Source: an uncultured Pseudophaeobacter sp. (GTDB lineage: Bacteria; Pseudomonadota; Alphaproteobacteria; Rhodobacterales; Rhodobacteraceae). Taken from it: 64,000 bases of DNA. Below, piece by piece: positions 1-64,000 of this stretch. The translations under genes were made by a program, and so were the position numbers. Position 1 is the stretch's first letter; every line of letters begins with the position of its first letter. The notes beneath the pieces are model-generated. The model worked only from the letters and a program-made list of their open reading frames with translations, was not told where the DNA came from and ran no database searches. Location of the stretch: positions 62,001 to 126,000 of the forward strand of contig CAJQNB010000017.1 in NCBI GenBank assembly GCA_905479575.1, written 5' to 3'.

Positions 1-270
1 TATCATTCGCAAAAAGAGAAAGCGGTGGTGGGTATCGTTGAGGTCTGCGCCGAAGCACATCGCGACAGTACTGCCGAGGATGACCGCTGGGACTGCGTCG
101 ATATCAGGGCTGTTCGCAGCTTTTCCCAGCCCGTGACCCTGGATCAAATCAAATCGGACCCGCGCCTGGAAGAGATGAGTCTGGTCAAGAGCTCCCGATT
201 GTCGGTGCAACCGGTCAGCCCGGAGGAATGGCAGCTGGTCTGTGCCATGGGGCAGACAGAAGCGGGCTGA
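1..270 (+). CDS. EVE domain-containing protein (3' end only)
   Basis: The reading frame is open from the first base and runs 89 codons to TGA; the start is upstream of the window. It opens with YHSQKEKAVVGIVEV and continues through WDCVDIRAV, PVTLDQIKSDP and SRLSVQPVSPEEW, the pattern of the second half of EVE domains (PUA-like fold), which are proposed to bind modified bases in nucleic acid. No partner domain is visible because the N-terminus is missing. Family assignment rests on these motifs; the biological role is not known. Confidence 0.85.
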   Translation, partial: YHSQKEKAVVGIVEVCAEAHRDSTAEDDRWDCVDIRAVRSFSQPVTLDQIKSDPRLEEMSLVKSSRLSVQPVSPEEWQLVCAMGQTEAG

Positions 271-316
271 TCTGCCAATCTTGACCAAGACCTGATCTGG
301 TTATGGGAGAGTAACT

Positions 317-712
317 GTGGAAATTCTGAATGTTCTGGTGGCCGCCGCAGCAGGTTTTGCCCTGGGCGCGGTATATTACGGAATCCTGGCAGAGCCCTGG
401 ATGGTCGCCGCCGGGATAAGGCGCGGCACCGATGGCAAGCCTGAAAGCGGCCAGACTGCGCTGACATTTGCGATCGGTTTTGTGTTGCAACTGGTTGTCG
501 CTGGCATGATGCGCCATGTCTTTACCATATCGGGAATCAACAGCGCCGGGGCCGGGTTTGTGGCTGGGCTTGGCGTGGGATTGTTCTTCATCACGCCCTG
601 GATTGCGCTGAACAACCTGTATGCAGGGCGCCCGGTCAAACTGACAGTGATTGATGGTGGCTATGCCACCTTGGCCTGTGCTGTTATCGGCCTGGTGCTG
701 TCGCTGTTCTGA
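317..712 (+). CDS. DUF1761 family small membrane protein
   Basis: 131 residues with about four hydrophobic segments (roughly 2-24, 49-70, 77-100 and 113-131) and the AVYYGILAEPWM motif near the N-terminus that is typical of DUF1761 inner-membrane proteins. Function unknown. The start is GTG at 317, chosen because GGGAGAG lies 5-6 bases upstream. It follows the EVE gene by 46 bases in the same direction, so co-transcription is possible. Confidence 0.75.
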   Translation: MEILNVLVAAAAGFALGAVYYGILAEPWMVAAGIRRGTDGKPESGQTALTFAIGFVLQLVVAGMMRHVFTISGINSAGAGFVAGLGVGLFFITPWIALNNLYAGRPVKLTVIDGGYATLACAVIGLVLSLF

Positions 713-781
713 CAACCAGGCCGGGCAAAACCGCGCCAGGGTCGGCTGTCACTACAGCGCCCCAAAGCCTTTAAAATAGAA

Positions 782-817
782 AAGGGAAGATCCAACCAAA
801 CAGTAGGATCTTCCCTT
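782..817 (-). terminator. Hairpin terminator, probably for the DUF2853 gene
   Basis: AAGGGAAGATCC (782-793) and GGATCTTCCCTT (806-817) form a perfect 12-bp stem with a 12-base loop. Read on the minus strand, the hairpin is followed by a T-rich run (TTCTATTTTAAA), so it best fits termination of minus-strand transcription. On the plus strand no T-run follows. Confidence 0.55.
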
Positions 818-952
818 CCACCCCGCGTGCTCCACAGTCCACCACACGCGTATGAAAATTCCGTCCTAGCCATCCTGGCTGGTCTCTCTGTGGTAGCTTA
901 CTTGCAGTTGTTTTGGCAAACCCAATGCCCGGACAATACCATTCAAATGCAA

Positions 953-978
953 GACACCCGGCAATATTGCCGGGTGTC
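953..978. repeat. Perfect 26-bp palindrome
   Basis: GACACCCGGCAA (953-964) is mirrored exactly by TTGCCGGGTGTC (967-978) around TA. It lies about 70 bases past the stop of the DUF2853 gene. It could fold as a strong transcript hairpin or be a protein-binding site; there is no T-run on either side. Confidence 0.6.
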
Positions 979-1048
979 TGGATCCTAAAGTCCTGAAATT
1001 TAAACAATTAAAACAGTATATTAGGATATAAATACTGACAAATCCACC

Positions 1049-1390
1049 TCAGCCGTAGACGGATTCTTTGCCGAAATGCTTGGTAAGCATGTAGTAAACG
1101 ACGGCGCGATATTTGTTGCGCTCGGATTTGCCATAGGTCTCAACAACCTTGCCAATGGCTTCCATCAGCTCTGGCCCGTCCGCCAAGCCCAACTTTTTGA
1201 TCAGGAAGTTGTCTTTTACGGTTTCCAGCTCGCTCTCCTGGCTGGAGGCAACGGTGGAGGCGTCGGCATTATAGATCGCAGGACCACAACCAATGGTGAC
1301 CTTGGTCAGCAGGTCCATATCGGGTTCCATACCGCATTTGTTTTTCAGATCATCAGCATATTGCGCGATCAGATCGTCTCTCTTACCCAT
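1049..1390 (-). CDS. DUF2853 family protein
   Basis: 113 residues starting MGKRDDLIAQYADDL and ending HFGKESVYG, a small, soluble, mostly helical protein matching DUF2853 over its whole length, including the CGPAIYNADASTVASSQ stretch. No enzymatic motif is seen and the role is unknown. It is monocistronic, with its own hairpins downstream (953-978, 782-817). Confidence 0.75.
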   Translation of the reverse strand: MGKRDDLIAQYADDLKNKCGMEPDMDLLTKVTIGCGPAIYNADASTVASSQESELETVKDNFLIKKLGLADGPELMEAIGKVVETYGKSERNKYRAVVYYMLTKHFGKESVYG

Positions 1391-1441
1391 AAACGTTCTC
1401 CAGCTACAGTGTTGTGGTCGGCCAAAATCAAGAAATTGCAG

Positions 1442-1458
1442 AGGCTTAACATAAGCCT
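1442..1458. promoter_or_regulatory. Inverted repeat upstream of the DUF2853 gene
   Basis: AGGCTTA-ACA-TAAGCCT is a perfect 7-bp inverted repeat about 52 bases upstream of the DUF2853 start codon. Position and symmetry suit an operator, but no regulator is identified. Confidence 0.25.
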
Positions 1459-1662
1459 AACGCCAGACGCCCGAGAGACAAAGGAAAAGATTCGCCTGCT
1501 TTTCCCCGCTGAAAGAACTCTGGGGCTCTTATGCTAGGCAGCAAGGTGCGAACAGGGATCAGCAAGCAACAGAGACATCGCAGACTTACATTTCAACATG
1601 GAAGCTGCTGAGAATATCGCTTGGGTAAAACAGCGCGTTCAAAAAGGCACTGAAATGCAGAG

Positions 1663-1697
1663 CGCCACCCAAAGATTCTCTTGGGTGGCGTTCTTTC
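1663..1697 (+). terminator. Rho-independent terminator-like hairpin on the plus strand
   Basis: CGCCACCCAA (1663-1672) pairs with TTGGGTGGCG (1681-1690), loop AGATTCTC, followed by TTCTTTCT. No annotated plus-strand gene ends here, so it may terminate an unannotated small RNA, or serve minus-strand ahcY read-through. Confidence 0.45.
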
Positions 1698-1717
1698 TAA
1701 CAAGCTCTAAATGTCAG

Positions 1718-1737
1718 GCCCGGCTGACAGGCCGGGC
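1718..1737 (-). terminator. GC-rich hairpin past the ahcY stop codon
   Basis: GCCCGGC (1718-1724) and GCCGGGC (1731-1737) form a 7-bp stem. A second hairpin, CCCTCC/GGAGGG, lies next to it. Both are within 100 bases of the ahcY stop on the downstream side and probably shape its transcript 3' end. Confidence 0.4.
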
Positions 1738-1809
1738 AGTGCCCGACCCTCCCCACGGGAGGGCGCTTACGGCACCCACCCAGGGTCAGGCGATGCCCTA
1801 TTAGGGATC

Positions 1810-3201
1810 TTAGTAGCGGTAATGCTCTGGCTTGAAGGGGCCTTCTGGGGTCACACCGATATAGGCGGCCTGCTCAGGGGTCAGGCTCGACAGTGTCACG
1901 CCGATGCGCTCAAGGTGCAGACGGGCAACTTTCTCATCCAGGTGCTTTGGCAGGATGTAGACTTCGTTTTTGTACTCATCACCACGCAGCCACAGCTCGA
2001 TCTGAGCCAGAACCTGGTTGGTGAACGACGCCGACATCACAAAGGACGGGTGACCGGTGGCATTGCCGAGGTTCAGCAGACGCCCCTCGGAGAGCAGGAT
2101 CAGACGGCTACCCGAAGGCATCTCGATCATGTCGACCTGTTCTTTGATGTTGGTCCACTTGTGGTTCTTCAGGCTTGCGACCTGAATTTCGTTGTCAAAG
2201 TGACCGATGTTGCCAACGATCGCCATGTCCTTCATCTCGCGCATATGCTTGATGCGGATCACGTCTTTGTTGCCGGTGGTGGTGATGAAGACATCAGCGC
2301 TGGAAACAACATCTTCCAGACGCACAACTTCAAAACCGTCCATGGCGGCCTGCAGGGCGCAGATCGGATCAACTTCGGTGACTTTGACGCGGGCGCCAGC
2401 ACCAGCCAGCGAAGCGGCAGAGCCTTTGCCAACATCGCCATAGCCACAAACAACGGCAACCTTGCCGGCCATCATGGTGTCGGTGGCGCGGCGGATGCCG
2501 TCAACCAGCGATTCCTTACAGCCGTATTTGTTGTCGAACTTCGACTTGGTGACCGAATCGTTTACGTTGATCGCAGGGAAGGGCAGCTGGCCGTTCTTCT
2601 GCAGTTCATACAGACGGTGAACACCGGTGGTGGTTTCCTCGGACACACCCAGGATCGCTTCGCGGGTCTTGGTGAACCAGCCGGGGCTTGCCGCCATACG
2701 CTTTTTGATCTGGGCAAAGATGGCTTCTTCTTCTTCCGAAGTTGGCACTTCGATCAGATCGGTCTCACCTGCTTCCACACGGGCGCCCAGCAGCACATAG
2801 AGTGTTGCATCGCCACCATCGTCGAGGATCAGGTTGGCGCCTTCGGGGAACATGAAGGAGCGGTCGAGATAGTCCCAATGCTCAACCAAGGTTTGACCCT
2901 TGATGGCAAACACGGGAACACCGGCCTGCGCGATGGCGGCAGCGGCGTGGTCCTGAGTCGAGAAAATGTTGCAGGACGCCCAGCGTACATCGGCACCCAG
3001 CGCCACCAGTGTTTCAATCAGAACAGCTGTCTGAATGGTCATATGCAGCGAGCCAACGATGCGCGCGCCCTTCAGCGGCTTTTCTTCACCGTATTCAGCA
3101 CGCAGCGACATCAGGCCCGGCATTTCGGTTTCTGCGATGTCCAATTCCTTGCGGCCAAACTCAGCAAGCGCAATGTCTTTTACAATATAATCCTCGGCCA
3201 T
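1810..3201 (-). CDS. ahcY: Adenosylhomocysteinase (SAH hydrolase)
   Basis: 463 residues, the usual alphaproteobacterial length. Hydrolyses S-adenosylhomocysteine to homocysteine and adenosine in the cytosol, relieving product inhibition of methyltransferases. Visible: substrate-domain [12 protein letters not shown] (His53), LDDGG (126-130), [11 protein letters not shown] (187-197), [11 protein letters not shown] (Lys219), NAD-binding GYGDVG (253-258) and the C-terminal KPEHYRY. The open frame extends further upstream, but ATG 3201 is chosen because it gives the family N-terminus MAEDYIVKD and has GGAG at good spacing. In Rhodobacter ahcY also lies close to regA, which supports the lineage call. 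Confidence 0.97.
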
Positions 3202-3483
3202 GGTCCGCTCCGTTCTGGTTACGAGTTCACTTTGTCGCCGCAGGTAACATTGCAATGGTTTATAAGCAACGAATATAGGGGCATTCTCTGCCCAGAGCCC
3301 GCGTTTCCTGATGAAATTTTTATTTTCATCGCCGCAGCCCCGGGTTGGAAAGCCACCCCGGGGCGTGCAGGCTATCCGGCAAGACCTCGACCTGAAATAG
3401 CCTCGTCGCCCCCATAAAACCGCTTCCACAGCAGGACCCAAATCGCTAGGCAGGGGCAATCGCCCTACCACCGGACTTTACCC
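3202..3483. other. Divergent intergenic region, ahcY / HD hydrolase
   Basis: 282 bases containing the promoters of both genes. On the ahcY leader side there is a hairpin GATGAAA/TTTCATC (3310-3330) and an imperfect GC-rich hairpin (about 3337-3364). I could not fit a known SAH- or SAM-binding riboswitch to this sequence. Confidence 0.4.
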
Positions 3484-4080
3484 ATGCCCGCTAAACCCGC
3501 CCGCGCCTGGCAACGTATGCTTTCAGGCCGCCGCCTGGATCTGTTGGACCCGACCCCGATGGATATCGAAATCAGCGATATTGCCCATGGGCTGGCCTTT
3601 GTGGCCCGCTGGAACGGTCAGACGCACGGCGATTTTGCCTATTCGGTTGCAGAACATTCGCTGCTGGTAGAGGTGCTGTTTTCGCGCATGTACCCCAAGG
3701 CGCCGGTAAAGTGGCAGCTGGCAGCCCTGCTGCATGATGCGCCTGAATATGTCATCGGCGACATGATATCTCCGGTGAAAGCCGCCGTGGGGCCGGGCTA
3801 TAGCGAGCTGGATCAGCGCCTGACCTCCGCCATTCACATCAAATTTGGTCTGCCAGCGCTTTTGCCAAAAACCATCAAGGCGCAAATCAAACGGGCGGAT
3901 AAGGTCAGCGCCTGGATGGAGGCGGTACAGATTGCCGGGTTTTCCGAATCCGAAGCAAACAAGCTGTTTGGCCGCCCCAAACCCGAAGTCATTTCCGGGC
4001 TGGCCATTGATCTGCGGCCGCCGCTGCAGGTGCGTCAGGCCTTTGTCGCCCGCCATGCAGATCTGTTGCGCAATCTGTAA
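3484..4080 (+). CDS. HD-domain phosphohydrolase (YfbR-like)
   Basis: 198 residues. Metal-ligand pattern of HD hydrolases: His58 in VAEHSLLVE, His84-Asp85 in LLHDAPEYVIGDMISPVK, and Asp139 in KRADK. The arrangement resembles YfbR-type 5'-deoxynucleotidases, which remove phosphate from deoxynucleoside monophosphates, but the exact substrate cannot be read from sequence. Start ATG 3484 is the first in frame. It is divergent from ahcY and converges with the GT61 gene, whose stop is 20 bases away. Confidence 0.8.
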   Translation: MPAKPARAWQRMLSGRRLDLLDPTPMDIEISDIAHGLAFVARWNGQTHGDFAYSVAEHSLLVEVLFSRMYPKAPVKWQLAALLHDAPEYVIGDMISPVKAAVGPGYSELDQRLTSAIHIKFGLPALLPKTIKAQIKRADKVSAWMEAVQIAGFSESEANKLFGRPKPEVISGLAIDLRPPLQVRQAFVARHADLLRNL

Positions 4081-4099
4081 CAGCGCAACAACGCCCGGA

Positions 4100-5251
4100 T
4101 CAGTCAGGTTTCTTGTTTTTGCGCTTTGGCTTGGCCTCGACAAAACCGCTCTGCCCACCGAGACCTTTTTCGTGCAAAATCTGGTCGCGCTCTTCCTCGG
4201 ACAAGACCTGCCACTCAGCTGTTTCAGAGATGAAACCAAGGCGCGACAGGGTTTCGCCAATGATCTTGTGATTCAATTCACCAAAGCTCAACCGGCTGGA
4301 TTTGCCGCCTTTTTCGGGCACCCATTCGGCGCGTAGCCCACCAATCACCACCGGATTGCATTTGCAAAAACTCTCAACGTGTTTTGCCAACAGATTGTTG
4401 GCACCGGAACTGCGCCGCAGGATCATCGCCACCTTTTGGTCAGGCCGGCCAACCATGGCAAAAAGATGTAACGCAGAGCCATCGGCGGCAATCACCTTTT
4501 TGGCGGCCTTGTAGCGGGCAACCTGCACCGTGAGACTGTGCTCCTGAGGATGGAAGATCTCATAGCCTTCGCCCTCAAGCAGGGACTCCAGCTGTTCTTC
4601 CCCCAACAACCCGCCCTTGCCCAGGCCCAGTTTTGAGCGGGAAATATAGATCTTTTCCGGGCCCTCGGGCTCTATGTGGGTGGCAAAACGGTCATGCACT
4701 GCGCGACGGAATTTGCGCGTCCCAACGGTGATCTTACCCAGGCCAAAGCCCTGCCCCGGCACCACCAGCTCTTCGACACAGGTTGGCCTGTCGACAACCT
4801 GAATAGGCAAATCCGTGCCAAACAGTGAGAGATACTCACGATGATAACCGCGCACCTCTTTGCCGACTTTGGGACGTTTGGGAATAAAGATAATGCCTCT
4901 GATATCCTCTTCGACACTGGGCAACGCCCACAGACGCGAAGAGCTTTCGACCAGGAAATGGCCAAAATGTGCCCAAAGCACCCCTCCCCAGAGCCAACGC
5001 CCCTGCAGGGTTTCCCGCACCCTTTTGGGCCGTTCCGGTTCAATGGAAATGGGGCGAAACTTGCGCCATAACGCAGCTTCGGGGCAATAACTGCCATCTG
5101 CGTAAAAAACCCCCGCCGGCTGCACCAAGGCGCTGATCTTGGGGGGCACCACACAGGCGTCCGCCAGATTCAGCATCTCTTCGGACCATCCTCCCGTTGG
5201 CAGGGGCTGGCCATCCGGATCAATTTCCGGTCCGCTGGTGTTGTTTGACAT
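4100..5251 (-). CDS. Glycosyltransferase family 61 (DUF563) protein
   Basis: 383 residues. GT61/DUF563 signatures: FGHFLVESSSRLW (96-108), KIYISRSKLG (200-209) and IAADGSALHLFAM (254-266), the last two being the usual C-terminal half motifs. No signal peptide or membrane segment, so probably cytoplasmic and acting on polysaccharide or glycoconjugate precursors; acceptor unknown. The C-terminus is a lysine-rich tail. It lies 8 bases past the regA stop in the same direction, so it may be read through from regA, though a sugar transferase has no obvious tie to redox control. Confidence 0.8.
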   Translation of the reverse strand: MSNNTSGPEIDPDGQPLPTGGWSEEMLNLADACVVPPKISALVQPAGVFYADGSYCPEAALWRKFRPISIEPERPKRVRETLQGRWLWGGVLWAHFGHFLVESSSRLWALPSVEEDIRGIIFIPKRPKVGKEVRGYHREYLSLFGTDLPIQVVDRPTCVEELVVPGQGFGLGKITVGTRKFRRAVHDRFATHIEPEGPEKIYISRSKLGLGKGGLLGEEQLESLLEGEGYEIFHPQEHSLTVQVARYKAAKKVIAADGSALHLFAMVGRPDQKVAMILRRSSGANNLLAKHVESFCKCNPVVIGGLRAEWVPEKGGKSSRLSFGELNHKIIGETLSRLGFISETAEWQVLSEEERDQILHEKGLGGQSGFVEAKPKRKNKKPD

Positions 5252-5259
5252 TATGATCC

Positions 5260-5814
5260 CTACCGAGGGCTGCGTTTTGCCAGAATACGCTGCAGCGTCC
5301 GGCGGTGCATATTGAGCCGCCTCGCGGTCTCGGAAACATTGCGGTCACACAGCTCATAGATGCGCTGGATATGCTCCCACCGGACCCGGTCGGCACTCAT
5401 CGGGTTTTCGGGGGGTGGCGGCAATTCGTCGTCGCCGCTCAGCAGAGCATTCATAATATCCGCCGCATCCGCAGGTTTGGACAGATAATCCGTCGCGCCA
5501 ATTTTCACCGCAGCAACAGCGGTGGCAATAGCGCCATATCCGGTCAGCACCACAACCCGGCTGTCAGGGCGCTTTTCACGCAGCACTTCGACCACATCCA
5601 ACCCATTGCCATCTTCCAGCCGCAGATCAACCACGGCAAAGGCCGGGGGGCGGGCGGTGGCGATGGCGCGCCCGCCGGCTACGGAACCAGCAGTTTCTAC
5701 TTCAAAACCGCGTTTTTCCATAGCTTTGGCCAACCGCCGCAGAAAAGGTTCGTCATCATCAACAAGCAAAAGTGACTTGTCTGGTCCAATGTCCTGCAGT
5801 GCGTTCTCGGCCAT
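5260..5814 (-). CDS. regA: Redox response regulator RegA (PrrA/ActR family)
   Basis: 184 residues, the family length. Receiver domain with acidic Asp19-21, phospho-acceptor Asp63 (VVDLRLEDG), Thr91 and Lys113 (SKP); the conserved proline run (132-135) links to a C-terminal Fis-type helix-turn-helix (about 155-180, NVSETARRLNMHRRTLQRIL). RegA is the DNA-binding partner of RegB, controlling respiration, carbon and nitrogen fixation and, where present, photosynthesis genes. Start ATG 5814 has GGAGA upstream and gives the family length; the frame extends 13 codons further. senC lies upstream on the same strand and regB is divergent. Confidence 0.96.
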   Translation of the reverse strand: MAENALQDIGPDKSLLLVDDDEPFLRRLAKAMEKRGFEVETAGSVAGGRAIATARPPAFAVVDLRLEDGNGLDVVEVLREKRPDSRVVVLTGYGAIATAVAAVKIGATDYLSKPADAADIMNALLSGDDELPPPPENPMSADRVRWEHIQRIYELCDRNVSETARRLNMHRRTLQRILAKRSPR

Positions 5815-5909
5815 GCCCGGTTCTCCGCCAATTTTGCGCGTATTTATAAGCACATTCTTGAATTTGATACTAGCGACCCGGGCAGGAAGGTCAAACAGCT
5901 CATCCGCTG

Positions 5910-6527
5910 TTACATGTTTTCGACAAAGCAGCTGACCTTGTCCGCAATCTGTTCGGGGGTTTCATCGCGGCGGAAGAAATCGACAAAGCCAATTTCTGGA
6001 AGCACCAGATAGGCAAAGGTCGAATGATCGACCAGATAATAACCGTCATCGCCGGGCTGGCGTTTGAAATAGGTCTTATAGGCCCGGCTCGCCGCCTTGA
6101 TCTGCTCCAGAGAACCCGTCAGACCGATCATCTTTTCATGCATGTTATAGGCAAAATCACCCACCACTTCGGGGGTGTCGCGCTCTGGGTCGATGGAGAC
6201 AAAAACCGGCGTGGCACTGATGCCCTGCTCAGCCAGAACGTCAATGGCTTCGGCATTGCGCGAGACATCCAGTGGGCAGACATCCGGGCAGAAAGTGTAG
6301 CCAAAGTACAGAATCGACGGCTCGGTGAAGACGTCTTTGTCCGTCACCGTCTCGCCCTTGCTATTGACCAGCTCAAACGGGCCACCAATGGCATCACCAC
6401 CGCTGGCGATCGTGCTGCCACGACATTGTGCAAACTGATCCGTCTCCCCACCACGGGTGAAAAACCAAGTGCCCCCAGCGAGGGCAGCGATAAATGCAAC
6501 AGCAAGAAGAGAGTAGAGGCGAGCCAT
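5910..6527 (-). CDS. senC: SCO1/SenC/PrrC family protein
   Basis: 205 residues: N-terminal membrane anchor (about 5-24) followed by a thioredoxin-like SCO domain facing the periplasm. Copper ligands are present: Cys80 and Cys84 (CPDVC) and His168 (DHSTFAYLV). SCO proteins deliver copper to cytochrome oxidase; in Rhodobacter PrrC also links oxidase activity to the RegB/RegA relay. Start ATG 6527 gives the signal anchor directly; the open frame runs 24 codons further without family similarity. Confidence 0.94.
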   Translation of the reverse strand: MARLYSLLAVAFIAALAGGTWFFTRGGETDQFAQCRGSTIASGGDAIGGPFELVNSKGETVTDKDVFTEPSILYFGYTFCPDVCPLDVSRNAEAIDVLAEQGISATPVFVSIDPERDTPEVVGDFAYNMHEKMIGLTGSLEQIKAASRAYKTYFKRQPGDDGYYLVDHSTFAYLVLPEIGFVDFFRRDETPEQIADKVSCFVENM

Positions 6528-6668
6528 GTGATCACACTTTATGTTGGAGGAGGAGAGTTGATCGTTTTCGCCGCCAGACCTATCAAGAAACTCAGGCAAT
6601 GCAACTGGGCGAGATGGTCACAGGTCTGCGAGCCGTCGTAAAATATCTCAAGCTCCAGGAGCTTTCGC

Positions 6669-8060
6669 ATGCCCGACACAGAATTTGGCCTCATGCAGGG
6701 AGAAGACCGCAGCCATTGGATCCGGCTGCGGACCCTGATTATGCTGCGCTGGATCGCTATTGCAGGGCAGCTCATCGCCATCACCGTGGCGCAGCTGCTT
6801 TACAATCTGCAACTGGATCTCGGCCTGTGCCTTTTGGCCATTGGTGTTTCGGTGATCAGCAATCTGCTGGCGATCTTTGTCTTTCCTGAAAATAAACGCC
6901 TGTCAGAGTTTGAAAACTTTCTGATGGTGCTGTTCGACCTGCTGCAGCTGGGCTTCCTTCTCTACCTCACAGGTGGGCTGCATAATCCCTTTGCCCTGCT
7001 GGTGCTTGCGCCTGTGACCATTTCCGCTGCGATGATGGGGCTTCGGTCGACCCTGATCATTGGCGGCACTGCCATCATTCTAGTCACCCTGATGGCCGAA
7101 TTCCACATGCCGCTGCGCACGGCGCAGGGCTTTGTCCTGCGCATCCCGGACATCTTTATTTTTGGCAATTGGACTGCCATCGTCATCGCCATTTTGTTCA
7201 TGGGTGCCAACTCCTTTCGCATCAGTACAGAAATGCGACGCATGTCTGATGCGGTCGCCGCCACTCAGCTTGCCCTGTCGCGCGAACAAAAGCTCACCGA
7301 TCTGGGCGGCGTCGTCGCTGCTGCCGCACATGAGCTGGGCACCCCACTGGCCACCATCAAGCTGGCCAGCGGAGAGCTGATTGACGAACTGGAAGACCAT
7401 CCCGACCTGCGCGATGACGCCCAGCTTATCCGCGAACAGGCAGAGCGCTGTCGCCATATTCTGCGTGACATGGGCCGGGCTGGCAAAGATGACCTGCATC
7501 TGCGCCAGGCGCCGCTGTCGACGGTGATACACGAAGCCGCCGAGCCCCATCTCAATCGCGGCAGGGAGATCCTGTTTGATGAAGGTCCGCTGGAAGATGG
7601 CAGTTTTCAGCATCCAACTATTTTGCGCAAACCCGAGATCATTCACGGGCTGCGCAATCTGGTGCAAAACGCCGTCGATTTCTCCCGCACCAGAGTGTGG
7701 ATTGATGCGACCTGGAACGACGATCAGATTTGCCTGCATATCTATGACGACGGGCGCGGGTTTCCACCACATCTGATTGGCCGCATTGGCGATCCGTTTA
7801 TGCGACGGCGACGCAGCGAAAGTGATCGAAAACAGCGCCCCGAGTATCAGGGCATGGGTTTGGGATTGTTCATCGCCAAAACCTTGTTAGAGCGTACCGG
7901 AGCCGAGCTGACCTTTGCCAATGGCGCCAGTAAACCACTGCCACATCCAACGGAGCGGCGCGGGGCCATTGTCAACGTAACCTGGCCGCGTGAGAAAATT
8001 GACGCCCTGGTGGGTGAAAATGCTGTACCCAAGGGAGAAAATAAATGGATAGAAGTTTAA
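6669..8060 (+). CDS. regB: Redox sensor histidine kinase RegB (PrrB/ActS)
   Basis: 463 residues. Six hydrophobic segments in residues 20-180 include the ubiquinone-sensing heptapeptide GGLHNPF (102-108). The H-box is AAAAHELGTPLATIKL with His221, followed by Cys261 in ERCRHILRDMGRAGKDD, the redox-active cysteine of RegB, and HATPase motifs NLVQNAVDFS, DDGRGF and GMGLGLFIAK. It phosphorylates RegA. Start ATG 6669 has GGAG 8-9 bases upstream. It is divergent from senC-regA across 141 bases. Confidence 0.97.
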   Translation: MPDTEFGLMQGEDRSHWIRLRTLIMLRWIAIAGQLIAITVAQLLYNLQLDLGLCLLAIGVSVISNLLAIFVFPENKRLSEFENFLMVLFDLLQLGFLLYLTGGLHNPFALLVLAPVTISAAMMGLRSTLIIGGTAIILVTLMAEFHMPLRTAQGFVLRIPDIFIFGNWTAIVIAILFMGANSFRISTEMRRMSDAVAATQLALSREQKLTDLGGVVAAAAHELGTPLATIKLASGELIDELEDHPDLRDDAQLIREQAERCRHILRDMGRAGKDDLHLRQAPLSTVIHEAAEPHLNRGREILFDEGPLEDGSFQHPTILRKPEIIHGLRNLVQNAVDFSRTRVWIDATWNDDQICLHIYDDGRGFPPHLIGRIGDPFMRRRRSESDRKQRPEYQGMGLGLFIAKTLLERTGAELTFANGASKPLPHPTERRGAIVNVTWPREKIDALVGENAVPKGENKWIEV

Positions 8061-8082
8061 CTATTCATTTTTAGGTAATTAA

Positions 8083-8097
8083 TTAAACTACAGTTAA
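8083..8097. promoter_or_regulatory. Perfect CtrA-binding motif upstream of the DivL-like gene
   Basis: TTAA (8083-8086), seven bases, TTAA (8094-8097): the full alphaproteobacterial CtrA consensus, 52 bases before the ATG of the DivL-like gene in an AT-rich 89-base gap. Suggests control of that gene by the cell-cycle/motility regulator CtrA. Binding is inferred from sequence only. Confidence 0.6.
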
Positions 8098-8149
8098 CCA
8101 TTTCTACGCCATCATAGGGAAAACCAGTCCAGACTAGAGGCAGAAAAAT

Positions 8150-9706
8150 ATGCAGAACATCATCTCGATTGAGTGGTTGATGCTGGCCACACTTTGCTGC
8201 GCCACTGCAGCCGTAGCCGTCTGGTGGCTGTCGCCCGAACAGCGTTCCAAAGGAATGGAGCAGGATCTGTTGGTCGGCGACGGGCGCACGGATGCCGTCT
8301 TTCTTTTTGACGACACCAACCTGATTGGATGGTCCTCTGGTGCGCGTAAATTCATCGGTGAACACGCGGAACATTTCAGCTGGAACATGCTGCGGGACCA
8401 ACTGGCCCGGAACTACCCCGGTCTGCCGCAAAGCCCCGGTTTTCTCAAGGATGTGGGGCCGCTGGTTCTGTCTGGCACCGCCTCGGCCGAAAGCCGCGAG
8501 GCCCATTGTGAATGGATTGACGGCATCACCCGTGTGCAGCTGCGCCGCAGCACCTTGGAAGAACAAAACAAAAGCCTGGATCAAGAGCTCACCACCCTGC
8601 GCGCTACAGTCCATCAGGCCCCCTATCCGGTCTGGCTGCAATCCGACGAAGGCGCCGTGACCTGGTCCAACCTGGCCTATGATGATCTCAGCCATAAACT
8701 TCGCGGCCGCGACGCTGAATTCTCGGAACCAATGTTCGACAATCTGGATGAGCCGAAGAAGAGCGGCAAGGCCGAGCGGATCTCGATCCCGATGCCAGAA
8801 AGCACCAAACGCCTGTGGTACAATATCTCCACCACCGAAACCGAGGCCGGCTGGCTGTGCCATGCGGTGGATGTGAACGCCGTGGTCGATGCCGAGGTCG
8901 CCCAGCGCAACTTTGTGCAGACACTGGCAAAAACCTTTGCCCAGCTCTCCATCGGGCTGGCGATCTTTGACCGCAACCGTCAGCTGGTGCTGTTCAACCC
9001 GGTTTTGATTGATCTCACCGCCCTGCCCGCCGGCTTTCTCAGCTCGCGGCCAACTTTGATGACCTTCTTTGATCGGCTGCGCGACCAGCGCATGATGCCC
9101 GAGCCAAAGAACTATTCCAGCTGGCGCCACCAGATCGAAGACCTGCTCGAGGCCGCCGCCGAAGGCCGCTATCAGGAAACATGGTCGCTGCCCTCGGGCT
9201 CTGTCTATTCGGTGTCGGGACGCCCCCACCCCGATGGTGCCATTGCCTTTTTGTTTGAAGACATCACCGCCGAGGTCACCCTGACCCGTCAGTTCCGCTC
9301 TGAGCTCGAAATGGGCCAGTCGATCATGGACCAGATGGGCGAAGCCATTGCAGTTTTTGCCAATGACGGCACCATGACCTTCTCGAATGAGACCTATCAT
9401 TCGCTGTGGAAAATGGACCCCGATGCCAGCTTTGCCAAGGTTTCCATCATGGATGCCGCCCGCATTTGGCAAGACACCTGCAGCGCAACCCCCGTCTGGG
9501 GAGAAATCCGCGACTTTGTTGCCGGCAGCGATGGCCGCACACCCTGGTGGGCACGGGTGCAGCTGCGAGACGGCACACCGCTGCTGTGCAAGGTGACTGC
9601 GATCCAGAACGGCGCAACCATGGTCAGCTTTCAGACCCCAGAGCCGGGCCTGCCGCCAAAAGAACAACAAAAGTTCGCCATCACTGATCAAAGCGGCTCT
9701 GTCTGA
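8150..9706 (+). CDS. DivL-like PAS-domain protein lacking a kinase domain
   Basis: 518 residues: one N-terminal membrane segment (about 7-25), then PAS-like regions at about 150-240, 265-370 and 395-500 (for example LSIGLAIFDRNRQLVLFNP and MGEAIAVFANDGTMTFSNETY). No H-box, N-box or G-box follows, so it cannot be a kinase. In Caulobacter the tyrosine kinase-like protein DivL is followed by the same tsaE/phosphotransferase/nucleotidyltransferase/add cluster, and a PAS-domain DivL acting on the CtrA pathway is reported in Rhodobacter capsulatus. Synteny plus a perfect CtrA site upstream make a truncated DivL the best reading. Start ATG 8150 has AGAGG upstream. Confidence 0.7.
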   Translation: MQNIISIEWLMLATLCCATAAVAVWWLSPEQRSKGMEQDLLVGDGRTDAVFLFDDTNLIGWSSGARKFIGEHAEHFSWNMLRDQLARNYPGLPQSPGFLKDVGPLVLSGTASAESREAHCEWIDGITRVQLRRSTLEEQNKSLDQELTTLRATVHQAPYPVWLQSDEGAVTWSNLAYDDLSHKLRGRDAEFSEPMFDNLDEPKKSGKAERISIPMPESTKRLWYNISTTETEAGWLCHAVDVNAVVDAEVAQRNFVQTLAKTFAQLSIGLAIFDRNRQLVLFNPVLIDLTALPAGFLSSRPTLMTFFDRLRDQRMMPEPKNYSSWRHQIEDLLEAAAEGRYQETWSLPSGSVYSVSGRPHPDGAIAFLFEDITAEVTLTRQFRSELEMGQSIMDQMGEAIAVFANDGTMTFSNETYHSLWKMDPDASFAKVSIMDAARIWQDTCSATPVWGEIRDFVAGSDGRTPWWARVQLRDGTPLLCKVTAIQNGATMVSFQTPEPGLPPKEQQKFAITDQSGSV

Positions 9707-9739
9707 CGACTACGGCAAGTCTCCAAAATCCAGACCCCA

Positions 9740-9776
9740 GAAGGGCGCGATCATCAACCAGGTGATTGCGCCCTTC
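9740..9776 (+). terminator. Long hairpin between the DivL-like gene and tsaE
   Basis: GAAGGGCGCGATCA (9740-9753) pairs with TGATTGCGCCCTTC (9763-9776): 14 bp with one G-U pair and a 9-base loop. It starts 34 bases past the stop of the DivL-like gene. No T-run follows, so it may attenuate or stabilise a 3' end rather than terminate fully. Confidence 0.5.
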
Positions 9777-9815
9777 GCGCTTGCAGCCCGTGCAGCCCAG
9801 AGGCATTGTACGGCC

Positions 9816-10349
9816 ATGACCAAACCCAGTGATCCAGCCCTCTCTGACCCGCCCTCTGCAACACCGGCACAGAGTCCAGTTTCCTGTCAGCTGACCTCTC
9901 CCGAGGCAACAACACAGCTGGCCAAACAGCTTGCAGCACAGTTGTACCCCGGCGACTGTCTCTTGCTGGAGGGGCCGATTGGGGCAGGCAAAACCCATTT
10001 TTCCCGCAGTCTGATCCAATCGCTGATGACACATCCCGAAGATGTGCCTTCTCCCACATTCACTTTGGTGCAAACCTATGAGGTCCCCTCGGGTGAGCTG
10101 TGGCATGCGGATCTCTACCGTCTTTCTGCCCTCGAAGAGATTGAGGAACTTGGCCTGTCCGAGGCCTTTGATGACGCCATCTGCCTGATTGAATGGCCCG
10201 ATCGTCTGGCCGAGCTGACACCGACGCATGCCCTGCACCTGGAGTTCTCGCTTGATCCGGCAGAGGAAGATTGCCGACACCTGACCCTGACCTGGAGCGA
10301 TGCCAAATGGCAAAGCCGCATGGATGAGATTGCACATGACAGACCGTGA
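9816..10349 (+). CDS. tsaE: tRNA threonylcarbamoyladenosine biosynthesis ATPase TsaE
   Basis: 177 residues. Walker A GPIGAGKT (53-60), PSPTFTLVQTY (79-89), HADLYRL (97-103) and LIEWPDR (124-130) are the TsaE signatures. TsaE is the ATPase partner of TsaB/TsaD in forming t6A37 in ANN-decoding tRNAs. ATG 9816 is preferred over an upstream GTG (9762) that lies inside the preceding hairpin. The 3' end overlaps amgK by 14 bases, indicating an operon. Its proline-rich first 20 residues look dispensable. Confidence 0.93.
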   Translation: MTKPSDPALSDPPSATPAQSPVSCQLTSPEATTQLAKQLAAQLYPGDCLLLEGPIGAGKTHFSRSLIQSLMTHPEDVPSPTFTLVQTYEVPSGELWHADLYRLSALEEIEELGLSEAFDDAICLIEWPDRLAELTPTHALHLEFSLDPAEEDCRHLTLTWSDAKWQSRMDEIAHDRP

Positions 10350-11343
10350 CAGCCAGATATTGGCATTTTTGCACCGCGCTGGCCGGGGAAACTGGAGCCG
10401 TGCACCCTTGGCCGGCGATGCCTCGGCGCGCCGCTACGAGCGGCTGACCAGCCCGGATGGCCGCCGCTTAATCCTGATGGATGCCCCCCCGGGCAGTGGC
10501 GAGACCATTCGCCCCTTTGTCCGCATCGCCAATTACCTGCGCTCCCTTGACGTCAGCGCCCCCGCCATCCTGAGCGAGGATGCGGATAACAGCCTTCTGT
10601 TGACCGAAGATCTGGGCGATCAACGGTTCTACGAGGTGCTTGAACAGGACCCCAGTCAGGAAAAACAGCTCTATGCACTGGCCACCGATTTTCTGGTCCA
10701 ACTGCACAAAGCCTCAGACGCAACTCCCCTGCCCGGCCTGGACACTCTGGGGCCCCGCGGCATGGCCGAGCTGTCCAGCCTGGTGATCGAGCGCTATTGC
10801 GACGCCATCACCGGATCGGCAAACTCGGACATGAAAGCCCGGTTTGAAAACCAGTTTGAGGATATCCTGCGCGACACCGTGAAAGAGAGCATGGTTTTTG
10901 TGCACCGGGATTTTCACGTGCAAAACCTGATGTATCTTCCAGAGCGCGACGGGTTGGCCCAGGTGGGCGTGATTGATTTTCAGGACGCCCTAATCGGACA
11001 TCCCGCCTATGATCTTGTCTCGCTTCTGCAAGACGCCCGCCGTGATGTGCCAGCCGCCATCGAGGCGCAGATGATCAACCGTTACCTGCAGGCCACCGGA
11101 TTGGACGACTCGGGGTTTCGCAGTGCCTATGCGGTGATTGGCGTCCAGCGGAACCTGCGCATTCTTGGTGTTTTTGCACGGTTGTCGCAGGATTTTGGCA
11201 AACCGCAATATCTGGAGCTGATGCCACGGGTCTGGACTCATGTCATCAACGGCTTGGAGCACCCTGCTCTCGCCCCTCTGGCGCAATGGCTGCTGCCAAA
11301 ACTGCCTGCGCCAACCCCCGAAAACCTGGAAAAGCTGCGCTGA
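10336..11343 (+). CDS. amgK: Anomeric sugar kinase, AmgK-like phosphotransferase
   Basis: 335 residues of the APH/choline kinase fold. Catalytic loop VHRDFHVQNLMYL (His190, Asp192, Asn197) and metal-binding IDFQD (Asp214). In Pseudomonas and Caulobacter relatives AmgK phosphorylates N-acetylmuramate or GlcNAc at C1 and works with MurU in peptidoglycan recycling; here the next gene is the MurU-type enzyme, coupled by TGATG, which supports that role over antibiotic resistance. Start ATG 10336 is preferred over an in-frame start 12 codons upstream. Confidence 0.85.
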   Translation: MTDRDSQILAFLHRAGRGNWSRAPLAGDASARRYERLTSPDGRRLILMDAPPGSGETIRPFVRIANYLRSLDVSAPAILSEDADNSLLLTEDLGDQRFYEVLEQDPSQEKQLYALATDFLVQLHKASDATPLPGLDTLGPRGMAELSSLVIERYCDAITGSANSDMKARFENQFEDILRDTVKESMVFVHRDFHVQNLMYLPERDGLAQVGVIDFQDALIGHPAYDLVSLLQDARRDVPAAIEAQMINRYLQATGLDDSGFRSAYAVIGVQRNLRILGVFARLSQDFGKPQYLELMPRVWTHVINGLEHPALAPLAQWLLPKLPAPTPENLEKLR

Positions 11344-12050
11344 TGAGCGGCGCAACTTCCCCCCGCAGCTGCCCCAATGTGATGCTTTTTGCCGCCGGCT
11401 TTGGCACCCGCATGAAGGCGCTGACCCAGACCTGTCCCAAACCGATGATTCCCGTCGCTGGCCAGCCGCTGATCGACCATACGCTACAGCTGGCTCAGGC
11501 AATCCAGCCACAACGGATCGTTGCCAATCTGCACTATCTGCCGCAACTCCTAGAGGCGCATCTCACACCCAAGGCGGTGCTGCTGAGCCATGAAAGCCCG
11601 CAGGTGCTCGATACCGGCGGCGGGCTGCGTCAGGCGCTGCCGCTGTTGGGGACGGACCCCGTCTTTACCGCCAATACCGATGTGATCTGGAAAGGGAATA
11701 ACCCATTTCAGGTGGCGCTGAACGCCTGGGACCCGGCGCGAATGGACGCACTATTGGTCTGTATCCCGATCAGCCGCTGCCGCGGCCGCACAGGCAGCGG
11801 CGATTTCACCAGCGACAGCGAGGGCCGCATCAGCCGGGGTGGAGATCTGGTCTATGGCGGCGTGCAGATTCTCAAAACCGAAGGGCTGCACCGGATTAAA
11901 GAAGATGTGTTTTCCCTCAACCTTTTGTGGAACGATATCGCCAGCCGGGACCATCTGTTTGCGGTGGAATATCCGGGCCACTGGTGCGATGTGGGCCATC
12001 CCGAAGGGATCGCCATTGCCGAGGATCTGATTGCCAATGATGTTGTTTGA
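11343..12050 (+). CDS. murU: N-acetylmuramate-1-phosphate uridylyltransferase-like (MurU)
   Basis: 235 residues, nucleotidyltransferase fold: AAGFGTRM (17-24), Lys33-Pro34 (CPKPMIPVAGQPLIDH), TANTDVIW metal site and the C-terminal DVGHPEG motif. Expected reaction is UTP plus MurNAc-1-phosphate to UDP-MurNAc, bypassing de novo synthesis and thus giving intrinsic fosfomycin tolerance in organisms with AmgK/MurU. ATG 11343 overlaps the amgK stop (TGATG). Substrate is inferred from the pair. Confidence 0.83.
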   Translation: MSGATSPRSCPNVMLFAAGFGTRMKALTQTCPKPMIPVAGQPLIDHTLQLAQAIQPQRIVANLHYLPQLLEAHLTPKAVLLSHESPQVLDTGGGLRQALPLLGTDPVFTANTDVIWKGNNPFQVALNAWDPARMDALLVCIPISRCRGRTGSGDFTSDSEGRISRGGDLVYGGVQILKTEGLHRIKEDVFSLNLLWNDIASRDHLFAVEYPGHWCDVGHPEGIAIAEDLIANDVV

Positions 12051-14994
12051 ACCTCAGGACAGCCCACGCGTCTTTGCCGTTCCAAACGGAGTTGATTTCC
12101 CCCGCGCCCTGGCCCAGGGGTTGATCCAGCGCAGCAGATCGTTGCCGCCAGAAAACTTGGCGCGGGTCGAGGTTATCCTCAATACCTCGCGGATGATGCG
12201 CCGCTGCCGTGCCCTGTTTGAGGAAGGCCCGGCCCTGTTGTTGCCGCGCATGCGTCTGCTCACCGATCTGGCGCGCGAGGCCAGCCTGCAGGGTTTGCCC
12301 CCGGCACTGCCACCGCTGCGCCGTCGGTTGGAGCTGTCGCAGCTCATCGCCAAACTGCTGGATGCCCAGCCCGATCTGGCAGCGCGGTCCTCGCTCTATG
12401 ATCTGTCGGACAGCCTGGCAAATCTGGTCGATGAAATGCAAAGCGAGGGCGTCAGTACCGAGGTCATTCGCAACCTGGATATCTCTGATATGTCCGGGCA
12501 TTGGGCACGGGCACAGCAGTTTATCGGCATCGTCGACCAGTTTGTTGATCTACATAGCGACACCGTCGACACCCAGGCCCGGCAACGCCAGATGGTCGAG
12601 ACCCTGATCGCCAAATGGCAAGTGGATCCGCCGCAGCATCCGGTGATCCTGGCCGGCTCTACGGGTTCGCGCGGGACCACGCATATGCTGATGGAAGCCA
12701 TCGCCCGCCTGCCCCAGGGCGCGGTGGTGCTGCCAGGTTTTGACTTTGAGCAACCGCCCGAGGTCTGGCATCACCTGCGCGATGCGCTCACCTCCGAAGA
12801 CCACCCGCAATACCGCTTTGCCAAGTTGGTGGCGGATCTCGACATGGACCCCGGCGATGTGCAGCGCTGGAGCCCGGATCAGCCCGCGTCACCAGCGCGC
12901 AACCGTCTGGTCTCGCTGGCCCTGCGCCCCGCTCCCGTCACCCACGCCTGGATGAGCGAAGGCCCAAGGCTCACCGAACTGGACAAGGCCTGCGCCGATG
13001 TCACCCTGGTGGAGGCTGCAAACCCCCGTGCCGAGGCCCTGGCGATTGCCTTGCGCCTGCGCCAAGCCGCAGAGGATGGCAAAACAGCCGCGCTGATCTC
13101 GCCGGATCGGATGCTCACCCGGCTGGTGTCCGCCGCATTGGATCGCTGGGGCATCTTGCCCGATGATTCCGCCGGCCTGCCGCTACAGCTGACGCCTCCG
13201 GGGCGTTTCCTGCGCCACGTGGCAGAGCTGTTTTGCCGACCGCTCACGGCGGATGCATTGCTTACCCTGCTGAAACATCCGCTCACCCATGATGGCACCA
13301 GCGCCGCGGCGGCGCGCGGCGAACATCTGCGCCACACCCGTGATTTTGAGCTGGACCTGCGCCGCAATGGCCCGCCCTTTCCCGATGCGGCAAGCTTTGA
13401 AGCCTTTGGGACGGACCGCGCCCTGACACCCGGTTGGACGGCGTGGCTATCGCAAAACTTTGCCGACCAGCAGGTCGCCAAAACACTGCATCTGACCGAT
13501 TGGGTGGCGCTGCTGCGCACCCGCGCCGAGGCCATTGCCGCCGGCAGTCAGGTGCTGGCAGAGGGTGAATGCGGCACCCTGTGGGATAAGAAAGCCGGGC
13601 AAGAGGCGCGCGCGGTCTTTTCCAACCTGGAGGCTGAGGCCGCCTATGGCGGTGCGATGTCAGCCCGTGATTTTGCCGACCTTTTGTCCGCCATCCTGTC
13701 CCAAGGAGAGGTCCGGGACCGCGACGCGCCCTATGGATCTATCATGATCTGGGGCACGCTGGAGGCCCGTGTGCAGGGCGCCGATCTAGTGATTCTGGGC
13801 GGCCTGAATGAGGGCAGCTGGCCGGAAGCGGCCAAACCCGATCCTTGGCTGAACCGACAGCTGCGCCATCAGGCCGGATTGCTGCTGCCCGAACGCCGTA
13901 TTGGCCTGTCGGCGCATGATTTCCAGCAGGCCATTGCCGCACCCGAGGTCTGGCTGACCCGCGCCGCCCGCTCGGATGAGGCCGACACAGTGGCCTCCCG
14001 TTGGCTCAACCGCCTGACAAACCTGCTCTCCGGGCTGCCGGATCAGGGCGGGAAAGCGGCCCTGGATGCGATGCGGCAACGTGGGCAGGAATGGCTAGAC
14101 TGGGCAGAGGCTTTGGAACAACCAACCGAGTTGCCAAGTGCCCCACGCCCCTCCCCGCGCCCGCCCGTTGCCAGCCGCCCGCGCCGACTAACCATCACCG
14201 AAATCCCGCGCCTGATCCGTGACCCTTATGCGATCTACGCAAAACATGTGCTGCGCCTAAAGCCTTTGAACCCGCTGGTGCAGGAACCAGATGCCCTGCT
14301 GCGCGGCATCGTGGTGCATGAAATTTTTGAAGTGTTCATTCGTGACAGCCTGGAAGACCCCAGCCGCCTGACCCCTGAAAACCTGATTGAAACCGCCCGC
14401 AGCCTGCTGGAGCGGGATGTGCCCTGGCCGGTGGCGCGGATGTTGTGGCTCAGCCGGATCCAACGACTGGCAGGGGATTTCCTCCTGGCGGAACAAAACC
14501 GACAGTCCCGCGGCAAACCCCTAAAACTGGAAGCCCTGGGCGAGGCCCGGTTGCAGCCTTTGGATTTCACCATCGCCTGTCGCGCTGACCGCATTGATCA
14601 GGACGATCGCGGCTTTTTGCATCTTTATGACTACAAAACCGGCGCCCCCCCCTCGGAAGCGCAACAAAAGAAGTTTGAAAAACAGCTGCTGATCGAGGCC
14701 GCCATGGCCGAAGAAGGCGCCTTTAAGGAGATCGGCCCCGCCGAGGTCGCCAGCGCCGCCTTTATCGGGCTGGGCAGCACCCTGAAAGAAGTGCCCGCGC
14801 CGCTACAGGATCAGCCCCCGGCCAAGATCTGGGAAGAGTTGAAACAGTTGATCGGTGCCTATTTTGAACAGGACCAGGGCTATTCCAGCCGCCGCATGGT
14901 GCACCGGGATGACATTGCAGGCGATTATGACCACCTGGCCCGGTTTGGCGAATGGGACCGCAGCGCCACGCCCGAACCCGAGGATCTGACATGA
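12037..14994 (+). CDS. addB: Double-strand break repair protein AddB
   Basis: About 985 residues, the alphaproteobacterial AddB length. The N-terminal half is an inactive helicase-like domain; the C-terminal nuclease domain has LRGIVVHEIFEVF, IACRADRID and LHLYDYKTG. With AddA it resects double-strand breaks to start RecA recombination. The C-terminus lacks the CxxC arrangement that holds an iron-sulphur cluster in Bacillus AddB. Start: tandem ATG codons at 12037 and 12040 overlap the murU end, either possible. The ATGA at the end is shared with addA. Confidence 0.92.
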   Translation: MMLFEPQDSPRVFAVPNGVDFPRALAQGLIQRSRSLPPENLARVEVILNTSRMMRRCRALFEEGPALLLPRMRLLTDLAREASLQGLPPALPPLRRRLELSQLIAKLLDAQPDLAARSSLYDLSDSLANLVDEMQSEGVSTEVIRNLDISDMSGHWARAQQFIGIVDQFVDLHSDTVDTQARQRQMVETLIAKWQVDPPQHPVILAGSTGSRGTTHMLMEAIARLPQGAVVLPGFDFEQPPEVWHHLRDALTSEDHPQYRFAKLVADLDMDPGDVQRWSPDQPASPARNRLVSLALRPAPVTHAWMSEGPRLTELDKACADVTLVEAANPRAEALAIALRLRQAAEDGKTAALISPDRMLTRLVSAALDRWGILPDDSAGLPLQLTPPGRFLRHVAELFCRPLTADALLTLLKHPLTHDGTSAAAARGEHLRHTRDFELDLRRNGPPFPDAASFEAFGTDRALTPGWTAWLSQNFADQQVAKTLHLTDWVALLRTRAEAIAAGSQVLAEGECGTLWDKKAGQEARAVFSNLEAEAAYGGAMSARDFADLLSAILSQGEVRDRDAPYGSIMIWGTLEARVQGADLVILGGLNEGSWPEAAKPDPWLNRQLRHQAGLLLPERRIGLSAHDFQQAIAAPEVWLTRAARSDEADTVASRWLNRLTNLLSGLPDQGGKAALDAMRQRGQEWLDWAEALEQPTELPSAPRPSPRPPVASRPRRLTITEIPRLIRDPYAIYAKHVLRLKPLNPLVQEPDALLRGIVVHEIFEVFIRDSLEDPSRLTPENLIETARSLLERDVPWPVARMLWLSRIQRLAGDFLLAEQNRQSRGKPLKLEALGEARLQPLDFTIACRADRIDQDDRGFLHLYDYKTGAPPSEAQQKKFEKQLLIEAAMAEEGAFKEIGPAEVASAAFIGLGSTLKEVPAPLQDQPPAKIWEELKQLIGAYFEQDQGYSSRRMVHRDDIAGDYDHLARFGEWDRSATPEPEDLT

Positions 14995-17900
14995 GCAGCA
15001 GTGCCCCAAAACACCGCGATGCCGCCTCTGAGGCGCAGTTTCGCGCCGCCCGGCCTGACGCCTCCACCTGGCTGGCGGCCAATGCCGGCTCGGGCAAAAC
15101 CAAGGTTTTGACGGACCGGGTGGCGCGGCTGCTGCTCAAAGGTGTGCAGCCGCAGCATATTCTTTGCCTCACCTATACCAAGGCCGCCGCCAGCGAGATG
15201 CAGAACCGTCTGTTCCAGCGGCTGGGGGAATGGGCGATGCTGCGCGATGATCAGCTCACCGCTGCGCTCAGCGAGTTGGGGGAAACCAATACCGCTTCTG
15301 AGGATCTGGCCCAGGCGCGCACCCTGTTTGCCCGCGCGATTGAAACCCCGGGTGGGCTGAAGATCCAGACCATCCATTCGTTTTGCTCCTCCCTGCTTCG
15401 GCGTTTCCCGCTGGAGGCCGGCGTCAGCCCGCAGTTTTCCGAGATGGAAGACCGCGCCGCATCCCTGTTGCGGGCCGAGATTGTCGAGGACATGGCCAAG
15501 GGTGAGCTGGCGCATCTGGTAGAACCGCTGGCGCGCCATGTTGGCGGCAGCGATTTTGAAGACCTCACCGCCGCCCTGTGTCAGCGCCGCGCCGAGTTTG
15601 AAACAAAGCTGGATTGGTCTGCATTGCTGGCCCGGTTTGATCTTACCGATGGGTTTGATCAGGCCGCGCTGGAGGCGCTGGTGTATCTGGGCGGCGAGGC
15701 AGAGCTGCTGTCACGCACCCGCGCCATGTTGGAAACCGGCGGCACCACAGACCAACGCGCCGCCGCCAAGCTGACGGGGATCACCACCCCGACACTGGGT
15801 GATCTGGCCACACTGGAAGACATCTTTCTGACAGGGGCCGGCGCCACTGAGCCGTTTACAGCCAAGATTGGCAAATTCCCCACCAAGAAGCTGCGCGAAG
15901 CAAATGTCAGCCTGATGGATCAGCTAGAGCCGCTGATGCTACGAGTGGAAGACGCCCGCGCCAAACGGCTGGCCCTGGTGGCGGCGCGAAAATCCCACGA
16001 CCTGCATCAGTTTGCCCAGGCCTTCCTGCCGGAATATGAGGCGCGCAAACAGCAGCGTGGCTGGCTCGACTTTGATGACCTGATCCTCAACGCCCGCCAG
16101 TTGTTGAACGATCCGGCAGTGGCGGCCTGGGTGCTGTACCGCCTGGACGGGGGCATCGACCACATTCTGGTGGATGAGGCCCAGGACACCAGCCCGGTGC
16201 AATGGGACGTGATCGAAAAGCTGGCGCAGGAATTCACCGCCGGGATCGGCGCGAGATCGGACGTGGAGCGAACGATCTTTGTGGTCGGCGACAAAAAGCA
16301 GTCGATCTATTCCTTTCAGGGCGCTGACCCGGATGCCTTTGACCGGATGCAGGTGGAATTTGCCAATCGCCTGTCCGAATCCGGCTCAAACCTGCAAAAT
16401 GCCGCCCTGGAGTTTTCCTTCCGCTCCTCTGCCGCGATCCTGCGGCTGGTGGATCTGGTGTTCAAGGACAGCCCGCGCGCCGGGTTCCACAGCGACGCCC
16501 TGCACCGTGCCTTTAAATCTGACCTGCCTGGCCGGGTGGACCTGTGGCCTGCCGTGGACAAAACCGACGACGACGATGACAGTGATTGGACCGACCCGGT
16601 GGATCGCCCCGGCAGCCGCCATCACACGGTTATTCTGGCGGAACGCATTGCCGGCCAGATCAAGGCGATGATCGACAGCGGCGTGACCATCCCCGAGGAT
16701 GGCCCCACCCGTGGAACCTTTCAGCGCCGCCCGGTACATGCAGGTGATTTTCTTATTCTGGTGCAACGCCGGTCTGAGCTGTTTTCCGAGATCATCCGCG
16801 CCTGCAAGAATGCCGAGCTGCCCATTGCCGGCGCCGACCGGCTCAAAGTCGGGGCAGAACTGGCAGTCAAGGACATCGCCGCGCTCTTGTCCTTTTTGGC
16901 GACACCAGAGGATTCGCTCGCCCTGGCCGAGGTGCTGAAGTCGCCGCTGTTTGGCTGGTCCGAACAGATGCTGTTTGATCTGGCCCACCGCCGCAGCGGC
17001 AAACATCTGTGGCCGGCCCTGCGCGACCGGCGCCAAGAGTTTCCAGACACCCTGGCGGTGCTGGATGACCTGCGCGATCAGACCGATTTCCTGCGGCCCT
17101 TTGATCTGATCGAACGCATCCTGACCCGCCACCAGGGGCGGCAGAAATTGCTGGGCCGATTGGGACCTGAGGCCGAGGATGGCATCAATGCGCTGCTGTC
17201 TCAGGCGCTGGCCTATGAACGCTCTGATATTCCCAGCCTCACTGGGTTTCTGGTCTGGATGCAGACCGATGATCTGGAGATCAAACGCCAGATGGGGGCC
17301 TCGGGTGATATGATTCGGGTGATGTCGGTGCATGGCTCCAAAGGGTTGGAAGCGCCAATTGTGATCCTGCCCGACACCGCCAAACGCAACGCCCCCAGTG
17401 ATGCGGAAATCATGGTGGCGGATGGCACCCCTGTGTGGAAATTGCCCAAGGATCAGATGCCAGAACTGTTGTTTTCTGCCCGCGAGGCGGCGCAGGAAAA
17501 GCAGCAAAACGAACGGCTCAGGCTGCTCTATGTGGCGCTGACCCGGGCCGAGAAATGGTTGATTGTAGCCACGGCCGGAACGCTATCGAAAGAGGGCGAC
17601 AGCTGGTATCAGCGGGTCGAGGCGGCGATGCGCGAAGGCGGGGCCACGGCCTGCGATCTGCCCGGCGGCGAGGGCCTGCGGCTGGCCCATGGCGACTGGG
17701 AGGGGCTGGATTTTGTCGCGCGAGACGTGGCGGAAAAATCCACGTCAGTGTTGCCCGAGGTCTTTACCCGACCAGCGCCCAGCTATCTGCCGCCGGCGCA
17801 GACGCTCAAACCCTCCGACCTAGGTGGTGCCAAGGCCTTGCCCGGGGATCAGGGGCTGGACGAGGAAGAAGCCATGGCACGTGGCAGCAGGCTGCATCTG

Positions 17901-18359
17901 CTGCTGGAGTATTTGCCGCAAACGCCCCGTGCCGACTGGCAGACCCTGACCGAGCGCCTGCTGCCAGAAGCCGCTGATCGGGAGGAGCTATTATCTGAGG
18001 CACGCGCGGTTCTGGAAAACCCGGCGCTGGCGTCCATTTTTGCCCCTGAGGCCCTGGCAGAGGTGCCGATCACAGCCCAGCTGGGAGAGCAGCGCCTTTA
18101 TGGTATCATTGACCGGCTTATTGTGACGTCGGACAGGGTGTTGGCGGTGGATTTCAAATCCAATGCGCAGGTTCCCGAAAGCGTGCGACACTGCCCCAAG
18201 GGCCTGTTGCGGCAGATGGCGGCCTATGGCCATGCCCTGACGCAGATCTACCCCGGCCGCCAGATTGAGACTGCGCTTTTGTGGACCCGCACCGCCAGCC
18301 TGATGAGCCTGCCGCACGATCTTGTGACAGATGCGCTCAAGGAGGTGTTGGAACCTTGA
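14991..18359 (+). CDS. addA: Helicase-nuclease AddA
   Basis: 1122 residues. UvrD-type helicase: Walker A ANAGSGKT (30-37), IQTIHSFCSSLLRRFP, HILVDEAQDTSPVQW, VVGDKKQSIYSFQGADP, VMSVHGSKGLEAPIV and RLLYVALTRAEKW; C-terminal RecB-like nuclease with GSRLHLLLEYLP and VLAVDFKSN. Partner of AddB in double-strand break processing and Chi recognition. The start ATG 14991 overlaps the addB stop (ATGA), and the first residues after it are not conserved. Confidence 0.96.
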   Translation: MSSSAPKHRDAASEAQFRAARPDASTWLAANAGSGKTKVLTDRVARLLLKGVQPQHILCLTYTKAAASEMQNRLFQRLGEWAMLRDDQLTAALSELGETNTASEDLAQARTLFARAIETPGGLKIQTIHSFCSSLLRRFPLEAGVSPQFSEMEDRAASLLRAEIVEDMAKGELAHLVEPLARHVGGSDFEDLTAALCQRRAEFETKLDWSALLARFDLTDGFDQAALEALVYLGGEAELLSRTRAMLETGGTTDQRAAAKLTGITTPTLGDLATLEDIFLTGAGATEPFTAKIGKFPTKKLREANVSLMDQLEPLMLRVEDARAKRLALVAARKSHDLHQFAQAFLPEYEARKQQRGWLDFDDLILNARQLLNDPAVAAWVLYRLDGGIDHILVDEAQDTSPVQWDVIEKLAQEFTAGIGARSDVERTIFVVGDKKQSIYSFQGADPDAFDRMQVEFANRLSESGSNLQNAALEFSFRSSAAILRLVDLVFKDSPRAGFHSDALHRAFKSDLPGRVDLWPAVDKTDDDDDSDWTDPVDRPGSRHHTVILAERIAGQIKAMIDSGVTIPEDGPTRGTFQRRPVHAGDFLILVQRRSELFSEIIRACKNAELPIAGADRLKVGAELAVKDIAALLSFLATPEDSLALAEVLKSPLFGWSEQMLFDLAHRRSGKHLWPALRDRRQEFPDTLAVLDDLRDQTDFLRPFDLIERILTRHQGRQKLLGRLGPEAEDGINALLSQALAYERSDIPSLTGFLVWMQTDDLEIKRQMGASGDMIRVMSVHGSKGLEAPIVILPDTAKRNAPSDAEIMVADGTPVWKLPKDQMPELLFSAREAAQEKQQNERLRLLYVALTRAEKWLIVATAGTLSKEGDSWYQRVEAAMREGGATACDLPGGEGLRLAHGDWEGLDFVARDVAEKSTSVLPEVFTRPAPSYLPPAQTLKPSDLGGAKALPGDQGLDEEEAMARGSRLHLLLEYLPQTPRADWQTLTERLLPEAADREELLSEARAVLENPALASIFAPEALAEVPITAQLGEQRLYGIIDRLIVTSDRVLAVDFKSNAQVPESVRHCPKGLLRQMAAYGHALTQIYPGRQIETALLWTRTASLMSLPHDLVTDALKEVLEP

Positions 18360-18421
18360 CGATCTGTTACGCTCTACCTAGGTTCCAACTCCAGTTGCCA
18401 TAGATCTCAGGAGACATTCCC

Positions 18422-18742
18422 ATGTCCACCGTAGCCGTCACCGACGAAACATTTGACGCCGAAGTCAAGAATTCCGCAGTCCCCGTTGTGGTGGACTTCT
18501 GGGCCGAATGGTGTGGTCCTTGCAAACAGATCGGCCCCGCTCTGGAAGAGCTGGCGGCAGAGTATGGCGACAAGGTAAAAGTCGTCAAAGTGGATGTGGA
18601 CAGCAACCCGAACTCCGCAGCTGCCATGGGCGTGCGCGGCATTCCAGCGCTGTTTATCTTTAAGGATGGCCAGGTTGTGTCGAACCGTGCCGGCGCCGCC
18701 CCCAAGGCCGCGCTGCAGAGCTGGATCAACGAGTCCATCTGA
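18422..18742 (+). CDS. trxA: Thioredoxin 1
   Basis: 106 residues with the WCGPC active site (Cys31, Cys34) in [15 protein letters not shown] and the cis-proline Pro75 (GIPALFIF). Cytosolic disulphide reductase for ribonucleotide reductase, peroxiredoxins and MsrA. It follows addA by 62 bases with AGGAG before the ATG, and has its own terminator (18766-18794), so it is either the last gene of the add operon or separately expressed. Confidence 0.97.
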
Positions 18743-18765
18743 TCCGATCCGCACAGAATTTTCGA

Positions 18766-18794
18766 AAGACGTCCCCGGGTGGGGGCGTCTTTTT
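18766..18794 (+). terminator. Rho-independent terminator of trxA
   Basis: AAAGACGTCCCC pairs with GGGGGCGTCTTT (one G-U pair, loop GGGT) and runs into TTTTT. Lies 24 bases past the trxA stop. Confidence 0.9.
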
Positions 18795-18812
18795 CATTTC
18801 AAGGACAGTTTT

Positions 18813-19028
18813 ATGACACCGGAATTTCGCCAAAAGGCCATTACCACCTGCAGCGATAAGATCGCCAAGAAAGGGGAGGGCGTTGGTCTGTCCTTTTACG
18901 CCTTTTTCAAGAACCGCAACGATGACCCTGAGCTGTTGATGCAGGTGGCAACCTGGTGGATTCGGGACCATCAGCTGGACCATTTTGAAAAGGCGGTAAA
19001 AATTCGCGATATGATGCGGGCCATATGA
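18813..19028 (+). CDS. DUF6500 family small protein
   Basis: 71 residues beginning MTPEFRQKAITTCSDKI, with FYAFFKNRNDDPELLMQVATWWI in the middle and VKIRDMMRAI at the end. Small, soluble and helical; matches the short DUF6500 proteins of marine alphaproteobacteria as I know them. Function unknown. Start ATG 18813 has AAGGA six bases upstream, right after the trxA terminator. A dispersed 3'-end element follows it. Confidence 0.6.
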   Translation: MTPEFRQKAITTCSDKIAKKGEGVGLSFYAFFKNRNDDPELLMQVATWWIRDHQLDHFEKAVKIRDMMRAI

Positions 19029-19090
19029 TACGAGCCGGTGCCTGAGCCTCGCTGATCTTTCCAGATCGCGGCATGCATTCGTCAGGTAGG

Positions 19091-19145
19091 GCGCTGCCCC
19101 CGTCGCCGCAGGCGGCTCCCCCGGGATATTTTTGGCCAAATGAAG
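19091..19145 (+). repeat. Dispersed 3'-end element, copy A
   Basis: GC-rich part with small hairpin GCCGC-AG-GCGGC, then the tail CCCCCGGGATATTTTTGGCC and AAATGAAG. The same tail recurs at 43627-43654, 53362-53386 and, inverted, 50780-50806. This copy lies about 60 bases past the DUF6500 stop, in that gene's orientation. Confidence 0.6.
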
Positions 19146-19209
19146 ATATGGGGTTTTCTTTTGGGCCGTGGCGCGGAGAGTGGCGGAAGAAAACGACTGG
19201 GAGACAGCC

Positions 19210-19560
19210 ATGGCCAAGACACGAGTATTGGTGGAATTCGGAATGGGCAGCTCGCTCAGACGGCAGGATTACACCGAGGCAGCAAAGCGCGCGATCAAGG
19301 ATGCGCTGTGGCATAATTCGGTAAGCATCGCAGAGCTGTTTGATTTCCCCAAAGAAGCCATGATCATTGATGCGGAAATTGGTCTGGCAAAACCGGAACT
19401 GGTGGATGTCTTGGCGTTGAAAGCAATCTTTCCCTATGGCCAACCCAATATCACGGTGACAAAGGGCGGATTGGACGTGGCAAAACCTGATGGCGCGGGC
19501 GTGACCATCATTGCCAATGCTGCAGTCATTGTTTCCTTTGATATGGAGCGCCAGTCATGA
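19210..19560 (+). CDS. Lin0512 family protein, first of a pair
   Basis: 116 residues: MAKTRVLVEFGMGSSL, DYTEAAKRAIKDALWHNS, VTKGGLDVAKPDGAGVTII. Matches the Lin0512 family of small conserved proteins without known function. ATG 19210 is the start that begins the family motif. Its last codons overlap the next gene by ATGA, and that gene is a divergent paralogue, so the two are probably translated together and may form a mixed oligomer. Confidence 0.8.
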   Translation: MAKTRVLVEFGMGSSLRRQDYTEAAKRAIKDALWHNSVSIAELFDFPKEAMIIDAEIGLAKPELVDVLALKAIFPYGQPNITVTKGGLDVAKPDGAGVTIIANAAVIVSFDMERQS

Positions 19561-19922
19561 GCGAAAAACGTATCATTTTAGAAATGGGCACCGGCAACGA
19601 TCTATATGGTCAGGACTACACCAAGGCAGCGCGCCGTGCGGTGCAGGATGCCTTGCACCATTCCTCGATCACGCTGTTTTCCAAGCTGGGCATTGATCAT
19701 AGCGAGATGCGGGTTGATGTCACCATTGCGGTGCAGGATCCGGCGCAGGTGGATTGTGATCTGGTGGCACAGGATCTGCCGCGCGGACGGGCCACAGTGC
19801 GGGCTGTCAAAGGCGGCTTGAATGTCACTGACCCCGCGTCCGATGGGGTGCATGTGGTGGTCACGGCCGCGATTGAAGCCTGGTTGCCGGATCAGTCTGC
19901 CAGCTACAAGCTCAGCTCCTGA
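19557..19922 (+). CDS. Lin0512 family protein, second of a pair
   Basis: 121 residues: RIILEMGTGNDLYGQDYTKA, ARRAVQDALHHSSITLF and VKGGLNVTDPASDGVHVVV. It aligns end to end with the gene before it, sharing E-x-G-x-G, DYT-x-AA, DAL-x-H-S and GGL-x-V. The start overlaps the upstream stop by four bases. Function unknown. Confidence 0.8.
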   Translation: MSEKRIILEMGTGNDLYGQDYTKAARRAVQDALHHSSITLFSKLGIDHSEMRVDVTIAVQDPAQVDCDLVAQDLPRGRATVRAVKGGLNVTDPASDGVHVVVTAAIEAWLPDQSASYKLSS

Positions 19923-19930
19923 AAAAGACA

Positions 19931-19955
19931 AAGCCGCCCCAAACTGGAGCGGCTT
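19931..19955 (-). terminator. Terminator between Lin0512 and DUF1127 genes
   Basis: AAGCCGCCCC (19931-19940) and GGAGCGGCTT (19946-19955) pair with one mismatch around AAACT. On the minus strand it is followed by TGTCTTTTTC, so it mainly fits the DUF1127 transcript; it may also stop the plus-strand pair. Confidence 0.6.
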
Positions 19956-19991
19956 ATCGCGTCTGGTGCTTCTGCACCCGGTCTGTGGGTC

Positions 19992-20183
19992 TCACAGTTT
20001 GTCGATATCCGCGCGGGTCACGCCGATGTCTTCCAGCTGTGCCGCAGAGAGCTGAGACAGCGCCTTGCGGGTCTGGCGGGATTCATTCCACTCAACCAGG
20101 TTGGTTTTGAAATTCATGATTCCGTCAACCAAACGAAGAACGGAGACTGCGCCCAGCGGCGCATGGAGGTTTGCGGTCGTCAT
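19992..20183 (-). CDS. DUF1127 domain protein (YjiS-like)
   Basis: 63 residues ending in the DUF1127 motif TRKALSQLSAAQLEDIGVTRADIDKL. Small arginine-containing DUF1127 proteins in Rhodobacter and relatives are RNA-binding or stress-linked; CcaF1 of R. sphaeroides is one. No copy of the associated cuckoo (CUCCUCCC) small RNA is visible downstream. Start ATG 20183. The upstream 264 bases are shared with hslV. Confidence 0.8.
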   Translation of the reverse strand: MTTANLHAPLGAVSVLRLVDGIMNFKTNLVEWNESRQTRKALSQLSAAQLEDIGVTRADIDKL

Positions 20184-20447
20184 TGCACTAGTCCTTTAAA
20201 TTCGTGTGTGTTCGTGTTGTCTGTTTCTACGCCCCATGTAGGAGGGCTTACTGAGTCCTACAATTGCCCATTAAACAGCCCTGATTTGCGTTCTGTGCAT
20301 AGCAAGTAAGCAATTTATTAACACCCTCTTTAGGCGTCATGCTGATTGGGCATCATGCTGAAAGCCGGGAAAACACGCCGCCCCGACCGAGCCTTGTACC
20401 GGATCGGAGATGGATCCATATAGAAGGCAACAAAACTGGAGGCATAA
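20184..20447. other. Divergent regulatory region, DUF1127 / hslV
   Basis: 264 bases. Contains a short hairpin GTAGGA/TCCTAC near 20237-20260 on the DUF1127 leader side, a one-mismatch CtrA-like motif TTAA-N7-TTTA at 20318-20332, and the predicted heat-shock promoter of hslV (20393-20421). Confidence 0.5.
20393..20421 (+). promoter_or_regulatory. Predicted RpoH (sigma-32) promoter of hslV
   Basis: CTTGTAC (20393-20399), 14 bases, ATCCATAT (20414-20421), matching the sigma-32 pattern CTTGAAA-N13-15-CCCCATNT in spacing and in the CTTG and CCAT cores. Predicted start about 20 bases before the hslV ATG. Confidence 0.55.
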
Positions 20448-21038
20448 ATGGCAGATGATCAATTTCCCGGCTGGCACGGAACCACCATTATTGGTGTCAA
20501 AAAGGGTGATGAAGTGGTTGTTGCCGGCGATGGCCAGGTCTCGCTGGGGCAGACCGTGATCAAAGGCACCGCCCGCAAGGTGCGTCGTCTGTCCCCAGGA
20601 GGCTTTGACGTTGTCGTTGGCTTTGCTGGATCCACCGCAGATGCCTTTACCCTGCTGGAACGGCTGGAGGCCAAGTTGGAAGCCTCGCCGGGTCAGCTGG
20701 CGCGGGCCAGTGTTGAACTGGCCAAGGACTGGCGAACCGACAAATACCTGCAAAAACTCGAAGCCATGCTGATTGTCACCGACGGAACCGAGCTTTTGGT
20801 GATCACCGGGGCAGGGGATGTGCTGGAACCAGAGAATAATGTGGCCGCTATCGGCTCGGGCGGGAATTTTGCCCTCGCTGCTGCCCGTGGTATGATGGAC
20901 AGTGACCGCAACGCCGAAGCCATTGCCCGCGACGCCATGGCGATTGCCGCTGATATCTGCGTCTATACAAATGGGCAACTGACCGTCGAAAGCATCGCTG
21001 CCGAAACTGGCACAGATAAAACCACCTCGGAGAGTTGA
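20448..21038 (+). CDS. hslV: ATP-dependent protease subunit HslV
   Basis: 196 residues, proteasome-like peptidase. The catalytic threonine is Thr12 after a short propeptide ([12 protein letters not shown]); [16 protein letters not shown] and the [14 protein letters not shown] loop are conserved. It assembles as a double hexamer capped by HslU to degrade misfolded proteins. Start ATG 20448 has GGAGG upstream. A heat-shock promoter is predicted. A membrane-protein gene lies between it and hslU. Confidence 0.96.
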
Positions 21039-21039
21039 T

Positions 21040-22110
21040 GTGAGCCAGATCGACCAGAACGACATTCGCGCCGCCGTTGGGTCTGGCCTGATCAGCGAGG
21101 CCCAGGCGGCCTCATTGCTGGCGATATCTCATAGCCGGCGTGGTGCGCGCGAAGATCTGGCACCGGGTGATGAACCCTTTGAGCTATTCAAAGGGTTCAA
21201 CGAGATATTCATCGTCATCGGTATGCTCATCCTGGCTTCGGGCTGGGCAGCGGTCACCGCTGCCTATATCGCTGGCTCTTTGGGGGGGTATGTCGAGAAA
21301 ACCATCTCCTCTGCGGCTCTGGGGGCCGTGGTGCTGTGGATCCTTGCCGAGTATTTTATCCGCCGTCGCCGCATGATCGCCCCGGCCATTGCCCTGTCTC
21401 TTATATGGGCTGCAAATGCCGGGACCGGCATCACCGCCTTCTTTTCCGAGCCCTTTATGGTGGCGCAGAACGATCTTTCCAGCCTGCCGCTGCCAATGGC
21501 GCTGACCACTGCTGCGGTGGCGCTGTTCTGGCTGCGCTTCCGCGTGCCCTTTGCCATGGCGCTGATTGCCCTTGGCGTCTTTGCGCTGACCCTGATGGTG
21601 GCAGCAGAACAAGCGGGCCGCCCGGAGGGGATCAGCGACTTCTTCCTGTTTTCCGCATCTGGTCCCTTCGCCTGGGTGACACTGGCCGTTGGGATTGCCG
21701 TTTTTGCGGTGGCGATGCTGTTTGACCTCAGCGATCCTCATCGTGTCACCCGCCGCGCGGCACAGGGGTTCTGGCTGCATGTTGTTGCCGCCCCCGCACT
21801 GGTCAATACTATCGCGCTCAGCCTGCTGGAAAGCGGCACCTCCAGCGCCCAGATGACACTTGTTGCGGTGCTGCTAGGTTTTGCCCTGGTGGCCATTGTG
21901 ATTGACCGCCGGTCTTTCCTCATCGCCGCAATCGGCTACAGCGTGACCCTGGCCGGCACCGTTTTTGACGGCGAGGGTGCCGCTATGACCGTCCTTCTGC
22001 TTGGCTTCTTCCTGGTGATCCTTGGTGCCTTCTGGGCCCGGATTCGGGCGGCCTTGCTCTCTCCTTTGGCTGGTGTGTTGCCGCTGCACCGCCTGCCTCC
22101 CTCTCACTAA
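21040..22110 (+). CDS. Multi-pass membrane protein, DUF2157-like
   Basis: 356 residues with a soluble N-terminus (LISEAQAASLLAISHSRRGAREDL) and about eleven hydrophobic segments from residue 55 onward, ending in a short basic-proline tail. The N-terminal soluble piece plus many short helices recalls DUF2157 membrane proteins; I do not recognise a function. GTG start one base after the hslV stop, and its stop lies 12 bases before hslU, so it is locked into the hslVU operon. That may link it to envelope stress, which is inference only. Confidence 0.65.
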   Translation: MSQIDQNDIRAAVGSGLISEAQAASLLAISHSRRGAREDLAPGDEPFELFKGFNEIFIVIGMLILASGWAAVTAAYIAGSLGGYVEKTISSAALGAVVLWILAEYFIRRRRMIAPAIALSLIWAANAGTGITAFFSEPFMVAQNDLSSLPLPMALTTAAVALFWLRFRVPFAMALIALGVFALTLMVAAEQAGRPEGISDFFLFSASGPFAWVTLAVGIAVFAVAMLFDLSDPHRVTRRAAQGFWLHVVAAPALVNTIALSLLESGTSSAQMTLVAVLLGFALVAIVIDRRSFLIAAIGYSVTLAGTVFDGEGAAMTVLLLGFFLVILGAFWARIRAALLSPLAGVLPLHRLPPSH

Positions 22111-22122
22111 ACGGGACATCCC

Positions 22123-23436
22123 ATGACAGACCTGACCCCCCGCGAAATCGTTTCTGAACTTGACCGCTTTATTATTGGCCAAGCCGATGCAAAACGCGCC
22201 GTGGCTGTAGCCATGCGCAACCGCTGGCGCCGTAAGCAGCTGTCAGACGATCTGCGCGACGAGGTATACCCAAAGAACATCCTGATGATCGGGCCCACCG
22301 GTGTCGGTAAAACTGAAATCTCGCGCCGGCTGGCAAAGCTGGCCCGGGCGCCATTCATCAAGGTGGAGGCAACCAAATTCACCGAAGTCGGCTATGTGGG
22401 CCGCGACGTGGAACAGATCATTCGCGATCTGGTGGACAGCGCCATCGTTCAGTCCCGTGCCTTCATGCGCGAAGACGTCACGGCCAAGGCTCAGAAAGCC
22501 GCTGAAGAGCGGGTCATCAGCGCCCTGGCCGGCGAGGATGCCCGCGAAATCACCCGCGAAGTATTCCGTAAAAAACTACGTGCAGGGCAGCTTGACGATG
22601 CGCTGATCGAACTGGATGTCGCTGACAGCTCCAACCCGATGGGCAATATGTTTGATGTCCCCGGCCAGCCTGGCGGCGGCAATATGGGGGTGCTCAACAT
22701 CGGCGATCTGCTGGGCAAGGCAATGGGCGGGCGTACGGTGCGCAAAAAGATGACCGTTGCCGAAAGCTATGATGTGCTGATCGGCGACGAGGCTGACAAA
22801 TTGCTGGATGATGAGGTCGTTAACCGCGCCGCCATTGAATCCGTAGAGCAAAGCGGCATCGTCTTTCTGGATGAGATCGACAAGGTCTGCGCCCGATCAG
22901 ATGCCCGCGGCGGCGATGTCAGCCGTGAAGGTGTGCAGCGGGATCTGTTGCCGCTGATCGAGGGCACCACTGTCAGCACCAAACATGGTCCCATCAAAAC
23001 CGACCACATCCTGTTCATTGCCTCCGGTGCCTTTCATGTCGCCAAACCCTCTGATCTGTTGCCAGAATTGCAGGGGCGTCTGCCGATCCGGGTCAATTTG
23101 CGCAGCCTGAGCGAAGCCGATTTTGTCCGCATCCTGACCGAAACCGACAATGCGCTCACCCTGCAATATACTGCGCTGATGAAAACCGAAGATGTCGAGG
23201 TGACCTTTACCGAAGATGGCATTTCTGCGCTGGCCAAGATCGCAGCCGAGGTAAACCATTCTGTGGAAAACATCGGCGCGCGTCGTCTGTATACGGTGAT
23301 TGAACGGGTGTTTGAGGATCTGTCTTTTAATGCCCCGGAGCAGGGCGGCGAAAAGATCATCGTCAATGCCAGCTTTGTCAGCAAACACCTGGGCGAGCTG
23401 GCCAGCAAAAGCGACCTCAGTCGCTACGTGCTGTAG
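22123..23436 (+). CDS. hslU: HslU, ATPase subunit of HslUV protease
   Basis: 437 residues. AAA+ unfoldase with Walker A GPTGVGKT (57-64), Walker [11 protein letters not shown] (about residue 250), sensor/arginine-finger stretch [14 protein letters not shown] and the C-terminal SDLSRYVL tail that docks into HslV. The I-domain lies between (about 110-240). Start ATG 22123. No hairpin terminator is evident downstream. Confidence 0.97.
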
Positions 23437-23545
23437 CAAAGGGTGTAGCGCCGGGACCTTCCCCCAACAGAGATGTGTTTTCATCTGGCTGTAGGCTTGC
23501 TAGCCTATGGCCAGTTCATCCGGCATTTTTCACCAAAGGTTATTT

Positions 23546-24670
23546 ATGATTTTCCTCCGTTTGGCTGCTGGTCTCAGCCTTTGTCTGACTCTGGGCTGTA
23601 CCGATCGCAGCCTGTCTCCGGTCACCCCCGAGGCATTGGAGCTTGGCACCGCAAAAACCATATTTGTCGCCACAAACCGGGTTGAACTGCCAGATGGATC
23701 CTTTGGCCCGGAACGCAGCGAAGACAACAGCCTGCTGGAGCTGACAGTCTCCATTCCGCCAAATCACACGCTGGGAAAACTGGAATTCGGATATGCCGAC
23801 CCAGACCCAGAAACCCAATTCACCCTGGCCGCGCGTCACCGGTTTCAAAACCCTGGTGATTTTGACCGCCGCCTGAATGCTGTGCTGCGTCAGTCCCCTG
23901 CCAACAGCCGGGACGTGGTAGTCTTTGTGCATGGATACAACAGCACCCAGGCCGAGACCGCTTTTCGTGCGGCCCAGCTTACCCATGATCTGAATACGCC
24001 GGGCGCAACGGTGGTGTATTCCTGGCCAAGCCTGGGCAGTCCTTTGGGCTATGCCTATGACGGCGACAGCGTGATGTTTGCCCGCGATGGGTTGGAGCAG
24101 CTTTTGCGTCGCCTGAAAAACTCAGAGGCGCGGCGGATCATCCTGGTGGCCCATTCCATGGGCTCTGTCCTGACAATGGAGGCCCTGCGGCAGATCGAAA
24201 TCAGATCCCCAAATTGGGCAGAGCAGAACCTAGCCGGGGTCATCCTGATCTCGCCGGACCTGGATCTGGATGTGTTTCGCAGTCAGATACGGCAGTTCAA
24301 CAAGGTGCCTGAACCCTTTGTCGTCTTTGTGTCGAGCAAAGATACCATTCTCAACATCTCAAGACGTATTCGCGGAACCTATAGCCGCGAGCGCCTCGGT
24401 AGTCTCAGCTCCATCGAGGCGGTGTCAGACCTGCCCATAGATATTATCGACACAACTGCCTTTTCTGAAAATGCGGAATCTGGTCATTTTGTTGCGGCCA
24501 CATCGCCCACGCTTTTGACCTTGTTGGTTGAGGCACAGGTCACCGAAAAAGCCTTTGATGCCAGACCCCATGATGTAGCGGAGTTCACAAAAGTTGTGCC
24601 AAGCGCTGGTCTAGGTAAAACAAATGTGGGCGAGGCCGTGTTGTTCACCCTCACCGGCGGCGAGCGCTGA
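23546..24670 (+). CDS. Alpha/beta hydrolase, DUF900 family, probable lipoprotein
   Basis: 374 residues. N-terminal hydrophobic signal ending LTLGC at about residue 18, consistent with a weak lipobox, so probably exported and lipidated. DUF900 hydrolase features: VVVFVHGYNSTQAE, VYSWPSLGSPLGYAYDGDSV, nucleophile Ser204 in VAHSMGSVL, and acidic ISPDLDLDVF. Substrate unknown; the family acts on esters or peptides. ATG 23546 is chosen because it yields the signal sequence. It follows hslU by 109 bases. Confidence 0.78.
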   Translation: MIFLRLAAGLSLCLTLGCTDRSLSPVTPEALELGTAKTIFVATNRVELPDGSFGPERSEDNSLLELTVSIPPNHTLGKLEFGYADPDPETQFTLAARHRFQNPGDFDRRLNAVLRQSPANSRDVVVFVHGYNSTQAETAFRAAQLTHDLNTPGATVVYSWPSLGSPLGYAYDGDSVMFARDGLEQLLRRLKNSEARRIILVAHSMGSVLTMEALRQIEIRSPNWAEQNLAGVILISPDLDLDVFRSQIRQFNKVPEPFVVFVSSKDTILNISRRIRGTYSRERLGSLSSIEAVSDLPIDIIDTTAFSENAESGHFVAATSPTLLTLLVEAQVTEKAFDARPHDVAEFTKVVPSAGLGKTNVGEAVLFTLTGGER

Positions 24671-24694
24671 ACTGGTTAAGATCCTGACCCTGGC

Positions 24695-25294
24695 CTAACG
24701 GGTGCGACGCAGGTAGACATAATACGCGCCTTCGCCCCCATGGGTGACATGGGACTGGCTCACTTGCAATACGGCCTGCGCCAGTGGCGGCAGCGCCAGC
24801 CATTGCGGCACGTGATGGCGCAACACACCACGCGGTACCGGGATAGGGCCGGGCTCATCGCGATCTTTACCCTTGCCCGTGACCACCAGAACCAGACGTT
24901 TGCCCGAGGCCTGTGCAGACAGGATAAACCGGGTCAGCGCCGGATGGGCGCTATCCACCCGCATCCCGTGCAGATCCAGTTTCCCTTCGGGTTTCAATTT
25001 GCCACGCTTCATCCGGCGAAAGGCTTTTTCGTCCATCTGCAAGGGGCTTGCAGCCAGCGCCTTGGCTGGCGTTGGTTTCAGACTATGCCGTTGCGGTTTT
25101 GGCTTTGCCTTACTTCCCAGCTCAAAAGCCTCCAAGAAGCTTTCAGGGCGCACCTGAGGCGCCTTTGCTGGTTTTGGCTTGGGCAAGGGCAGGCTGGGCG
25201 GCGAGGAATGGCTGCCCGGATGCAGGCGCTCGGTGTGCTCTACCACCTGATGCCAGAGTTCAACCTCTTCGGAAGTCAGCTTGCGCCTGCTCAT
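24695..25294 (-). CDS. Smr/MutS2-domain protein
   Basis: 199 residues. Disordered proline-lysine rich N-terminal half, then a C-terminal Smr domain with KLDLHGMRVDSAHPALTRFI, LVVTGKGKD and the SHVTHGGEGAYYVYLR end. Stand-alone Smr proteins are endonucleases on DNA or RNA, including collided-ribosome mRNA. Third gene of the tim44-mltA-smr operon; its ATG shares a base with the mltA stop. Confidence 0.9.
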   Translation of the reverse strand: MSRRKLTSEEVELWHQVVEHTERLHPGSHSSPPSLPLPKPKPAKAPQVRPESFLEAFELGSKAKPKPQRHSLKPTPAKALAASPLQMDEKAFRRMKRGKLKPEGKLDLHGMRVDSAHPALTRFILSAQASGKRLVLVVTGKGKDRDEPGPIPVPRGVLRHHVPQWLALPPLAQAVLQVSQSHVTHGGEGAYYVYLRRTR

Positions 25295-26370
25295 TAGTAT
25301 TCATCCGGTACCAGCGCAAAGGCGCGTTGAATTGGCAACAGAACCACCATCCGGCCCGGATCGCGCAGCCGACCTGCCGCTTGGCCTGCACTGTCGCCGG
25401 TGCCGTAGAAAACATCGGCGCGTTGCGCGCCTTTAATAGCGGATCCCGTATCCTGCGCAATCATCAAGCGGTGCATTTTTGTCTCACCGCCCTTTTCCAT
25501 CCAGACCGGCGCACCAAGCGGCGTGTATCTGGGATCAACAGCCAGCGTGCGCAGCGTCGTCACCGACCTGTTCATGGCACCAACCGGACCTTTGGAGGGA
25601 CGGATTTTGCGGATTTCCCGGAAGAAGACATAAGAGGGGTTATGCAACAACAACTCGCGGCCAGCAGCCGGATTGCGCCGTACCCAGGCCTTGATCACCT
25701 GAGCACTGACCTGATGGGCCTTGTAGATCCCACGCCGGACCATTTCGGTGCCAATTGACCGATAGGGGTGCCCATTGGCACCACCATAACCGATCCTGAT
25801 CGTACCGCCGTCAATCAGTCGGATACGGCCGGAGCCTTGAATTTGCAGAAAGAACAGCTCAACCGGGTCATCCACCCAGGCGATTTCCAATCCCCGCCCC
25901 TGCATCACCGGCCCGGTGAGGATATCGCGACGCGGCAGCCAGGGGTTACTGTGCTTTGCTTCGGGAGGCATGCGGTAGACCGGGTAGCGAAACCGCGACG
26001 TGCGATACCGCGAGCCCTCCAGCTCGGGTTCGAAATAGCCGGTGAACAAACCCGGCGTTCCATCCTCGATCAACACGGGTCGAAAGAACAACTCAAAGAA
26101 ACTACGCGCCCCGGCTTTGCCCTGCTCCTGCGCCAAGGTCTGCGCCTGAGCCTGCGCCAAGGCACACAGGTTTTGCCAGTCCTGATCCTTGAGATCGGGA
26201 CAGGTCTCCAGAAATACCTTCAGAGCCGCTGCGTGGTTGTCTTCCTCCCAGCCATCCAGCTGAGAGAAATCCAACATTTTGTAAGTGGTTTCGGCACCTG
26301 CGCCGCTGGCCGTCATCGCAGCCCCCGCAAGAACCGCTGCCCGGAAAAAATCCCGGAGCACTGCACTCAT
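25294..26370 (-). CDS. mltA: Membrane-bound lytic murein transglycosylase A
   Basis: 358 residues. Signal peptide (about 1-27, ending ASGAGAET), MltA barrel domain with LFTGYFEPELEGS, VELFFLQIQGSGRI and the C-terminal 3D domain MIAQDTGSAIKGAQRADVFYG, whose second aspartate in this stretch is the catalytic acid position. Cleaves peptidoglycan glycan strands to 1,6-anhydro products, upstream in the recycling route that AmgK/MurU (at 10-12 kb) would serve. Overlaps the Tim44 gene by ATGA. Confidence 0.93.
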   Translation of the reverse strand: MSAVLRDFFRAAVLAGAAMTASGAGAETTYKMLDFSQLDGWEEDNHAAALKVFLETCPDLKDQDWQNLCALAQAQAQTLAQEQGKAGARSFFELFFRPVLIEDGTPGLFTGYFEPELEGSRYRTSRFRYPVYRMPPEAKHSNPWLPRRDILTGPVMQGRGLEIAWVDDPVELFFLQIQGSGRIRLIDGGTIRIGYGGANGHPYRSIGTEMVRRGIYKAHQVSAQVIKAWVRRNPAAGRELLLHNPSYVFFREIRKIRPSKGPVGAMNRSVTTLRTLAVDPRYTPLGAPVWMEKGGETKMHRLMIAQDTGSAIKGAQRADVFYGTGDSAGQAAGRLRDPGRMVVLLPIQRAFALVPDEY

Positions 26371-27023
26371 CCGTCCGTGGCCACCAACTGCCAGTTCGGA
26401 TCATCACCGCCCATGCTGCGCGCAAAGACCCAGGTATCTTTCTGGCGTTTGATCGCTTTGGCATCGCCTTCGACGATTTCGCCCTCACGATTGCGCACAA
26501 CCGAGGTCAGCTCGCCGACAAACCGCATGGTCAGTTCTGCCACGCCGCTTGCCTCATCAAAGATCGCATCCACCACGGCGGTTTCCCGCACACCAATGAA
26601 CTCAGCCTCAATGGTCAGGCCCTGATCTTCGCGCTGTGCAACGGCTTCGACAAAGCTGTCGAACACATCTTCGGCCAGAAAGCCCTGAAGATCGTTCAGC
26701 TCACCGTGTTCAAATCCCATCAGGATCATCTCATAGGCGCTGCGGGCGCCCTGGACAAATTCGCCCACCTGAAACGAAGGTTCCACCCGCTTCATTGCCG
26801 CCAAAGCCTTTGCCGGCTGCGATCCTTCTTCGACATAGTCTGTGATGTCGCGGTCTGGTCCGCCCTCGATCACCTCGAGATCAGGTCCGCTGCTGCGCTT
26901 TTGCGAGGGGGCAACGGCTGGTTTTTCAAAACCCTCGCGAGTGCCCAGAACGCTTCTGAGACGCAGGATCAAAAACACCGCAATACCGGCCAAAACCAAA
27001 AGACTAATCAAAGGCGACTCCAT
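26367..27023 (-). CDS. Tim44-like domain protein (TimA)
   Basis: 218 residues: N-terminal membrane segment (about 4-22), a variable linker, then a Tim44/TimA domain (about 85-215) with AYEMILMGFEHGELNDLQGFLAEDVFDSF and a C-terminal WQLVATDG. The family is the bacterial relative of the mitochondrial import motor subunit Tim44; its bacterial role is not settled. It sits in the conserved alphaproteobacterial order fxsA / timA / mltA / smr next to secB. Confidence 0.88.
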   Translation of the reverse strand: MESPLISLLVLAGIAVFLILRLRSVLGTREGFEKPAVAPSQKRSSGPDLEVIEGGPDRDITDYVEEGSQPAKALAAMKRVEPSFQVGEFVQGARSAYEMILMGFEHGELNDLQGFLAEDVFDSFVEAVAQREDQGLTIEAEFIGVRETAVVDAIFDEASGVAELTMRFVGELTSVVRNREGEIVEGDAKAIKRQKDTWVFARSMGGDDPNWQLVATDG

Positions 27024-27139
27024 AAGAACCTCTCGCTGGATATTCCAAGCCCGGTTTGAAACCTGGGCGATCTCTCCTTATGTAGGGTGTCGGGGGTGGC
27101 AAGTCTACCGTCCAGCGTCTGTTCAGAGGAAACCGCTAT

Positions 27140-27664
27140 ATGTATATTTTTCTCGCCTTTCTGATGGTGCCACTTATTGAAATTGGCCTGTTCATACAGG
27201 TGGGCGGCGCCATTGGCCTATGGCCGACATTGGCCATTGTGGTGCTGACTGCAGTGCTGGGAACTGCCCTCGTACGGTCGCAGGGGCGGCTGGCGCTGGG
27301 ACAAATGCGTAACTCATTTCAAAACCTATCGGATCCGGCTGAACCTCTGGCCCATGGTGCGATGATCCTGTTTGCTGGTGCGCTGCTGCTCACGCCCGGT
27401 TTTTTCACTGATGCCATTGGCTTTGCCCTGTTGATGCCCCCGGTGCGGGTTGCGGTGTATCACTATATCAGCAAGCGGGTCACAGTGGCGCAGTTCCAGA
27501 TGGGATCCGGCGCCATGCATGGGCAACGGCCAGGACAGGAGCGCGGACATCCCCACAGGGGCCACCCTGCTGGAAGCGACGACATCATTGATGGCGATTT
27601 TGAAGACGTAACGCCAAACCGTCCCGGAAAAAAACCTTCGGGCTGGGTTGAAGGGCCAAAATAG
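27140..27664 (+). CDS. fxsA: FxsA family membrane protein
   Basis: 174 residues: MVPLIEIGLFIQVGGAIGLW, ALVRSQGRLALGQM and LLLTPGFFTDAIGFALLMPPVR are the FxsA signature; three to four membrane segments, then a histidine- and glycine-rich cytoplasmic tail. Named for suppressing F-plasmid exclusion of phage T7 in E. coli; physiological role unknown. Divergent from the Tim44 gene, 90 bases upstream of secB. Confidence 0.9.
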   Translation: MYIFLAFLMVPLIEIGLFIQVGGAIGLWPTLAIVVLTAVLGTALVRSQGRLALGQMRNSFQNLSDPAEPLAHGAMILFAGALLLTPGFFTDAIGFALLMPPVRVAVYHYISKRVTVAQFQMGSGAMHGQRPGQERGHPHRGHPAGSDDIIDGDFEDVTPNRPGKKPSGWVEGPK

Positions 27665-27754
27665 ACCCTGCCGTCTTTGCAGATCTTCCTAGCCGTTGAG
27701 ATACCGGAACCAAGCTGTTAAGCACGGATCAAACAAAATTTTAGGAGTATCTCA

Positions 27755-28240
27755 ATGGCCGAAAATGGCGCAAACGGGGGCGCACAACAGCCCCAGGTTC
27801 AGATGAATATTCTGGGTCAATATATCCGTGATATGTCATTTGAAAACGTCATGGCCCAAAAAGGGGCCGGTGGCGAAGTTCAGCCCGACGTCAGCGTTGC
27901 GGTCAATCTGGATGCCAAGAAACGCTCGGTCGAGAACCAGTATGAGGTCATGACCAAGCTGAATATCGAATCCAAAAACAAAGAGGACGGCGACGTTCTG
28001 TTTGTGTTGGAACTGGAATATGTCGGCGTTTTCAACATTGAAGGCGTTCCAGAAGACCAGCTGCACCCCTTTTTGCTGATCGAATGCCCGCGCATGACCT
28101 TCCCCTTCCTGCGGCGCATCGTGTCGGATGTCACCCGTGACGGCGGTTTCCCACCGCTAAATCTGGACAATATCGATTTTGTCGCGATCTACCGCAACGA
28201 ACTGGCGCGCCGTCAGGCCGACGCCGCTCCGCAGCAGTAA
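27755..28240 (+). CDS. secB: Protein-export chaperone SecB
   Basis: 161 residues. Typical SecB: VQMNILGQYIRDMSFENV, VFVLELEYVGVFNIEGV, LLIECPRMTFPFLRRIVSDVTRDGGFPPL. Tetrameric chaperone that holds preproteins unfolded for SecA. ATG 27755 preceded by AGGAG. Followed by a bidirectional terminator facing dnaQ. Confidence 0.97.
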   Translation: MAENGANGGAQQPQVQMNILGQYIRDMSFENVMAQKGAGGEVQPDVSVAVNLDAKKRSVENQYEVMTKLNIESKNKEDGDVLFVLELEYVGVFNIEGVPEDQLHPFLLIECPRMTFPFLRRIVSDVTRDGGFPPLNLDNIDFVAIYRNELARRQADAAPQQ

Positions 28241-28262
28241 TCTGCACTGACACCAAAACAAA

Positions 28263-28295
28263 AACGCCGTTGACCAAAGTCAGCGGCGTTTTTTT
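28263..28295. terminator. Bidirectional terminator, secB / dnaQ
   Basis: AACGCCGTTGA (28263-28273) pairs with TCAGCGGCGTT (28280-28290) with one G-U pair; T-run 28289-28295 on the plus strand, and an A-run before it gives T's on the minus strand. Confidence 0.9.
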
Positions 28296-28317
28296 GTAGC
28301 TCTGAGGTATATTAGAC

Positions 28318-29046
28318 CTAGGCCGGCTTTTGGTTCCAAAGGGCATCTTCACCCATCTTAGCAACAAAGGCCTCATGGGCCTCTGACTCCTGCGCTGTAA
28401 GGCGCGATGGCAGCGGGGTAGGGCGCGGGGTAGGGCGCCAATCTTCGGCCATCTGCCCACCAGAGGAGGCATTGGTCGACAGACCAAAGTCCGGCTGACG
28501 GCCCCCGATGAGCTCCAGATAGACCTCTGCCAAAATTTCGGAATCGAGCAGGGCGCCGTGTAGGGTCCGGTTGCTGTTATCAATCTGAAACCGTCGGCAC
28601 AGGGCATCCAGCGTCGCCGGCGAGCCGGGAAAGCGTTTGCGGGCAATGGCCAATGTATCCAGCGCCTGCTCCATCGGCAGCTTGGGCAGGCCCATCCAGT
28701 CCAGCTCGGCATTGAGGAATTTCATGTCAAAGCTGGCGTTGTGGATCACCATCCGGGAATCACGCACAAAATCCAAGAAAGCCTGACCAAATTTGGCAAA
28801 AACAGGCTTATCCCGCAGGGTGACCTGGCCTTTTTCAGGTTTTTGCGGCGGCTCCAACAGGTCGGGACCAATGCCATGCACGCCAAAAGCTTCCTGCGGC
28901 ATGCTGCGTTCGGGATTGATATAGACGTGAAAGGTCTCTCCGGTTGGCATGTGGTTCAACAACTCAACCGCGCCGATTTCGACGATGCGATCGCCGGAAA
29001 ACGGGTCAAAGCCGGTGGTCTCGGTATCGAGAACAATTTCACGCAT
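28318..29046 (-). CDS. dnaQ: DNA polymerase III epsilon subunit (proofreading)
   Basis: 242 residues. 3'-5' exonuclease motifs: ExoI VLDTETTG (Asp7, Glu9), ExoII VIHNASFDMKFL, ExoIII HGALLDSEILAEVY. The C-terminal region (from about 185) carries the polymerase alpha-binding tail. Last gene of maf-aroE-coaE-dnaQ; it overlaps coaE by 8 bases. This order beside the origin is typical of alphaproteobacteria. Confidence 0.96.
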   Translation of the reverse strand: MREIVLDTETTGFDPFSGDRIVEIGAVELLNHMPTGETFHVYINPERSMPQEAFGVHGIGPDLLEPPQKPEKGQVTLRDKPVFAKFGQAFLDFVRDSRMVIHNASFDMKFLNAELDWMGLPKLPMEQALDTLAIARKRFPGSPATLDALCRRFQIDNSNRTLHGALLDSEILAEVYLELIGGRQPDFGLSTNASSGGQMAEDWRPTPRPTPLPSRLTAQESEAHEAFVAKMGEDALWNQKPA

Positions 29047-29662
29047 CTGCTGATGTCTTTCCGCCCAAAGCCGGTTTCGCCTGGGTCTGTCTGATCTGGT
29101 CCAATATCGCGCTCACCTGGGTCTTTGCATGGTCCAGTGTGTCCGTTTCAATGACATAATCTGCTCGGGCAGATTTTTCATCAATGGGCATCTGTTTTGC
29201 CAGGATCTGTTCAAACTGGGCCTCCGTCATGGTGCCCCGCTCCAACACCCGGGCGCGCTGCGTAGCGGCGTCGACCCGAACACAAGCCACCGCATCCATC
29301 GCGGCCTCACCACCGGTTTCAAACAGCAGTGGAATATCAAAAACCAGTATATCGCTGGTGGCGGTGTCTTTGAAAATCTGACGGTCCGCTGCCAGCAGCG
29401 GGTGCACTATTGCCTCCAGCTGCGCAAAAGCTGCGGGATCAGCGGCTAGAATCTGTTTCAAGGCCTCCCGGCTGACCGCGCCATCAACAATCGCCGATGG
29501 AAAAGCCTGCTGCAGGGGCGCAACAGCCGCGCCGCCCGCTGCATACAGCCGATGCACCGCAGCATCAGCATCCCAGACGGCACAACCCGCCTGCGCAAAG
29601 ATCGCTGCGGTGGTGCTTTTGCCCATGCCAATGGAGCCCGTCAGCCCAAGATAAAATGTCAT
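29039..29662 (-). CDS. coaE: Dephospho-CoA kinase
   Basis: 207 residues. P-loop GSIGMGKS (9-16), the FDIPLLFETGGEAAMDAV lid/substrate stretch and VRVDAATQRARVLERG. Catalyses the last step of CoA synthesis: ATP plus dephospho-CoA. Overlaps aroE by four bases and dnaQ by eight. Confidence 0.95.
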   Translation of the reverse strand: MTFYLGLTGSIGMGKSTTAAIFAQAGCAVWDADAAVHRLYAAGGAAVAPLQQAFPSAIVDGAVSREALKQILAADPAAFAQLEAIVHPLLAADRQIFKDTATSDILVFDIPLLFETGGEAAMDAVACVRVDAATQRARVLERGTMTEAQFEQILAKQMPIDEKSARADYVIETDTLDHAKTQVSAILDQIRQTQAKPALGGKTSADA

Positions 29663-30492
29663 CGCAAAGCCGCCGCCCTGGTCGCGTCATCCACATCCGG
29701 GCGCTGACCAAACCAACGTTCAAATCCCGGCACCGCCTGATGCAGCAACATGCCCAAACCATCAACCACAGTGCAGCCGACATCTTCGGCGGCCTGCAAC
29801 AGGTCGGTTTTGAGTGGGGAATAGATCAGATCAGTCACCACCATATGCGGCTTTAACCCATCCAATGGCACCCGCAGGCGCGGTTTTCCCACCATACCCA
29901 GCGAGGTGGTGTTTACCACCAAAGCTGCCTCTTCGATAATGTTGCCGGCCAGAACCCAGTCAACAACTTGAATACGCTTGCCAAATTCCTTTTGGAGCTG
30001 CTCAGCCCGGTCGCGGGTGCGATTGGAGAGCAGGATTTCCGGCACTCCAGCCTCAATCAGCGATGCCACCACCGCGCGGCAGGCCCCACCAGCCCCAAGA
30101 ACCGCTGCAGGGCCACTGCCCGGAACCCAATCCGGCGCGCCCTGATGCAGGTTGGTGATAAAGCCATAGCCATCGGTATTATCTGCCAGGATACTGCCAT
30201 CACTGCGAAAGATCACGGTATTAGCAGCACCCATCAATTTGGCCCGGTCGGTGACTTTATCCGCAATCTTCATCACCGCTTCTTTGTGCGGGATGGTGAC
30301 GTTGACGCCAACAAACCCTGCCTTTGGCAGGGTGCGGATCACAGTCTCCAGGTCTTCCGGCTCCACATGCATCGGGATATAATGCCCAGCGATGCCATAC
30401 GTCTCGAGCCAATGCCTCTGTAACTGTGGCGATTTGGAATGCGCTACCGGACAGCCAATCACACCGGCCAGAGGGATTTTTTTATCACTCAT
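29659..30492 (-). CDS. aroE: Shikimate dehydrogenase
   Basis: 277 residues. Shikimate site AHSKSPQLQRHWL and VNVTIPHKEAV, NADP fold VLGAGGACRAVV, LSNRTRDRAEQL and the C-terminal VDGLGMLLHQAVPGFERWFG. Reduces 3-dehydroshikimate in aromatic amino-acid synthesis. Overlaps maf by four bases. Confidence 0.95.
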   Translation of the reverse strand: MSDKKIPLAGVIGCPVAHSKSPQLQRHWLETYGIAGHYIPMHVEPEDLETVIRTLPKAGFVGVNVTIPHKEAVMKIADKVTDRAKLMGAANTVIFRSDGSILADNTDGYGFITNLHQGAPDWVPGSGPAAVLGAGGACRAVVASLIEAGVPEILLSNRTRDRAEQLQKEFGKRIQVVDWVLAGNIIEEAALVVNTTSLGMVGKPRLRVPLDGLKPHMVVTDLIYSPLKTDLLQAAEDVGCTVVDGLGMLLHQAVPGFERWFGQRPDVDDATRAAALR

Positions 30493-31088
30493 TGTTCAAT
30501 GACACCCTGTAGTCCCAAGTAGTTGAGGAGTTCTACCAGAGGTAGACCCAAAACATTAAAGTAACTCCCTTCAATGTTAGAAAACAAGCGTACGCCTTCT
30601 TCTTCCAACTTATAAGCGCCCACCGCGTGCTGGATGCTCTGCCAGTTGCGCGCCACATAAGAGGATAGATAGCTGTCCGAACAGTTGTGCATTCGCAGCC
30701 GCACCTGACCAACATGACGCCAGATCGGTTCCCCATCCTGGTAGATCACAGCAGCCGACAGTAGCATGTGACGTTTGCCACGCATGGCGCTAAGCTGAGC
30801 CAGCGCTTCTTCTTCGCTTTTGGGCTTGGACAGCAAGCTGCCTTCAAAATCCAGCACCTGATCACACCCCAGGACCAGCGGGCCGGGGGTTTTCATGCTC
30901 ACCTTGCGTGCTTTTGCCTCGGCCAGGGCATCGGCAATATCGCGCGGATCAGCGGCTTCGGCCAAAAGCGCCGCTTTGATCGCTTCTTCATCAACGCGGG
31001 CGACCTGGACCTCAAAGGGCACACCAGCCTGACGCAGAAGCTGCGCTCGGATCTCGGAACCAGAAGCCAGCAGGATGTGGGCAGACAT
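30489..31088 (-). CDS. maf: Maf-family nucleotide pyrophosphatase
   Basis: 199 residues from ATG 31088. ILLASGSEIRAQLL at the N-terminus, GCDQVLDFEG catalytic centre and YKLEEEGVRLFSNIEGSYFNVLGLPL near the end. Maf proteins remove non-canonical nucleoside triphosphates. A longer open frame runs upstream into the origin region but lacks family similarity. First gene of the leftward operon; its 5' end borders the predicted origin. Confidence 0.93.
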   Translation of the reverse strand: MSAHILLASGSEIRAQLLRQAGVPFEVQVARVDEEAIKAALLAEAADPRDIADALAEAKARKVSMKTPGPLVLGCDQVLDFEGSLLSKPKSEEEALAQLSAMRGKRHMLLSAAVIYQDGEPIWRHVGQVRLRMHNCSDSYLSSYVARNWQSIQHAVGAYKLEEEGVRLFSNIEGSYFNVLGLPLVELLNYLGLQGVIEQ

Positions 31089-31500
31089 GTGGAAAACCCC
31101 ATGGAAAAGATGCGAAAGTTTATAGGATGGTTTGTATGGTTTTCCCAGATTTTGGCAAGTGCACAGGGAAAAGGGAAATTCCACCAAACTGCGCGCTGAT
31201 TCCTCCGCCGGGGATTGGGATAACTTCTGAAGTCGGGATATCTTGTTCGTCCCCGATTCCTCCAAAGGTTATCCCCATGGTAATCTAGGTTAAAAAATCG
31301 TTAATTATCCTTATTCATAAGGGTGTTAACCAAAGTGTCACCAATGTGGCGGCAATGAGGCCGCCTAGTTTTCCCCACTGGGGATAAGCGGGTGAAAAAC
31401 TGAATAATCCACTGAAATCCTTGTCCCTACAAAAACATCATCCTTTAAATCTTTCTTTATTATTATAAGGGTGGGTCATCTAAGCGTGAGAGAGAGACCG
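31089..31500. other. Predicted chromosome replication origin
   Basis: About 410 AT-rich bases between divergent maf and hemJ, in the gene neighbourhood that holds the origin in Caulobacter and relatives. Seen: TGTGGAAAA (31088-31096, reverse of TTTTCCACA), TTATCCCCA (31269-31277) and its reverse TGGGGATAA (31379-31387), TTATTCATA (31311-31319), all 8-9 of 9 matches to relaxed DnaA boxes; CtrA motif 31290-31304 and one-mismatch CtrA motif 31445-31459; GATTCCTCC direct repeats (31198-31206, 31255-31263); an AT-rich run 31444-31469 suited to unwinding. Genes on both sides point outward. The Caulobacter flanking hemE is absent here. Confidence 0.75.
31290..31304. promoter_or_regulatory. Perfect CtrA-binding motif in the predicted origin
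   Basis: TTAA (31290-31293), seven bases, TTAA (31301-31304). In Caulobacter CtrA binds several such sites in the origin and silences replication in swarmer cells. A second, one-mismatch copy (TTAA-N7-TTTA) is at 31445-31459 in the AT-rich run. Confidence 0.6.
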
Positions 31501-31956
31501 ATGGACCTGACAGACTGGATGTTCACCCTCTACCCATATGCCAAATCGCTGCACATCATGGCGGTGCTCAGCTGGATGGCGGGTTTATTCTATCTCCCAC
31601 GGCTGTTTGTGTATCACGTGGAGCAGGCTGAGAAGGTTCCTGAAAGCCTGTCGATCTTTGTGACCATGGAACATAAATTGCACCGTTTCATCATGCGCCC
31701 AGCGATGATGGCGACATGGGGGGCAGGGCTGTTCATGGCGGCGACGCCTGGATTGGTCGATTGGGGCTCTGTGTGGCCCTGGAGCAAGGCTCTGGCGGTG
31801 ATTGGTATGACCTGGTTCCACTATTGGCTTTTGATGCGTCAGCGGGACTTTGCTGCAGGGAAAAACAGGTTCACTGGGCGACGCTACCGCCTGATGAACG
31901 AAGTCCCGACGCTTTTGATGGTGGTGATTGTGATCTCGGTGATCTTCAAGTTCTGA
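31501..31956 (+). CDS. hemJ: Protoporphyrinogen IX oxidase HemJ
   Basis: 151 residues with four membrane segments. Conserved SLHIMAVLSWMAGLFYLPRLFVYH near the N-terminus includes the histidines that ligate haem b; RRYRLMNEVPTLLMVVIVI closes it. Oxidises protoporphyrinogen IX in haem synthesis, typical of alphaproteobacteria. ATG 31501 fits the family start; an upstream GTG (31471) is less likely. Right-hand border of the origin region. Confidence 0.92.
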   Translation: MDLTDWMFTLYPYAKSLHIMAVLSWMAGLFYLPRLFVYHVEQAEKVPESLSIFVTMEHKLHRFIMRPAMMATWGAGLFMAATPGLVDWGSVWPWSKALAVIGMTWFHYWLLMRQRDFAAGKNRFTGRRYRLMNEVPTLLMVVIVISVIFKF

Positions 31957-32060
31957 CACAACCGCCCCATGGCCGCTCTGGACGGGACTCAGAGCGACTT
32001 TAAGCCTCTGTGAGAGGGTTTGACTTACGAGGTCTCACCCCCTATGTATGGCGTCCAACA

Positions 32061-32074
32061 GGCCCGTCCGGGCC
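32061..32074. promoter_or_regulatory. Hairpin in the rho leader
   Basis: GGCCCG-TC-CGGGCC, a 6-bp palindrome about 60 bases before the rho start in a 179-base gap. Leader structure could serve rho autoregulation, known in E. coli; not shown here. Confidence 0.3.
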
Positions 32075-32135
32075 CTCGTGTTCTCCGAACTTGATAATAA
32101 TCGCTCTCCCCAAATAGCCGGGGCAAAAAGGCCAT

Positions 32136-33413
32136 ATGTTAATGACCGTCGAATCCCTCAATCTTTCTGATCTCAAGGCGCAAAGCCCAAAAAACCTTCT
32201 GTCTATGGCGGAGGAGCTAGAGATCGAAAACGCCTCGACCATGCGCAAGGGCGAGATGATGTTCCAAATTCTGCGTGAACGCGCAGATGAAGGCTGGGAA
32301 ATTGGCGGTGATGGGGTTCTGGAAGTGCTGCAGGATGGATTCGGTTTCCTGCGCTCACCCGAGGCCAACTATTTGCCGGGTCCGGATGATATTTATGTTT
32401 CTCCGGAAATGATCCGCAAACATTCGCTGCGCACTGGCGATACCATCGAAGGCCAGATCAAGGCCCCGCTGGAGGCAGAACGCTATTTTGCCATGACCAG
32501 CGTCACCAAGATCAACTTTGAAGATCCTGAAAAAGCGCGTCACAAGATCGCCTTTGACAACCTGACGCCGCTGTACCCGGATGAGCGTCTGAAGATGGAA
32601 ATCGAAGATCCAACGCTCAAGGATCGCTCAGCCCGGGTGATCGACCTGGTTGCGCCTATCGGTAAAGGCCAGCGTTCGTTGATTGTGGCGCCGCCACGCA
32701 CCGGTAAGACGATGATTTTGCAGAACATCGCCAACTCGATCGAACAGAACCACCCAGAGTGTTATTTGATCGTTCTGCTGATCGACGAACGCCCTGAAGA
32801 AGTCACCGATATGCAGCGATCGGTCAAAGGCGAGGTTGTCTCCTCTACCTTTGATGAACCCGCAACACGCCACGTTGCAGTGTCGGAAATGGTGATCGAA
32901 AAGGCCAAGCGATTGGTCGAACATAAGCGAGATGTAGTTATCTTGCTTGATTCGATCACAAGACTTGGTAGGGCCTTCAACACCGTTGTGCCCTCATCAG
33001 GCAAGGTTCTGACCGGTGGTGTGGATGCAAATGCCCTGCAACGCCCCAAGCGATTCTTTGGTGCAGCCCGGAATATCGAAGAGGGTGGTTCGCTCACCAT
33101 CATCGCGACCGCACTGATCGACACCGGCAGCCGTATGGATGAGGTGATCTTTGAAGAATTCAAAGGGACCGGTAACTCTGAACTGGTTCTGGACCGCAAA
33201 ATTGCCGATAAACGGGTCTATCCTGCCATCGATATTCTCAAATCCGGTACCCGGAAAGAAGAGCTTTTGGTGGACAAGGCCGATCTGGCCAAAACCTTTG
33301 TCTTGCGGCGGATCCTCAACCCGATGGGCACCACCGACGCTGTCGAGTTCCTCCTGGGCAAGTTGAAGCAAACCAAATCCAACGCGGATTTCTTTGATTC
33401 GATGAACACCTAA
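32136..33413 (+). CDS. rho: Transcription termination factor Rho
   Basis: 425 residues. N-terminal RNA-binding domain (about 1-130: [47 protein letters not shown]), Walker [34 protein letters not shown] and the Q/R loops. Hexameric RNA-DNA helicase that ends transcription. ATG at 32136 or 32142 are equally plausible. Confidence 0.97.
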
Positions 33414-33445
33414 AGCGCGAAGGCCAGTTAAAGAGGAAGGCCAAG

Positions 33446-34732
33446 ATGGATACGATCTTTGCACTGGCCTCCGCACAGGGGAAGGCTGGAGTTTCAGTCA
33501 TTCGCATTTCTGGCCCTCTGGCACTGACCGCAGCCAATCAGATTTGTGACCATCCTCTGCCTGCAAAAGGGCGGGGGCTGCGCTGCCTTCTGGATTTGGA
33601 CGGCAGTCAGCTGGACGAAGCTTTGGTTCTTAGCTTTGCGGCGCCGGCCAGCTTTACCGGCGAAAACATTGTCGAATTTCAAGTCCACGGCAGTACAGCC
33701 GTGGTTTCGGCAGTTCTGGACCGTTTGACCAAAACCCCTGATCTTCGTCTGGCAGAGCCTGGTGAATTCACCCGGCGGGCGTTGGAAAATGGAAAATTGG
33801 ACCTAGCACAGGTCGAAGCCCTGGCAGATCTGATTGACGCGGAAACCGAAGCCCAGCGTAAGCAGGCTCAGGTGGTTCTGTCTGGTGGTCTGGGACAGTT
33901 GGCCGAAAGATGGCGGGTGGATCTCATCCGGGCAGCATCGCTGATTGAGGTGACCATAGATTTTGCTGATGAAGACGTCCCTGTGGATGTAACACCCGAG
34001 GTGACAGCCCTGCTGAGTGCAGTCGCCCAAGACCTGCAGGCAGAGACCGAAGGCGTCAAGATAGCAGAACGCATTCGAGACGGTTTTGAGGTGGCGATCA
34101 TCGGCGCGCCAAACGTCGGAAAATCTACGCTTCTCAATATGTTAGCGGGTCGTGAGGCGGCTATCACTTCAGAATATGCCGGCACGACGCGGGATGTGAT
34201 CGAGGTCCGAATGGATCTTGGCGGGTTGCCGGTGACACTTCTGGATACTGCCGGTCTCAGAGATACTGACGATCACGTTGAAGGCATCGGAATTGAGCTT
34301 GCTCGCAAACGCGCTGAACAGGCCGATCTTCGTGTTTTTCTGGTAGAACCGGATGAAGCGATTGATTTGAAAATGCAGCCTGGGGATATCCGTCTTCAGC
34401 CCAAGGCTGATATGCGGCAAGATTCGGATAGCTCCATTTCCGGGAAGACAGGGCAGGGCGTAGATCGCCTGGTTTCCCATATCTCTGATACATTGAAAGA
34501 TCGCTCCACTCAGGTTGGCGTCGCCACCCGGAATCGTCACCGTGAGATGATGCTTGCCGCAATGCACAGCTTGACCGAAGCTCAGCTTGTTTTGCAACGG
34601 GGATCGGAGTTCTATGAAATTGCCGCTGAAGATATACGGTCCGCCGTTCGATCCCTCGAAATGCTTGTGGGTCGTGTTGGCGTCGAGAATCTCCTTGATG
34701 AGATTTTCTCAAGTTTCTGTCTTGGAAAATAA
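33446..34732 (+). CDS. mnmE: tRNA modification GTPase MnmE
   Basis: 428 residues. N-terminal tetrahydrofolate-binding domain ([29 protein letters not shown]), G domain with G1 GAPNVGKS (220-227), G2 GTTRD and G3 DTAGLRD, C-terminal helical domain ending FCLGK with catalytic Cys425. The expected G4 NKxD reads PKAD (in RLQPKADM), an odd substitution. Works with MnmG on U34 of tRNAs. Four bases before mnmG. Confidence 0.95.
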
Positions 34733-34735
34733 GGA

Positions 34736-36619
34736 GTGTTTCACGTGAAACATTCAGATTTTGATGTCGTCGTCATTGGTGGAGGTCACGCAGGAAGCGA
34801 GGCAGCCCATGCTTCGGCGCGCATGGGCGCGCGTACAGCCCTCATCACACTAACACGCGATGGTATTGGGGTGATGTCCTGCAACCCAGCCATCGGTGGC
34901 CTGGGTAAAGGCCACCTTGTTCGCGAGATTGACGCGATGGATGGCGTAATGGGGCAAGTAGCTGATCTTGCCGGTATTCAGTTTAGACTGCTCAACCGCC
35001 GCAAAGGCCCTGCTGTTCAGGGCCCCCGTGCGCAATCTGACCGCGGTATCTATCGTCGTGAAATGCTCAAAAGAACAGAATCCCAAGAGAACCTTGAGAT
35101 CATCGAGGGGGAAGCGACAGATTTTTTGATGCAGGGCGCTAAAGTGGGCGGCGTGGTCCTGTCAGATGGAAGTGAAATTCACAGCAGGTTCGTAATCTTA
35201 ACGACTGGGACGTTCCTACGGGGGGTGATCCATATTGGCGATGTGTCAAAGCCTGGTGGCCGAATGGGGGATCGACCTTCGGTAAAACTGGCAGAACGGT
35301 TGGACAGCTTTGAACTACCGATGGGTCGACTAAAGACCGGCACGCCACCGCGCCTGGATGGGCGCACGATCAACTGGGATATCCTCGAAGGACAGCCAGG
35401 AGATGAGGATCCCACCTTCTTCTCCTTTATGACAAAGGCGTTGTCGGCCAAACAGGTTATCTGCGGCATTACGCACACCAATGAAAAAACCCACGACATT
35501 ATTCGGAAGAACCTTTCTCGATCAGCCATGTATGGTGGGCATATTGATGGTGTTGGTCCCAGGTACTGCCCTTCAATCGAGGACAAAATTGTCCGATTTG
35601 CAGATAAGACCTCGCATCAGATTTTCTTGGAACCCGAGGGGGCGACGGATCACACCGTTTATCCAAACGGAATTTCGACAAGCCTACCAGTGGATGTACA
35701 GTCGGATTACGTTCGTTCAATTGTCGGATTGGAAAAGGCAGAAATTCTGCAGCCGGGGTATGCGATCGAATATGACTATATTGATCCTCGGGCGCTTTCC
35801 TTGGACCTATCACTTAAAGATGTTCCAGGTCTATATCTAGCGGGGCAGATCAACGGCACTACAGGATATGAGGAGGCGGCTGCGCAAGGTTTGGTTGCTG
35901 GCCTTAGTGCTGCCGCTAAATGTCGGGATGAAGAGCCGGTAATGTTTGGCCGGTCCAACAGCTACATTGGTGTCATGGTTGATGATCTTACCACGCATGG
36001 CGTTACAGAACCCTACCGTATGTTTACCTCGCGGGCTGAATTCCGTCTATCCCTGCGCGCGGATAATGCGGATCAAAGGCTAACACCTCTTGCGATTGAG
36101 GCAGGGTGCATCTCTGAAGAGAGAAGGATAGCCTTTTCGGAAAAGCTGGACCGTTTGGAAACCACCCGAAACGGTCTGGAAGCTGCTGTATTCACACCAA
36201 AGCAGATTTCGGCAGCGGGGATCTACGTCAATCAGGACGGGAACAAGAGAACATGTTTTGAAGTTCTTGCTTTCCCTGATGTAGGGTTTGAAGATCTCAT
36301 CCCTTTGCTTCCAGATATCGCTGATACAGATATCGAGACAATGCGGCAATTGGAGAGAGACGCGCTATATGTGCACTATATTGCGCGTCAGGAGAAAGAG
36401 ATCGCAGCGGTCAAGCGTGACGAAGGCCATGTGATCCCAGATGATTTTGATTATACAGCTATCGAAGGTCTTTCGGCGGAGTTACAACAGAAACTGACCG
36501 TCGCAAGACCTGAGACCTTGGCAAAGGCCAGTCGTATCAATGGGATGACGCCAGCAGGGCTGGCTCTGGTGTTGGCGCGGTTGCGTAAGAATATGCGTTC
36601 ACAGGAGAAACTTGGATGA
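34736..36619 (+). CDS. mnmG: tRNA uridine-5-carboxymethylaminomethyl enzyme MnmG (GidA)
   Basis: 627 residues. FAD motif [14 protein letters not shown] (15-20 core), [20 protein letters not shown]-type stretch and C-terminal [17 protein letters not shown]. With MnmE it installs cmnm5/nm5 groups on U34. The GTG start at 34736 has AAGGA just upstream. The first codons are a parS site. The 3' end overlaps rsmG by ATGA. Confidence 0.97.
34737..34752. other. parS site 1 (ParB-binding centromere), overlapping the mnmG start
   Basis: TGTTTCACGTGAAACA, a perfect 16-bp match to the bacterial parS consensus. It begins on the second base of the mnmG GTG start codon, so the protein begins MFHVKH. Lies 3.3 kb from the predicted origin and 2.5 kb from parAB. 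Confidence 0.95.
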
Positions 36620-37236
36620 GCGAGAGAGCTCTGTTAGATCAGTTGAATGTTTCACGTGAAACAATAGAGCGGTTAGAAAAATTCGAGGAGGTTCTGCTAA
36701 AGTGGAACCCGAGAATTAATTTGGTCTCAAAAAGCAGCTTAACAGATCTTTGGCAGAGGCATATCGTAGATTCGGTGCAGGTCTTCACCTGCGTAGAAGA
36801 TGCAGGTGAAAGCTGGGTGGATATCGGCAGCGGCGGCGGGTTCCCGGGAATTGTTGTCGCCATCATGGCTGCAGAACGCTCACCAAAAACCAGGGTTACG
36901 TTGATCGAAAGCGATCAGAGAAAATCGGCTTTTCTGCGAACTGCAGCGCGGGAATGCGGGGTTTCAATTTCTGTACTGACCGAGCGAATTGAACAGGCTG
37001 TGCCACAGAATGCAGATATACTATCCGCGCGTGCGGTTGCTGATCTAGATGCTCTTCTCGAATTTTCCCAACGCCACCTGGCTGTTGACGGTACAGCTGT
37101 GTTCCCCAAAGGGGTGAACTGGAAAAAAGAAGTGGATAAGGCAGCTCAGCGATGGCGATTCGACGTTGAACCAATTACAAGTTTGACTGAGACTGAAGCA
37201 GTTATTCTTAAGATCAAGGGAGTCGCTCGTGCCTGA
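36616..37236 (+). CDS. rsmG: 16S rRNA (guanine527-N7)-methyltransferase RsmG
   Basis: 206 residues. SAM motif [14 protein letters not shown] (67-80), [13 protein letters not shown] and [14 protein letters not shown]. Methylates G527 of 16S rRNA; its loss gives low-level streptomycin resistance. Residues 11-16 (NVSRET) are encoded by a perfect parS site. Overlaps mnmG upstream (ATGA) and parA downstream by 8 bases. Confidence 0.96.
36648..36663. other. parS site 2, inside rsmG
   Basis: A second perfect TGTTTCACGTGAAACA, 1.9 kb right of site 1. Read in a different frame from site 1, it encodes VSRET of RsmG. Confidence 0.95.
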
Positions 37237-38038
37237 TTTATCCCGCCCGGAGGGGCCTCGAATTATCGCGGTTGCAAATCAAAAGGGCGGGGTGGGTAAG
37301 ACAACAACAGCAATCAACCTCGCGGCCGCTTTGGTTGAGACAGGACTACGAGTGTTGGTGGTGGATCTGGACCCCCAGGGGAATGCTTCCACCGGCTTGG
37401 GCATCGAGAGTGCGGATCGAGACGCCACTACATATGATCTGTTGGTTGATGACGCCCCACTAAATGAAGTGATTCGTACTACGGAAATCGAAGACCTTTG
37501 CGTGATTCCTGCGACTGTCGACCTTAGCTCCGCTGATATTGAGCTTTTTGCCAATGAAAAGCGGAGCTTCTTGCTGCATGATGCGTTGCGGCAAACGGCG
37601 ATGGACGAATACGATTGGGATTATGTGCTGATCGACTGTCCACCTTCTCTTAACCTGTTGACCGTCAATGCGATGGTAGCCTCCCATTCGGTGTTGATCC
37701 CCTTGCAGAGCGAATTTTTTGCCCTGGAAGGTGTGTCGCAACTGCTGCTCACAATTCGGGAAGTGCGGCAATCGGCCAATCCGGATCTGCGGATAGAAGG
37801 GGTGGTTTTGACGATGTTTGACCGCCGCAATAACTTGTCGCAGCAGGTTGAACAGGATGCGCGAGACAATCTGGGCGATCTGGTTTTTCAAACAAAAATC
37901 CCACGCAATGTGCGGGTCAGCGAGGCCCCGTCCTACGCTTTGCCAGTGCTCAACTATGATAGCAACTCCCTAGGGGCAAAGGCGTACCGTGCTTTGGCGC
38001 AAGAGTTGATATCGAATAACCAAACAGTCGCGGCTTGA
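37229..38038 (+). CDS. parA: Chromosome partitioning ATPase ParA
   Basis: 269 residues. Deviant Walker A KGGVGKTT (19-26), DLDPQGNASTGLG, LIDCPPSLNLLTVNAM. Forms DNA-bound gradients that move ParB-parS complexes, separating origins. GTG start at 37229 within the rsmG end. Followed by parB after 14 bases. Confidence 0.97.
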   Translation: MPDLSRPEGPRIIAVANQKGGVGKTTTAINLAAALVETGLRVLVVDLDPQGNASTGLGIESADRDATTYDLLVDDAPLNEVIRTTEIEDLCVIPATVDLSSADIELFANEKRSFLLHDALRQTAMDEYDWDYVLIDCPPSLNLLTVNAMVASHSVLIPLQSEFFALEGVSQLLLTIREVRQSANPDLRIEGVVLTMFDRRNNLSQQVEQDARDNLGDLVFQTKIPRNVRVSEAPSYALPVLNYDSNSLGAKAYRALAQELISNNQTVAA

Positions 38039-38052
38039 GAGCGGAGTAGAAA

Positions 38053-38949
38053 ATGTCAGAGAAAAGAAACAAACCCCGCGGATTGGGCCGTGGCCTGTCT
38101 GCCTTGATGGCGGATGTGAATTCGGAACCGGTGAGCACAGAAGTGCAGGCCGCACGAAACGCAGAGGTTCTGGTCCCGATCGAGAAGGTGATTGCCAACC
38201 CTGATCAGCCGCGCCGTCAATTCCTGCAAGAGGATCTTGATGATCTGACGGCATCGATCAAGGAAAAGGGGGTCCTGCAGCCCCTGATCGTGCGGCCTCG
38301 GGACGGCGACATGTATGAAATTGTTGCGGGTGAGCGGCGCTGGCGCGCGGCCCAGGCGGCACAGCTGCACGAAGTTCCGGTTCTTATTCGGGACTATTCG
38401 GATGTCGAGATGATGGAAGTTGCCATCATTGAAAACATCCAGCGCTCTGATTTGAATGCAATGGAAGAAGCCCAGAGCTATAAACAGCTGATGGAACGCT
38501 TTGGCCATACCCAGGAACGCATGGCAGAGGCGCTGGGGAAAAGCCGGAGCCATATTGCCAATTTGGTCAGGCTGCTGCACCTGCCAGAGGACGTGCGCGC
38601 CCTGGTCAATGACCGTAAACTGTCAGCGGGCCATGCGCGGGCTTTGATCACCTCGGACAATGCCTCTGAACTGGCGAGTAAAATTGTCAAAGGCGGGTTG
38701 TCGGTCCGGGCTACGGAAGCTTTGGTGAAAAAGGATGCCGCCGGGCTTCAGGCTTCTGCGGCTCCGCGCAGGTCGCCACGGTCAACAGATAAGGATGCAG
38801 ATACCAAGGCGTTAGAGGGCGATCTTTCTGCCATTCTACGGATGAAGGTGTCGATTGATCACAAGGCAGGTGGCGAAAGCGGATCTGTCACCATTAGCTA
38901 TGAGACGCTCGATCAGCTGGATGAGATTTGTAACATCCTGAGCAAATAG
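38053..38949 (+). CDS. parB: Chromosome partitioning protein ParB
   Basis: 298 residues. N-terminal CTPase domain with [12 protein letters not shown] and the GERRWRAAQ box, helix-turn-helix [17 protein letters not shown] that reads parS, and C-terminal dimerisation domain. Acts as a CTP-dependent clamp loading at the two parS sites nearby. Its stop codon abuts the stop of the DUF454 gene with no gap. Confidence 0.97.
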
Positions 38950-39303
38950 TCAGGCGCCAGGGCGGGTCCAGATAAAGGTCAGGACTGCTGTCAAGACGAC
39001 AACCTGGATGAGCACCACATGGGAGGGGGCTCCCAATATAAGAGATAGCAACAGAACGGCGGCAATCGAAACGGTTGCCGCCTTTTTTGCGGCTGGACGA
39101 ATGGCGCCACGTTCATTCCAATCCAGGATCATAGGGCCAAATGTGCGGTGGTTGATCAACCAGGAATGCAGGCGTTCGGATGAGTTGGCAAAGAAGAAGG
39201 CCGCCAGCAGAAGAAAAGGAACGGTGGGCAGAAGCGGCAGCACGATACCTATGACGGCCAGACCGAGTGACAGTAACCCAAGCGCGGCATAGAGAAATCT
39301 CAT
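38950..39303 (-). CDS. DUF454 (YbaN) family inner-membrane protein
   Basis: 117 residues with three to four membrane segments. GIVLPLLPTVPFLLLAAFFFANSSERLHSWL and HRTFGPMILDWNERGAI are the YbaN/DUF454 signature. Function unknown. Converges directly with parB and lies 25 bases upstream of nothing shared: the hemW gene behind it runs in the same direction. Confidence 0.88.
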   Translation of the reverse strand: MRFLYAALGLLSLGLAVIGIVLPLLPTVPFLLLAAFFFANSSERLHSWLINHRTFGPMILDWNERGAIRPAAKKAATVSIAAVLLLSLILGAPSHVVLIQVVVLTAVLTFIWTRPGA

Positions 39304-39327
39304 CTGTCTAATCCAACTTCAATTAGG

Positions 39328-40482
39328 TCAATCAACCAGAAGTTCCCGAAGCACCGCATTCAGGACTGCGCGGCCCTGATCTGTCGCGCGAATTACCTGA
39401 TCCGATGTAGTTACCATGCCAAGATTAACAAGGTCGTCAACGCGGTCCTGTGGCAGGGCCTGACCCGACAGGGCAGTATAGCGTGGGATGTTCATGCCTT
39501 CGGCAAGGCGCATCGACATCATCATGTACTCAATTGCGGTATCTTCACGGGGTAGGGCTTGGCACAGGCTCTCCCCGGAGCCATCGGCCACCGCTTTCAG
39601 CCAGGCGCCGGGGGCGCGATGTGTTTCGGTGGCATAGCGCTGGCCGTTGCGTGTGACGCGGCCATGGGCCCCCGGACCGATGCCGAGGTAGTCGCCATAA
39701 CGCCAATAGATCTGGTTGTGACGGGATTCTTCTCCAGGGCGGGCGTGGTTGGAGATCTCATAGGCGGGCATGCCATGGGCGGCACAGATTTCTTGTGTGG
39801 CCTGGTACATGTCAGCTGCCGTGTCATCTGTGGGCAGGTCGCGCAGTTTTCCACGGGCGTAGCGATCGCCAAAGGCGGTGCCTTCCTCGATGGTGAGCTG
39901 ATAGAGCGACAGATGGTCAATCGCCATATTCAGGGCTTGGGAAAGTTCGCGCTGCCAATGGGCCAGGTCCTGTCCCTGACGCGCATAGATCAGGTCAAAG
40001 CTGACCCGGTCAAAACAGGTGCGGGCAATGTCAAAGGCGGCGCGGGCCTCCTCCACGGAATGGATACGCCCAAGGCGGCGCAGGTCCTCATTGTTGAGCG
40101 CTTGAATGCCCATCGAGATACGGTTGACGCCGCCGTCGCGATAGCCGGCAAAACGTCCTGCCTCAACAGAGCCTGGATTGGCTTCAAGAGTGATCTCGAT
40201 GTCATTGGCAAAGGGCCATATTTCACGTGCGCCTTCAATCACGGCGGCGACGGTTTCAGGCATCATCAGCGAGGGGGTGCCACCGCCAAAGAAGATAGAG
40301 TTAAGAACCCGACCCTCCATCCCCTGTGAGACTCTTTTGAGCTCACTCAGGTAGGCTCTAACCCATAGTTTCTGGTCTATATTTGCGGTGACATGACTGT
40401 TGAAGTCGCAATAGGGGCATTTGGCCTGACAAAAGGGCCAATGCACATATAGGCCAAAGCCCCCATGTCGCCAATCATCCAC
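39328..40482 (-). CDS. hemW: Radical SAM haem chaperone HemW
   Basis: About 384 residues. CQAKCPYC (Cys18, 22, 25) binds the 4Fe-4S cluster; IFFGGGTPSLM, ITLEANPGS and RISMGIQALN follow, with a C-terminal HemW domain (about 280 on). Once annotated as oxygen-independent coproporphyrinogen oxidase, HemW instead carries haem to target proteins. GTG 40482 is preferred because AAGG lies 8 bases upstream and it gives an 8-base overlap with rdgB; an earlier GTG (40521) would add 13 unconserved residues. Confidence 0.9.
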   Translation of the reverse strand: MDDWRHGGFGLYVHWPFCQAKCPYCDFNSHVTANIDQKLWVRAYLSELKRVSQGMEGRVLNSIFFGGGTPSLMMPETVAAVIEGAREIWPFANDIEITLEANPGSVEAGRFAGYRDGGVNRISMGIQALNNEDLRRLGRIHSVEEARAAFDIARTCFDRVSFDLIYARQGQDLAHWQRELSQALNMAIDHLSLYQLTIEEGTAFGDRYARGKLRDLPTDDTAADMYQATQEICAAHGMPAYEISNHARPGEESRHNQIYWRYGDYLGIGPGAHGRVTRNGQRYATETHRAPGAWLKAVADGSGESLCQALPREDTAIEYMMMSMRLAEGMNIPRYTALSGQALPQDRVDDLVNLGMVTTSDQVIRATDQGRAVLNAVLRELLVD

Positions 40483-41089
40483 TAAAACAGCCTTTGATAA
40501 AGGCGCTGACCGCGCGGCCACGGTGGCTGATACGGTTCTTTTCGGCCTTGTCCATCTGGGCGCAGGTCACGTCATAGCCCTCGGGCATGAACATCGGGTC
40601 ATAACCAAACCCAGCTTCACCGCGAATGGGCCAGACCAGATCGCCGGCCATGACGCCTTCGAATACTTCATCATGGCCATCGGGCCAGGCCAGAACCAGG
40701 GTACAGCGGAACTGGGCGCTGCGCGGAGCATCGGGGCCTTTTGCGGTGATTTCATCATTGGCGCGAGTCATCGCCATCATAAAATCACGCCCATTGCCGG
40801 TTTCGGCCCAATCGGCGGTATAGACACCGGGGGCGCCATCCAGCGCATCAATGGTGATGCCGCTGTCGTCGGACAGGGCAGGGAGGCCGGTAGCCTGTGC
40901 TGCCGCATGTGCCTTGATCCGGGCATTGCCGACAAAGGTGTCTTCGGTTTCTTCCGGTTCCGGCAGGTTCATCTCGGCTGCGCCGACAACCTTGACGCCA
41001 AAGGGCGCAAGGATCTCGGTGATCTCCTGCAGCTTGCCTGCGTTGTGAGTGGCGACCAGAATCTGGTCGCCTTCAAACTTGCGGCTCAT
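40475..41089 (-). CDS. rdgB: Non-canonical purine NTP pyrophosphatase (RdgB/HAM1)
   Basis: 204 residues. [14 protein letters not shown] at the N-terminus, [34 protein letters not shown], and [11 protein letters not shown] at the end are the ITPase signatures. Removes dITP, XTP and ITP from nucleotide pools. Middle gene of rph-rdgB-hemW, overlapping rph by four bases. Confidence 0.96.
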
Positions 41090-41799
41090 GCGCAGGCTGC
41101 CTTTTGCAGGGCTGCCAGCTCTGAGGTGCCTTTTTCGGCCAGATCCATCAGCTGGTTCATTTGATCGCGGGAAAAGATTGAGCCCTCGGCAGACATCTGC
41201 ACTTCGATCAGTTTACCAGAACCGGTCATGATAAAGTTGCCGTCAACGCCGGCCTCAGAATCTTCGGGGTAGTCCAGATCAAGCACTGGCTGGCCGGCAT
41301 AGATGCCGCAGGAAATTGCCGAGACAGGATCCATCAGCGGATCAATTTTTACGTCACCGGCTTTCATCAGCTTATTTACCGCCAGACGCAGGGCGACCCA
41401 GCCACCGGTGATCGCGGCGCAGCGGGTGCCACCGTCTGCCTGCAAGACGTCGCAGTCGATGGTGATCTGGCGCTCACCCAGGGCCACCCGGTCAACGCCG
41501 GCGCGCAGGGCGCGGCCAATCAGGCGCTGGATTTCAACGGTGCGGCCACCCTGTTTGCCTGACGCGGCTTCGCGACGCATACGGGTGTTGGTGGCGCGAG
41601 GCAGCATGCCGTATTCAGCAGTGACCCAGCCCAGACCGGAGCCTTTGATGAAGGGTGGCACCCGTGGTTCCAGGCTGGCGGTGCACAGCACATGCGTATC
41701 ACCCATCTTGATCAGGCAGGATCCTTCGGCATGTTTGGTAAAGCCGGTCTCGATCGACACGGCGCGCATTTCATTTAGGTCTCTCTTTGAGGGGCGCAT
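41086..41799 (-). CDS. rph: Ribonuclease PH
   Basis: 237 residues. [62 protein letters not shown] and the C-terminal [14 protein letters not shown]. Phosphorolytic 3'-5' exonuclease that trims tRNA 3' ends. First gene of the leftward operon, divergent from hrcA. Confidence 0.97.
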
Positions 41800-41861
41800 G
41801 GGCTATCCTTCTTTTTGCTGCCCATCCGATAGCCGCCGGGAGTGCGGGGATGCAAGCATGA

Positions 41862-41889
41862 TTGACCTTTTCCCTGATCGCTCTTTAAT
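41862..41889 (+). promoter_or_regulatory. Predicted sigma-70 promoter of hrcA-grpE
   Basis: TTGACC (41862-41867), 16 bases, TTTAAT (41884-41889), near the housekeeping consensus. It overlaps the earliest in-frame ATG (41858), which argues that translation starts later. No CIRCE inverted repeat is visible. Confidence 0.5.
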
Positions 41890-41941
41890 GCAAATTGGCA
41901 AACAGGGTGTTCTCCAGCCAGAAATGATCGAAAAATTACAG

Positions 41942-43009
41942 ATGACAGATGCCAAAGAGATACTGAGTGACATGAATGATCGCTCCCGGGAGGTATTCCG
42001 GGTGGTTGTTGAAAGCTATCTTGAAAGTGGCGAACCGGTTGGCAGCCGTACCTTGACGCGATCTCTCAATGAGAAGGTCAGCGCGGCGACGGTGCGTAAC
42101 GTGATGCAGGATCTGGAGTATCTTGGATTGCTGGACAGCCCTCATGTCAGCGCCGGCCGCATTCCCACCCAACGCGGGCTGCGGATGTTTGTCGATGGCT
42201 TGTTGGAGGTCGAGGATCTGAAGGCCCATGACCGGGAAAAGATTGATGCCACTTTAGGCAAGAACGCCGGAGATGTTGGTGGCATGTTGGATCGGGTGGG
42301 CGCGGCCCTGTCCGGGGTGACTCAGGGTGCGTCCCTGGTGCTGACGCCGAAACAGGAAAGCGAAATCCGCCATATCGAATTTGTGTCGTTGGCACAGGAT
42401 CGAGCGCTGGTGGTTTTGGTGTTCTCCGACGGTCATGTGGAAAACCGCCTGTTCACCCCACCACCGGGTCAAACCCCCAGTTCAATGCGCGAGGCGGCAA
42501 ATTTTCTCAACGCGCTGATTGAAGGGCGCACCCTGAGCGGTGTACGGCGCGACATGCAGAAAGAGATTGATGCGCGGCGGCAGGAAATTGATGTTCTGGC
42601 GCAGGACATGATCGAAAGCGGGCTGGCCGCCTGGGAAGACGACGGCAATGAACAGGCCCGTTTGATCGTGCGGGGACGGGCGAATCTATTGGGCGAGGGT
42701 GGTGGAGTGCCAAAGGAGCTCGATCTTATTCGCAGCCTGTTTGATGACCTGGAGCGCAAGCAAGATATTGCTGAATTTCTTGAACTGACCGAGGACGGCG
42801 AAGGTGTGCGCATTTTTATCGGTTCAGAGAACAAACTTTTTTCACTTTCGGGTTCCTCTTTGGTGGTCTCTCCCTATATGAACTCGGATCGAAAGATCAT
42901 TGGCGCGGTTGGGGTGATTGGCCCGACTCGCCTGAATTACGGACGGATTGTGCCGATTGTGGATTACACGGCGCAACTGGTTGGGAAATTGCTTTCTGAC
43001 CGGAGCTAG
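41942..43009 (+). CDS. hrcA: Heat-inducible transcription repressor HrcA
   Basis: 355 residues from ATG 41942. N-terminal winged helix (EVFRVVVESYLESGEPVGSRTL, VSAATVRNVMQDLEYLGLL, HVSAGRIPTQRGLRMFVD), then the GAF-like dimerisation region and C-terminal GAVGVIGPTRLNYGRIVPIVDYTA. Represses groESL and dnaK class genes through CIRCE elements elsewhere. Earlier in-frame ATGs (41858, 41924) exist, but the first overlaps a predicted promoter and the family N-terminus matches MTDAKEILSDMNDRS. Eleven bases before grpE. Confidence 0.93.
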   Translation: MTDAKEILSDMNDRSREVFRVVVESYLESGEPVGSRTLTRSLNEKVSAATVRNVMQDLEYLGLLDSPHVSAGRIPTQRGLRMFVDGLLEVEDLKAHDREKIDATLGKNAGDVGGMLDRVGAALSGVTQGASLVLTPKQESEIRHIEFVSLAQDRALVVLVFSDGHVENRLFTPPPGQTPSSMREAANFLNALIEGRTLSGVRRDMQKEIDARRQEIDVLAQDMIESGLAAWEDDGNEQARLIVRGRANLLGEGGGVPKELDLIRSLFDDLERKQDIAEFLELTEDGEGVRIFIGSENKLFSLSGSSLVVSPYMNSDRKIIGAVGVIGPTRLNYGRIVPIVDYTAQLVGKLLSDRS

Positions 43010-43020
43010 AGGTTGAAAAA

Positions 43021-43581
43021 ATGGCAGAGCCCAGAAACGACGATTTTTTGGACGACATCGAAAATGTCGAAGCGGAAGAGCTGGCGGCGGAAATGGCTGA
43101 AATGGACGATGCTGCAATTGAGTTGGATGAGCTGCGGGCAGAACGGGACGAGTATAAAGACCGGTTTATGCGTGCGCTGGCGGATGCCGAAAACTCCCGC
43201 AAACGCGGTGATAAGGCACGTCGCGAAGCGGAGCAATATGGCGGCTCAAAACTGTCGCGTGATATGCTGCCGGTGTTTGACAACCTGAAGCGCGCGGTTG
43301 AATCCGCCACGGATGAGCAGAAAGAAGTTTCTGCGGCGCTTATCGAGGGTGTTGAGCTGACCATGCGCGCGCTTGTTGGTGTGTTTGAAAAACACGGGGT
43401 GCGGGTTGTGTCACCCCAGGTTGGCGATCGTTTTGACCCGCAGGTGCATGAGGCGATGTTTGAGGCTCCGGTGCCTGGCACCAAGGCTGGCGATATCATT
43501 CAGGTCTCGGCTGAGGGCTTTATGTTGCATGACCGGCTGTTGCGGCCGGCCCAGGTTGGTGTGTCCTCCACTCCGGCCTGA
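43021..43581 (+). CDS. grpE: Nucleotide exchange factor GrpE
   Basis: 186 residues. Acidic N-terminus, long coiled coil (about 30-90: ELDELRAERDEYKDRFMRAL, DAENSRKRGDKARREAEQYG), then the beta domain with VGDRFDPQVHEAMFE. Exchange factor and thermosensor for DnaK. Operon with hrcA; followed by a dispersed 3'-end element and a terminator. Confidence 0.96.
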   Translation: MAEPRNDDFLDDIENVEAEELAAEMAEMDDAAIELDELRAERDEYKDRFMRALADAENSRKRGDKARREAEQYGGSKLSRDMLPVFDNLKRAVESATDEQKEVSAALIEGVELTMRALVGVFEKHGVRVVSPQVGDRFDPQVHEAMFEAPVPGTKAGDIIQVSAEGFMLHDRLLRPAQVGVSSTPA

Positions 43582-43600
43582 TGCTGGCAGCTGTAGCGGA

Positions 43601-43654
43601 ACGGGCCCGCGGGGACCCGTGCCTGCGGCGCAGGTATTTTTGGTAAGATGAAAG
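43601..43654 (+). repeat. Dispersed 3'-end element, copy B
   Basis: Hairpins ACGGG/CCCGT and CCTGC-GGC-GCAGG, then tail GGTATTTTTGGTAAGATGAA. Starts about 20 bases past the grpE stop in the same orientation. Confidence 0.6.
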
Positions 43655-43655
43655 A

Positions 43656-43690
43656 GCGGCGCCCAATCGGCAGCCGCCCTTTTTATTTTC
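43656..43690 (+). terminator. Rho-independent terminator of hrcA-grpE
   Basis: GCGGCGCC (43656-43663) pairs with GGC-A-GCCGC (43669-43677, one bulged A), followed by CCTTTTTATTTTC. Confidence 0.7.
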
Positions 43691-43693
43691 TGG

Positions 43694-46327
43694 TTATTTG
43701 CTTGCTTCTTTTAGGCGGTAAAGCGCCTCCAGGGCTTCACGTGGGGAAAGCTCATCCGGGTGAATGTCGCTGAGCAGCTGGTCAACAGGGGAGGGACCAG
43801 CGGCAGGTTTTGGTTGTGGAGGCGGGGCAGCGGCAAAGAGTGGCAGATCATCGATCTTTATCTTTGCTCCTGCGCCTTCGCGGCTGCCTTGTTCCAACAG
43901 GTCCAGCACATCGCGGGCGCGGGCCACCACGCTGGTTGGCAGGCCGGCCAGCTGCGCCACCTGCACCCCGTAAGAGCGATCTGCGGCGCCCTTTTTGACT
44001 TCGTGCAGGAAGATCACCTCGCCCTCCCATTCCTTGACCGAGACCGTGGCGTTTTCGACGCCGGACAGCGTGGTCGAGAGCTGGGTCAATTCGTGGTAAT
44101 GGGTGGCAAAGAGGGCACGGGATTGGTTCACCGCGTGGAGGTGTTCCAGCGTCGCCCAGGCGATGGAGAGCCCGTCATAGGTGGCGGTGCCGCGGCCGAT
44201 TTCGTCGAGGATGACCAGAGCACGGTCGTCCGCCTGGTTGAGGATGGCGGCGGTTTCTACCATTTCCACCATAAAGGTAGAGCGGCCCCGCGCCAGATCA
44301 TCTGAGGCTCCAACCCGACTGAATAGCTGGCTGACCAGGCCGATATGGGCGGTTTTCGCTGGTACGTAACTGCCCATCTGGGCCAGGAGAGCAATCAGTG
44401 CGTTTTGCCGCAGGAAGGTCGATTTACCCGCCATATTGGGACCGGTCAAAAGCCAGACAGCGGCGCCGTTGGTGGCCGAGAGATCACAATCATTGGCTAC
44501 GAAGGTATCGCCGCCCTGTTGTCGCAGGGCGCGTTCCACAACCGGGTGACGCCCGCCGGTGATGGCAAAGGCACGGGAGGCATCGACGCGGGGCCGCGCC
44601 CAGTTTTCGCCGCGCGCCAGATCCGCCAGGGCGGTCAGCAGATCCAGCTCTGCCAGGCCTCGCGCGGCACCGTTTAGGCGGGCAGCCTGGTCCATGATGG
44701 CAGTCGAAAGTGCGGAATAGAGCCGCTTTTCAATCTCTAACGCGCGATTTCCTGAGTTCAGGATCCGGGTCTCAATCTCGCTGAGTTCAACCGTGGTGAA
44801 CCGCACCTGATTGGCGGTGGTTTGGCGGTGGATGTATTTTTCCGACAGCGGCGCAGAGAGCATTTTTTCCGCATGGGTGGCTGTGGTTTCAATGAAGTAA
44901 CCCAGCACATTGTTGTGTTTGATTTTCAGCGAGGTGATGCCGGTATGGGCGGCATATTCCTGCTGCATGCCAGCAATAATCGAGCGACCCTCGTCGCGCA
45001 GGGTGCGGGCCTCATCCAGGTCTTCATCATAGCCGACGGCGATAAAGCCGCCGTCGCGGGCCAAAAGCGGTGGCTCGGCGATCAGGGCGGCCTCCAGCAG
45101 ATCCAACAGAGCCTCAAACCCGGTGAGATCCGTCGTGGCGGCGCTGACCAGCGGTGGCAGGTCTTCGCTGGCGTTTCTGTCAGCGATGGCATTGGCCTGG
45201 GCCAGGCCGTTGCGGATGGCAGCGAGATCCCGCGGGCCGCCACGTTCCAGGGCCAGCCGCGACAGGGCGCGGTCCAGGTCCGGGGTTTTGCGCAGGGCAT
45301 CGCGCAGGTCTTCGCAAAGCTGATCGTGGTCTACCGCAAAGTCGAGCGCCGCAAGCCGGGCATTGATCACGTCCAGGTTTCGCGAGGGGCTGGAAAGGCG
45401 CTGTTCCAGCAGCCGGGCGCCGCCGGGGGTAACAGTGCGATCCACAGCCGAGAGCAGAGAGCCAGCCCGGGCGCCAGAGAGCGACCGTGTCAGTTCCAGG
45501 CTGGCGCGGGTGGAGGCGTCAATCTGCACTACACGGTCTTCGGCTTCCTGCACCGGCTGTTGCAGCAGTGGCAGTTTGCCTTTTTGGGTGATCTCCAGAT
45601 AGTCGATCAGGGCTCCCATGGCCGAGATTTCAGCGCGGTTGAAGCTGCCAAACCCATCAAGCGCGCTGACGCCGAACAGGCTGCAGATCCTCTTTTCCGC
45701 TGCGGTGCTGTCAAAGCTTGCCTTGCCCAGCGGAGTCACGGGGATTTTGTATTCCTCAGCCAGGGGTGCGGTTGCTTCATAAGTGGGACCATCTGCCACA
45801 ATCAGCTCTGAGGGCGCCAAACGGGCCAGTTCAGGCGAAAGGCGCACTTGGCTGATGGGCATGACGTGAAAGGCACCGGTTGAAATATCGGCCCAGGCCA
45901 GGGCGGATTCATCCCGCAGTTCGGAATAGGAGACGAGAAAATTATGGCGGCGGGCCTCGAGCAGCGAGTCCTCTGTCAGGGTGCCGGGGGTGACAAGCCG
46001 CACCACGTCGCGTTTGACCACCGATTTGCCACCGCGTTTTTTGGCTTCGGCCGGTGTTTCCAGCTGTTCACCCACAGCAACGCGAAAGCCCTTGCGGATC
46101 AGGGTGAGCAGATACCCCTCGGCGGCGTGGAACGGCACGCCACACATGGGGATGTCTTCGCCATCGTGCTTGCCCCGTTTGGTCAGCGCGATATCCAGGG
46201 CTTCAGCGGCGTTGACCGCATCATCAAAGAACATCTCGTAGAAGTCGCCCATCCGGTAAAACAGCAGCGCATCTGGATACTGTGCCTTGATGTCGAGGTA
46301 TTGTGCCATCATCGGCGTAACTGACAT
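43694..46327 (-). CDS. mutS: DNA mismatch repair protein MutS
   Basis: 877 residues. Mismatch-reading motif FYEMF in the N-terminal domain (LLFYRMGDFYEMFFDDA), connector and clamp domains, ATPase with Walker A TGPNMAGKST, LVILDEIGRGTATYDGLSIAWA and FATHYHELTQL, and a C-terminal dimerisation tail (DELSPREALEALYRLKE). Recognises base mismatches. ATG 46327. A flagellin gene with its own terminator lies upstream. Confidence 0.97.
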   Translation of the reverse strand: MSVTPMMAQYLDIKAQYPDALLFYRMGDFYEMFFDDAVNAAEALDIALTKRGKHDGEDIPMCGVPFHAAEGYLLTLIRKGFRVAVGEQLETPAEAKKRGGKSVVKRDVVRLVTPGTLTEDSLLEARRHNFLVSYSELRDESALAWADISTGAFHVMPISQVRLSPELARLAPSELIVADGPTYEATAPLAEEYKIPVTPLGKASFDSTAAEKRICSLFGVSALDGFGSFNRAEISAMGALIDYLEITQKGKLPLLQQPVQEAEDRVVQIDASTRASLELTRSLSGARAGSLLSAVDRTVTPGGARLLEQRLSSPSRNLDVINARLAALDFAVDHDQLCEDLRDALRKTPDLDRALSRLALERGGPRDLAAIRNGLAQANAIADRNASEDLPPLVSAATTDLTGFEALLDLLEAALIAEPPLLARDGGFIAVGYDEDLDEARTLRDEGRSIIAGMQQEYAAHTGITSLKIKHNNVLGYFIETTATHAEKMLSAPLSEKYIHRQTTANQVRFTTVELSEIETRILNSGNRALEIEKRLYSALSTAIMDQAARLNGAARGLAELDLLTALADLARGENWARPRVDASRAFAITGGRHPVVERALRQQGGDTFVANDCDLSATNGAAVWLLTGPNMAGKSTFLRQNALIALLAQMGSYVPAKTAHIGLVSQLFSRVGASDDLARGRSTFMVEMVETAAILNQADDRALVILDEIGRGTATYDGLSIAWATLEHLHAVNQSRALFATHYHELTQLSTTLSGVENATVSVKEWEGEVIFLHEVKKGAADRSYGVQVAQLAGLPTSVVARARDVLDLLEQGSREGAGAKIKIDDLPLFAAAPPPQPKPAAGPSPVDQLLSDIHPDELSPREALEALYRLKEASK

Positions 46328-46401
46328 TCCTGCTCTCCCGGTGGTGAATGCAGGATGTCTACAGTGGGGGCCGGGGAAGGAAAACCAAAATCAGAACGAG
46401 A

Positions 46402-46434
46402 TGTCCCGGCGGTGAGAAGAGACACGCCGGGACA
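46402..46434 (-). terminator. Terminator of the flagellin gene
   Basis: TGTCCCGGCG (46402-46411) and CGCCGGGACA (46425-46434), a perfect 10-bp stem with a 13-base loop, followed on the minus strand by TCTCGTTCTGATTTTGG. Separates flagellin from mutS. Confidence 0.65.
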
Positions 46435-46470
46435 AGGCCGCTGGAGGAGTTGTGCTAGGTCTGAAACGGA

Positions 46471-47319
46471 TCAGGAGATCGCCAGCAGGGTCTGGGGCGA
46501 GGCATTGGCGATGGCAAGCGAGGTTTGGCCCAGCTGGACCGCGACGCTTGCAGATTTTAGCCTGGCGGCGGCATCTTCGATGTTTGCATCCCGAAGTGCA
46601 CTGGTGCCGGCTCGCGTGGCATCCGCAAGTTTACCAATGAATTCATTCTGACTGGTTATGCGACTGGTGGCGGCCCCCATCCTGGCAGCGCCTTCGCTGG
46701 CAAAGTTGAAGAACCCCTCGATCTCACCCAGAGCGGTCAGGGCCGAAGCACTGTCGGTGATCGCGGTACGGCTGTTGATATCGAAATCGGCGCTGCCTTC
46801 AAAATCGAGACTGTCGACAGAAAAGCTGGCCAGCCCGGCGAGCGCTGAGGAGCCGTCGCGTGACACGGCCTCTGGCACCGTCAAAGATGTATTGCCGGTG
46901 CCGTCAATATCCGACTTCAGCAGATTGACCCCGTTGAACTGGGTGGAAGAGATCACATTGTTCAACTGTTCTGTCTTTTGGACCATTTGCTCTTCTAGTT
47001 TGGCAAAATCCACCAGACCGGAGGTTCCAAGGATCGCCAGTTCTTTCATTTCTGTCAGAATCTCGGTGGCTTGCTCGGCCCCCAAGGCGGCAACAGATGT
47101 GGTCGCTTCGTTCAAGGACAGTGTGTCAGAGACTGCGGCATAGGCGCTTGTATCGCTTTCCATCACTTGAGTAATCGCCCAGAGCGCAGCCTGGTCCTTT
47201 GCTGAATTGATTTTCTTACCGGTAGAGACTTCTTCCTGGGCTTGCTCTTTTTCCTGAACCGCGCCGCCCAAAAGCTGCAGCGCCGTCGAGGAGCCAGAGT
47301 TAAACTGAATACTCGTCAT
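46471..47319 (-). CDS. Divergent, isolated flagellin
   Basis: 282 residues. N-terminal flagellin helix pair (VQEKEQAQEEVSTGKKINSAKDQAALWAI, FNGVNLL) and C-terminal helix (AARLKSASVAVQLGQTSLAIANASPQTLLAIS) are present, with a short acidic middle; it is a complete small flagellin. The first residues (MTSIQFNSGSSTALQLLGGA) differ from the usual roseobacter flagellin start. No other flagellar gene is nearby, so it is an extra or relocated filament gene. A one-mismatch CtrA motif lies 111 bases upstream. Confidence 0.85.
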   Translation of the reverse strand: MTSIQFNSGSSTALQLLGGAVQEKEQAQEEVSTGKKINSAKDQAALWAITQVMESDTSAYAAVSDTLSLNEATTSVAALGAEQATEILTEMKELAILGTSGLVDFAKLEEQMVQKTEQLNNVISSTQFNGVNLLKSDIDGTGNTSLTVPEAVSRDGSSALAGLASFSVDSLDFEGSADFDINSRTAITDSASALTALGEIEGFFNFASEGAARMGAATSRITSQNEFIGKLADATRAGTSALRDANIEDAAARLKSASVAVQLGQTSLAIANASPQTLLAIS

Positions 47320-47633
47320 ATACTTTTCCCTTTACACTAAACGCTTAGCCAAGAAAATTGCCCCTGGAACCACGGGGGGCGATAGGTCATTCTGACGTGA
47401 GTTGCTTGGCGCAAACTGAGGAAGCCGCTTTAAGCTTGGGTTTACCTGTTAAGATCTTGGTTAGGAATTGGAGCGCTGAGCTGGCGAGAATGTGGCAGAA
47501 ATGTGGCGAATACCCCCACATTTTAGCGGCATTTTAGGTGAAACCGCCGCAGGAAAATATTGCTGCGGCGGATTGAGGGGGGCGAAAGGCTGAGCTATGA
47601 CTGAGCGCGACTAGGAGAGGACGCTGAAACCCC
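47320..47633. other. Divergent regulatory region, flagellin / maeB
   Basis: 314 bases. Contains a CtrA-like motif TTAA-N7-TTTA (47430-47444), and a perfect 9-bp-stem hairpin CCGCCGCAG/CTGCGGCGG (47544-47571) about 60 bases before maeB. No further gene seen. Confidence 0.5.
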
Positions 47634-49889
47634 ATGCCCAAAGCAAAGATCACCGACGAAGAGGCTCTGGCCTTTCACTTGGATCCAACCCCCGGCAAAT
47701 GGGAGATCAACGCCACAGTCCCGATGACGACACAGCGCGATCTGTCGCTTGCCTATTCGCCCGGTGTTGCGGTCCCCTGCGAAGCCATCGCTGCCAACCC
47801 CGAAACCGCTTATGATTATACCAACAAGGGCAACCTTGTGGCGGTGATCTCTAACGGGACGGCGGTCCTGGGTCTGGGCAATCTTGGTGCATTAGGATCT
47901 AAGCCGGTGATGGAAGGGAAATCCGTTCTCTTTAAACGCTTTGCCGATGTGAACTCGATTGATATCGAGCTGGACACCGAAGATCCGGACAAGTTCATCG
48001 AAGCAGTGCGTCTGATGGGGCCGACCTTTGGTGGCATCAACCTGGAGGACATCAAGGCGCCGGAGTGTTTCATCATTGAGCAAAAGCTCAAGGAAGAGAT
48101 GGATATCCCGGTTTTCCACGATGACCAGCACGGCACCGCCGTGATCTGCGCCGCGGGTCTGATCAATGCCTTGCATATTTCGGGGAAAAAGATCGAAGAC
48201 GTGCGCATCGTGCTGAATGGGGCAGGGGCGGCGGGGATTGCCTGTATCGAACTGCTGAAACGCATGGGCGCGCGGCACGAAAACTGCATCGTCTGCGACA
48301 CCAAAGGTGTGATCTATCAGGGCCGGACTGAAGGCATGAACCAGTGGAAATCGGCCCATGCCGTCTCTACTGAACTGCGCTCGCTGGAACAGGCGATGGA
48401 GGGTGCAGATGTGTTCCTTGGTGTTTCGGTCAAGGGGGCTGTGACCCAGGACATGGTGAAATCCATGGCCGACAATCCGGTGATTTTTGCCATGGCAAAC
48501 CCCGATCCGGAAATCACCCCGGAAGAGGCCCATGAGGTGCGCGTTGACGCAATCGTCGCGACGGGACGTTCGGATTACCCCAACCAGGTCAATAACGTGC
48601 TTGGCTTTCCTTATCTCTTCCGTGGCGCGCTGGACATCCATGCCCGCGCCATCAACGACGAGATGAAAATTGCCTGTGCTCATGCTCTGGCGGCCCTGGC
48701 GCGCGAAGACGTGCCGGACGAGGTGGCGCTGGCCTATGGCAAATCGCTGACCTTTGGTCGCGATTACATCATTCCCACCCCATTTGACCCGCGCTTGATT
48801 CACCGTATCCCCCCTGCCGTTGCCAAGGCCGGCATGGATACCGGTGCCGCGCGCCGTCCCATCATTGATATGGAAGCCTATGAGATTGGTCTCAAAGGTC
48901 GTATGGATCCAACCGCCTCGATCCTGCGCGGGTTGAATGCGCGGGCACGGTCAGCGCAAAGCCGGATGATCTTTGCCGAGGGCGATGACCCACGGGTACT
49001 GCGCGCTGCTGTCAACTACCAGCGCTCTGGCTTCGGCAAGGCACTGGTCGTGGGACGTAGCGAGGACGTGAAACAAAAGCTGGAAGTTGCAGGGCTCGCT
49101 GATGCCGTGCGTGAGCTTGAAATCGTCAATGCCGCCAATACCACCCATTTTGATGTCTATAAGGACTTTCTCTACAAACGCCTGCAGCGCAAAGGTTTTG
49201 ACCGCAAAGACGTGCATCGCCTGGTGGGGCGTGACCGCCATGTGTTCTCGGCCCTGATGCTGGCCCATGGTCATGGCGATGGTTTGGTGACTGGGGCGAC
49301 CCGCAAATCGGCGCATATTCTGGACCAGATCAACCATGTGTTTGATGCCGATAATGCCCATGGCGCCGCTGGCGTAACTGCGCTGTTGCACAAGGGGCGC
49401 ATCGTGTTGATTGGCGATACCCTGGTGCATGAATGGCCGGATGAAAACGATCTCGCCAATATTGCCGAGCGCGCTGCCGGCGTTGCCCGCCACATGGGGC
49501 TTGATCCTCGGGTGGCCTTTGTCAGCTTCTCTACCTTTGGCTATCCGGTCTCGGAGCGGGCAGAGAAAATGCACCTCGCGCCAGCCGTACTGGACAAACG
49601 CGGCGTGGATTTTGAGTATGAAGGCGAAATGACCGTCGATGTGGCGCTCAATGCCGCCGCACAAGAGGCCTACCCCTTCCAGCGTCTGACCGGACCGGCG
49701 AATATTCTTATCGTGCCAGCGCGGCACTCGGCTTCGATCTCGGTTAAGCTGATGCAGGAAATGGGGGGCGCAACGGTTGTGGGGCCAATCCTGTCTGGGG
49801 TCGATAAACCAATCCAGATCTGTTCCACCACCTCCACCGCCAATGACGTGCTGAACATGGCGGTCCTGGCTGCCTGCAACATCGGGTAA
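47634..49889 (+). CDS. maeB: NADP-dependent malic enzyme with phosphotransacetylase-like domain
   Basis: 751 residues. Malic enzyme part (about 1-430): YSPGVAVPCEAI, VFHDDQHGTAVI, NGAGAAGIAC. C-terminal phosphate acetyltransferase-like domain (about 430-751): MIFAEGDDPRVLRAA, LMLAHGHGDGLVTGATR. The fusion is the usual MaeB form, with the second domain regulatory and binding acetyl-CoA. Decarboxylates malate to pyruvate. Four bases before the PfkB gene. Confidence 0.95.
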   Translation: MPKAKITDEEALAFHLDPTPGKWEINATVPMTTQRDLSLAYSPGVAVPCEAIAANPETAYDYTNKGNLVAVISNGTAVLGLGNLGALGSKPVMEGKSVLFKRFADVNSIDIELDTEDPDKFIEAVRLMGPTFGGINLEDIKAPECFIIEQKLKEEMDIPVFHDDQHGTAVICAAGLINALHISGKKIEDVRIVLNGAGAAGIACIELLKRMGARHENCIVCDTKGVIYQGRTEGMNQWKSAHAVSTELRSLEQAMEGADVFLGVSVKGAVTQDMVKSMADNPVIFAMANPDPEITPEEAHEVRVDAIVATGRSDYPNQVNNVLGFPYLFRGALDIHARAINDEMKIACAHALAALAREDVPDEVALAYGKSLTFGRDYIIPTPFDPRLIHRIPPAVAKAGMDTGAARRPIIDMEAYEIGLKGRMDPTASILRGLNARARSAQSRMIFAEGDDPRVLRAAVNYQRSGFGKALVVGRSEDVKQKLEVAGLADAVRELEIVNAANTTHFDVYKDFLYKRLQRKGFDRKDVHRLVGRDRHVFSALMLAHGHGDGLVTGATRKSAHILDQINHVFDADNAHGAAGVTALLHKGRIVLIGDTLVHEWPDENDLANIAERAAGVARHMGLDPRVAFVSFSTFGYPVSERAEKMHLAPAVLDKRGVDFEYEGEMTVDVALNAAAQEAYPFQRLTGPANILIVPARHSASISVKLMQEMGGATVVGPILSGVDKPIQICSTTSTANDVLNMAVLAACNIG

Positions 49890-49893
49890 AGCC

Positions 49894-50766
49894 ATGGCGA
49901 TCTGGAATCTGGGCTCAATCAATGCGGATATGGTTTACACCATGCCGCATCTGCCAGTCGCCGGTGAAACCCTGGCGGCAAGTGGATTGGACCAGTTCCT
50001 GGGCGGCAAGGGGGCCAATATGTCGGTCGCTGCCGCCCGCGCCGGCTCAGTCGTGCATCACATCGGCGCTGTTGGCCCCGAAGGGGATTGGGCGGTGGCG
50101 CGTCTGATGGAATATGGCGTTGATACCCGCTCGATTGCGACGCTGGATTTGCCCACAGGCCACGCCATCATCGCGGTGGATCAGGCCGGTGAGAATCAGA
50201 TCATTCTTTATCCCGGTGCCAATCGGGCCATTTCAGAAGATCAGATTGGTCAGGCGCTTAGCACCGCCAATGCCGGCGATATTCTGGTGCTGCAGAACGA
50301 AACCAATATGCAGGCGGAAGCCGCAAAAATGGCCCGGGATCTGGGGCTCAGGGTGGCCTATGCCGCCGCTCCTTTTGACGCCCTGGCCGTGCGCCAGGTT
50401 CTGCCCTACCTGGATCTGTTGTTTCTGAACCAGGTTGAGGCCGAGCAATTGCAACAGGTGACGGGCCAATCTGCGGATGCGCTGGGCGTTACTGACGTTA
50501 TTGTCACCCTCGGCGCCCAAGGTGCGCGCCATTACTGTGCCAGTTCTGGTCAGGCTTTGGATGTGGCGGCTCTGCCGGTTACACCGGTCGATACCACAGG
50601 GGCCGGTGATACCTTTACGGGCTATGTGCTGTCGGCCTTGGACCGGGGCTTGCCGATGCCACAAGCAATGTCCCTTGCGGCGCGGGCAGCGGCGCTGATG
50701 GTCACACGGCACGGCACCGCAGATGTCATTCCTGATCTCAAAGAGGTGCAAAGCGCCCGCTTTTAA
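49894..50766 (+). CDS. PfkB-family carbohydrate kinase (ribokinase-like)
   Basis: 290 residues. N-terminal GGKGANMSVAAARAG and C-terminal DTTGAGDTFTGYVLSAL with catalytic Asp in GAGD; ribokinase-like NQVEAEQLQQVTG in between. Phosphorylates a sugar, perhaps ribose; no transporter or regulator is adjacent to define it. ATG 49894 four bases past maeB, so co-transcribed. Confidence 0.85.
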   Translation: MAIWNLGSINADMVYTMPHLPVAGETLAASGLDQFLGGKGANMSVAAARAGSVVHHIGAVGPEGDWAVARLMEYGVDTRSIATLDLPTGHAIIAVDQAGENQIILYPGANRAISEDQIGQALSTANAGDILVLQNETNMQAEAAKMARDLGLRVAYAAAPFDALAVRQVLPYLDLLFLNQVEAEQLQQVTGQSADALGVTDVIVTLGAQGARHYCASSGQALDVAALPVTPVDTTGAGDTFTGYVLSALDRGLPMPQAMSLAARAAALMVTRHGTADVIPDLKEVQSARF

Positions 50767-50779
50767 TTATCTGCTGGGT

Positions 50780-50845
50780 TTCATTTGGGCAAAAATCTCC
50801 CAGGGGTGAATTACGCAAAGCGCAAGAGGGGGCTGCCCGCGTCCT
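50780..50845 (-). repeat. Dispersed 3'-end element, copy D (inverted)
   Basis: Read on the minus strand: GGGCAGCCCCC, a GCGCTTTGCG stretch, then CCCCTGGGAGATTTTTGCCC and AAATGAAAC. It begins about 20 bases past the msrA stop and has msrA's orientation. Confidence 0.55.
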
Positions 50846-50865
50846 GCGTCCCGAGCTTCGTTTCC

Positions 50866-51531
50866 TTAGTGATCTTGCGCAAAGGGCGCGGCGTTCCCCC
50901 ACAGCTGCAGCACACGTGCGTCGCGGCCACAGGCCTGACGGTAGCGTTTATACGCTGCAGCCTGACGTTTGGGTCCAAACCGGGTAAAGATCAACTTGCT
51001 GCCTTTGTAGTAATCTTGGTGGTAGTCTTCGGCGCGGTAAAAGGTGTCGGCATTCAGAATTGGCGTGACAATCTTTTGTCCCAGCTCCGCCTCAGCCTTG
51101 GCCAGTGCTTTTTCAGCAAGGGCCTTTTCGCCTGGGTTAGAGACAAAAACAGCGGTACGGTAGGTCTCTCCACGATCACAAAACTGGCCGCCTGCATCGG
51201 TGGGATCAATGGAGCGGAAAAACATATCCAGAAGATCAGCACGGCTGACACGGCTGGGGTCAAACCGAATTTCAACCGCCTCAAAATGGCCCGTGTTTCC
51301 CTTACCAACCTCGCTGTAGGTCGGGTTCACTGTGTGCCCCCCGGTGTAGCCTGAAATGGCGTCAACCACCCCTGGAACTGATTCAAAATCGCTTTCCACA
51401 CACCAGAAACACCCCCCAGCTAGGGTGAGCGTCTCTTGGGTTTGGGCCTCAGCCTCTTGGCCGCGCAACACGAGGGCGAGAAGCATAAATACAGTAAGGG
51501 CGACGGGTTTAAGGGTTTTGAAAATCTGCAT
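50866..51531 (-). CDS. msrA: Exported peptide methionine sulfoxide reductase MsrA
   Basis: 221 residues. Signal peptide (about 1-29, ALVLRGQEAEAQ) then the MsrA domain with GGCFWCVESDF (nucleophile Cys41), GYTGGHTVNPTY, GHFEAVEIRFDP and a resolving cysteine region near the end (QACGRDARVLQLW). Repairs oxidised methionine, here in the periplasm. ATG 51531 has a strong GGAGG six bases upstream. Confidence 0.93.
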   Translation of the reverse strand: MQIFKTLKPVALTVFMLLALVLRGQEAEAQTQETLTLAGGCFWCVESDFESVPGVVDAISGYTGGHTVNPTYSEVGKGNTGHFEAVEIRFDPSRVSRADLLDMFFRSIDPTDAGGQFCDRGETYRTAVFVSNPGEKALAEKALAKAEAELGQKIVTPILNADTFYRAEDYHQDYYKGSKLIFTRFGPKRQAAAYKRYRQACGRDARVLQLWGNAAPFAQDH

Positions 51532-51673
51532 GTTGACCTCCGTTTTGACCAAACTGCCGAGGCTTTGGGTTTGGCTCAACCCTGTGTCATCAAATGTCAC
51601 GGGGAGGTGAGCGCAAGTTACCGCTTGGAAATTGGATCCAATCCTTCTAGCGTGCCGGAAAAGGAGCCCCCCA

Positions 51674-52600
51674 ATGCAAGACATCCCGAGAAAATCAGAG
51701 AAGATGAGCACTCATCAGGCGACAGAAGACCAGCGTAATGAAGAGATCCTGATCTATCTGAACGGCCAAATCGTTCCCAAGGCCCAGGCCACGGTGAGCG
51801 TCTATGACAGTGGGTTTATGCTGGGGGATGGCGTCTGGGAAGGGCTGCGCCTGTATAATGGAATCTGGGCCTTTATCGACGAACATCTCGATCGGTTGTT
51901 CGAGGCGGCAAAGGCAATTGATCTGGATATTGGTCTGGACCGAGATGGCGTCAAACAGGCCGTGTTAGACACGCAAAAGGCCAATGAAATGACCACGGAT
52001 GCCCATGCGCGCCTGATGATCACCCGCGGGGTGAAAACCCGCCCCTTCCAGCATCCATCGCTGTCGCAGCAGGGGCCAACCATGGTGATCATCATGGAGC
52101 ACTCCAAGCCCAATCTGCCGCGTCCCATCCGGCTGGCCACGGTACCGCATCTGCGGGGGCTGCCGATGACCCAGGATCCAAAACTCAACTCTCATTCCAA
52201 ACTGAACTGCATCCTGGCCTGTATCGCCGCCGAAAAGGCTGGCGCTGACGAGGGGTTGATGCTGGATGTGAATGGCTTTGTGAACACTACCAACGCCTGT
52301 AACTTTTTCATCGTGCGCAGGGGCGCGGTTTGGACTTCGACTGGCGATTACTGCATGAATGGCATCACCCGGCAAAAGGTCATCGACCTGTGCCGCGCCA
52401 ATGACATCCCGGTGTTTGAGCGAAACTATTCCTTGGTGGATACCTATGGGGCCGATGAGGCCTTTCTAACGGGGACCTTTGGCGCTCAGACACCAGTTGG
52501 AGATATTGACGGGCGCCAGATTGGCAGTGGTGAAATGGGGCCGGTCACCGAACGTATTCGGGGGCTTTATAAAGCGATGATCGAAGCGGAGTGCACCTGA
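51674..52600 (+). CDS. Class IV aminotransferase (branched-chain / D-amino acid type)
   Basis: 308 residues. Fold type IV: VYDSGFMLGDGVWEGLRL (43-60), PLP lysine Lys176 in NSHSKLNCI, DEGLMLDVNGFVNTT with Glu193. Could be a branched-chain or D-amino acid transaminase, or aminodeoxychorismate lyase; sequence does not settle it. ATG 51674 has AAGGAG with 8-base spacing. It overlaps the sulfotransferase-like gene by TGATG. Related plant proteins carry both domains in one chain. Confidence 0.82.
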   Translation: MQDIPRKSEKMSTHQATEDQRNEEILIYLNGQIVPKAQATVSVYDSGFMLGDGVWEGLRLYNGIWAFIDEHLDRLFEAAKAIDLDIGLDRDGVKQAVLDTQKANEMTTDAHARLMITRGVKTRPFQHPSLSQQGPTMVIIMEHSKPNLPRPIRLATVPHLRGLPMTQDPKLNSHSKLNCILACIAAEKAGADEGLMLDVNGFVNTTNACNFFIVRRGAVWTSTGDYCMNGITRQKVIDLCRANDIPVFERNYSLVDTYGADEAFLTGTFGAQTPVGDIDGRQIGSGEMGPVTERIRGLYKAMIEAECT

Positions 52601-53313
52601 TGCGAGTTGCCATGTGGTCTGGCCCGCGTAACCTGTCTACGGCAATGATGTATGCCTTTGGCAATCGCGGCGATTGTGCGGTGGTGGATGAACCCTTTTA
52701 TGCGGCCTATCTGGCCCTGACGGGTTTGCAGCATCCCATGCGGGAAGAGATACTGGAGAGCCAATCACAAGAGGCCATCGAGGTTGCACAGGCGCTGGTA
52801 GGGCCGGTGCCGGCCGCAAAGCCCTATTTTTATCAAAAACACATGACCCAGCACATGATTGACGGGGTGCCGCGTGACTGGATGCGGCAGGTGACCAATG
52901 TGTTCCTGATCCGTCATCCGGCGCGGGTGATTGCCTCATATGCGGCGAAACGGGAAAACCCGACGCTGGATGATATTGGTTTCCGCCAGCAGGCAGAGCT
53001 GTTTGAACTGTGCCGAAGCTGGGGCCAGGACCCGGTGGTCGTCGACAGCCACGATATCCGCGACGACCCAGCGACCAAGCTGGAACAGCTTTGCGACAGG
53101 CTTGATCTGCCGTTTTCGTCCAAAATGCTGCGTTGGCCCCCGGGCGGACATCCCAACGATGGCGTATGGGCGCCGGTTTGGTATGGTGCGGTGTGGAACT
53201 CATCCGGGTTTGCCGGGCGGGAAGGGCCTTTGCCAGAGGTTCCGGATGATTTGCGTCCGGTGTTGGAGGCGGCCATGCCCTATTATGAGGCAATGAAAGC
53301 GCAAAAGATCTGA
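52600..53313 (+). CDS. Sulfotransferase-like protein
   Basis: 237 residues. N-terminal phosphate-binding loop MWSGPRNLSTAMMYAF (5-20) and VFLIRHPARVIASYA, the 3'-phosphate motif of PAPS-dependent sulfotransferases. Acceptor unknown. ATG 52600 overlaps the stop of the aminotransferase, so the two are translated together. Followed at once by a dispersed 3'-end element. Confidence 0.75.
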   Translation: MRVAMWSGPRNLSTAMMYAFGNRGDCAVVDEPFYAAYLALTGLQHPMREEILESQSQEAIEVAQALVGPVPAAKPYFYQKHMTQHMIDGVPRDWMRQVTNVFLIRHPARVIASYAAKRENPTLDDIGFRQQAELFELCRSWGQDPVVVDSHDIRDDPATKLEQLCDRLDLPFSSKMLRWPPGGHPNDGVWAPVWYGAVWNSSGFAGREGPLPEVPDDLRPVLEAAMPYYEAMKAQKI

Positions 53314-53316
53314 CCA

Positions 53317-53386
53317 GGGCAGGAGTGGGGGCTTTGCCCCCCGCGCCAAAGGCGCTCCCCCCAAGGTATTTGGGGCAAGATGAAAG
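53317..53386 (+). repeat. Dispersed 3'-end element, copy C
   Basis: Hairpins GGGGGC-TTT-GCCCCC and GCGCC-AAA-GGCGC, then tail CCAAGGTATTTGGGGCAAGA and TGAAAG. Begins within about ten bases of the sulfotransferase-like stop, same orientation. Confidence 0.65.
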
Positions 53387-53387
53387 C

Positions 53388-53672
53388 TCAGCCGATCAGC
53401 TTACTCAGCTTCATCGCCGTGGCCATATCGCCGGAGATTTTGAGCTTACCCATCATTACACTGGTCATTGGGTTTAATTTTCCGGTCAGCAGTTTTACCA
53501 GATTGTCCTGAGAGAGTTTAATGGTGCAATCCGTGTCACGGTCGGTGGTTGATGCGGTGCCATCTGCCAGAATAATCACGCCGTCGCTGCCACAATCAAA
53601 CTTCAAGGAGCCTGCAAAACTTTTGCCCTGAAGCTCTTTGGATATACCTTGTGCAATGTCGTGTAGCGCCAT
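53388..53672 (-). CDS. SCP2 sterol-binding domain protein
   Basis: 94 residues, a single SCP-2 lipid-binding domain: SLKFDCGSDGVIILADG, DCTIKLSQDNLVKLLTGKLNPMTSVMMGKLKISGDM. Stand-alone SCP2 proteins bind acyl chains or CoA esters; role here unknown. ATG 53672. Confidence 0.88.
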   Translation of the reverse strand: MALHDIAQGISKELQGKSFAGSLKFDCGSDGVIILADGTASTTDRDTDCTIKLSQDNLVKLLTGKLNPMTSVMMGKLKISGDMATAMKLSKLIG

Positions 53673-53707
53673 CGGATTACCTCATGAGACTGTCACCAAA
53701 GGGGTAA

Positions 53708-53727
53708 GCGAGCGCAGCTTCGCTCGC
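53708..53727 (-). terminator. Hairpin past the DUF1810 gene
   Basis: GCGAGCG-CAGCTT-CGCTCGC, a perfect 7-bp stem about 60 bases beyond the DUF1810 stop and upstream of the SCP2 gene. Confidence 0.4.
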
Positions 53728-53786
53728 AACCTTGACGATGGGGAAAGTAACCGATGAAGTGGCAGGACGCTCAAATTAGAGCCTGT

Positions 53787-54239
53787 TTAGGCGATCGCTT
53801 CGAGGGTCACGTCGCAGGGGGTGGCTGCAAAGAATGTGGCGAGGACCTCGGCGAAGACATCGGGTGCGCCAGGGGTGGCGGCAAAAAGCGTCATGCTGGA
53901 ACGTAGTTTTTTGGCGTCTGTGGTGCCCAGAATTGCTGCAGGGTCCTGACCCTGATGTGTGAGCATCAGCTCGGAAACTTCGATCAGTCGGGCGCGCAGG
54001 ACGTCATGGCCTAGAAAAGCAGTGGCTTCTGACAGGTCTTCGATGCCGTAAAGTTGCGCCATATGGGACTGGCCAAGTTCCGCCAGTTGCGGAAAGACGA
54101 ACCACATCCAGTGGCCGGTTTTCTTGCCGGATTTCAGCTCTGCCAAGACATCTGCCCAGACAGTGTCCTGGGCTTCGACAAACATCTCCAGCTCTTCCGC
54201 GAAATCATCTTCAAAGAGGTCATCCTCTTGATCAGTCAT
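53787..54239 (-). CDS. DUF1810 family protein
   Basis: 150 residues. An acidic N-terminus (MTDQEDDLFEDDFAEELE) precedes the DUF1810 core: GKKTGHWMWFVFPQLAELGQS, YGIEDLSEATAFLGHDVL. Small soluble calpastatin-type family of unknown function. Monocistronic. Confidence 0.88.
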   Translation of the reverse strand: MTDQEDDLFEDDFAEELEMFVEAQDTVWADVLAELKSGKKTGHWMWFVFPQLAELGQSHMAQLYGIEDLSEATAFLGHDVLRARLIEVSELMLTHQGQDPAAILGTTDAKKLRSSMTLFAATPGAPDVFAEVLATFFAATPCDVTLEAIA

Positions 54240-54288
54240 CCCAAACTCCGTCTGCGCCGATATTTTCCAGACCCTAGCGGATGCAGAA

Positions 54289-54363
54289 CTACTGCGCCAG
54301 ACGCTCTTTGAAACTATCGATTTTTCGGATGCGGTCGCGGCTTAGGGGGTGGTGGACGGCCAA
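54289..54363 (-). pseudogene. Possible 3' remnant of a lost gene
   Basis: A 24-codon stretch reads LAVHHPLSRDRIRKIDSFKE then RLAQ and stop, with an in-frame TGA just upstream and more stops beyond. The HPLSRDRI string resembles the C-terminal end of M48 metalloproteases. Too short to be sure; chance is possible. Confidence 0.3.
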
Positions 54364-54412
54364 TCACGGCTGCTATCATGGGTTTTCTGATCTCGCCACA
54401 TAACGGTAGGAA

Positions 54413-54442
54413 AAAGGACCACACCAATTGGTGCGGCCCTTT
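54413..54442 (-). terminator. Rho-independent terminator of argG
   Basis: On the minus strand AAAGGGCCGCACCAA pairs with TTGGTGTGGTCCTTT (15 bp with two G-U pairs) and runs into TTCC. Centre is the palindrome CACCAATTGGTG. Starts 25 bases past argG. Confidence 0.85.
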
Positions 54443-54466
54443 CAAAAATTCAGTTTTTTAGACTAC

Positions 54467-55693
<1,227 letters not shown>

Positions 55694-55829
55694 AGAATTT
55701 CCTCTCAGTCAGATCGACTGGGCGATAGCGGGTTTCGAACGTGAGGGCAAGGTTTACTGGCCTTTTCCTGTATTGCGCACTCGCATAGCGTGCGACATAA
55801 AGCGCAGTATTGTGATGGAGAGAATTTAG

Positions 55830-56582
55830 ATGAAGTCTTGGTCGATTTTTGCCCATTCCTTTGGGATGGTGTTTCGCAACCTGAAACAAGCCCTGCAGAT
55901 TGGGCTGGTGCCTGTGGTGATTGCTTTTGTCGGTGTCTTTGCCGCGCTTTCATATATCGGAGTGTCTGTTTCTGTCCTTCAGGATGAGCAGGCTTTGGGG
56001 CTGTTGATTGCCAATAGTTGGATGGTTTTCTTCGCCACCTGGGTGTTTGTGATGATCATGATGTTGTGGATCGTGACCTCCTGGCACCGCTTTGTGCTGC
56101 TGGAAGAATACCCGCAGGGATGGGTTCCGCCGTTTCGGTTTGACCGCATTCTCTCTTACATCGGGCATGCTCTTATGCTCGGGATCTTGATGATGATCGC
56201 GATGATACCTGCGGCGATTGTGATGTTTGGCTTAAGTGCGATGTCACCAGTTCTAGCAGGTGTCTTTGCCATTATTCTGGTGCTTTCTGCTGTGGTTGGG
56301 CTGTACCGCCTGTTGCCGGTGCTTCCTGCTGCGGCCATTGGTAAGTCCCTGAAGATCAAAGAAGCATGGGAGGCAACCACGGGCGAAACCTGGACCATTG
56401 TTGGGCTTATTCTTATTGGTTTCTTGTTTCAACTGTTGCTGAACATCATGGCGGCTCTGTTTGTGTTGGTGCCAATCATTGGGCCGATTGTTCTCTATGC
56501 AGTGTTGCTGGTCATGTCTTTGGTCAATGTCAGCATCCTCACCACACTTTATGGTCACTACATCGAAGGCCGCCCGATCTGA
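55830..56582 (+). CDS. Multi-pass membrane protein of unknown function
   Basis: 250 residues with about six hydrophobic segments (near 25-45, 62-85, 115-135, 138-160, 192-215 and 218-240). WEATTGETWTIVGLILI and YGHYIEGRPI close it. The layout resembles DUF975-like or GlpM-type proteins but I cannot assign it. 80 bases before ilvA on the same strand. Confidence 0.7.
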   Translation: MKSWSIFAHSFGMVFRNLKQALQIGLVPVVIAFVGVFAALSYIGVSVSVLQDEQALGLLIANSWMVFFATWVFVMIMMLWIVTSWHRFVLLEEYPQGWVPPFRFDRILSYIGHALMLGILMMIAMIPAAIVMFGLSAMSPVLAGVFAIILVLSAVVGLYRLLPVLPAAAIGKSLKIKEAWEATTGETWTIVGLILIGFLFQLLLNIMAALFVLVPIIGPIVLYAVLLVMSLVNVSILTTLYGHYIEGRPI

Positions 56583-56662
56583 CAAAGCCTGGATCGGTAT
56601 TCTTCGGTATGCTTTGATCCTGCCCCCTTGCCTTGGGGACGGGGTTGCGCCAATCAAGGGAT

Positions 56663-57889
56663 ATGACCGATTTCATGACTCAGGCCCGTGCGGCCGAGGC
56701 GGCGATGCGCGATGTGTTTCCGCCCACGCCGCTGCAAAAGAATGTCCACCTGTCCGAGCGCTTCGGGGCGGAAATTTACCTCAAGCGTGAGGATCTGAGC
56801 CCGGTCCGGTCTTACAAAATCCGTGGTGCCTTTAATGCCATGCGCAAGCAACCTGGCAAGGAGCTGTTTGTCTGTGCTTCAGCCGGCAATCACGCACAGG
56901 GCGTCGCCTTCATGTGCAAACACATGGCCGTCAAAGGCGTGATCTTTATGCCGGTGACCACACCGCAGCAAAAGATCCAGAAAACCCGGATGTTTGGTGG
57001 TGACAATGTCGAGATCCATTTGGTCGGTGACTATTTTGACGACACCTTGACGGCAGCGCAGGAGTGGTGCGCCCGTGAAGGCGGGCATTTCTTGTCGCCC
57101 TTTGACGATCCAGATGTGATCGAAGGCCAAAGCTCCATCGCAGTAGAGATCGAAGCGCAGTTGGGCGGGGTGCCTGATCATGTGATTTTGCCGGTGGGCG
57201 GCGGCGGTATGTCCGCCGGGGTGACCAGCTGGTTTGGCGACCGGGTGCATAGTCTTTTTGTGGAACCTGCGGGCGGTGCCTGCCTGCGCGCGGCGCTGAC
57301 AGCTGGACGGCCGGTGTCCTTGGACAAGGTGGATACCTTTGTTGATGGCGCAGCGGTGGGGCGGCTGGGGGAGCGCCCTTTTGAGGTGCTGAAACATGTG
57401 CCTTTGCCAGATGTGATCGCGCTGCCTGAAGACCGGGTTTGCACCACCATGGTCGAAATGCTGAACGTCGAGGGAATCGTCTTGGAACCAGCCGGAGCCT
57501 TGGCCATCGAAGCACTGGGCGATCTGCGGACCTGGATTCGGGGCAAGACGGTTGTTTGCGTTACCTCTGGCGGGAATTTTGATTTTGAGCGCCTGCCCGA
57601 GGTCAAAGAACGGGCACAGCGATACTCTGGCGTGAAAAAGTACTTTTTACTGCGGTTGCCACAGCGACCCGGCGCATTAAAAGAGTTTCTGGGCATTCTG
57701 GGGCCTGAGGATGATATTGCCCGATTTGAATATTTGAAAAAGTCGGCCCGCAATTTTGGCTCGGTCCTGATTGGGATCGAAACCAAACGACCAGAAAACT
57801 TTACGGACTTTTTAGCACGGCTGGATGACGCGGGTATGTCCTACACAGATATCACCAATGATGAGACTTTGGCTCAGTTTCTGATTTGA
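56663..57889 (+). CDS. ilvA: Threonine ammonia-lyase (short form with ACT-like domain)
   Basis: 408 residues. PLP lysine Lys52 in SYKIRGAFNAM, SAGNHAQGVAFMC, GGGGMSAGVTSWF; one C-terminal ACT-like regulatory domain (about 325-408: YFLLRLPQRPGALKEFLGIL). Deaminates threonine to 2-oxobutyrate for isoleucine synthesis. ATG 56663 with AAGGG upstream. Confidence 0.95.
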   Translation: MTDFMTQARAAEAAMRDVFPPTPLQKNVHLSERFGAEIYLKREDLSPVRSYKIRGAFNAMRKQPGKELFVCASAGNHAQGVAFMCKHMAVKGVIFMPVTTPQQKIQKTRMFGGDNVEIHLVGDYFDDTLTAAQEWCAREGGHFLSPFDDPDVIEGQSSIAVEIEAQLGGVPDHVILPVGGGGMSAGVTSWFGDRVHSLFVEPAGGACLRAALTAGRPVSLDKVDTFVDGAAVGRLGERPFEVLKHVPLPDVIALPEDRVCTTMVEMLNVEGIVLEPAGALAIEALGDLRTWIRGKTVVCVTSGGNFDFERLPEVKERAQRYSGVKKYFLLRLPQRPGALKEFLGILGPEDDIARFEYLKKSARNFGSVLIGIETKRPENFTDFLARLDDAGMSYTDITNDETLAQFLI

Positions 57890-57941
57890 AGGATGGCGCT
57901 GAGGGGGAGGCTTGGTGGTGCCGGTCGACAGGGCGTCGTCT

Positions 57942-57997
57942 GGTTGCCGCAACCGGGGCCGCCCGCAGGGCGGCAGGCTGGCCGCAAGAGGCCAACC
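57942..57997. repeat. Three tandem GC-rich hairpins past ilvA
   Basis: GGTTG-CCG-CAACC (57942-57954), GCCGCCC-GCA-GGGCGGC (57958-57974) and TGGCC-GCAAGA-GGCCA (57979-57994) follow one another in the 203-base gap between the converging ilvA and hpt genes. Likely a 3'-end structure for one or both. Confidence 0.45.
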
Positions 57998-58092
57998 CAG
58001 GTTACAGTCTGTAGATCAAAGAAAGGGCGTTAGATTTTTGTAAAATTTGATGAAATTAAAGTGACAAACGTCAAACACCGGAGTGATGTAAA

Positions 58093-58416
58093 CTAGCCTT
58101 GATTGGGAAGTTCCGTGAGAAAGCTGTGTTTTGAAGCTTCAAACATATCAAGAATCGCCGGCAGATCGACTTCGCTGGCCTGACCTTCAGCAGCCTGACG
58201 TTCACCTTGCAGGCAGAGCTTTGAAAAGCTGTCAAACCCGAGATTTAGGGCGCAGCCCTTGAGAAAATGCAGGTCCTGTTCAAGCTGGCTGCGATCATCG
58301 TCACGAAGTTTTTTGATAATTTCTTCGACTTCTTCCAGAAAAAGTTCCACAACTTCGCCGAAATCATCTTGACCGATCTCGTCTTTCAGCTCGTTTACCC
58401 GAGGCCAATCTATCAT
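58093..58416 (-). CDS. Hpt-domain phosphotransfer protein
   Basis: 107 residues, a lone four-helix Hpt domain with phospho-acceptor His50 in DLHFLKGCALNLGF. It would pass phosphate between a hybrid kinase and a response regulator. The only response regulator nearby is the receiver-phosphatase gene that diverges from it across 210 bases, a natural partner. Confidence 0.85.
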   Translation of the reverse strand: MIDWPRVNELKDEIGQDDFGEVVELFLEEVEEIIKKLRDDDRSQLEQDLHFLKGCALNLGFDSFSKLCLQGERQAAEGQASEVDLPAILDMFEASKHSFLTELPNQG

Positions 58417-58626
58417 TGCGTGTTCCTATTTGCCTTCAGTTTGAGAGAGACAGTTAGTTTGTATGTAGTAAATTTAAGGTGAAAAAGGGGGCGAGAGACA
58501 ATTTTCAATATTCATATCCTATTAAAGGTCTGCCCTGATAGTGACAGCAGATAGAAGACCGCGATCATTTTGTAAGAGGTACCGAGGGTGCTGCCGGACA
58601 GTTCACTGGACAACGAGGAACACGCT

Positions 58627-59859
58627 ATGAGCGGGTCTATCAACCGTGTGTTGGTGGTCGACGACAGCCGTTTGCAGCGCCGCATTCTGGTTGCCTCTTT
58701 GCAGAAATGGGGATTCGATGTTGTTGAGGCCGAAAGCGGAGCCGCAGCAATGGAGATTTGCCGGCAAGATCCGCCTGATTTGATTCTCAGCGATTGGATG
58801 ATGCCGGGGATGAATGGCCTGGAATTTTGCCAGGCCTTTCGCGAACAATCCAAAGACAACTATGCCTATTTCATCCTGCTGACCTCCAAAAGTGAAAAGA
58901 ATGAGGTGGCCGAAGGTCTGGATGCCGGGGCTGATGATTTCCTGACCAAGCCGGTGAGCTCGGATGAGCTGCGGGCGCGGATTTCGGCAGGGGAACGTAT
59001 CCTGAAAATGCAGCGAGAGCTGTCAGAAAAGAACCGAATCGTTTCTGACACTCTGGATGAGCTGCAGAGCGTCTACGATGCCATCGACCAAGATCTCATT
59101 CAGGCCCGCAAGATACAGGAATCTCTGGTGCCCGAACTCTCAAAGGAGTTTGGGTCTTCTACCGTGAGCCTGTTGCTCAAACCCTGTGGCCATATCGGTG
59201 GCGATTTGGTTGGCATGTTCTGCCCAGGGGTGAATCGGATCGGCTTCTATTCGATTGATGTGTCCGGCCACGGGATTACCTCGGCGATGATGACAGCCCG
59301 TCTGGGGGGCTATCTGTCTTCGACCTATTTTGATCAGAATGTCGGTATGGAGCAGCGGTTCAAAAGGTTCTACGCGTTGCGTCAACCGGATGAGGTTGCC
59401 CGCTTGCTGAACGCGCGCCTGATTGCCGATACCGGCATCGAAGAATACTTCACCATGGCCTATTGTATCGTAGATCTGCGCAGCGGTGTGCTGAAGATGG
59501 TGCAGGCGGGGCATCCGCATCCCTTGCTGTTACGACGGGATGGCAGCACCGAATTTTTGGGCAAAGGTGGCGTTCCAATCGGTTTGGTGCCGGATATCAG
59601 TTATAGCCAGGAAGAAGTGGTTCTGGAAAAGGGTGACCGGTTGTTGCTCTATTCTGATGGCTTTACCGAAGCGCGGCTGGAGAACGGCGAGATGCTCGAG
59701 GTTGAAGGCCTGCTGGACCTGATCAGCAAATGCGATTCGCGTCAGAGCGGCAAGGAATTCCTGGATGATCTGTACTGGAACCTCACTCAGATCCTGTCGC
59801 AGGAATACGGGCTAGAGGACGATGTGTCCGCAACCCTGTTTGAATATGAGGGCCCCTGA
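58627..59859 (+). CDS. Response regulator with SpoIIE-type PP2C phosphatase domain
   Basis: 410 residues. Receiver domain (1-120): [12 protein letters not shown] (Asp12, Asp13), Asp56 in LSDWMMP, Lys in FLTKP. Coiled-coil linker (about 125-165: [27 protein letters not shown]). PP2C/RsbU domain: [37 protein letters not shown]. It probably dephosphorylates an anti-sigma-factor antagonist when phosphorylated. ATG 58627, AGG upstream. Confidence 0.9.
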
Positions 59860-59942
59860 TCTTCAGTTCAGGGGTATTCCTCTGTTCAAGCCCAGGGGGA
59901 GCTCCCGCCAATCGTCAGATTATAAAAAATAATCTGCTCTTG

Positions 59943-60092
59943 TTGGGCCCGGCAGACCGCTAAAGCGGTCTGCGGTTGCGCGTCGGTTTGAGCTTTTGAT
60001 GACAGGCAAAGGTGAAAACAGGAAAATGTGCCTTGCTCCCCTGAGAAAAGGTCGCCAACCGCAGCACGCTAAGGCGTGCTGCCCGGCCCAAC
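59943..60092. repeat. 150-bp element of two inverted palindromes
   Basis: Left half has hairpin GCAGACCGC-TAAA-GCGGTCTGC (59953-59974); right half GCAGCACGC-TAAG-GCGTGCTGC (60061-60082). Their outer arms, GTTGGGCCCG and CCGGCCCAAC, are inverted copies, as are the inner arms (CGGTTGCG, CGCCAACCG). About 70 unpaired bases lie between. Structure is that of paired inverted REP-like sequences (BIME/REPIN) or a very small mobile element. Sits between converging genes. Confidence 0.65.
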
Positions 60093-60106
60093 CCTGTTGA
60101 TTGGCT

Positions 60107-60595
60107 TTAGCCCTTCAAAAAGGGGCGGGAGCATTTGGGCTGTGTTTTGGCTTGGCTGCGGCGGTAGAACAGAGTGGCAAAATGGCGATCACCGTCATTT
60201 CCCAGGCGTTGAATCGCCTCCTCTGGCGACATCCAAACCGCCTCATGCTGGGATTCTGTCGGCGGCCCCAGTTTGCGCAGAGGGCGCGCCAGGTAGATGT
60301 GGCACAGTTTTTCTGCCCAGAGATCGTATTCCGGCATGAAAGTGTAGCGCCGAAATGCTCCGAGCCTTTGAGGTGCAGCGATGGACCAGCCGGTTTCTTC
60401 ATAGACCTCGCGGTGCAGAGCGGGCAGGGGTGACTCTCCAGGATCGATACCGCCGCCGGGCAGCTGGATGTCGGGATGCGGGTCCATCTGGCAGGTCAGC
60501 AAAAACCGCCCATTTCGCGGCAATATTGCATAGGCTCCGGGGCGCATCTGATACCGCTGATTATGCCGTGGCACCGCGCCAAACCGTCTGATCAT
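60107..60595 (-). CDS. Nudix hydrolase
   Basis: 162 residues from ATG 60595. Nudix box GGIDPGESPLPALHREVYEETGW (48-70) fits the G-x5-E-x7-REUxEExGU pattern. Substrate unknown. The open frame continues to an ATG at 60652, but 60595 has AAGGGGG at good spacing and matches the family start MIRRFGAVP. Divergent from hslO. Confidence 0.85.
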   Translation of the reverse strand: MIRRFGAVPRHNQRYQMRPGAYAILPRNGRFLLTCQMDPHPDIQLPGGGIDPGESPLPALHREVYEETGWSIAAPQRLGAFRRYTFMPEYDLWAEKLCHIYLARPLRKLGPPTESQHEAVWMSPEEAIQRLGNDGDRHFATLFYRRSQAKTQPKCSRPFLKG

Positions 60596-60604
60596 CTGCG
60601 CCCC

Positions 60605-60632
60605 CTTCACTCTATCGTGGAAAACCCTATAT
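60605..60632 (+). promoter_or_regulatory. Predicted RpoH promoter of hslO
   Basis: CTTC (60605-60608), 17 bases, CCTATAT (60626-60632). The -10 matches the alphaproteobacterial RpoH form CYTATNT exactly; the -35 differs at one base from CTTG. Predicted start about 34 bases before the hslO ATG. Confidence 0.45.
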
Positions 60633-60672
60633 AGGCTCGATATGCCAATCATCGGCTCCTAATGAAACCCCC

Positions 60673-61680
60673 ATGACCGTTGGATCAAACATGACTCTTG
60701 GATCAAAAATCGCATGGGACGATACCGTCCTGCCTTTTCAGCTTGATGCATCTGATATGCGGGGCCGTGTGGTGCGGCTTGATTCCGCGCTTGATGGCAT
60801 TTTGAAACAACACAACTATCCGCCTCAGGTCGAAGCCCTGGTCGCGGAAATGGCACTTCTGACCGCGATGATCGGGCAAACGATCAAGCTGCGCTGGAAA
60901 CTGTCGCTGCAGATTCAGTCCAAGGGCCCGGTTCGGATGATCGCCACCGATTATTACGCCCCGGCGAGCGAAGGCGAACCGGCCCGCATTCGTGCCTATG
61001 CCAGCTTTGATGCAGAGCGTCTGACCGATTCCGCGCCGTTTGATCAGGTGGGAGAAGGCTATTTTGCCGTGATGATCAACCAGGGCGAAGATACCAAACC
61101 CTACCAGGGGATTGCCGCGCTGGATGGCGAATCGCTGGCTGCCTGTGCTGGCGCCTATTTTGCTCAGTCCGAACAGCTGCCGACGACCTTTACCCTCACC
61201 TATGGGAAATCCTCCAGCCCCGGTGTTGCCGAACATTGGCGCGCCGGTGGCGTGATGATGCAGCATATGCCAAAGGCTTCGCCTTTTGTGGCCGCCGATG
61301 CAGAGGGCAGCGGTGCCACGCTCCGGGCTGCGGATCTGGTCGAAGGCGAGGCTGAGGAAAACTGGAATCGCGTCAACACCCTGCTGAACACCGTCGAAGA
61401 GCTGGAGCTGATTGGCCCCTCAGTGACCCCAACAGAGCTGCTTTTGCGCCTGTTCCACGAGGAAGAGCCACGGGTCTATGATGCGCAGGCGGTCCATTTT
61501 GGCTGCACCTGTTCCGAGGATCGCGTCCGTCAAAGCCTGTCGATCTACTCGGCCAAGGATATTGCCACCATGACGACGGATGAGGGCCGGGTAACAGCCG
61601 ACTGTCAGTTCTGCAGTGCGCATTATGATCTGGACCCAAAAACGGTTGGCTTTGAAGCGGAAACTGCTACCGATGAGTGA
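60673..61680 (+). CDS. hslO: Redox-regulated chaperone Hsp33
   Basis: 335 residues. The zinc/redox switch is complete: Cys278 and Cys280 (CTC), Cys311 and Cys314 (CQFC). Core Hsp33 fold precedes it (QTIKLRWKLSLQIQSKGPVRMI, GEGYFAVMINQGEDTKPYQG). Becomes an active holdase on oxidation. ATG 60673; a later in-frame ATG (60691) is possible. A heat-shock promoter is predicted. Overlaps the next gene by 8 bases. Confidence 0.95.
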   Translation: MTVGSNMTLGSKIAWDDTVLPFQLDASDMRGRVVRLDSALDGILKQHNYPPQVEALVAEMALLTAMIGQTIKLRWKLSLQIQSKGPVRMIATDYYAPASEGEPARIRAYASFDAERLTDSAPFDQVGEGYFAVMINQGEDTKPYQGIAALDGESLAACAGAYFAQSEQLPTTFTLTYGKSSSPGVAEHWRAGGVMMQHMPKASPFVAADAEGSGATLRAADLVEGEAEENWNRVNTLLNTVEELELIGPSVTPTELLLRLFHEEEPRVYDAQAVHFGCTCSEDRVRQSLSIYSAKDIATMTTDEGRVTADCQFCSAHYDLDPKTVGFEAETATDE

Positions 61681-62269
61681 GCTGCGGCGCAGTCTGAAGG
61701 CCGTGCTGGCGGATCAGAGGGCGGGGTCTTCGGATTTTGATCTCAACCCTGATCTCGCCCTTCCACCAGAACGCAGGCTGCGCCCTGCCGGGGTTCTGGT
61801 GGCGATCTCGCTGGTGGAAGACGCGCCACGGGTTATCCTGACAAAACGATCCTCGGCGTTGAAACACCACCCTGGCCAGATCGCCTTTCCCGGTGGGAAG
61901 GTGGATGAGGGTGATGTCGATGTCACTGCCGCCGCCCTGCGCGAGGCCTGGGAGGAGATTGGTCTACCCAAAGACCTGCCGGAGGTCATCGGCCTGTTGC
62001 CCAGCCACGAGACCGTCACCAGCTTTCAGGTGACCCCCGTGGTGGCATTGCTGCATGAGCCCTTTGATATTCGCCCCGAAGCCGGGGAAGTGGCCGAGGT
62101 CTTTTCCGTGCCACTCAGCCATGTGCTGGACCCGCACAATTATATCGTGACCTCACGCAGTTGGCGGGGCACCCGGCGGCACTATTACACGGTGCCCTTT
62201 GGCCCCTATTATATCTGGGGCGCCACGGCGCGGATGCTGCGCAATCTTGCCGGGGTACTGCAGAAATGA
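61673..62269 (+). CDS. Nudix hydrolase, CoA pyrophosphatase type
   Basis: 198 residues. AGVLVAISLVED start, then GQIAFPGGKVDEGDVDVTAA, LREAWEEIGL, the extended Nudix box of the CoA/acyl-CoA pyrophosphatase (NudL-type) group, and FEVTPVVALL-like FQVTPVVAL. ATG 61673 overlaps hslO; ATGA links it to the nucleotidyltransferase. Confidence 0.88.
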   Translation: MSELRRSLKAVLADQRAGSSDFDLNPDLALPPERRLRPAGVLVAISLVEDAPRVILTKRSSALKHHPGQIAFPGGKVDEGDVDVTAAALREAWEEIGLPKDLPEVIGLLPSHETVTSFQVTPVVALLHEPFDIRPEAGEVAEVFSVPLSHVLDPHNYIVTSRSWRGTRRHYYTVPFGPYYIWGATARMLRNLAGVLQK

Positions 62270-63435
62270 CCCTATTGGCGGGGCAGCCTTGGCTGACGGA
62301 TCCAGCAACCCAAGCTGTTTGTGCGGCTTTGACCGCAGAGGGGACCGAACGGGGGGCGGCGGCGTTATTTGTTGGTGGCTGTGTGCGCAATGCCCTGATG
62401 GGCGTGCCGGTTTCCGACATTGATATTGCCACCGATGCCACCCCAGATGAGGTCGTGGCCCTGGCCAAAGCCGCAGGAATCAAGGCGATTCCAACCGGGA
62501 TTGACCATGGCACGGTGACGCTGGTGCAAAACCAGATCCCCCACGAGGTGACGACGTTTCGCAAAGATGTTGCAACGGATGGCCGTCGCGCTGTGGTGGC
62601 CTTTTCCAAAGAGATCGCCGAGGATGCCGCGCGCCGCGATTTCACCATGAATGCCATCTATGCGCGCCCCGATGGCACAGTTGTCGATCCCCTGGGGGGT
62701 ATGGCAGACCTGAAAGCGCGCCGGGTGCGGTTTATTGGTACCGCTGAACACCGCATTCGCGAAGACTACCTGCGCACCCTGCGCTATTTCAGGTTCCACG
62801 CCTGGTATGGCGACACCCAAGCCGGGTTTGACCCGGAAGCTCTGGCCGCGATTGCTGCCAATCTTGAGGGGTTGTCGCAGCTATCGCTGGAACGTGTCAC
62901 GGCTGAGCTGTTGAAACTTCTCGGTGCGCCCGACCCAGCCCCGGCGATTGCAGTGATGCGCCAAATTGGTGTGTTGGGGCAAATTCTTCCGGGCGCAGAT
63001 GACCGGGCGCTGGCACCGCTCATTCATTTGGAGGCCGGTGCACAGGTTGATCCGGTGCGGCGCCTGGCAGCGCTGGGCGGCGCTGAGATGCAGGGGCATT
63101 TGCGATTGAGCAAGGCAGAGGCCCGCCAGCTGGTGCAGCTGCGCGATGCCGTCAGCGCCTCTGCCACGGCGACCGAGCTGAGCTACCGGCTGGGGCGGGA
63201 TCTGGCCCACAGTGCCTGCCTGTTGCGGGCGGCGCTGTTGGAACAGCCCATTTCACCCGAATTAGAGACTGATTTGGCGCGTGGCACCGAAGCGATCTTT
63301 CCGATTGTAGCGGCTGATCTGATGCCTGATCTTTCGGGTGCGGCGCTGGGCGCGGCATTGAAACAGCTCGAGCAAGCCTGGATCGCGTCGGGCTTTGCTT
63401 TGGACCGTGCAGAGCTGCTGCAACAGTTGAAATAA
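62266..63435 (+). CDS. CCA tRNA nucleotidyltransferase / poly(A) polymerase family
   Basis: 389 residues. GGCVRNALMGVPVSDIDIATDA is the nucleotidyltransferase head with metal-binding DID; RRDFTMNAIYARPDGTVVDPLGG and RIREDYLRTLRYFRFHA follow. Class II CCA-adding enzyme or PcnB; as no other copy is in the window I cannot separate the two. ATG 62266 overlaps the Nudix stop (ATGA). Last gene of hslO-nudix-cca. Confidence 0.9.
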   Translation: MTLLAGQPWLTDPATQAVCAALTAEGTERGAAALFVGGCVRNALMGVPVSDIDIATDATPDEVVALAKAAGIKAIPTGIDHGTVTLVQNQIPHEVTTFRKDVATDGRRAVVAFSKEIAEDAARRDFTMNAIYARPDGTVVDPLGGMADLKARRVRFIGTAEHRIREDYLRTLRYFRFHAWYGDTQAGFDPEALAAIAANLEGLSQLSLERVTAELLKLLGAPDPAPAIAVMRQIGVLGQILPGADDRALAPLIHLEAGAQVDPVRRLAALGGAEMQGHLRLSKAEARQLVQLRDAVSASATATELSYRLGRDLAHSACLLRAALLEQPISPELETDLARGTEAIFPIVAADLMPDLSGAALGAALKQLEQAWIASGFALDRAELLQQLK

Positions 63436-63545
63436 CGCCACAGACACCGGGCTTTGCGATGCAGGCCAAAATCTGAGGGTGACAGGTGATGGAATTTATG
63501 ACTATTTCTGCCTTAGCCAAAACAATCATGCCGGGAGGAATGCGA

Positions 63546-63572
63546 ATGTACTACGGGATCTGGTTTAGCTAA
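63546..63572 (+). CDS. Eight-codon leader peptide MYYGIWFS
   Basis: ATG 63546 follows a strong GGGAGG (63533-63538) with 7-base spacing and reads MYYGIWFS then TAA. An in-frame ATG six bases earlier is too close to the ribosome site. The peptide lies 92 bases before an ABC-exporter gene, with an imperfect hairpin (about 63574-63602) between, the layout of a translation-attenuation leader. Aromatic-rich sequence hints at ribosome stalling. Inferred from sequence only. Confidence 0.5.
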   Translation: MYYGIWFS

Positions 63573-63664
63573 CGCCGTACCACCCGTTTGAAGGGGGGCA
63601 CGGTCACGCCTCTTGTCTGCATTTTTGCATTCCCTATTTGCTCAAGTAACTGGAGCACACTGTC

Positions 63665-64000
63665 ATGTTTCGTTTTTTTGAAAACCTTATCGACCCCTAT
63701 TGCGACTATCCGGAAACGGATCAACCGCCGACCCGGCTTTGGCCCTTTCTGAAGGCCTATTCGCAGCCGTTCAAAGCTGTGTTCATCCTGACCGCCTGCA
63801 TGTCGGTGGTGGTGGCCGCAATCGAAATTGGTCTGATCTACTACATGGGGCGGGTGGTTGATCTGCTGTCCAACCCACCAGAGCAGGTCTGGCAGAGCTA
63901 TGGCACCGAGCTCATCCTGGTGGCGCTGTTCATCCTGGTGTTGCGCCCGTTGCTGCAGCTGGCGGATGTCTTGCTGCTCAACAACGCCATTTTGCCGAAC
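63665..64000 (+). CDS. ABC transporter, membrane domain (5' end only)
   Basis: 112 codons to the window edge. A soluble lead (MFRFFENLIDPYCDYPETDQPP) then membrane segments VFILTACMSVVVAAIEIGLIYYMGRVVDLL and ELILVALFILVLRPLLQLADVLLL, as in type I exporter half-transporters. ATP-binding part lies beyond the window. GGAG about 10 bases before ATG 63665. A leader peptide lies upstream. Confidence 0.85.
   Translation, partial: MFRFFENLIDPYCDYPETDQPPTRLWPFLKAYSQPFKAVFILTACMSVVVAAIEIGLIYYMGRVVDLLSNPPEQVWQSYGTELILVALFILVLRPLLQLADVLLLNNAILPN

Follow-up and report, generated by a model that had tools for sequence, protein, structure and literature searches.

A predicted chromosomal replication origin between maf and hemJ in a Rhodobacteraceae bacterium

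The locus studied here is a 412-bp intergenic gap within a 64,000-nucleotide stretch of DNA from an uncultured Pseudophaeobacter sp., which we call the window. It is bounded on one side by maf (30489-31088, minus strand) and on the other by hemJ, which begins with an ATG at 31501 on the plus strand. An initial annotation had described an AT-rich gap with outward-facing genes, and this description holds: maf and hemJ are divergent, and the GC content is 43.9% in the gap versus 57.2% across the 64-kb window. The same annotation placed the gap within an alphaproteobacterial origin gene set. Eight of the ten neighbors scanned (dnaQ, coaE, maf, rho, mnmE, mnmG, rsmG, and the ParB domain) exceed their NCBIfam cut-offs and bear out that assignment, whereas HemJ (126.0 bits against its own cut-off of 138.05) and ParA (among the matches listed) fall below theirs. 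The gene hemE, said to be missing from the flank, indeed sits on another contig (C69) of the assembly, a draft of 97 contigs. The features of the region are listed below, with invariant columns counted over 11 congeneric rows.

31089-31500, no strand: entire maf-hemJ gap, predicted oriC region (cumulative G-C minimum at 31001, congener skew minimum, GC 43.9%)
31088-31096, minus: DnaA-box-like TTTTCCACA, overlapping the maf start (9/9 columns invariant)
31198-31206, plus: first GATTCCTCC repeat, containing a GANTC (CcrM-type) site (9/9 invariant)
31215-31223, minus: DnaA-box-like TTATCCCAA (7/9 invariant)
31255-31263, plus: second GATTCCTCC repeat, containing a GANTC site (8/9 invariant)
31269-31277, plus: DnaA-box-like TTATCCCCA (8/9 invariant)
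31290-31304, no strand: TTAA-N7-TTAA, candidate CtrA site (arms 8/8, spacer 1/7 invariant)
31371-31469, plus: conserved core module of the predicted origin, comprising a DnaA box, a 13-bp spacer, CTAC, ATCATC, and an AT-rich run (model R1)
31379-31387, minus: DnaA-box-like TTATCCCCA, the mirror copy (9/9 invariant)
31405-31413, plus: DnaA-box-like TAATCCACT, the box of the module, with two mismatches to TTATCCACA (7/9 invariant)
31426-31442, plus: CCTACAAAAACATCATC (16/17 invariant)
31443-31475, plus: AT-rich stretch, probable DNA unwinding element (predicted; 23/33 invariant)
34737-34752, no strand: parS, exact 16-bp palindrome TGTTTCACGTGAAACA at the start of mnmG
36648-36663, no strand: parS, exact 16-bp palindrome TGTTTCACGTGAAACA near the start of rsmG
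37229-38038, plus: parA-like partition ATPase (ParA-family matches, none over its own curated cut-off among the 25 listed of 31)
38053-38949, plus: parB (TIGR00180, scoring 193 bits, cut-off 58.45)

Both copies of TTATCCCCA that had been reported, at 31269 on the plus strand and in mirror orientation at 31379, are present, and they are the sole two in 64 kb, where 0.28 copies would be expected and 3 of 100 shuffles reach two. Altogether, the gap and its left edge hold five 9-mers that differ from TTATCCACA or TTATCCCCA at no more than one position, the highest density of such boxes in any 412-bp stretch of the window; among 17,248 overlapping 412-bp stretches from 88 other loci, none has more than four. 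The gap therefore contains the DnaA box cluster expected of an oriC, though its boxes are degenerate and a perfect TTATCCACA occurs nowhere in the 64-kb window.

Alignment of 11 congeneric gaps leaves 201 of 403 columns invariant. One of the candidate box 9-mers, TTTTCCCCA at 31369, lacks any invariant column there and is probably a chance occurrence. The box TAATCCACT at 31405 and the TTAA-N7-TTAA site, in turn, were both missing from the earlier list. The ATCC of TAATCCACT is invariant in all 44 chosen rows from other genera, and a CTA (31427-31429) begins 13 bp past this box. The AT-rich run noted earlier at 31444-31469 is present within the longer stretch at 31443-31475, which is conserved in the genus and adjoins the boxes as the predicted unwinding element of an oriC should. 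The pair of GATTCCTCC repeats is a genus feature, found in just 5 of 100 other-genus gaps. GANTC sites, one of which lies in each repeat, show no clear enrichment in nine genus gaps (22 versus a shuffle mean of 14.4 and a largest shuffled value of 25), nor are they enriched in the 100 gaps from other genera (153 versus a shuffle mean of 174.4).

GC skew, which the initial annotation had named as a check on origin function, was analyzed within the available data, and the outcome supports an origin at the gap. On the window's own contig, of which 224,000 of 279,263 bases were read at a sampling step of 250 bp, the sampled cumulative G-C minimum falls at window position 31001. Third-position skew, read on the plus strand for 55 mechanically chosen ORFs in both orientations, increases rightward on both strands, from 0.023 to 0.19 for minus-strand ORFs and from -0.065 to 0.077 for plus-strand ORFs. 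Because it rises for both orientations, gene orientation or transcription alone does not explain the minimum. In two congeners (G003 and G008), for which the largest contig was taken as the chromosome and 40 bins, each 20 kb long, were sampled, the cumulative skew minimum lies at the homologous gap, in a bin ending inside the gap in G003 and between the two bins flanking it in G008. The skew maximum is 2.07 of 4.12 Mb away in G003 and 2.04 of 4.22 Mb away in G008, or about half of the contig. Strand composition switches at this site, as is expected at an oriC.

The initial annotation had also reported parS sites 3-5 kb from the gap, and two exact copies of TGTTTCACGTGAAACA are indeed found at 34737 and 36648, against 0.01 expected in the window. 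In all 13 genomes searched (our own, ten congeners, and two from other genera), exact parS occurs exactly twice, and neither copy is more than about 6 kb from the homologue of the gap. The 9-mer TGTTTCACG, one of the DnaA box motifs with which a survey predicted Rhodobacteraceae origins according to the available text of PMC6699656, is the left part of this palindrome (34737-34752 and 36648-36663). Origin predictions that used TGTTTCACG may therefore have counted parS as DnaA boxes.

To follow the gap beyond the genus, we turned to a profile model, since a nucleotide search with window positions 31050-31560 retrieved 13 of 60 genomes (our own included) and reached only the genus and two other genera. 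We collected 123 gap candidates, of which 116 remained after removal of seven without a maf match and 109 (nine from the genus and 100 from other genera) after removal of four identical and three near-identical copies, the window's own among them. The model, R1, is built from sequence only and represents the hemJ-proximal ~100 bp of 44 other-genus gaps. The underlying alignment (A4) comprises 44 loci hand-picked from 80 whose hemJ-proximal parts looked alignable, so R1 matches in these species or their very close relatives do not count as independent; the A4 loci include none from the eleven genomes that represent the genus of the window.

In our own genome, positions 31371-31469 are the sole R1 match at E ≤ 1 (E = 2.5e-18; 150 of 312 first-look candidates scored), and each of 13 genomes yields one strong match. 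The number of first-look candidates scored was at most 150 per genome for the 13 genomes, 20 for the class search, and 33 for the family search. At E ≤ 0.001, R1 matches 85 of 120 family genomes (86 matches), with no match in the other 35 under the stricter filters of the large searches. Under the same filters, a match is absent from 25 of the 92 family genomes that have a strong HemJ match, defined by a line that we drew at E ≤ 1e-29. In the class-wide search, 27 of 190 genomes match and 163 do not at the 0.001 threshold, again with the stricter filters. In genomes with a strong HemJ match, 66 of 68 R1 matches precede it by 15-99 bp and share its orientation.

This placement upstream of a HemJ match, seen in 66 genomes, speaks for conservation of the divergent promoters and leaders of maf and hemJ with no origin involved, as does the fact that the two divergent genes have the gap in common. 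The behavior of the module where its neighbors change argues otherwise. In all 18 family genomes that have R1 but no strong HemJ match, the module lies between rho and maf. In five Paracoccus loci (L163, L164, L169, L186, and L188), the piece next to hemJ gave no match to maf, and four of the five retain an R1 match beside hemJ, L186 being the exception; aroE is on the far side in three of the five. In one genome (G127, locus L279), the order is rho-hemJ-hemE-module-maf, so that the module adjoins hemE, with a weaker R1 match (E = 4.0e-4). Outside the family, we found 25 R1 loci in 24 genomes, 18 of which adjoin hemE; COG1806 is in the piece for 14 of these 18, hemE and COG1806 having been named by Pfam on a subset. 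Two further out-of-family loci (L238 and L250) have rho together with maf or COG1806, and five of the 25 have none of the expected genes alongside, as is also the case for a second, weak R1 match in G015. A module that is kept amid such changes is more than a hemJ promoter, and the promoter reading further leaves the skew minimum and the parS placement unexplained. We consider it very improbable. That the core stays unmoved as its neighbors shift suggests that it is the origin, rather than the gene order, that is conserved.

The gene orders also point to how the locus may have arisen. One out-of-family locus (L234) reads maf-COG1806-module-hemE-hemJ, which is likely the ancestral order, and the G127 order, with hemE between hemJ and the module, is a possible intermediate of a gene-loss series. 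COG1806 (PF03618) was found in none of five Rhodobacteraceae genomes searched, with a Caulobacter genome as positive control. With hemE elsewhere and COG1806 not found, the maf-hemJ locus looks like the ancestral one minus both genes, and the gap is best read as the Caulobacter-type (Cori) locus after departure of hemE and loss of COG1806.

Two other placements of the origin were weighed. The first locates it in the parS/parAB cluster, at 34.7-39 kb, with the gap as a nearby conserved spacer. The cluster is just 3-5 kb from the gap, and skew discriminates poorly at this scale, with sampled cumulative values as far as 33.7 kb remaining within 50 counts of the minimum; the survey in the accessible portion of PMC6699656 also treated TGTTTCACG, the left part of parS, as a DnaA box. 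Nevertheless, mnmG and rsmG have the parS sites at their starts, both the module and the cluster of boxes are inside the gap, and the cumulative G-C minimum is at 31001, all of which make this placement even harder to credit than a promoter. The second, an origin at dnaA, whose upstream region is a common bacterial origin and which is on our own contig 180 kb off (G000 C17:273547), has a vanishingly small chance of being correct, given that the 4,449-bp dnaA locus contains neither a box with at most one mismatch nor an R1 match, and that dnaA lies in or between negative-skew bins in G003 and G008.

Across these genomes, dnaA is 109-180 kb from the origin gap; it lies toward rho in our own contig but toward maf in both G003 and G008. 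The opposite sides suggest an inversion around the origin, which would produce such an arrangement.

Taken together, the skew minimum, the single-match module, its homologues beside hemE, and the nearby pair of parS sites support the earlier proposal of a replication origin between maf and hemJ, and we infer that replication initiates here. The gap is almost certainly the oriC of this Roseobacter-type member of the Rhodobacteraceae, and both its position and its core sequence are homologous to those of the alphaproteobacterial hemE-COG1806 origin locus. The family membership is indicated by named relatives of HemJ and by a CtrA match of the Rhodobacterales type. By analogy with characterized origins, DnaA would bind the boxes at 31215, 31269, 31379, and 31405, and a DnaA oligomer would grow from the 31405 box across CTAC and ATCATC. 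The oligomer would then open the AT-rich run at 31443-31475, where helicase could be loaded and from which two forks would depart, and ParB bound at the two nearby parS sites would segregate the duplicated origins. The origin of the genus is in this way pinned to a 412-bp fragment, and a model of ~100 bp finds its counterpart in 85 of 120 family genomes without need of hemE, COG1806, dnaA, or perfect DnaA boxes. We regard this origin, with high confidence, as ordinary in kind, expected, and well located.

The candidate CtrA site is a TTAA-N7-TTAA element at 31290-31304 and constitutes a new element here. Its arms are invariant in all 11 congeneric gaps, and invariant arms flanking a variable spacer are what one would expect if a protein bound the site. 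A CtrA orthologue of the Rhodobacterales type is encoded (NF045991; score 433.8 bits, cut-off 350). Against the candidate, the motif shows no genome-wide enrichment: three genomes contain 27, 29, and 35 sites, and the controls 30, 30, and 38. Also against it, only 10 of 100 gaps from other genera contain an exact copy (shuffle mean 1.5), in most cases at a different position within the gap. In five of these loci (L130, L160, L177, L180, and L196), the exact motif is 365-382 bp before hemJ, adjoining maf, rather than mid-gap.

The portion of the perspective article PMC8116508 available to us reports that CtrA loss is harmless to growth in the Rhodobacterales studied and that replication is influenced by CtrA in some members of the order. 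One tentative possibility, which we regard as rather unlikely, is that the genus origin has, flanked by a pair of DnaA boxes, a functional CtrA site at which phosphorylated CtrA delays initiation as in Caulobacter, even though CtrA is dispensable in the Rhodobacterales studied (PMC8116508). If so, CtrA control of oriC would be a retained or regained tunable layer, independent of CtrA essentiality. We found no description of a CtrA site in a Rhodobacterales oriC in the open-licence literature searched, and the candidate site opens a direct test of contact between CtrA and replication in this order.

The maf-hemJ origin module likewise has no description that we could find in the open-licence literature searched. 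Origins of 101 Rhodobacteraceae have been predicted with Ori-Finder from skew and three box motifs (PMC6699656); these predictions concern the same family and presumably the same locus. Unlike the present analysis of the gap, the survey describes no core module in the text available.

A second comparison is with the basal unwinding system (BUS) of Bacillus subtilis and others, which the available part of PMC8287927 defines as a DnaA box with at most two mismatches, a spacer of 0-16 bp, and then at least three NAN trios; 13 bp is the commonest box-to-trio spacer, at which the DnaA-trios begin. Like a BUS as described there, the window has a box with two mismatches, a 13-bp spacer, and then CTA (3'-GAT-5'). 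Unlike a BUS, this CTA is followed by no two further trios, and three NTN triplets (ATCATCCTT) appear, by eye, only 23 bp past the box. The window copy retains the first trio only and so falls outside the strict BUS definition. Several out-of-family loci read CTACTAC at the CTA position, which is the BUS trio pattern as given in that part of PMC8287927.

The closest counterpart is Cori of Caulobacter crescentus, an origin at hemE-COG1806 for which five CtrA sites are reported in the accessible text of PMC1914354. The gap differs from Cori in its flanks, being located between maf and hemJ rather than between hemE and COG1806, and in its single exact, predicted CtrA-type site compared with the five given in that text. 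No exact match to the IHF consensus WATCAN5WTR, an IHF site being a further feature of Cori-type origins, occurs in the gap; L001 has a single match, which falls outside it. In other respects, the two correspond. As at Cori-type origins, the R1 core is found at a hemE locus, in 18 of the 25 out-of-family loci of a search whose scope was genomes other than Caulobacter. The gap shares with Cori, as far as the latter is described in that portion of PMC1914354, its DnaA boxes, an AT-rich stretch, and a TTAA-N7-TTAA site, and the syntenic locus is identical once hemE and COG1806 are removed.
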